Made by a program: the position numbers and the translations under genes. A stretch of 34,197 nt of DNA from Vairimorpha apis BRL 01 (Eukaryota > Microsporidia > Nosematidae), in contig KE647133.1 of the NCBI GenBank assembly GCA_000447185.1, positions 1 to 34,197 on the forward strand, given 5' to 3'. The notes beneath the pieces are model-generated. The model ran no database searches. It was not told the origin of the DNA and saw only the letters and a list, made by a program, of their open reading frames with translations. This document shows, one piece after another, positions 1-34,197 of the stretch. Numbering within the stretch: position 1 is the first letter of the stretch; each line of letters starts with the position of its first letter.

Positions 1-474
1 AAAACTAACTTAATGATAATTTATAATTACCATTCTGTAATAAAAAAATCTCTAGATATTTTAGGTAATTTAATGTTTATAGGTTTAAAATAATGTTTTT
101 TTAAATTTTAATTTTAATTGTTTATGTTAATGAATATTATTAAAATTTTAACTTTAACAAAAAATTTAATTTGATTAAATATTTATAAATTTTTATATAG
201 TCAAAATTTAGATTAAAAAAATCATGTAAATGAGAGGTTTTATTTACAAAAAAATTATAAAATGAATGTGTAAAACTAAAGATAAAAATTAAAAAATTTA
301 ATATTTATTTTGAAATAATAAACAAATTTTTCTTTAACACAAAAAAAATATACATTCAATAAAGTTATGTTAAATAAAAAAGAGTTATTTTTTGTATAAA
401 ATTAAACTGTATATAATAACAAAACTACTATATTTATTTAAATTTAAATTATGAAATAACCTTAAAAGACTAAT
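1..474. other. A+T-rich intergenic DNA, no gene seen
   Basis: Low-complexity A/T-rich sequence with stops in all frames. No gene, RNA or repeat boundary is recognisable before the RLE fragment begins. Confidence 0.6.
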
Positions 475-1104
475 AAAATTAGGTCTCATTCCGTACAAGA
501 GGTAATGTCTAATGACAATGCCGAAATACATGTGGATACAAGGATATCAACCGATATCAAAATAAACCATAATAAGCCTGATATTTTTGTCTTAGATAAG
601 AAGAACAAGGAAATTTTAATTGTCGAAGTCGGTATAACCAACCAAGATCTTCTCACTATTGTTAAGAATGAAAAATTAAGAAAGTACGACATTCTTGCTA
701 ATGAGCTAGGGTTAATTTATAAATCTAAGACAAAAATTATCCCTTATGTAATGACATGGGATGGTGTAGTAACGACATATCATAAAAGATACATCAAAGA
801 GCTAGGAATACAACCGTCCTTAGAAGCATATATCCAGTAAGTAGTGCTGAAGAAAACGCTTAAGAGTATCTCTCTTGAACGAAGACGAGGACATGACCAG
901 AGTGATGCTGGAGAGGAAGAGGTGGAGCGACAAGTGGAAAAGTTAGTAGAATCTAATTTTAAATATGCGGAAGGGATAACTATGGACCCTATTAACAATA
1001 AAATGGGTGACATATTGAACCCTGAAGATCTCACAGGTAGTAATACAGGTGAGGTAAAGAATTCCCAGATAATAAGTTGTATGCCTGAACATGAGGCTAG
1101 TTGA
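475..1104 (+). pseudogene. RLE non-LTR retrotransposon, C-terminal endonuclease fragment (copy 1)
   Basis: This is the C-terminal end of the polyprotein of an R2/CRE-type (restriction-like endonuclease) non-LTR retrotransposon; in intact elements the domain nicks target DNA for target-primed reverse transcription. The frame carries the PD-(D/E)XK-like core: NKPDIFVLDK, then IVEVGI about 14 residues later, followed by KLRKYD and KTKIIPYVMTWDG. Coding similarity starts upstream of the first ATG (505): codons from about 475 (IRSHSVQEV) match the copy at 20.8-21.4 kb, so that ATG is internal to the ancestral protein. The frame is interrupted by one TAA at 838-840, where the other copy has a serine codon, and then resumes in the same frame to 1104. 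There is no reverse transcriptase upstream, so the copy is 5'-truncated. The 3' flank holds AACTCAATAAAT, shared with the copy at 15.7 kb. Confidence 0.85.
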
Positions 1105-1280
1105 AAAAAGAATAGACAAGGAAAAATAACTCAATAAATATTTTTAATAAATAAAATTTTTATTTTATAAAATATAAATATTCAATTAAATTAATTGTTT
1201 ATGAAAATTAACAATAAAAATTCCTTTTTTTTATTACAAATAAAATTATTGTTGATAATAAAAATATTTTTTAATAATTA

Positions 1281-2036
1281 TTATGCATGATGTACATGAT
1301 GATTTTTTTCATGGTGTAATTTATTATTCAAAAATTTTGATGTGTTATTAGATAATTTGTCGTCTGAATTGAATTTTTTTTCATGTTGTAGCCATATATC
1401 ATGTTCTTCCATTATACTTAATTTTTGATTATGATGTTTTTTATCAAGATCGTGACTCTGATGATTTTTAAAAGCTGGATTTAAATGATCACTATCGTGT
1501 ATTTTTGATCTTAAAAATAGTTCTTTGGCAGTATCCAATTTAGAATTTGTAACTATGGGTAATGAATCTTCATCATGTTCATTTAAGTTATTTAAATCTT
1601 TTATTAAAAATAACTGACTATCTGACATTATACACATTTTTAAATTTATATAAAAACCTTTTGTTGATTGATCAAAACCGGCTATTGTTAAACATAAATT
1701 ATCATCTGTTTGAAAATATACATTGTTCGGCGAACCATCTTTTTTTATTGCAACAAAATTGATTTTATAATCTTGATAAACACACGGAATCACACCAGGA
1801 TCAGATTTTTTACCACATATGTGTGAGCCATCTTTAACCAAAGTAAATTTAAACTTTTCACCTGATATATTCCAAATATCTTGTTCGTCATAATCAACAA
1901 TATTGGACGGATCAATTAATCTAAGAACATCTTTAGTGCCATATGTTAATCTTGCTAAATTAACTTGTGGTTGTGTTTTTGAACTAATTAAGACTTCTTT
2001 AGTAAGCATACATTGAATCATTATCATATAAATCAT
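1281..2036 (-). CDS. Ricin-B-lectin-like (beta-trefoil) protein with His-rich tail
   Basis: An intact 251-residue frame. Residues about 23-145 resemble one or two units of a ricin-type beta-trefoil: a KFTLVKDGSHIC strand, then NVYFQTDDNLCLTIAG, and a closing NLKMC...QLFLIK strand with the spacing of the usual C-L-x-hydrophobic ... C ... Q-hydrophobic pattern. The C-terminal third is polar and rich in His, Lys, Asp and Asn, ending in clustered histidines (HHEKNHHVHHA). Microsporidia encode families of secreted ricin-B-like proteins implicated in spore-wall, polar-tube or host contact; a secreted carbohydrate-binding role here is inference. The start at 2036 gives a short hydrophobic N-terminus (MIYMIMIQCML) that is only a weak signal peptide, so secretion is not certain. 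The beta-trefoil call rests on pattern recognition; a diverged unrelated secreted protein remains possible. Confidence 0.6.
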   Translation of the reverse strand: MIYMIMIQCMLTKEVLISSKTQPQVNLARLTYGTKDVLRLIDPSNIVDYDEQDIWNISGEKFKFTLVKDGSHICGKKSDPGVIPCVYQDYKINFVAIKKDGSPNNVYFQTDDNLCLTIAGFDQSTKGFYINLKMCIMSDSQLFLIKDLNNLNEHDEDSLPIVTNSKLDTAKELFLRSKIHDSDHLNPAFKNHQSHDLDKKHHNQKLSIMEEHDIWLQHEKKFNSDDKLSNNTSKFLNNKLHHEKNHHVHHA

Positions 2037-3487
2037 ATATTAACTATAAATTTTTTTTTATATAAATTTTAACCAATAAAAATTAAAATGTTTTAAATTT
2101 CAAACTAAATAAGATTATGACATTTTTTTAAATGATGTTAATACATAAAAAAGTTAATATAATCATCAATAGTATTATATTTTATAAAACATGGATTTTT
2201 ATTACAATAAAAATTTGATGAAATTTTGAAAAAAAATCAATATATATAATATTTAAATATTTTTAATCATATTAATTTTTTTAATAACTAAAATGTTTTT
2301 TATAAAATGTATATGTGTTTTATAAAAAATCAATCATAATATAAAATCTGATTTATTTGATTTTGATTTTTTTAAATTAAAACCTTTAAAAATAATTTTT
2401 ATAAAAATTTAAAATTTTTTTGCATCATTTATTAAAATGACATGTTATTTTATATATGTCTTTAACAAAACCATGACATTATATAAAATTTTATTAATTA
2501 ATTTTTTATTTACACTACAATTACATAAAACAAATATTTAGAAGATATTTTGTAAACACGATACAACAAAAATTAATCAAATTAAAAATAATATTTTAAA
2601 AAAGTCGTTATTTTAAAAATATGAAAAATATTTTTTTGGATAATTTAATTCAATATTATTAGCTACTAGTAATAATTTTGCATTGAAGTATTTTTAAAAA
2701 GATTTGTTTTCAAATTTTTCACATTTTAATCTCTTGTGATTTTTGTTATATTTTTTTATTTATAAGTTCTCTTTTTTGTTATTTTCTTTTTTTACATAAA
2801 TTTATTAATTTTACCATTCTTTTTTCACCTACTCCTTTCTGGGATTATTTTGTTTGCATCCTTGTTTTATCCAAAGAAAAAGATACTAAAGTTTTCTCTG
2901 GTAAGTAATTTACAGGCATTCTTAAGTTTTAAATCATATCCAGCTTTTTAATATATTTCATACAGTACTTAATTCTACATATTTAATGTTATTACAAAGA
3001 AAATATTTTTAGCTGTGCATTATATTTTTTCTTATTCCATATGTTATAGAATCAAATTTCTTAATTTTTATATTTGAAAATAATCATATAACCCTTATTG
3101 GTGATTTTATTTTGAAAGTTAAAATTTCATTATTCTTATTGTCATTTAAAAGAATATAAGTTTTTAATGGTTAAAACATTGATATCATTCTATATATTTA
3201 TATTTTTGCGTTTTTATTTGGCAATATTTTTTATACTGATGAATAACTCTTTTTTATTGTACTTTAAATTTCATGCTTTTCACATAGAAACAGTTTTATG
3301 CTTCTAGTTACTTCATTTCTAAATATAATAAAATCAAATTTTTTTATTAAAATACTTTAAGAAATTTATGAATTTTTATGAGAAAATTAAATATTTTTTT
3401 AAATTTTTTAGTATTTATAAAAAAAATAAATATAAAAATTTTTACAAAAAAACGTTTGGTAAATTATTTTTTAAAAAATAAAATTGT
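2037..3487. other. Intergenic DNA, no supported gene
   Basis: About 1.4 kb. The 2040-2680 part is plain A/T-rich sequence. From about 2690 to 3330 the base composition is more complex and pyrimidine-biased on the + strand, and conceptual minus-strand translations give short protein-like pieces broken by many stops. This suggests an old transposon relic, but I cannot assign a family. Confidence 0.4.
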
Positions 3488-3957
3488 TTATTTAAGTGTT
3501 TTTTTATAATATAATTTGTTCACGCTAGTATTCTGCCCTTTGAAAACAGTTGTTTGCTGGTCTGCCTCTTCAGTTATAGCTATCCTCTCTCTTCTCCTGT
3601 ACTCCATAGAAATGCTCCCAAGAGTTCTTTTAAGAGTTGTAGACTGAATGTATGCCTCAATTCGATCATTGATACCAAGTTCTTTTCTTTGTTTAGTGTA
3701 ATATTTACTCAATATATCGTCCTACGTTATCACATATGGTATGATCTTTGTCTTACATCCATGTATTAAACCTAATTCATTTGCAAGTTCATCATATTTC
3801 CTAAATTTTTTTGACTCGACTTGTTGCAAATTGTCAAGTGAAGTGACTTCTATTTCCACGATAAGTAGTTCTTTCTTAATTTTATCAATTAACAGTATGT
3901 CAGGTTTATTATACCTTATCTTGACGTTTGTTTTTATGGTTGTATTCACTAAAATAA
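3488..3957 (-). pseudogene. RLE non-LTR retrotransposon endonuclease fragment (copy 2, divergent subfamily)
   Basis: Minus-strand frame homologous to the other RLE fragments: YNKPDILLIDK, then IVEIEV, KFRKYDELANELG, KTKIIPYVIT, and further on RIEAYIQSTTLKRTL and SISMEYRRR. It differs enough from copy 1 and the 20.8-kb copy to be a separate subfamily; for example it has CKTKI after GLIHG. The frame is continuous except for one nonsense codon at 3722-3724, where the family has the Trp of TWDG (TGG to TAG). Similarity ends near 3957 on the 5' side, so only the nuclease and C-terminal tail remain. Not functional as retrotransposition machinery. Confidence 0.82.
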
Positions 3958-3959
3958 CA

Positions 3960-4260
3960 AAAAATTATATAAAATTAAAAATAAAACAACAAACTCATAA
4001 ATAACAATTAAATATACAAAAAATGTCTTATTTAAATTATATTATTATAATTTAAAAAACATGTGTAGTACATTTATTGTTATGAAAAAAATATTTAAAA
4101 TTAAAGAATATAGAAAAACAATCAATTAAACATATAGAAGATAATGCAGAATAAGATATACAATAATAATTTTTAAATATTCGTATAATTGCCGATAAAA
4201 TTAAATGTATAATAGTTATGTTTTTAATATATTTATAAAAAAATATAATTAAAATTATTT
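3960..4260. other. A+T-rich intergenic DNA
   Basis: Nothing recognisable; A/T-rich sequence with stops in all frames between the RLE fragment and the small ORF at 4261. Confidence 0.5.
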
Positions 4261-4485
4261 ATGCATACTTTAATAATATATTTCTTATATTATTTTTCAA
4301 AGAAATGTACATGTGGTATCTTTACTCATTTTTATGTTATTGTTTTTTCGTATTTTCTAGAAATAATTTATGAAAAAAATCAGAATAAAAGGAAGAAAGC
4401 AAGAAGTATGTTAAGTGACATAAACACAATTAGACAAAAACAAATTATAATAAAACATTATCTAAAAAACCTTTTAATCGCTTAA
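4261..4485 (+). CDS. Hypothetical 74-aa ORF, uncertain
   Basis: An ATG-started frame with a hydrophobic first 17 residues (MHTLIIYFLYYFSKK) and a basic second half (NKRKKAR...). I do not recognise it. Its base composition is slightly less A/T-rich than the flanks, and it sits between two RLE retrotransposon fragments, so it may be transposon-derived or spurious. No CCC or GGG motif precedes the start. Confidence 0.2.
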   Translation: MHTLIIYFLYYFSKKCTCGIFTHFYVIVFSYFLEIIYEKNQNKRKKARSMLSDINTIRQKQIIIKHYLKNLLIA

Positions 4486-4580
4486 TTTTAGAGCAACTTT
4501 TTTTTACGGTCATTTCCCAGAGTTTACACCAGTATTATAATTAAAATTATAAAAATTTTTACTTATATAAAAGAAAATTT

Positions 4581-4780
4581 TTATTAGGGTATAGTGTTTT
4601 TCAATAATTTATATATTATCACAAGTAGATATACGGCGACTTTGCATGTATATGATTCCAAATTTTCTATCTCATTAACCTCCTGTTCACTTTCCGTAAT
4701 ATGCTTGCCTCTTCGGGCTTCCATAGAGAGAATCTCTAGGGTCATCTTAAGCACTCTGGCTTATACGTATGCCTGTGAAA
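4581..4780 (-). pseudogene. RLE retrotransposon C-terminal tail fragment (copy 3)
   Basis: Minus-strand translation gives QAYV, a stop, then VLKMTLEILSMEARRG followed by ITESEQEVNEIENLESYTC. This matches the tail found after the nuclease in the other copies (EAYMQSIVLKKTLESISMDRRRG). The last ~100 bp are also clearly similar at DNA level to 33743-33840, including a shared run through CATGTATATGATTCCAAATT, which places both in one subfamily. Only the tail is left. Confidence 0.72.
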
Positions 4781-5188
4781 AAATTTTATTTATATAATAA
4801 ACATTTAAAGATAAGCTTAAATATTTTTATAAATATAGTGTTAAAATTTATTATTATGATATATAAAATAAAAATTATTTATTTAAAAAAACATTTTATA
4901 AATTCAAATTTTTTAAGTTATTATTAAAAAAATCTTGTTACCTAATCTATTAAAACTAAGATTATGAAAAATTTTTAGAAACTTTTATTTATCTACATTT
5001 TTTTTGACAACAATAGTTATTTAATAATAAAAATAATGTAAATGAAATGATTTATATTTATATAACAATATTAAGAATTTTGTATTGTGTTATTATACAG
5101 CATCTAATAAATATCCAGGTAAGTTCAAATTTCTGATGTTCAAAAATCAAATTTCTCAGAAAAAAACTATTATGTTCATTAAAATGTG
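4781..5188. other. A+T-rich intergenic DNA
   Basis: No gene, RNA or repeat recognised between the RLE tail fragment and the 3' end of the beta-1 gene. Confidence 0.5.
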
Positions 5189-6339
5189 TTAAAAAAAATA
5201 ATATCTTTTAATAATAATATTTTGCATGTGTTTATCATGTGGTTGATCTAAATTGCACATATTATTAAAAATTATATCTTTTATAGGTTTAACATCATCT
5301 AATTTAGTTATCCTATATATTAATTGTAATGAATCAGGATCATTGTAATCATAATTTTTATTTTTTAAGTCAATAAAAATATAAATAGTTAATCTTAACA
5401 TTTTACGCACATTAATGTAATATTTTTGGTTTTTTATTAATTTAATCCAACATAAAATCAATGTAAATTGATACAACTTATTTTGAATCAATTTAATTTG
5501 AAATAATGTGTATCTGTTTATACTTTTCATTGCTATTTTATTTCTTATACAACATTGATATGTAGTATCCGTAAAATTATTTATTATTTCAATTTTTTTT
5601 CGATCGAAAAAGTTTTAAAGTCAGATGAAACTAAAATCATATCAATAAAAAAATTCTGTAATATATTTAAGTTAATTTTTATTGTATTATTAACACTATT
5701 TAAATATGTAATTTTCATTTTTATATTAAGAATAATTTTACATGTATTTAGAAAATTATAAAATTTTTGATAAATATTAGATATCTTGATATTCAATGCT
5801 TTTTCATAAATTTTACATTCAAAACAAAAAATTGTAGATATTTTATAATCTAGTTTATTCAATAAACATTGAAAACAATGAATTAATATATTAAATAAAT
5901 TAAAATAATCAAATACATGTTCAATTAATTGTTTTATATAATTTTCTGTATCTTCTATGAAAAAAACATTTTTTATAAAATATTTTTCAAATAAATGATT
6001 TGTATTTGTTTCTTCAAATAATATTTCACGTTTTACTTTTTGTACAGACAAATGATTTTCAAAATTAATTGTATGATGTTTAATATTCTTTGAAAGTGTG
6101 TTTTCTATAAACAAATAACATTTTTTATGGTCAAATGGATCTAAAATATATGCAATTATATTATAATTTGGAGAAATATCATTTTGTAAATTATTATAAC
6201 ATTCTTCTTGTACAGAAGATAATTTTTCTGGTATAAAATTTTCATCTATTACAAATGAACAACCATAATTTTGATAGTTTGTATATATTTCCATATTATT
6301 AATTTCTTTAGAAGCGTTTATTAAGATAAAAAAAAGCAT
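5189..6339 (-). pseudogene. Secreted protein family beta, copy 1 (one frameshift)
   Basis: Two consecutive minus-strand frames (6339-5584 and about 5598-5189) form one gene of about 383 codons. The first starts at the ATG at 6339 with a signal-peptide-like MLFFILINAS; the three bases before it are TTG, not part of the gene. The paralogue at 31.8-33.0 kb aligns with both halves: YNIIAYILDP...KKCYLFIENT in the first, and IQNKLYQFTLILCWIKLI plus DSLQLIYRITK in the second. This shows the two frames belong together. They join with one missing base at the T8 run 5593-5600 (A8 on the coding strand; A AAA AAA read in the zero frame is a canonical -1 slippery heptamer). The fold looks all-helical and the function is unknown. 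Secretion is inferred from the N-terminus. It could be a pseudogene, a sequencing error or a frameshifted gene. Confidence 0.7.
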
Positions 6340-6342
6340 CAA

Positions 6343-7530
6343 AATTTAAAAATTTACTTTAAATATTTATTTAATTAAAAATTAAAATCTGTAATTTTTT
6401 TAATTAATTTGATAAACAATATATTGTAAATAACTAATTTATTTTTTTATTAAATTTAAAATTTTAAAAAATTATATTAATAATCAAATTTTATTTTATT
6501 AATTAAAAGTATTAAATATGTTTTAATTAATATAATTAATATGAAAATAATGAATTATCTTAAAGAATATAAAAAATTAAAACTTATTTTTTGAAAAAAA
6601 CAAATTCTCCTAAAAAAATATTTAAAAGTTGATATTAAAATTATAAAAGTTAATTGATATTTATTTTATTTTGTTTTGTCGTAGAACTATTTTAATTTAA
6701 CATTTAAAAACTAAATATTACTTTTTATATAAATAATACAAATTTCAAAAATATTGATTATAAAAATCAACAAATTAAAAAAATAAATTTGTTAAATAAT
6801 AATAAAATAATTTGATGATTTTAAAGTATAATAAAAATTTTATTTTAAATGTAAATCTTGTTTTTATTTTATAAATTATTCATTAATTAAAAACTATTAC
6901 CATATATAAAACATTAAATATAGCGTTTTCTGGTATTTGATAATATATGTTATTATAAACTAAAATATTTTATAAAAAAATCACTAATTAAATAATTATA
7001 TTTCTCATTCTGTTTATGTTAATATTGACTTTGAGTAAATATTAATTTATTTGTCTTCTTTTCCATTTTTATTGTACCATCTCTTTTCTACTTATAAAAA
7101 TACTTTAAATATTATCTCAGGACTTATAATTAGATGTATATTTAAATAAGTAAATAATTTGAGAACTTTTCCGCGTTTAAAATAATAGTTACTTAAAAAT
7201 GACAATATATTACATATAAATTCTTTGTTTCACATTCATTTAGTAGATCTAATTAATTTATAATTTTATTATGTGTCATCTTTTTTTATAATAAATTTGT
7301 TATAAGTTGTCAAATAAAGTAACATTATTTCAATAATAATTTTTATTTTTAGTATATGATATTTAAATTATATAATTTTTAATTCTCAATCAAAAAAATC
7401 ATTAAATGTTATAATAAAACCTGTAACATTAAATTGACTTGTTATTATTAATATGTTATTTGTATGAACCACTAATTTTTACTTTATTTAATTTTTGTCA
7501 TTTACTTTAGATTTTAATTATTTTTGAGAA
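6343..7530. other. Intergenic DNA between divergent genes
   Basis: About 1.2 kb of A/T-rich DNA between the start of beta-1 (-) and the start of the 317-aa gene (+), so it should hold both promoters. No gene or repeat unit is recognisable. Only the CCC motif at its right end is notable. Confidence 0.5.
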
Positions 7531-7533
7531 CCC
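7531..7533 (+). promoter_or_regulatory. CCC start-proximal motif
   Basis: A CCC triplet 4 nt before the ATG at 7538, in otherwise almost pure A/T DNA. CCC- or GGG-like motifs just upstream of start codons are a described signature of microsporidian genes. It supports the start chosen for the 317-aa gene. Confidence 0.5.
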
Positions 7534-7537
7534 TGAA

Positions 7538-8491
7538 ATGTCTAATGTTTCGGATGATAGGGATTTTTTAAAAAATTATTTAAAAAATCTTAACTCAACA
7601 CCTTTAGAAACTATGAAAAATGATAATTTTACATACATTGACGCTTTTTTAAAATATAAACCAAAAACAAATAATTGTGAAATAAAAAAGAAAATTAAAA
7701 ATTTATCCACTATTAACATACTGTATTCATTGTATTTTACATTTCAAAAATTAAATAAGAAAGAATTTAAAAATATTAATAAATTAAGAGATGAATTAAA
7801 AAATAGAGATGATTTATTTGACAAAGTAGTAGAATTTTCTGAGAATAATGAAATTGTTTTTGATGATTTATATTGTTGGTATCCTGGTTTAAAATATAGT
7901 GACATTTTTTCATTGATTTTTGATATTTTACCGAATTTACTGGAAAAATATAAAATTTATTTAGTAAAAAATTTGATTTTAGGCAATAAACCTATGACAA
8001 GAATTTTAGAAATTTTTAAAAGTAGACTTAATAAAAATATGCATAATTTTGAAATTATTAACAAAGATTTATTATTATTTAATATTGAAAATAATGCATT
8101 TTGTACTGGATTCGAAGAAATTGAACCTTTAAGAATTAAAAGAAAAGACAAAGGAAAATTAGAAATTAATAAAAAAATTCAAAAAGAAAATTTTCCAGCC
8201 TATAATACATTTTATAAAATTGTATCGGGATCATATTGGACAGTTGAAGATGATTTTGATGAATGTAACGAGGTTTTAGATATTTTTGGTAGTATTGAAA
8301 AGTGTAAAAAGTATAATGATGATATTGATTTAGTTTTATTACCTTCAATATCGTACATTGACATTATCTATAAAGAGAAATTAATAACTTGTACAATGGT
8401 ACAAATGAATGATTTAATTGTTAAAAATAACAGATCAAAGAAATTTTGGATCGAAAATGAAGTAATTAATTCAAATTGGGATTATTTATAA
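7538..8491 (+). CDS. Hypothetical cytosolic protein, 317 aa
   Basis: The longest intact, undisrupted host-like frame in the window. The start at ATG 7538 is supported by the CCC motif just upstream. There is no signal peptide or membrane segment. Residues 1-200 are lysine/asparagine-rich and predicted helical. The last third is acidic and has more aromatic residues, with SGSYWTVEDDFDECNEVLD and a C-terminal WIENEVINSNWDYL. I do not recognise a family and found no paralogue elsewhere in the window, unlike the alpha and beta genes. The intact frame suggests a maintained gene. It stands alone, with more than 1 kb of gene-free DNA on each side. Confidence 0.8.
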   Translation: MSNVSDDRDFLKNYLKNLNSTPLETMKNDNFTYIDAFLKYKPKTNNCEIKKKIKNLSTINILYSLYFTFQKLNKKEFKNINKLRDELKNRDDLFDKVVEFSENNEIVFDDLYCWYPGLKYSDIFSLIFDILPNLLEKYKIYLVKNLILGNKPMTRILEIFKSRLNKNMHNFEIINKDLLLFNIENNAFCTGFEEIEPLRIKRKDKGKLEINKKIQKENFPAYNTFYKIVSGSYWTVEDDFDECNEVLDIFGSIEKCKKYNDDIDLVLLPSISYIDIIYKEKLITCTMVQMNDLIVKNNRSKKFWIENEVINSNWDYL

Positions 8492-10047
8492 ATTTAAAAA
8501 TTTTATTGTGTACTTAAATGATATGTACAATATCTTATTAAATTGTATTTTTAAAGAAAAATTACTTGATATTTAAAAATTTAATTAAAATTCGAATAAA
8601 CTTATTAAATCTTTTTATAATATAAAAAGAAACAATCTAAATTTATGTTTATAATCATAAATGAAATATTCTAATTGTTGGTATATATAAAAATTTAAAA
8701 TGCAATTTTAATAGTTTTTTTATGTTGTTATTTTTTTATATCATTCGCATATTAAAAAAAGAAAATATTCTTAAAATGTTTTAAATATCAGATACAAAAT
8801 TGTATTATATTTAATTTTTAAACTTTAACTAAGGTAACTATTATCTTCAAAATTTTGGAAAACAAATTTTTATATTTAACATTATAAAAAGATAACATTA
8901 AATTTTGAATTGTTTATTTTAAACATAAATAATTTACTTGATATTAATAATTTCACTTAAACATACTAATGATTTAATTCTATCGTTTAAGAAAATAAAT
9001 GAATTACTGTTAGTTTATCTTATAATTAAAACATAAATAGTTTTGTTTGATGATCTTTAACTATGATATTTTTTTGAAGGTAAATAAAAAAAATATACAA
9101 TTGATATTGAAAAATTGTTTGATAGTAATTTTTTAAAAATTTATTAAAATTTTATATGCACAATAATTTTAATATATAAAAATGTAATGTTTTTCCTATG
9201 TCAAATCAAGTACATTTTTAATATTAAACTATATAAATTTAAATTACAAAATATTTTAAACCATTAAATATTTTATTCAAGCATGTATGTTTAATATTTT
9301 AAACTAAGAAATTATAATAAATGCAAATTTTAAATTTAATGTATATTTTATGTTTATTAAAAATAATAAGTATTTTTATTTTAATTAACTAAGATATAAT
9401 CATCTAAAAAATTATATGTATTATAGTTTTAATTTAAAATATTTGGAATAGAATTTTTTAAGGTAAATAAATAAAAAAAATTATTTTAAAGCATGCATTT
9501 AAAAACTAATAACATTTTACTATTAAAAATTATTTAAGTTTTTTATATAATATAGATGAATATAACATTTGTGACAAAACAAATTTTTAAAAATTCAAAT
9601 TTTAAATTTTTATAATTAAAATATTTTTTAATGTTTTATTAATATATTTTTATTTAAAACTGTTTGAATATTGAAAAATACGTAATATAATAATCATTAG
9701 ACTTAAAAAATTAAAATTAAAATCTAATATCTAAAAATTTTATAATTATAATTTTTTCTACAAATATATATTTTAAAATAAGAATTATTAAAATTTTATT
9801 ATTAAAAAAATAAAAATAAATCACAAAAATAATTTTTTTTGCCTAATTTAAAATTTTTATAATATTATGTATAAGAAATATTTACTATCTTCAAATTTGT
9901 TATCTAATTTAAATAGAAGTATTCTTAATTTATTAATAGTCAAATATAAAATATACATGTTTTAAGTTTTTTTATATAAAATTATATAATTTTATTGTTT
10001 TTGATATTATTTTTTTAAGAATACTTTTAAAATAAATTTTTGCAAAG
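8492..10047. other. A+T-rich intergenic DNA
   Basis: About 1.55 kb with no open frame of note, no RNA gene and no recognisable transposon up to the target duplication of the solo LTR at 10048. Confidence 0.5.
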
Positions 10048-10052
10048 TATAT

Positions 10053-10327
10053 TGTGGTAAAATTTTACCACATTATATTATTATATGTTAACTTAAATAC
10101 GCATATATCAAAAATATATATTTACTTGTTCATTATGTTTCAAGTCTGAAACACTAACTATAAATAAAGAAAATACATTAATAATAAAGCAAGCAGAAAA
10201 GATGAAATCCATCTATAAACTAAATATAAACCTTAACTTTAATAAATATATTAAACCATGTGTTCGGGGCAAGTCCATCATCGAGAAATAATTAAGTTTC
10301 GGACTATTGCCTCAAAGTTTTACCACA
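10053..10327 (+). mobile_element. Probable solo LTR (or MITE), 275 bp, with 5-bp target duplication
   Basis: The segment begins TGTGGTAAAA and ends TTTTACCACA, a perfect 10-bp inverted terminal repeat of the TG...CA type. It is flanked on both sides by TATAT (10048-10052 and 10328-10332), as expected for a 5-bp target-site duplication. The first 20 bp are themselves a palindrome, TGTGGTAAAATTTTACCACA. The same kind of terminal palindrome opens the LTR of the gag element at 22.3-24.8 kb, although the interiors do not resemble each other. The inside has no coding capacity but has a TATAAATAAAG promoter-like stretch near the middle and a less A/T-rich 3' third. A solo LTR left by LTR-LTR recombination is the best reading; a small MITE with the same termini cannot be excluded. 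Orientation is arbitrary. Confidence 0.65.
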
Positions 10328-10332
10328 TATAT

Positions 10333-10739
10333 TTTTAACAAAAACTATTTATTTTTATAAATTTTGTTTCAAAAATTTACTATAATTTTACATTTAAATA
10401 ATAATTCTTAAGATATTTAATTTTTGTTTTTTCTCAATATAACAAATAATAAAAATTATTTTTATAAGAAATATCTGCTCATCATAAATTTCTAATTATA
10501 TTTTATAAATTAAATACCATGGTATTACATAAAAGAGTAAATTTTTATATATTAAATCTTCGTGATTTTGTATTAAATTTTCATAAAAATCAAATTAAAA
10601 TTTTTTAATTTAAAAAAATAAAAATACCATAAGAAATATTATTTACAAATAATATTTTATTATATTAAAAAATAAATATATTTAATTAATCAATTTTGAT
10701 ATCATTTTATTAAAAATATAAATATATTACAATTTTAAT
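10333..10739. other. Promoter-side intergenic DNA of alpha-1
   Basis: A/T-rich sequence with no gene. It ends in the CCC triplet (10740-10742) that directly abuts the ATG of alpha-1. Confidence 0.45.
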
Positions 10740-10742
10740 CCC

Positions 10743-12211
10743 ATGTTATTAATTTATTTTTTATTTTTTATAAACTTAAATCAACATCTTTATATACAGA
10801 AGAAAACAAACGAAAAATATCTGCAATATCTAATCAAAAAAATGAATGCTCTGAATTATTAAATATTAAAAATTTTAATCAAATATCTAATGAAAAAAAA
10901 GATTTTAATTTAAATTTTACTTTTTATGAAAATAACAAAGTAAATGACGATAGTTATACAAAAGAAAAAGTTAAAAAACTTAAAATATCAAATAATTTAG
11001 CATCTATAGAAAATATTTTTTTTAAAAATAATTTGTTAATAAAAGATTATTTGTTAAATGATAATATAAATTTTTTTGATGAAATATTAGAAATGTACAA
11101 TTTTTATAATTGTTTTTATGAAGATAAAGCATTTTATGAGATTGATAATTTATATGTTTTTGAAAAATTCAATTCAGTTATAGATAACAATGACTTAAAA
11201 GATTTTTATAATTGTAAAAAAATTTATGATTTTTTGGAAAATGAACCAAATAAAATTATGAGCAAAAATGAATCAGCATTATGTACAGATACTTCAGAAA
11301 ACAATATACATAATAATGATTTTGAAAATATATTAATAAAAAAATTTCAAGAAAACACAAATGATCCATATGCTATTAATGAGTTATATGATAATTTTCA
11401 AAAATGTTTAAAATCAAAAATGTACTTTAGTATTTTGAAGTATATTAAAAAAGATCTGATTAATGTGTTAAAATATGCTCTTAAATATTTACATATAGAA
11501 AACGAAAATAATAAAAATAAGATTTTAAAAATTATAGATCAAAAAAACAGAAAATTAAACTTTCTAAGTAATTTAAATGAATTAATTAATTTAAATTTTG
11601 AAAACAAGATTTTACTGAATAATGAAAAATGTAACTTTATAGAAAGTGTTCTTTACACAACTCATACAACAAAAATTTTAAATCGTACCTTAGAGAAAAG
11701 AATCTATAGTAAATTTATTGTTTTAAATAATTATATAAATAAAAATCACATCAAAGACTACGAATTGGTATATTATGCCATATCTGTTATAAATCAAATT
11801 ACTGACAATAATATAAGAAAATTATGTATTATGGCATTGCAAAACTTATTTATAAAAGATTTTCAAAAATGTAGTTTAAGATTTGTTTATTTAATTGTTT
11901 TCTTGTATAAATTTATGAATGAAAAAGATTTATACGATCAAAATTGGCATGAAAAATTTATAAAAACATTTTCAAATGGTTATTTTCATTTTAAAAATAA
12001 AGGATTTTTCAATAAAATTAAAAACATAATCGTTAAAAATCATTCTTTTTTACCTTATAAATTATATTTAATAATGAATTCTAATAATATAGAAGATGTA
12101 TTATTTGCATATGAAAAATTACAAGAAAATGAAACACAATTACAAATTATTAATTATTATATTGATATTACAAATAGAATCAAAGCAAAAATTTTTGGTA
12201 TTAAATATTAA
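10743..12211 (+). CDS. Secreted protein family alpha, copy 1 (frameshift near the N-terminus)
   Basis: The ATG at 10743 directly follows CCC and starts a signal-peptide-like MLLIYFLFFINLNQHLY. The main frame, which runs open to 12211, is entered by a -1 shift near 10757-10796; candidate sites are a T TTT TTA heptamer at 10757-10763 or a TA repeat at 10790-10796. Within the long frame the first possible initiator (TTG 11033) has no motif and no signal peptide, and the frame is open far upstream (ENKRKISAISNQKNE...), so that position is unlikely to be the real start. Total length would be about 489 codons, close to alpha-2 (about 477). The C-terminal half is helical and conserved with alpha-2 and alpha-3: VINQITDNNIRKLCIMALQN, NEKDLYDQNWHEKF and FAYEKLQENE. 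I do not recognise a known domain. The role is unknown; a secreted host-facing protein is inference. Confidence 0.7.
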
Positions 12212-13729
12212 AATTTCCTTATGATTTTTATATTCAAAAATACGAAGTTTTTAAACAAAAATTATATTAAAATTTTAATATTTACATTAATAAATTATTA
12301 TTTTAAAGTTAATTAAAATTTTTGCTTTATTTTGTTTTTAAGTTTTATTAAAATAATATTAATGATGATTTTACGTAAATATGTTTTAGTTTAATACATA
12401 GAAACAAAAATATATATATAGACATTATTAAATTTAAACAACATTTTTATATTTCTCAAAATACAAAAAATTAAATGGCATAATTTTTATAAATTTTATT
12501 GAGATATACTAATCATCTTTATTTTTTGCTTCCTTCAGCTCCGTCTCCGATTAGACACACACGAAGGTCCATAATTATCCACCATATAAGATTATTTACA
12601 GGCATAATGATTGTCTCATTAATATTTCTTTCATAATAATTTTTAGTTGTTTTAAGTTAGTAAAATATTATATATAAAAAATTATGTTGTTTAAATTAGC
12701 ATTTTTTTTGAAAAAATATATTAACATATGAAATTTACATGAATAGAAAAATTAAAATGTAAAATTTTAATTATCACTTGAGAAAATTAAATATATTAGT
12801 TTATATAATATTTTGTTTATTTATAGCTTTATATATTGTTTTCCTGTTAAATAAGATTTGATTTTTATAAAAAATAAAATAGTTTTTTTAAGATTAAAAA
12901 TAAATTATATATATATTTTTTACGTTATACTGGAGTTTAAAGTTTGAATTCCTCAAAATTTTGAAAATTTAGCATCGTATTTATTAATTTAAATATTTCA
13001 TCAATCAAAGAAATTATTTATAGTCAATCATTAATTTATATTTAAAGTAAAAAGATTAAAATTTTGTTAAAATTCCAGATTATATTTAAAAAACATCTTT
13101 TATTTCAGATTTCACAATATTTTACAATAAAATTACCATTTTTATTCTAATATTTTAATTTCAGATTTATAATTTTATACATAACGTTTTTTTTAACTAT
13201 TTTTATTGCGTATAAATAAATTGCCTTTTTGTTATTTGTTTGAACAGGGTTAGATAGTCAACTCGTCAGTTTTTGTTATAATATAAGAAGATCGATATAA
13301 TTTTTTTATGTTTAATAATTGTTTTTTCTATTTTTAAATACTGTCAAGAATCTTTGTTTTAGTTCTTAATATTTTTATAAAACTTATGAAAAATGACAGA
13401 ATTTTTATTGATAATGATTTAAATCAATAAAAAAATCTTTTTTTTTAAATCTTTATTTAAATTAAAAACTTTAATTAATTTCATTTAAATTTTATAAATT
13501 TTTAGTTTTAGTTTTGAAAACTAAAATTTCATTTAATGTATAATTACAAAAACTAGCATTTTTTGTTTTAAATTATATTTTTTTCAAAATATTAGATAAA
13601 TTTTTTTTAAACGATATTATTATGTATTCTAATAAAGTTTTTATATTTTTGAAATAAAAAATTAAAAATTTATTATTTTAATGAAAGTGCATAAATAATT
13701 TAAATTTATATTTAATTATTTTACCGTAA
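12212..13729. other. Intergenic DNA with a small G+C-richer island
   Basis: About 1.5 kb without a supported gene. The stretch 12525-12610 stands out as less A/T-rich. On the minus strand a stop-to-stop frame of about 45 codons (12656-12519) ends IWWIIMDLRVCLIGDGAEG..., which looks like real protein, perhaps the C-terminal tip of a dead mobile element. A second short, less A/T-rich spot lies near 13245-13275. No family can be named. Confidence 0.4.
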
Positions 13730-14835
13730 TTAATCATAAATATTTTGTTTAAGATCTAAATATTGAGTTTCATATATTTTTGTATGTGTATGGATAATAA
13801 TTTTAAATATGTGTGAAGAATTATTCAAACATTTGACTTTATTAAGCATTACGAAAAACTTATCATTGCAATTAACTGTGATATATTCCTTAAATTCATT
13901 GTTGTTATTATCATAAATAAATATAATGGGTTGGTTTTCACAATCTATTTTGACCTCTTTATATTCTAAATTTATTTCACAACCAATCCAAAATTCACCA
14001 TACAATAAATTTTTACATTCTATAATATTAAAAATTTTAAAAATATATTTATCTTCAGTATTAAAATATTTATAGATATTGTAGATATCTGTTAATAAAC
14101 AGCTAAAAAAAAATTTCTTGATTCATTTGATATTTCTTGGCCTTTTATAAGATGATATCTTTGCATTATCATATTTCCATTTTCATTTTCACAAAAAAAT
14201 TTTAAAGAATTATAAACCTCATTTAATTTAACATTTTCGGTACTAGTGATTATGTTTAAAAGTATTAAAAATACACCTTTAATCTTTTCAATAGAATTAT
14301 AAAAATATAAAAGAGGATATTTTATAAACATTAATTCTAATGACCTGACAGATTCATTCAAAATTTTTTCAATATTAGTTATAATAACTAATTTGTTATT
14401 ATTTATAATATTTTGTAAAAATTCATCCCAAATAAATTTACTATAATTTTCTATGTTTTTCACTTCTATTTTTTGAAGGTTATCATATGATTTTCCAATT
14501 GAAAATTTAGGATTTATCTCAAAAATTTCATAATTTTCATTAACAGAAATTTTAAAATCATTTAATGTGATATTTTTATTATTTTCAATCATATAAATTC
14601 GATTTTCAATTATTTTATTATCATCTAAAGCGATATTATAGAAAAATAATTCTGATAAATCATCGTTTTCAAAAGAAAAAAAATTACTCCTTTTATGTTC
14701 TATAGGTAATAAATTTTGAATAAATCCGTAAGAAAACACACTTGAAGTTTTATAGTTAAAAATTATATAATTTTTAGTTTTTATTTCTAAATTATATATA
14801 TTTAACGTTAAAATAATGCTTATTAAATATAACAT
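13730..14835 (-). pseudogene. Secreted protein gamma, split by one frameshift
   Basis: A minus-strand gene of about 368 codons. It starts at ATG 14835, one nucleotide after a GGG triplet (14837-14839), with a signal-peptide-like MLYLISIILTLNIYN. The first frame stops at 14092. The -1 frame runs on without a stop from the A9 run at 14105-14113 (DIYNIYKYFNTEDKYIFKI...) into GEFWIGCEINLEYKEV and ends at 13730. Coding-like sequence therefore continues across the junction, and one extra base in the run would join the halves. On the coding strand the site reads T TTT TTA, a canonical -1 slippery heptamer. I see no clear homology to the alpha or beta families beyond composition. Predicted mixed helix and strand; function unknown. 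It could be a live gene with a homopolymer error, a young pseudogene, or a frameshifted gene. Confidence 0.68.
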
Positions 14836-14836
14836 A

Positions 14837-14839
14837 CCC
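14837..14839 (-). promoter_or_regulatory. GGG start-proximal motif of gamma
   Basis: On the minus strand the context is AAAGGGTATG, a GGG triplet one base before the start codon. It matches the CCC/GGG signal described upstream of microsporidian genes and fixes the start of the gamma gene. Confidence 0.5.
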
Positions 14840-15734
14840 TTTCTTGAATTTTTTTTAAATATATCTTTTTTACATGATAAAAATTTTTAATTTACATTTA
14901 TTTTCAATAAAACTGATTCATAAATTTATGATTAATAATTATAAAAAATATATAGATATGATAAAATTGTATGATATAAAATATATAAAAAACAACATAT
15001 TTTTATTTATCAATTTTATTGTAGAGTTATTTTTGATTTAATTATTGTACAAATTATATTATAAAATTTTTTTTTAATAAAATTAAATATTTATTTTTTA
15101 TGTAAATTTTTTTTTCAGCAATTATTAGTAAAATTACATATTAAACTAGATATTTTACAATACAAAGATTAAAAAACTTATAATATTGATCATTGATTGA
15201 AAATAATTTTAAAGCTGGAAATAAAAATTTAACACAAAGCTTATATATAAAAATATAGTTTAATAAAAATATCAAAAATAAATAATTTCAAGTATACATT
15301 CTGTCTAAATCATTTTGTGAATTTTATACATCCAAAAAATTAAGTTTTTTTGTTTAGTGTTTTGCATGTATATATATGTATTATATATTTAGTCGAAATA
15401 AATCTTATAAAATTAAATATTAGTTTTTTTAAATTTATCAAGACCATTATTATTTAATTTAAAAATCTCAAACAATCAAATAATATAACTTTAATTCATT
15501 TTAAAATGTTTTTTTAAATTTATTTTTAAAATAGAATAAATAATTTTTAAACAAATTTCAGAAAATTAGTCATTGTTAATACACATTTTTTTGTCAAATA
15601 TTTCTTTGATGAAAAATTTGATATTTATTAATATAAAAAAAAAGTAACAAATAATTAATAATAATTTATCTTGAAATGAGTAATGTAAGAAAGTTCCTGT
15701 AAAAAATTTTTAAATAATTTAAATAAATATATTT
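14840..15734. other. A+T-rich intergenic DNA
   Basis: About 0.9 kb with no gene, RNA or repeat recognised. Confidence 0.5.
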
Positions 15735-16012
15735 TATGTTATAAGAATAGAATCGATTTCATTGAATCGAAGACTAGTATATGAGTGTATGAACCTAGAG
15801 GGGAAGAGGTGGAAAAAACTGTGGACAAGTTAGTAAGAAATATACCTTCTAGAAATGCTATTATCTATAAGACAAAACATAAATTAAACAAAACAAAAAA
15901 GCTTCGAGATAAAATTCGAAGAATTCAAAAATGAAACTGAACTATTAATGTCACAAGGTGAAAATACTAATAAAAATAAATAGTTACAACACAACAACTC
16001 AATAAATCTATT
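15735..16012 (+). pseudogene. RLE retrotransposon C-terminal tail fragment (copy 4)
   Basis: A + strand relic beginning in the SIS-x-x-RR segment (ESISLNRR...). A 1-bp deletion relative to the 20.8-kb copy then moves the frame to EPRGEEVEKTVDKLVRNIP, which matches EPREDEMEKAVENLVKTIP there. A Lys/Arg-rich tail follows, ending at a TGA near 15933. The flank contains AACTCAATAAAT at about 16000-16011, also present after copy 1, which likely marks the element's 3' end. Only the non-catalytic tail is present. Confidence 0.75.
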
Positions 16013-16334
16013 TTACTAAATAATACGAATGCATTAATTTAAAGTATTATAATTAATTTTATTTTACACAGTTAATTATTTTTAAAAATTTTATTTACAT
16101 TCTTTAATTTTATCTTCTATAGAATGTGAATTTGATTAACAAAAAAATAAAACTTTATATTTTTTCATTTTAACTATTAATATTGTTTTATTGATGTAGA
16201 AAAATGAAACAGTTATAGTCATAAATAATTTTGTTTTTTAACGGTTATTTTATAGTTCCGATTATAAAAATTATATATGGTCATGTTTAAATTAATTTGC
16301 TGAACTGAATATTAGGTTTGTGCTAATTGTCAAT

Positions 16335-16535
16335 TTTTTTACTACATTGAAATGCTCTTAAAAGTCTCCTTAAGAGTTATAAATTAAAAATACGTTTCAA
16401 TTCGATTAATGATATTGATTTTTTCCTGTGTTTATAATGATATTTGCTTATTATACTAAATCTTGCTATCAAAAATGGTATATACTTTGTATTACATCCA
16501 TGATCTTCTCAAATACGAAAATTTTTAATATTTAA
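16335..16535 (-). pseudogene. RLE retrotransposon endonuclease fragment, heavily decayed (copy 5)
   Basis: At DNA level the + strand GAAATGCTCTTAAAAGTCTC... TTTCAATTCGATTAATGATA... ATTACATCCATG parallels the region 3610-3765 of copy 2 on the same strand, so the relic encodes the minus-strand nuclease C-terminus and its tail. Multiple substitutions and deletions destroy the frame. It belongs to the divergent subfamily of copy 2. Confidence 0.65.
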
Positions 16536-16539
16536 AGTT

Positions 16540-18491
16540 TGATAGTTAATTATCGTGTTACAGTGTTATCACACACAAATATTCATTTCATATTGAATTA
16601 TTTTTTTCTTAAATTATATATAGTAATCCAAATTTATTCATTTCTTTTATTACTCATTACATTTATATAATTTGATAAAAATAGAATTTATTTCTTAGTC
16701 ATCGGTAATTAAAAATTTTTTATAATTGCTTTTTAATAAATTTAATATATTTTAAAAAAAGTATAATTAAAATTTCATTTTCTTATGATAAAATTAATCT
16801 TTTTATCATTAAATATTTTTAACTTTAAAATATTTAATTTAGTTTATAGGTTAAATTTAAATTTTTAAAAAAATATTTTAATATCTTAATGATTTTTACA
16901 TGTAAATATCTCTTATGTTATTTTTAAAAATTAATTTAAATAAAAATCACAAAAGTCTATTAAAATATTTAACTTTGAGAATATTTTTTAATTTGTAAAT
17001 AAGTTTATTAACATACTTTAACAATTTTTTTCTTTTTTAAACTAATTAAAAAACTTTTAATTATTATATAAGATAAGTAATTTATCATTATAAACAACAT
17101 ATTGTTTAATCAAAAGCAAATAAAAAAAATAAATTATTTAATACTTTTGTACAATTAATTTTTTTAAGTCAAAATTTATTTCAATCTTTAGACAAATCAT
17201 TGTAAGGCTATTCATAGATACAAAAATAAACCATTTTTATTATGTGAGAAGATATAATAACAAGTTATCATAATCAAAATAAGAATGAATTTAATATACT
17301 AAAACTTACGTACATATGTATAATATATGGTTAAAATAATAACATAGAGAGCTTATCTATGAAAGCTAGTTGAGGTAAATATTTTATAAAGAAAAGAAAA
17401 TTAAAGCAAACATGTTAATAAATTCGGCTTTTATTTTATCTTGATAAAAATGGTACATAATTAGGAAACAATTCGACTTAAAAAAAATTTTATTTGTTTA
17501 ATAAAGTTTATTTATAGAAAATAAAGTAAAACATGTAAAAAAACATTTAAATTTATCAAAATAATTTTTTTTAAAAAAAACACAATTTTAAAGCATTTTA
17601 TAAAACGTCATATTGCATATTTATGAAAAAATACAATGACATCTAAATTTCAATTAAAAATAAAATTTGGTTTGTATATTCTATTTTATACCATTAAATG
17701 TATAATTATAATAAAGAAATAAATTCTAATCTATCATTAAAAAAAATTTATTATGAATTTAGAATTTTGTAAATTAAATATAAAGTTTTTTTGTGTATTT
17801 TTCGATATATATTTAAAAATATATAACTTGCAAAATTAAAAACAACAATAAAATTATAATTTTAAAATAATGAATTATGTATTATCATAGAAATTAATTT
17901 TGCTTTTTATTTATGATTTCAGTTTTAATATTTTATTAAATACTATGTTACATTATAATTTTAATTCAATGAATTTATTGAACTGTTCACTATTAACATT
18001 TGTGAGTTTATTTACATTATAATTCTTTAATTATCTCTTTTTTGTAACTTTTTTGATAAAATAAATTTATATAATTTTAAAGTTCTTTTAAAATTTGTTA
18101 GTTTAATTTAATTGTGTGATTTATATAAAGTTATTTTTCTTATTTGTGTATCACTTATTAATATAAATTACAATTTTAAATAAATTTGTAAATTAAGATG
18201 TTAATTATTAAATAAATAGAAACATAGTTAAATAATAATAAATTATATAATTATGAATAAAATTTAATTTTAAATTTTTAAATATAAACTTTTAATTTGT
18301 ATCATATAAAAAGTTATAAAAAAAGACATCACAAATTATTAATAAAAAAATTTACACATTTTAAATAATATTTTATTTTTTTCAGCAAATTTTTTTTCTT
18401 ATGGATCTTAAATATTATTTAAAAAATCTTCAAATCTATAAATTAGATAATTATGTAAATTATAAAAATCATTTATACTGTTAAAATTATT
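16540..18491. other. A+T-rich intergenic DNA
   Basis: About 1.95 kb, the most featureless part of the window. There are long A/T runs, and no open frame, RNA gene or recognisable repeat unit. Confidence 0.5.
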
Positions 18492-19039
18492 TTAACTTAT
18501 TTTTCTATATAAAAAAATATCAATTTTATCTTCATAATATGTAAAATCTCCTAAAGTTTCTAAAAGATATAAAATATAAATTAATAAATCAACAGTTAGA
18601 TTTATACTTTCTAGTTCGAAGATGTTTAAAAATTTTGTATTTGATCATAAATTCCAATTTTTACAATTTCATCATATATTTTTCGATCCTTATGTTGATC
18701 AAAAAATTTTCTTAAAATAAGATAATATGTTTTTAAATCATTAAACGTTTCATATTTTACAAACATTGAAAATTTATTCTGTTCATATGTTTTTTTATCA
18801 AATTTTTTGGACATTTCTTAAAAACATCATAGAATCCAAATTTTTTAATTTATTATGAAAAATATATTGTTAAAAGATGTTAATTGTGTTAAAATAGAGT
18901 TTTCTAAAGTGTTAAAATCATATTTTGATTCATTATAATTTTCTTGTAAATTATAAATTACACATTTTATGTACGTTTCTATAAGTCTATTAAATTTGTA
19001 ATTTACAAGTATAATTAAAGCTTTTGTAATTTCTGGATT
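18492..19039 (-). pseudogene. Decayed helical-protein gene of unknown family
   Basis: Three consecutive protein-like stretches on the minus strand: 19039-18860 (ITKALIILVNYKFNRLIETY...), 18814-18626 (KKTYEQNKFSMFVKYETFND... to IYDQIQNF) and about 18636-18492 (NIFELESINLTVDLLIYILY... to a TAA). The last two join by one missing base in an A5 run at 18628-18632; the coding-strand heptamer A AAT TTT lies exactly there. Between the first two are several stops, best explained by two compensating shifts. No start codon with a signal peptide is visible. I could not align it convincingly to alpha, beta or gamma. It ends about 300 bp from the assembly gap, so the 5' part may be lost. Confidence 0.55.
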
Positions 19040-19334
19040 TTAAATCAGTGTATATTTATTATTAAATATTATATTCAAAATTATAAACGTAATAACTATA
19101 AAAAAACAAAAATATAAGTTATAAAACCAACATTGTGTGAATAGTAAATTTTATATTTATATTTCAGTTAATTTATATAAATAATAAATTGTTTTATAAA
19201 AAAAATTACAGCATTTTTTTGTTTAAAAATATATATAAAGAGCAAATAATTTATTTGTGTAATATGTATCAATTTATATTTATTATTATTATTAGAACAA
19301 AAAATTAATAATATTTTTAGTTTTTTTTAATTTA

Positions 19335-19374
19335 NNNNNNNNNNNNNNNNNNNNNNNNNNNNNNNNNNNNNNNN
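19335..19374. other. Assembly gap (40 N)
   Basis: A run of 40 unknown bases. It cuts alpha-3: sequence directly right of the gap is already mid-gene, corresponding to about the middle of alpha-1. The true gap must therefore be larger than 40 bp, or the gene is truncated. Confidence 0.95.
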
Positions 19375-20223
19375 AACACTAATAAACCGTACATTAAGAG
19401 AAGATATTACATATTTACAAATTTTAAAATGTACATTAAAATTTGTTAATGAGTTGACTGATAAAAACTTAAAACAACTATGTTTATTAGGAATACAAAA
19501 TTTTTTTATAAGAGATACATCTAAACATGTACCAAAATTTTACTTCATAATCATTATGTTGTATGCATATGTTTATGAAAAAAATATTATGATTTTGATT
19601 GGAATATAAAATTATTTAAAATATTGGCTTTAAAAAAATTTATTATAGAAAATTTGATACACTAATCACAACATTTTATTATATATGTCAGTAGATGAAC
19701 CCACTCTTACAATACGGATTCCTACATCTACTAACTGAATAAGTGATTATTCTGGTTTATTTATTATTCCCGCCCTTTTATATCTTTAATCTATTTGATA
19801 TCTGACAGGTCGGATTACATTTAATTTATAATTGTTTAGAAGAGGTTACTTATGTTTATTTTACATTTTATATTTCTTACTTTATATTATTTGATAGATT
19901 TGACTTCTGTAATTTATGTAAAACTATTTAAACAAAATAACCCTTCATGAATATTATGGGTTCAGAAAATAACTTTAATAAAACTACTTTATCTACTCCG
20001 TCTTCTATTTCAGATCAGAGTTTACCTCTGACAACAATATATTTAAAAAAAAACCGAATATACATTTTATTGTGTGTATTTTGCAATGAATTCTAAAGAA
20101 TTATGTTATTATTTATATAAATATGCAGAATTACAGAAAAATATGCTCCATTTTGAATTATTAAATAATTTAGTAGATATGTTAGATGAATTAAAGTACA
20201 AGTTATTTAAAATTACTAAATAA
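19375..20223 (+). pseudogene. Secreted protein family alpha, copy 3, C-terminal half, interrupted by a solo LTR
   Basis: From the gap edge the frame reads TLINRTLRED... and FVNELTDKNLKQLCLLGIQN, matching alpha-1 (ILNRTLEKR, VINQITDNNIRKLCIMALQN). After VYEKN the frame shifts by one missing base to YDFDWNIKLFKILALKK, the counterpart of YDQNWHEKF. A second missing base in an A7 run near 19637 leads into KFDTLITTFYYI. There the 351-bp LTR at 19686-20036 is inserted. After it, FKKK...VYFAMNSKELCYYLYKYAEL continues in the same frame and ends at TAA 20221-20223, matching the C-terminus of alpha-1 (MNSNNIEDVLFAYEKLQ). The insertion plus two frameshifts make this a dead gene. Its N-terminal half is hidden by the gap or deleted. 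Confidence 0.85.
19686..20036 (+). mobile_element. Solo LTR, 351 bp, with 5-bp target duplication, inside alpha-3
   Basis: The segment begins TGTCAGTAGATGAACCC and ends CCTCTGACAACA, so it has TG...CA termini. It is flanked by ATATA on both sides (19681-19685 and 20037-20041). Removing it and one ATATA rejoins the alpha-3 reading frame through TTFYYI-FKKKTEY, in register with alpha-1, which independently fixes both boundaries. There is no internal coding sequence, which fits a solo LTR left by recombination of a full element. It is less A/T-rich than its surroundings and shows no similarity to the other two LTRs in the window. Orientation and superfamily are not determinable; a Ty3- or Ty1-like origin is possible. 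Confidence 0.85.
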
Positions 20224-20757
20224 ATATACTTAAATTATACTTTAAAATGTTACTTTGTTTAATTTATATTGGATATAAAAATTTTTCTAAACATTTTCTT
20301 TAGTTTAAGTTTATGATAAATGATACTTTCATTTAAAATAACCATAATTGTTATAGTTTCACCTTTTATTCTTAAAATTTCTTTTATCAATCTTTTTTGT
20401 TTTGTTTTATTTATGTTTTTAACCAGTAATTTTTTAAAATATATATCATTTATTAGTACTATAGCTTTTTTCCATCTTTAATTCCATTTCGTTTATAATA
20501 TATACTTGTCTAACATTCTAATAAATAAATAATTATTTTTTTTAAAGTAGCTTTTTGTGTTTTCAAAAAAAATTAAATTTTTAATTTTTAAAATATTTTT
20601 TATATAAATTATTATCTAATTTCATATTATAAAATAAGAAATTATATTTGTGGTCTAAATATCACATGATTTAAATAAAAATTCCCTTCAAAAATAAAAC
20701 TTACCGCCAAAAATTAATATAAAATTTATTTTAGTTAACCTATACCCAAATTAAAAG
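20224..20757. other. Intergenic DNA
   Basis: About 530 bp of A/T-rich sequence between alpha-3 and the 3' end of the RLE copy; nothing recognised. Confidence 0.5.
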
Positions 20758-21430
20758 GTTTATTGGGTTATTATTTTATAGTTGTTCATTATTATTAGTA
20801 TTCTCAATTTGTGGATTATTTAAAACAATTTCATCTTCATATTCTTCACTTTGATTATCTCGGGGCTTTTTTGATTCGTTTATTTTGAGTTTCGCCTCCT
20901 CGATATATATATTTTTTAAAGGTATAGTTTTTACTAAATTCTCCACTGCTTTTTCCATCTCGTCCTCTCTAGGTTCAATCCACTCATATCCTCGTCTTCT
21001 ATCCATAGAAATGGACTCTAAAGTCTTCTTAAGTACAATGGATTGCATGTACGCCTCAAGATTTGGTTGGATTTCTAGCTCTTTGATATACTTTCTGTGG
21101 TACTTAGCTACCACCCCATCCCATGTTATTACATATGGAACTAATCTTTGTCCGAGATTTTTATATTTGTCCAAGTTCATTAGCCAAAAGATCATACTTT
21201 CTTAATTTTTCGTTTTCGACAATAGTCAAACGGTCTTGATTGGTTATTCCAATCTCGACAATTAAGATTTCTTTATTCTTTTTGTCTATTACAAGTATGT
21301 CAGGCTTATTATGGCAGACTTTGATATCAGTTGATACCCTTGTATCCACTCGTATCTCGGCATTGTCATTAGACATAACCTCTTGAACTAAGTGGCTTCT
21401 TATTTTATTCGTCTTTTTAAATCCATACTT
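20758..21430 (-). pseudogene. RLE non-LTR retrotransposon, best preserved endonuclease + tail (copy 6)
   Basis: Minus-strand frame from 21430 (KYGFKKTNKIRSHLVQEV, directly after a TAA) through NAEIRVDTRVSTDIK, the nuclease core NKPDILVIDK...IVEIGI, KLRKYDLLANELGQ, PYVITWDGVV, QSIVLKKTLESISMDRRR, and a charged tail to the stop at 20776-20778. Two defects break it: a Tyr codon turned to TAA just after GQI, and one extra base before VPYV that shifts the frame. The 3' flank AACCCAATAAA near 20757-20767 resembles the AACTCAATAAAT tail of other copies. In R2/CRE-type elements this domain follows the reverse transcriptase and a Cys/His finger; neither is present here. Confidence 0.85.
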
Positions 21431-22309
21431 TTACCTATACCCATATATAATATTTACTTATATCACTACGAACGAATATAATAAACACAGAAACATGTCA
21501 ATTAGCAGCAACCTATCTCATCGTGCAATGACATACAAAAAACCATACAACAACAATAATAATAAACTATTTAATTTTAATCAAAAATTTATATGTTCAA
21601 GAGGTAGCATCCTAGAAGAATTCTTTTCTTCATGTCGCAAACCTGCTGTTAATACCACAATATTGTACATAGAATTGTACATATATTTTTTTATTACAAA
21701 AAAAGTGTTTTATTCAAAGCTTTTTTATTTACTTTAATTAAAATTTCGATTAATAAAAATACTAATTTTTATTTCAATAACAAAAAAGTCTGTGTTGTAA
21801 AATTAAATATTATATCATTATGACCATACATATTTAAACTTTATTTTTAAACAATTTTTATGAATTAAGTAAAATATAATTTTATTATAATAATATTTAA
21901 AAAATTAAAGAATACGTATCATATATTGTTTTTTCTACATACTATTAAGACATATCTTTTTGTTGTTTTTAAAAGATGGATATAAATTGTTCTTATAATG
22001 AAACAAAATTAGATACTATTCATTTTGTATATTAAAATTTATATTTTGTTATTACATAACTTTGTTTAGAATCAGTCTATAATTTGATTTATATATTATA
22101 AAGAGTTTAATTATAGTTGCAGTAAATTGTTATAATGTAAGTATTATTCATATAAGAATATTACATCAAAAAAACTATTTAAAAGAAATAATAATACTAA
22201 CTATGCAATAAAATTTCTATGAATTTGATATGTCTTTATTTACATTTATAATTATACAAATTACAATAAAAAATTGCAAATTTGTCATTAATAATTACAT
22301 GCATTATAT
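21431..22309. other. Intergenic DNA with one weak ORF region
   Basis: The part 21480-21680 is less A/T-rich. Both strands hold a short open frame: + 21495-21737, 80 aa with a poly-Asn run, and a minus frame with TAGLRHEEKNSSRMLPLE. Neither is convincing as a gene, and a piece of a dead element is as likely. The rest, to the LTR element, is plain A/T-rich DNA. Confidence 0.35.
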
Positions 22310-22314
22310 GTTAT

Positions 22315-22570
22315 TGACGTGTTTTGACGGGAGCGACCCGTGTTTAAAATATAACTCTAAATAACTTTTTATTTGATGTCCTTGCTCTTTGGTTTTACTC
22401 ATAGATCTTTTCATATTCATACCAGTCGTAATTGTATGTGGGTTCAGGGTAATTTGAATTTATACTTGTTTGTTTCTAGAATTAAACAAAACAAGTGATA
22501 AATTAAAAATGATAAATTAAAATATAAACAATTGTAAAAATATTAATAATTGTGGTAATTATTTACCACA
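22315..22570 (-). repeat. 3' LTR of the gag-only element
   Basis: Same length as the 5' LTR. The two visible differences lie in the stretch GTATGTGGGTTCAGGG (GTATATGGGTTAAGGG in the other copy). It repeats the gag start codon and first 35 codons, but that duplicate frame runs into a stop shortly after leaving the LTR (PSKHVNNI then TAA). Confidence 0.9.
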
Positions 22571-22581
22571 GACTACCCGTC

Positions 22582-22736
22582 TCACCTTTTCAAATTTTTG
22601 ATATGAGTCCAACTCCTATTTAACTTTGCCTTACCGTCAGCACTTCTTTGTATCCACTATATATATGCTCTAACCCTTTTGCACCATATAATTTCTCTCT
22701 ACAATAATCACCTACCTTAATATAATTAATTTTACT
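22582..22736 (-). pseudogene. pol: Remnant of integrase C-terminus (GPY/F module) in front of the 3' LTR
   Basis: On the minus strand, from just after a TAA, one frame reads SKINYIKVGDYCREKLYGAK then GLEHIYSGYKEVLTVRQS. After a 1-base shift the next frame reads KLNRSWTHIKNLKR and stops at 22582-22584, 11 bp from the LTR. The order VGD ... K-hydrophobic ... E-x-I-Y-x-G-x-Y-x-V-L-x-V ... W-x-H-I-x-x-L-K-R is that of the GPY/F module ending Ty3-type integrases. The position directly before the 3' LTR is where pol normally ends. It shows that the gag-only element arose by internal deletion of pol from a Ty3-like parent. Assignment is by pattern only. Confidence 0.7.
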
Positions 22737-22961
22737 TTACTTAAAAAGGGTGTCTAAATGTGTTTTTATATAGATTATAAATTTCATATTATTATTATTA
22801 TTATTCATAATTAGGCATCCTTTAGATGTTATCATGATTCATGTATAGAATGTACCCTCGTGGTTTTTAAAATATATCGTGAATGTACAGATATATCCTG
22901 CCTCTTTTATTTCTAAAATTAGTTTATTTATATATTTTACAACAACGTTGCTATAAACATA
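22737..22961. other. Non-coding internal DNA of the LTR element
   Basis: The stretch between the gag stop and the integrase remnant. It includes an ATT repeat near 22790-22805 and no open frame of note. The deletion junction that removed pol probably lies here. Confidence 0.5.
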
Positions 22962-24623
22962 CTAAGCTTGTGAAATTATCTCTTCTCGACTTCTGTTTAA
23001 TACGCTTATAAGTTGATTGTTGTTATTTTGATCAAAATTTATAATCTTACTTCTTTTTTTTATAGGGGGTGGTCGAAATTCACTTTTTATGATTTCATCT
23101 GTCCTTAAGTTTTCTTTTTTCCTCTTTGTCTTAACATACTTTCTAAATAATTTTAATTTTACCTTCTTTCTAAATATTTTTTTATATAATTTTCTAGTGG
23201 TTTTGTCTTTATCCGGCTTTTTCATTAAATCTCGTTCCTTATTATTATTGTATTTAAGATGATTTAATTTAACTAAATTTTTATTGTTAGTCGTTTTGCA
23301 ATGCCTATATGTTTTTGTTTTAGGCAATTTAAGTTTTATGTTATGACTGTCATTTTTTACTGTTGTCAACCTTATATTGGTGTGTTCGTTTTTAACTTCT
23401 GTTTCGTAAATATTTATTTTATTTAATACATCTACATGTTTTGTAGGGATTTGTTCTTCTTTCATAATTAATAGTTTTGTCTCTGATAACAATTCTTGGT
23501 TTTTTTGATTTTTTATCAATGGTTTTTGCTGCGTATCTTTTGTATTTATTTTAATTTCTTCTGTTTCATCAACCTCAACATGTCTATCTTCTGATGCTTT
23601 ATAAATGAATGTTTCGTTTAATTTTTCCTTTACATTCTTGTTTAGGATATTCTGTTCCTTTTCTTTAATATAGTCTTTGATTATCATTTTTCTAGACGCT
23701 ATATCGTTGACATCCTTGATCTCCTGGGAAGTTTCTTGAATTATTAAATTTTTATTTATCGCTTCGTTCAATGCACATTTTTTTGTTTTATTCTTTAGAG
23801 TATTACAGTTTCTTGTGTCGTGACTGTAATTCAATTTGTGTAAGCTGCACCATTTTTTATTTGTTTCCGATTTTGGATTCCCTGTTATAGTTTGTTGTTG
23901 TGATTTTATCTTTGATCCATTGGCAATCAATTCGCATTCTAATTGATATAAATATTCAAAAATATAGTTAACCTCATTATTTATCACGTTGAGCTTAGTC
24001 AATTCTAAATGTGTATAGTCTCCTAATCCTTTGATGAAGACTTCTTCAAATTTGGTTTTTCTCTCTGACTTTTTTAAGTTGTATACATGTGTGTAACCTG
24101 TTAGCAAATTTTCAATTTCATTTTTGTATTCTTTGATGGTACTGAAGTTAGTTTGAGACGTTTTGTCTATTCTTCGCATTATGTAGCGTTTTTTATCACT
24201 ACTATATAGTATGTCAAGTAATGACTTTCTTAATTTAAGATACGAATCTTTAGGTAGTTGTATTTTAGCTTCGTCCACAATTATTCCGTGGAATATTAAA
24301 GCCATTTGTTCATCATTCCAGTCGTTTGCTGAGGAAATCTCTTCGAATTGGTCTAAAATATTTATTGATAAGTCTGTAGAAAGATCTTGAATTTTTAGTA
24401 ATTTTTCTTTTAATATTACTTTTGTACCTTTAACTGGTTTTTCTAATTCTATATAATCTTCGTAGTTTTTAAATTCTTTTTTATTATGTTTCTCGTCTAG
24501 CGCCTTTGAATTCAAATTGACGTGTTTTGACGGGAGCGACCCGTGTTTAAAATATAACTCTAAATAACTTTTTATTTGATGTCCTTGCTCTTTGGTTTTA
24601 CTCATAGATCTTTTCATATTCAT
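22962..24623 (-). CDS. gag: Ty3-like Gag with CCHH-order zinc knuckle
   Basis: A 553-residue intact frame, the structural capsid/nucleocapsid protein of the element. Residues about 85-235 are helical and correspond to the retrotransposon gag (capsid) region, including DWNDEQMALIFHGIIVDEAK. A zinc knuckle of the C-X2-H-X5-H-X4-C type follows, with C259, H262, H268 and C273 in WCSLHKLNYSHDTRNC. This is the variant common in Ty3-type Gag, in place of CCHC. The remaining 280 residues are Lys- and Asn-rich, with no D-T/S-G protease motif. The first 35 codons lie in the 5' LTR. The frame ends 378 bp before the LTR-proximal pol remnant. Compared with the surrounding genes it is less A/T-rich and has no stops, consistent with recent mobility. 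Confidence 0.88.
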   Translation of the reverse strand: MNMKRSMSKTKEQGHQIKSYLELYFKHGSLPSKHVNLNSKALDEKHNKKEFKNYEDYIELEKPVKGTKVILKEKLLKIQDLSTDLSINILDQFEEISSANDWNDEQMALIFHGIIVDEAKIQLPKDSYLKLRKSLLDILYSSDKKRYIMRRIDKTSQTNFSTIKEYKNEIENLLTGYTHVYNLKKSERKTKFEEVFIKGLGDYTHLELTKLNVINNEVNYIFEYLYQLECELIANGSKIKSQQQTITGNPKSETNKKWCSLHKLNYSHDTRNCNTLKNKTKKCALNEAINKNLIIQETSQEIKDVNDIASRKMIIKDYIKEKEQNILNKNVKEKLNETFIYKASEDRHVEVDETEEIKINTKDTQQKPLIKNQKNQELLSETKLLIMKEEQIPTKHVDVLNKINIYETEVKNEHTNIRLTTVKNDSHNIKLKLPKTKTYRHCKTTNNKNLVKLNHLKYNNNKERDLMKKPDKDKTTRKLYKKIFRKKVKLKLFRKYVKTKRKKENLRTDEIIKSEFRPPPIKKRSKIINFDQNNNNQLISVLNRSREEIISQA

Positions 24624-24773
24624 ACCAGTCGTAATTGTATATGGGTTAAGGGTAATTTGAATTTATACTTGTTTGTTTCTAGAATTAAACAAAACAAGTG
24701 ATAAATTAAAAATGATAAATTAAAATATAAACAATTGTAAAAATATTAATAATTGTGGTAATTATTTACCACA
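24518..24773 (-). repeat. 5' LTR of the gag-only element
   Basis: In the sense direction this 256-bp LTR opens with the 20-bp terminal palindrome TGTGGTAAATAATTACCACA (24773-24754) and closes with ...ACGTCA at 24518. It contains the gag start codon at 24623 and the first 35 gag codons. Gag translation therefore starts inside the LTR, as is known for yeast Ty1. The U3 promoter must lie in the roughly 150 bp upstream of that ATG. Confidence 0.9.
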
Positions 24774-24778
24774 GTTAT

Positions 24779-25506
24779 AAATTTAAAAATAAGAAAAAAA
24801 ATTTAAAATTTTTTTTCAAATACTTTGTAAAATTTTATTATTTAAAATATCAAAATTAAAGTAAAAAATATATTAAAACAAAAATACAAAAATAAACCTA
24901 TATTTTAAATTTTAGATAAAAGGCAAAAATTATGTAATTTTAAATTTAAACATTTTTTGTATATTTTTACTAGTAAATAAATCTAAATTAAAATTATTAT
25001 AAATGTTTTAAAAACTTTTTATTATTTATTCAAATTTTTATTTAAATTTAATGTTTAACTAACATAATCTAAAAATAAATAAAATAATAAAATATATTGT
25101 TTAAATTTATTTCTATTATAATTGTAAAACTATTTTTTTATGTAAAAATTAAAAAAAAGTGTGTTTTAATTTAAAATAATTAAGTAATTAATAATTTTTT
25201 TATTTATTATGATTCTAATTTTTAAATGTAAAAATAAAAAAAATTATAATTAAAAATTATAACATGTAATATTGCTTTTTTTAATTAAATTTATGAATAT
25301 TAACATTTAACTAAAATATGTTATTAAAATATTACATAACTATGATAAAATTATAAACATTATCATTAAAAATTTAAAAATTAAAAAAAATTCTAAAATT
25401 ATAATTTATTGTAAATTAATTTTATAAAATAATCAATTAAATTTTTTGATTAAATTTCAATAATATTTTAAATTAAAAAATTGTAAAAATAGCTTTTTTT
25501 ATATCC
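24779..25506. other. A+T-rich intergenic DNA upstream of alpha-2
   Basis: About 730 bp that is nearly pure A/T and without features. It ends in TATATCC directly before the alpha-2 ATG; that CC is the only G/C cluster nearby and may be a degenerate CCC start motif. Confidence 0.45.
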
Positions 25507-26939
25507 ATGAATAAATTAATTTTTTATTTTTTATCGATAAATTCAACACATACAGATATTAATTTAATTTTATTAGAGTCTAAATGTTTTAATAAAATTA
25601 AGGTTTCAAATGGTGATTTAAATACAACAATAAATTTTGAAATATCTTCAAATGAAAATTCTAATCATAGAGATTTTAATGGGGAAAATTCTAGAAAACG
25701 AGTCATAGATGATGAAAATATGATTCTGAATTCTATTGATATTAAGAAACAAAAATTATTAAAAAATGATAATTTTTATCAAAACAAATTGAATATTGGA
25801 AAAGATATTAATTTAGAAGAAAGAAATGAAAATTTAAATTTTTTAGAAAAATCATCTGATAGTGAAAAATATCTCTATGTAAATGATGAATTAGAATCAG
25901 ATATTTATTTAGCATCAAATGAAAAAATCAATCTTAATAATGTTAAAGATAATACACACCCTAACAATATCATCAATAATATAACGAGTTTATATGACAA
26001 AGAAGTTACTGATTTTAACATAAACGTAATTAATAAAAAAGATAAAAATAATCAATATAGATTTGCAAACAAATTTATAGATAAAAATATATTAGAATTT
26101 TTAAATAATTTTGATGAAAGTAATATTTCTTATGAATTTATTAATATATTTGAATTAATAGAAAATGATTTAAAAAATAGTTTGAAAAATTCAATAAAAT
26201 ATATTTATGAAAAAACAGTATTTTAACAAGTATTTTATATAATTTAAATCAACACAGATCTTTAAAAGCCAAAATATATGAACTTCTTATTTTTGCAAAC
26301 GAAATATTAAATATAAATAATTTAAATGTTTACGAATTAAATTCAAAAAAATCTTTAAAAATTTACACACTTCTTTCTTCAATCTATCAAAAAAAACGGT
26401 TGCTTACAAATATAAATAATAAATTACGTAACAAATTTAATCAAATGATAATTAAAATTGATAAAAATTATTTTAATGAAAATGAAATTGTAAGTTTTAC
26501 TATTAACCTTATTAATGATCTGACAGATAAAAATATGAAACTTTTTTGCATTTACGGATTACAAAATTTTTTTGTCGACGAATATGATAATTATTTGCAT
26601 AGATTTATTCATATTTTAACATTGTTATTTACATTTATTAATGAAAAAGAATATTTTATTTTAGACTGGCATGAAAAATTATTTAGACTATTAACAATAT
26701 CCAAAAATAAGTATAAAAATCCTAAATACTTTAACAAAATTTGTCAAAAAATAATTAAGTTTGGAATTTATAATGTGTTTTATCGTTTATATATTTCTTT
26801 AAATGCAAAAATGAGCAATATATCTTTAGATTGCTACGAAAAATTACAAAAGGACATTAAACAAATTTATGTTATTAATTATTTAATTGATATAATAAAT
26901 AAGACAAAATGTAAATTATTCAATATTTTACAAGAATAA
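25507..26939 (+). pseudogene. Secreted protein family alpha, copy 2 (one frameshift)
   Basis: The first frame starts at ATG 25507 with a signal-peptide-like MNKLIFYFLSINSTHT. It continues through a low-complexity Asn/Asp/Lys region, including NSRKRVIDDENMILN (compare NKRKISAISNQKN in alpha-1), and stops at 26226. The -1 frame is open from 26211 to 26939 and carries the conserved half: LINDLTDKNMKLFCIYGLQN, LDWHEKLF, YEKLQ. The two overlap only at 26211-26226, so the missing base lies in or next to the A6 run 26210-26215. No canonical slippery heptamer is present in this overlap. Restored length would be about 477 codons, as in alpha-1. Whether it is a live gene with a base-call error or a young pseudogene cannot be told here. 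No known domain. Confidence 0.75.
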
Positions 26940-29514
26940 ATTCATTTTTAACATTTTTTGTTATTTTTTATAAAAAGTGACATTTTGAGATATTTTTAAT
27001 TTAGAATTTTATTTATTGTAACAAAAAAAATATTTTAAATAATATGAAAAAAATTAAATTAAATTTATTAGATTTTTTAAATAGAATTAAATCAAAGTAA
27101 CAAACTGTTTACAATATTTATACTGTATATGATAAAAATTTAAATTATACAATTAATTTTTATAGATATCTCTTTTAGTGCCGACAAACATTTGCAAGGT
27201 AGTAATATCAGTTGCTGCATATCTATCTGTAGGGTTGTCGTTTCATATATCATTCATTATTTATTTGTCTTCGTGTAAAATAAAGTTAAAATTTAAAAAA
27301 TTTTACTTTTTGTATCCATATTAATCTTATCAGAATTCATTTTGAAAAAATTAGTGTCTTTAAGATTTAAAATTATAATCAGAGTGACATTTTGATACAA
27401 TCATATCGCTTTATACAAATTTTAATTGATAATGATGATGTCAAAAATAGTTTTTTTTATACGTATGATGCACCAACTATGAAAATATTGCAATTAACTT
27501 GATTTAATTCACATGACTATTACCATATACCAATTCAAAAACTAAAACTGCATTTATTATCCAAACTATCAAGAATAAGCATACTCTATTAGGTAACCCA
27601 AAACAAAATGATTTTTCGATTTCTTTTTACAGATAATCTAATAATTAATGGCTGTTAAAACGACCAATACGTTCACAGTTTTTGCAAAAAAATCAATCAT
27701 AAAAACTTGTATCTTGTACAAAATTGTAAAATTCTATCACAATCTCAGAAATGAGAGGATCTATCAATTTATTTTAGAAATGGGCATAAAAGGAGGTTAT
27801 CTATTTTTTATTATTGGTTGAAAAAAATCAAGCCTTATTCCATGTATTTAAAAATGTTTATACAATACAATTTTTGTTGCTCTAAATAATTTTAATTTAA
27901 TTATAATTTAACTTCAGCTTCATCTGGACGTCTATCATGAGATATTTGGGCTAAGTTTTATATGTTTATAGATAATGTGAATTTAGCTTATCAATGACTT
28001 TTATTCACAACCAACAGTTGAACTTAGTTAAATTTCTTATTGTAACAATTACTTATAATGTGATAAACATTTAATTATAACAAGAACAAATATCAATAAA
28101 TCTTAAAATTTGTATGCTTTATGAATCTTTTTAAAAATATTGTCTTGGATTCTTTTGTTACCGTGGTGCGAAATCTAAAGTTTACAAAGATGAGTTAAAA
28201 GAAATGAATTTAAAATTATCGTGAAAGAAAAACTATTGTTAATTGGAAAATTCTGATCATGATACTCTATATTCACGGATCATTTTTATATTATTGTAGA
28301 ACATAAACATTCCATTATCAGAAAACTATATACATAATAGAAATCTATATTTAAGAAACAAAAACAATTTTATTCTAATAAGTTTATTTGGAACAAAAAG
28401 TAATAAAAATTTAATTATTTTTATGTGCAGAAATACGTCAAATGTATCTATAACAAAAAAAGGAAACTAAAATTTGTAAAAAAAATTAATGATTTATAAT
28501 TAATACATAAATTTGTGAGTAGGTAGACGAAATGTACTATAATATACCTCTTCTTATTAATAAATAACTCTTGATCTTTGGAAAAAATAGTATTCGTTGT
28601 ATTTGGAATAATTGTATTGAATGCACATTTAATGTATCATAAGAATAAATAATTAACAAAAAAAAGAGCATTACAATTAATAACAAAAAAAATTTAAGAT
28701 TAAAAAAAATATAATCAAAATTAATTAAGAACGACTATTCTGACTACAAATTTTAATCAAAGTTTTGGATTTTAAAAGTTCCATCCATAATTTACAGTAT
28801 TGTGAAAAGTAGCCAGTTAATTTGTGATCTCTGTAAAAGAACACTAAAAGGTTTGTTAGGTAAATCATATATGTGAACTTTTAAATTTTATATTATATGT
28901 TCTTTTATTTTATTTATTCATAAAATATTTTCATATTTTTTTTGTATTTCAATATGCTTGTACTAGATATAATTTGTAAAAAATTTAATATTTTGATAAA
29001 TCCTAAAGGAAATACAGTTTTTTTAGATACAAAATTAAATGAAATCAACACAACAAATATTTTTTAGGCATTTAAACCAAATATGGAAAAAAACAATGTC
29101 TCTAAAACGATTACCATAATTAATTAATTTATTATTGTTTTAATGTAATAATTTATAAGAATATATAATCTAAAATTTTATATGATTTTGATATACGTGA
29201 ATTTATATTTTTTGATTTTAAATAATTATTGGTTTTATATTATATGCTTTTAATAAAATTTTATAGTACAAATATATTAAACATTGTAATATGTTATTTT
29301 GTAGATTGGAACAGAACTAAAGAAAATGTATAATTTAAATTTAAATTTAAATTAAAAGAAATAAGAATATTTATTAATTAAATTGAACGAAAATTTTATA
29401 TAAAATAAACTTAAATTATAAATGTATATGTTAAGGTTAACATAATATCTGTTTTGTTTTAGTTAACATTAGTTTGTCGTTTTATTTTTTAACTAACTTC
29501 ATATATATTATTAA
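26940..29514. other. Long intergenic region with a decayed, more complex core
   Basis: About 2.6 kb without a supported gene. From about 27160 to 28900 the sequence is clearly less A/T-rich than its flanks and gives short protein-like pieces on both strands, for example minus NPTDRYAATDITTLQMFVGT near 27240-27180 and plus LGFFCYRGAKSKVYKDELKE near 28145-28205, all broken by stops. This looks like one or more ancient mobile elements or dead genes that I cannot name. The remainder is plain A/T-rich DNA. Confidence 0.4.
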
Positions 29515-30010
29515 AATGCTTTCAAAAGTCTTATCGAAATTATGGTTTAAATTTAAGCTTTATTTAGATTAATTATATCGATTTTTTTTGGTTTTAGTAA
29601 GATTTTATTCATTTTTTTATGTTATCATATATGTATTATATTTGCTATGCATTCATATTAAAACTCAATTTTTCTTAAGTTTATAATTTTCTAACTGTAT
29701 TTGTAAAAGATTGTTTGTGAAATGAAACTTATTTCTACAATAAATAATTCTTTGTCAATTATAAGAACATCTAGTTAGTTATATTTTATCTTAACTTCTG
29801 TTTTTATACTCGTATATATTATAATTTTGACATATTTATTTGCAATTGTTTATTGTACAGAATGTTCTCTAAGTCTTTTATTTCTTAATAATATATTATA
29901 TTTGTCATATAATAACAAATGTATTCACTTTACTATATCAATATCTGAGCAAGAAATAATGACTTATATCTTTTTGCATCTTGTGTCCACATGATCTACT
30001 GTTTTTTTTG
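29515..30010 (-). pseudogene. Ancient RLE non-LTR retrotransposon relic including upstream linker (copy 7)
   Basis: On the + strand, ATGCTTTCAAAAGTCTT... and the segment ending TCTTAACTTCTGTTTTTA parallel copy 2 (3610-3930) over its whole length. Minus-strand translation gives TSIKTEVKIKYN at the position of STDIKVCHN, preceded by KRLREHSVQ (compare KIRSHLVQ) and, further upstream, IHLLLYDKYN and DHVDTRC. The last items match the His/Cys-bearing linker that precedes the nuclease in RLE-type elements, so this copy reaches further 5' than any other in the window. Many stops and shifts; long dead. Confidence 0.7.
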
Positions 30011-30014
30011 TTTA

Positions 30015-31776
30015 TTTGCAGTGAGCAAATGTATAGTTCTTACAAAATTGTATAATATGTAATTACATATTTTAATTTTATTTTTTATCCAAATTTTAAG
30101 CAATATTTCTTAAAATTTATATTTTGTTTTATGAAATAAAAATTAAATAAATTTTTGATTTTGATTTACTGTTTAATAATAAATTTAGAAAAAAAATCAT
30201 ATTTAAAATAACAACACACAATTTGATATTTTTAAAATCAAAATTATATTATTGCAAAGTATAAAAAATAAATAAACTAAAAATTTAAAATAATATTAAT
30301 TTGCTTTTATAACATTTTTCTTTTTTTTTAATTTACAGGTATATTTTTCTTGAGTTAAATATTATTTTTTCACATATATTTTCTTAAAATATTTAAATAT
30401 GTTTATTTATTTTGTATACATGCAATAAATTTGAAAATTCACCAATAAATTTTAATTTTAAATGTTTTCTCATTGGATAAAGATATCACTCTTTTTATTC
30501 TATAACTATATATCATTTATATTTAAAAGATTTTTTAAATTTTAAAATCATATTATTATTATTTATTAAATTTAAAAATAGATTTAAATGTAAAATCATT
30601 ACTGGCAATTTTTTGTATCTTCTTTTTTATCCCTCTCAAAATTTGATTACTTAAATAAATATTTTATTTTAATTATGAAATTTATAATTATTCTTGTATT
30701 TTATAATATTGAAATTTTGCCATTTTTAAAAAAATTATTAAAAGACTATCTATTTATGATATACCAAAATTGTGATGTAAATTTTTATTTATTTTGAATT
30801 CTGCTTCACCATAATTCTTAAGTTAATTATAAAATAACACTAGAACCAAATAATATAATTTATATTATAAATATATAAATTTTTATCTTAATACAATCAG
30901 ATCTATTATATTAATTATTGTTAAAATACACATTGCTCTCTAATTAAAACTTTAAAAAATTTTTTTTCCTTAGTTTTAGTTGTTTACAACAGTATTGTCA
31001 CATTAAACATCAAGCATTAACATAATCTAATGCATATCATAACTCATATACAAAAGTAAAAATTTTCTTTTTTCAAAAAAAATAATTTTGACAATCACTT
31101 ATGTTTATTATACTAAATATAAATATTAATTTATATATTTAAAGTCTTAAAAACTAATCATATATCATTTTTTATTTTACAAATATTCGAATTTTTCAAT
31201 TTTTAACATCAAAATATCTATATATTAAAACATCAGTAAATATTTATATTATTGTCTATTTTAACGTTTAATTTATATTTTGAAAAATGTATTTATCACT
31301 TTATCTATAAATCAAATTAATTTCCTATGATATCTTATTTAAGAAAAAATAAATAACTTAATTTAAATAACGAATAGTATTTTTTATTTTTAATATTGTT
31401 ATGAATAAATTTTTAAAATTTTATGGGTAAAAATATAAAAAAATATAATTTTTATTTTTTCAATATTCAAGTTTTAATAATTAATATTTTTTGGTTAATA
31501 GAAAAAAAATGTAAGTTTGTGAAAACATGATACATACTTTAATCTATATATTATATATAAATTTTTGTAAAATATTTAAATTTATACGCCAATAAAATCA
31601 TAAAATTATATGAATAAAAAAATAGTTTTAATTATTATAAATTTTGATTTATTTTTAATTATTAAAATTTTAATTTTGTTTCTTTCTTAAATATTAAAAA
31701 TATAGTAGTTAATAAATATAAGTTTTAATTACTTAATGAGTTAATTATTTTATACGTTAAATATAATTTTTTTTGA
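30015..31776. other. A+T-rich intergenic DNA
   Basis: About 1.75 kb of A/T-rich DNA with no gene, RNA or mobile element recognised. Confidence 0.5.
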
Positions 31777-33029
31777 CTACAGGTTAATATGAAAAAAATT
31801 ATAAATTGATATTATATAACAATTAATTATAAGCCAAATTAATTCATAATATTGAGGATATAGAATTAAGTCTTCAATATCTAAAATATTTATGTCTCTA
31901 CGTTTAAACATAAAAAAATTATATCGATATATTAAGACCTTTTTCATGTCAATACAACCATTGTCATCTTCTTTAAAACACATTTTTATACTAGAAAAAC
32001 TTGTTATATTGTTTAAACTACATTTCCTAGTAATATTATACAACAAAGTTAATGATTCTTCATTATTAATACTTATTAAAGATTTTTTTAAGTATAACAA
32101 TATAATAATCATTAATTTTAACAACTGAGATTTCATGTTAAGATTAGTTATATCATTAAAAATTTTTACAAAACACAGCATGAATGTATATTTGCTTAAT
32201 TTATTTTCAATTATATTAATTTTATGTAAAACATATTTTATAACATGATTCGTAAATATTTTTCGCTTATTACAAATTAAACATGCATAAGCTGATAATT
32301 TCTTTATTTGATTAATTTTAATTATTAATGAGAATTTTGTAAAATAATCTAATTCAAATATTTTATTATATATATTACTTTCTAAAAATTGCATATCTAC
32401 AAAATTATATGATGGTAAATTTAAAAATGAAATTTCTAAATTTCTTATGTAATAACTTAATGATGATATTATATTTAAGTTTTTAAAATCGAGCTTATTG
32501 CATTATAATTATATAATTCAATATTTAAATCGATGTTAAATTTCACAAGATTAGTTTTATCAAGATTGCAAACCAACAAAAATATATTACTATATATTAT
32601 CTTTATAATTTTGTTAAATTTATTAACATAAAATTGTATAAGTTTAGATTCAATTTTATAAATTTCACTTTGAATGTTCAATATGGTTATTAGACATTCA
32701 TCAAATGCAGTATTTACCAAAACATTATCATGTAAAATTTTGTTTTTTACAAGTTGTAAAGATTTTTCATCATTTAAAAATATCGTAAAATATGCAATGT
32801 GTTTTGTATATGTATTTTCAATAAAAAGATAACAAGTATTTAAATTTATAGGATCAATAAGATAAGTTGTTAGTTCATATTTAGGGTTTATTTCAATCAA
32901 CATTTTATCCAAATTTATTTTTTGTATTGGTGATAGCTGAATTAGCTCATTTTTTTTATTTTCATTTAATGAACATACCATAATAAAGGTAAATATAAAC
33001 AAATAAATTTTTCTTTTTAAATGAAACAT
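31777..33029 (-). pseudogene. Secreted protein family beta, copy 2 (one frameshift)
   Basis: About 417 codons in two minus-strand frames, 33029-32475 and about 32500-31777. I place the start at ATG 33029 (MFHLKRKIYLFIFTFIMVCSL, a clear signal peptide) rather than at 33080, because the extra 17 residues would precede the signal peptide. The first frame has YELTTYLIDP...TCYLFIENT, paralogous to beta-1. The second has IENKLSKYTFMLCFVKIF, ESLTLLYNITRK and KKVLIYRYNFF, matching the beta-1 second half. The frames join by one missing base near 32481-32490. The coding-strand T TTA AAA at 32487-32481 is a canonical -1 slippery heptamer. The break falls at the same place in the alignment (S-S-D-F-K) as in beta-1. 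Likely helical; function unknown. Confidence 0.72.
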
Positions 33030-33080
33030 AAGGATGTAAATTTTTATTTTCAAACATTTTATGATAATTAATATAATCAT

Positions 33081-33742
33081 TAATAATAAATTTTTATTTA
33101 TAAAAAATATTTTATCAATAATCGTATCAAAAAAATATTATTAATAAAAAATATTTAAAATTTAATTTTTTTTCTTAAACTTAAGATAATTATTTTTATT
33201 ATATGATTTAATGAAATCCAAATCAATTTTAATTTATACAAATATATAATAGTTTCAAATTAAAAAGATTATATAAAAAAAAGAATACATAATATTATTT
33301 GTAAATTTTATTTTTATTTACTTATAAAAAATGTGAAAAAAATTGAAAATTTAGATTCTATATCATAAAATTCAATTTATAATATTTTAAATATTTTCAT
33401 ATAATATCATACTAAACTTTTTAATGTTGTTATGATAATATTAATTATATATTAGTTCGATAACTTTAGTTTATCTATTTTATTAAAAAGATATTTATTT
33501 TTTAATAAATCATTTAAAACCGTAATGTATGTTATAGTTTGTGTAAATTGTATTATAAATATTAATAACTAATAAAATATTACATTATTAAAAAAATAAA
33601 ATAAGTAATCTTAAGACAATAACAAAATAACTTTTAAAATATTGATTTTAAATATCATACAAGTAGTTTACTTTGTTCAAAAAAAGATTTTAACAATTTA
33701 ATTTAAAATTCTAATTAAAAATTTATTAAAAAAGAAAAATAT
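33081..33742. other. A+T-rich intergenic DNA upstream of beta-2
   Basis: About 660 bp, nothing recognised; presumed to hold the beta-2 promoter. Confidence 0.45.
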
Positions 33743-34197
33743 TTATTAGTGCATAAGTGTTTTTTCAATAATTAATATTTTATCACAAGTATATATATAT
33801 CGAGTTTCGCATGTATGTGATTCCAAATTTTCTATCTTTTAAAAAAATAATCATCTTCCGTAATGTGTTCGCTACAACAGGCTAACATAAAAGTCTCTAA
33901 AAAGTCATTTTAAGCTTTTAGGCTTAATAAAATGTCTTTGTTTGGCTGTCTATATTTAGCACATTCCTATATTTTTTGAAAGGTAGTTGTAATTCCCTCC
34001 CTTATCATAATATATGGTATAATTTTTGTTTTATATCCATGCAATGCGCCACAATGGTTGGCAAACAGATCATATTTATGCTTTTTTTATGTTTCTACAG
34101 CTCGTAAGTTATCGAAAAAGGTTTTTCCTACTTCAACAATTAATATCTTTTTTTTATTTTATTAAAATGAAAACGTTAGGTTTGTTATATAAAACTT
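33743..34197 (-). pseudogene. RLE non-LTR retrotransposon relic, runs off the window (copy 8)
   Basis: Minus-strand translation from the window edge gives IIVEVGKTFFDNLRAVET, KYDLFANHCGALHGYKTKI, IPYIMI, then a degenerate tail with EHITEDD, all interrupted by stops and shifts. The DNA at 33743-33840 aligns with 4581-4690. Together these show a decayed copy of the same subfamily as the 4.6-kb fragment, containing nuclease and tail. The upstream part lies beyond the window. Confidence 0.72.

Follow-up and report, generated by a model that had tools for sequence, protein, structure and literature searches.

We read the element at positions 22315-24773 of the window (the whole 34,197-nucleotide stretch of contig KE647133.1 of Vairimorpha apis BRL 01), here called C72, as a member of a persistent, non-autonomous, gag-only family of Ty3-type LTR retrotransposons that is mobilised in trans, a reading to which we give a probability of about 85%. 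C72 is an LTR retrotransposon by its TG...CA direct repeats, its 5-bp target-site duplication and a Gag with capsid fold and zinc knuckle. The RT and integrase core gene is absent, and the order protease, RT, RNase H, integrase of autonomous Ty3/gypsy elements (Metaviridae) is not found; because pol is absent, C72 is described here as derived from Ty3/gypsy and not as an autonomous member. That its mobilisation is driven by a partner we infer from its sequence and those of its relatives.

C72 carries a single long gag frame between near-identical LTRs

The sense strand of the element is the minus strand, and a pair of LTRs accompanies one long ORF. The features of the element are as follows.

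22310-22314, no strand: target-site duplication GTTAT, left copy, identical to 24774-24778
24774-24778, no strand: target-site duplication GTTAT, right copy, identical to 22310-22314
24518-24773, minus strand: 5′ LTR, 256 bp, TG...CA, holding the Gag start codon at 24623
22315-22570, minus strand: 3′ LTR, 256 bp, with 2 differences from the 5′ LTR
22962-24623, minus strand: single ORF of 553 codons, Gag plus lineage-specific C-terminus, no internal stops
24500-24517, minus strand: conserved post-LTR stretch at the expected position of a primer-binding site, within the gag frame, containing the palindrome TTTGAATTCAAA
22866-22917, minus strand (element positions 1857-1908): integrase-core remnant, non-coding, matching L040:3411-3463 at 77% over 53 columns (E 1.6e-5)
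22571-22771, minus strand: integrase C-terminal remnant, frame broken, reaching the 3′ LTR and matching L040:3841-4063 at 79%

The original prediction of two 256-bp LTRs with two differences, a GTTAT duplication and an intact 553-codon frame with a CX2HX5HX4C knuckle was borne out in each of these parts. The LTR differences (2/256, 99.2% identity) fall at sense-strand LTR positions 126 and 133, and the near-identity of the LTRs, taken with the perfect duplication, indicates that C72 transposed fairly recently. In 300 mononucleotide shuffles read in six frames the longest stop-free run was 174 codons, so a frame of 553 codons is not expected by chance. Since the Gag ATG sits within the 5′ LTR, about 35 codons are LTR-encoded; the Gag start codon of yeast Ty1 likewise lies inside the LTR. 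The same prediction had spoken of a clean non-autonomous element with no protease, RT or integrase core. The element is indeed young, gag-only, non-autonomous and of Ty3-type ancestry, and the RT and integrase core gene is missing, but it is less clean than was thought: a protease-like remnant is still there, as are two degraded pieces of integrase between the ORF and the 3′ LTR, the frame continues through the protease-like remnant into a basic tail, and the capsid is recombinant.

The post-LTR stretch is similar among all five LTR-paired elements found in the genome. With at most one mismatch, TTGAATTCAAAGACGG occurs at six places genome-wide, the C72 copy itself having two mismatches. Comparison of the stretch with tRNAs from 30 of the 43 tRNA places (55 records including duplicates) gave no convincing complement; the longest one, of 8 nt, falls in the interior of tRNA-Gln and was judged, without a formal test, to be due to chance. 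Self-priming, of which Tf1 is a known case, was rejected because the length of the complement is not conserved across copies, being 9 nt in C72 and C204 but 6 nt in C219 and in C217, and 5 nt in C43. Where a polypurine tract is expected, the final bases of the integrase C-terminal remnant are GAGACGGGTAGTC, which is not purine-only; the last 13 nt before the 3′ LTR are identical in C72, C219 and C217, carry one change in C43 and are different in C204.

The frame encodes a predicted capsid, a zinc knuckle, a probable protease remnant and a basic tail

Four parts were distinguished within the protein.

23913-24455, minus strand: capsid (CA) domain, residues ~57-237, whose structure model matches retroelement capsid
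23805-23849, minus strand: CHHC zinc knuckle CX2HX5HX4C, CSLHKLNYSHDTRNC, residues 259-273, with the same spacing in C219
23529-23708, minus strand: residues 306-365, probable remnant of an inactivated protease in which the catalytic DTG/DSG is replaced
22965-23528, minus strand: basic C-terminal tail, residues 366-553 (188 residues, 50 K+R, 20 D+E, pI 10.3)

Searches with the 553-residue sequence gave no Pfam match at E ≤ 1 and a single PDB hit, at E 2.4. Residues ~57-237 model as a retroelement capsid fold, and this model also resembles the restriction factors Ty1 p22 and Drt2, just as it resembles many other capsids. The view that residues 306-553 are wholly new was dropped in part, as residues 306-365 resemble the start of a protease. 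Their Smith-Waterman score in this comparison is 83, with a shuffled mean of 43.4 (SD 7.1) and none of 2000 shuffles reaching it, in a test that is post hoc, the C183 piece having been picked after the match was seen. By tblastn alone, in a small database, the match has an E of 0.005 for C72 and 5e-4 for C204; pieces of C43 match only at E 4.6. These comparisons make residues 306-365 a probable remnant of an inactivated protease.

In searches of the genome itself the basic tail is present only in the four gag-only copies described below, and because it is found in those four alone, the copies are taken to share a common origin. Searches for the source of the tail in the same genome (protein E ≤ 10, DNA E ≤ 1) returned matches only within these copies, and residues 362-553, compared with 5.8 billion proteins, had no match at E ≤ 10 among 164 candidates with lengths of 0.55-1.75 times the query. 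The structure model of the tail is of low confidence. Among its DNA matches there was one chance match of 28 bases inside C217.

Gag-only copies are dispersed in the genome

The search for further copies that the original prediction had proposed was made in the assembly of 5.96 Mb (223 contigs). At least 26 LTR matches were found genome-wide, ten of them in five paired elements, four as solo LTRs that were checked and the other 12 partial, and the gag ORF had 52 matches, several per locus. Four of the five LTR-paired elements are gag-only (C72, C204, C217 and C43) and one, C219, bears pol; the LTR thus does not flank a full pol in every copy, which was the case that the prediction had named as counting against it. 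The frames of C204, C217 and C43 are broken. Distinct 5-bp duplications, expected of dispersed copies, are clear for C72 (GTTAT), C217 (CAAAC) and C219 (TATAT, in AT-rich DNA), and the solo LTRs C131, C127, C155 and C159 all have identical 5-bp flanks, but the expectation does not hold throughout: in C204 the duplication is doubtful, as CTAAT flanks the element at each end only on the assumption that its 3′ LTR lacks the usual terminal CA, and the flanks of C43 show no target-site duplication.

At the DNA level the lineage-specific segment is 93% identical to that of C72 in C204, 78-81% in C217 and 66% in C43 (329 of 939 bases matched). Within pairs, the LTRs differ at 2/256 positions in C72, 18/256 in C219, 31/253 in C217 and 34/226 in C43, figures that are read as relative age only; on the comparison of 2/256 with 18/256, C72 is younger than C219, the one pol copy found with the same LTR. 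The two LTRs of C204 are identical at 145 of 236 aligned positions (61%).

Pol-bearing relatives and the source of enzymes

The original prediction had also proposed to look for a full-length relative with the same LTR. C219:70722-74818 (4,097 nt) bears this LTR and, spread over several broken frames, the Ty3 series of Gag, protease, RT plus RNase H, and integrase. Its RT, RNase H and rve matches lie above the Pfam cut-offs and its protease match below (E 0.0021), though a DTGS motif is present. Its LTRs are 89% and 91% identical to those of C72, the last 15 bases being identical and the first 15 identical in the 3′ LTR, with one change in the 5′ LTR. C72 and C219 align over element positions 1-1064 (79%) and 2003-2459 (85%), besides the 53-column integrase piece at 1857-1908, and between the matching blocks C72 has its own sequence. 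C43 retains the integrase end as a contiguous match of 636 nt (85.5%), while a further internal loss of integrase is common to C72, C204 and C217. The sequences support a history in which a C219-like, pol-bearing ancestor lost most of protease, RT and RNase H together with the front of integrase, and the resulting frame came to run from Gag through the protease-like remnant into the basic tail. The simplest order would be a single founding loss of pol followed by another round of trimming, with copies inserting separately in the course of this.

With C219 queries, 63 RT and 26 integrase matches were obtained, and in no case could the surrounding open frame hold a full polyprotein. The longest such frame, 1012 codons on C163, is without RT, and no LTR pair was found around it. 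For one RVT_1 match, at C219:36244-36708, the listing gives a very long open frame.

That no helper is visible might reflect gaps in the assembly, extinction of the helper, or help that another family provides. If extinction is the answer, the system would be a fossil, with the helper pol gone from the species and C72 merely the last insertion. We consider this unlikely, while granting that it agrees with the finding that no pol copy of the same family has an intact frame in the 5.96-Mb assembly: other families might supply help in trans, and repeats are what assemblies tend to lose. For V. apis under the name Nosema apis, a honey-bee microsporidian, the portion of the genome report available to us gives an estimated genome of 8.5 Mb and reports three LTRs and three gypsy elements (PMC3726280); if the present genome has that published size, the assembly is short by perhaps a third.

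The capsid region of C72 is recombinant

The two parts of gag have different closest relatives, and one segment stands apart.

24054-24504, minus strand: recombinant segment, element positions ~270-720, 89% identical to pol-bearing C183, 58% to C204 and 61% to C219

Along the element, identity between C72 and C204 is 91-96% over positions 1-225 and 92-100% over 751-2025 but 52-76% over 226-750, where C72 and C183 are 85-93% identical; a second drop against C204 lies near and in the 3′ LTR. The informative sites number 367, of which 162 support C183 and 205 support C204, and their clustering produces a largest excursion of 135, a value reached in 0 of 10,000 permutations (maximum 33). Trees of the two regions conflict: the capsid-region tree joins C72 to C183 and C199, the knuckle-region tree joins it to C204. 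One breakpoint falls within element positions 254-274 and the other near 720-729, and the span covers most of the capsid domain.

The swapped capsid suggests co-packaging with pol-bearing elements. The sequences support an exchange, at a later stage, of most of the capsid-coding sequence with that of a pol-bearing family of the C183 kind, and the mosaic Gag would be the trace left by template switching among co-packaged RNAs. The mosaic could instead have arisen at the DNA level, by gene conversion or ectopic recombination of integrated copies, and would then have no bearing on co-packaging. The great difference between the two LTRs of C204 (145/236) does suggest that exchange after integration may happen. 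We nevertheless hold gene conversion to be rather improbable, in that the swapped piece is internal, ends near the limits of a single domain and affects the copy whose LTRs are most alike, and in that the available part of the report on wheat RLG_Quinta explains the same pattern by template switching (PMC11302176). A bolder and distinctly speculative reading is that the capsid swap was a switch of helper, in which the lineage kept its own LTR, knuckle and tail and took its capsid mostly from another pol-bearing family for co-assembly with the Gag-Pol of that family. The Ty3-type elements of this reduced genome would then persist as a complementing network of defective parts (the gag-only lineage, the C163 Gag-protease-integrase frame without RT, and broken pol copies), with no intact autonomous element.

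The Gag core is under purifying selection

Amino-acid changes were compared with the expectation under random placement in 2000 simulations; for broken copies the codons came from tblastn matches, a choice biased towards conserved stretches that stay in frame. In the capsid swap region, C72 and C183 differ by 29 changed residues against 48.0 expected (0/2000 simulations at or below). In the knuckle region the changed residues number 24 against 37.2 expected for C217 (0/2000), 11 against 19.2 for C219, 35 against 49.1 for C43 and 41 against 54.3 for C183 (1/2000 in each of the last three), and C204, with only 6 nucleotide differences, offers too few to tell (605/2000). Nei-Gojobori dN/dS over residues 195-305 is 0.12-0.22 in the three copies where it was computable. 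By these sequence comparisons, the Gag core, that is capsid plus knuckle, is under purifying selection. The C183 locus itself has decayed, because its capsid copy has 7 stops against 6.3 expected if neutral.

Change counts show no constraint on the protease-like part (for example, 29 against 25.4 expected in C217). In the tail, the number of residue changes is close to that under neutrality (28 against 26.6 in C204, 67 against 67.9 in C217, and 38 against 42.9 in C43, 139/2000), so the evidence for constraint there is weak and lies mainly in the few stops: 0 against 3.1 expected in C204 (54/2000), 2 against 8.0 in C217 (15/2000) and 1 against 3.7 in C43 (185/2000), where stops in C217 and C43, as in C183, may be under-counted by the use of tblastn matches. 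Over residues 306-553, dN/dS is 0.72 in C204, 0.60 in C217 and 0.48 in C43. The frame of the tail looks to have been maintained, perhaps for the sake of its length or charge, and its sequence is little conserved.

An intact ORF and purifying selection on capsid and knuckle would also fit a Gag co-opted for a host function or for defence against transposons, like restriction factors of the Ty1 p22 type, with the LTRs as leftovers, and the likeness of the capsid model to Ty1 p22 and Drt2, shared as it is by many other capsids, points the same way. Such co-option is very improbable, as the 99.2% identity of the LTRs and the perfect duplication indicate fairly recent transposition and the copies at C204, C217 and C43 are broken. 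That C72 is a one-off, dead-end derivative of a full-length element that lost pol once and left no family is very improbable: although its LTR and the sequence on either side of the replaced region recur in C219, the lineage-specific segment is also present in the LTR-paired C204, C217 and C43, which contradicts a single event, and the LTRs of C72 are much younger than those of C219 or C217.

Proposed mode of movement and relation to known elements

The gag-only derivative is present at several places in the genome, and its Gag core stayed under purifying selection. C72 RNA would be translated to Gag, and Gag would form particles, probably mixed with helper Gag-Pol; the helper RT would copy C72 RNA within the particle, and the helper integrase would recognise the shared LTR ends and insert the copy with a 5-bp duplication.

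Elements of this kind are known from plants, and the comparisons that follow draw on the available portions of the reports. RLG_Quinta of wheat and oat, the partner of autonomous RLG_Cereba, encodes Gag and a domain of unknown function without RT or integrase; it shares its LTR ends with the pol-bearing partner and has swapped gag segments between similar flanks, with gag ~65% identical between lineages and flanks >90%, for which template switching was proposed (PMC11302176). C72 likewise has Gag with an added C-terminal domain, shared LTR ends and swapped gag; it differs in that RLG_Quinta is a plant element with centromere targeting, whereas C72 sits in a small genome at low copy number, keeps a protease-like remnant and starts its Gag within the LTR. 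The TR-GAG elements of plants, like the C72 family, have LTRs and a single Gag ORF, lack RT and integrase and occur as dispersed copies; unlike C72, they were described in plants, and an element whose movement was observed, in Arabidopsis, is of the ATCOPIA63 subfamily (PMC8704663). In Athila, a Ty3/gypsy group of Arabidopsis, whole families are without pol, Gag is under purifying selection and hybrid gag genes have arisen by recombination (PMC2410132), so that Athila and C72 are alike in being pol-less with a constrained Gag and a hybrid gag, although some Athila elements retain env and the host is a plant. The 'semi-autonomous' RLG_Sabrina and RLG_WHAM of wheat keep Gag, lack RT and integrase and are thought to supply Gag to a shared system (PMC9744471); their Gag comes with a protease domain, of which C72 has a remnant only. 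Structurally C72 belongs with such elements, and it would live as those of the TR-GAG or Quinta type do, moved by a partner.

Within microsporidia, the Ty3/gypsy elements of Anncaliia algerae and others are described, in the part of the report available, as encoding one polyprotein (PMC4202319); they are of the same superfamily and host phylum as C72, and C219 also has the order Gag, protease, RT, RNase H, integrase. No gag-only LTR element from a microsporidian or fungus was found in the literature covered (including parts of PMC4202319, PMC3726280 and PMC7175516), subscription papers being mostly outside that coverage. The original prediction had called a gag-only LTR element in a microsporidian unusual, which is right for the microsporidian host but not for the principle, because TR-GAG, Athila and RLG_Quinta are already gag-only in plants. 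Lasting gag-only LTR families were previously documented in plants, and a microsporidian case would show a lifestyle of borrowing enzymes and supplying the shell that arose independently in a small genome, with two marks in common with wheat, the added C-terminal domain and the swapped gag. The low copy number makes its history, the order of deletions and the capsid exchange, readable.

A protein search with the gag product, in which 7,995 candidates were scored, returned besides the protein of C72 itself only NAPIS_ORF02406 (Vairimorpha apis BRL 01), which is 100% identical to C204 over two blocks, one of 162 and one of 260 residues. This identity places the genome as V. apis or as nearly identical to it, and with it V. 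apis P0002 was rejected as an independent species record. The match suggests that the hypothetical protein deposited as NAPIS_ORF02406 represents the degraded Gag of a retrotransposon, and that the gene model bridges a gap which is probably no true intron.

The palindrome after the 5' LTR

Directly downstream of the 5' LTR of the gag-only element lies a short palindrome:

window 24500-24517, palindrome TTTGAATTCAAA, directly after the 5' LTR

TTTGAATTCAAA is present in four of the five LTR-paired elements, and the version in the pol-bearing element (contig C219) differs by one change. Comparison of this post-LTR stretch with tRNAs from 30 of the 43 tRNA places gave no convincing complement.

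Related copies on other contigs

The gag-only copy on contig C204 (locus L010) carries LTRs quite unlike each other, with 145 of 236 aligned positions identical:

L010:923-1178, LTR
L010:3146-3405, LTR

CTAAT, the candidate target-site duplication, adjoins both, provided that the end of the 3' LTR is set without CA. NAPIS_ORF02406, a protein deposited for V. apis, corresponds to the gag-only family's Gag as it stands in this broken copy; its two blocks are separated there by a gap of about 200 bases in the DNA, which is apparently spanned by a predicted intron.

A second kind of element, defective yet open, is found on contig C163:

L042:822-3824, minus strand, long open frame encoding Gag, protease and integrase (H2C2, rve)

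Matches to RT and RNase H are absent from its protease-integrase interval, and no LTR pair was found nearby.

Similar stretches within the window

Separately, window 19419-19507 and 26485-26573 share 71% identity. ORFs neighbouring these stretches, among them 11093-12211 and 26445-26939, may, as judged by eye alone, represent a divergent multigene family.
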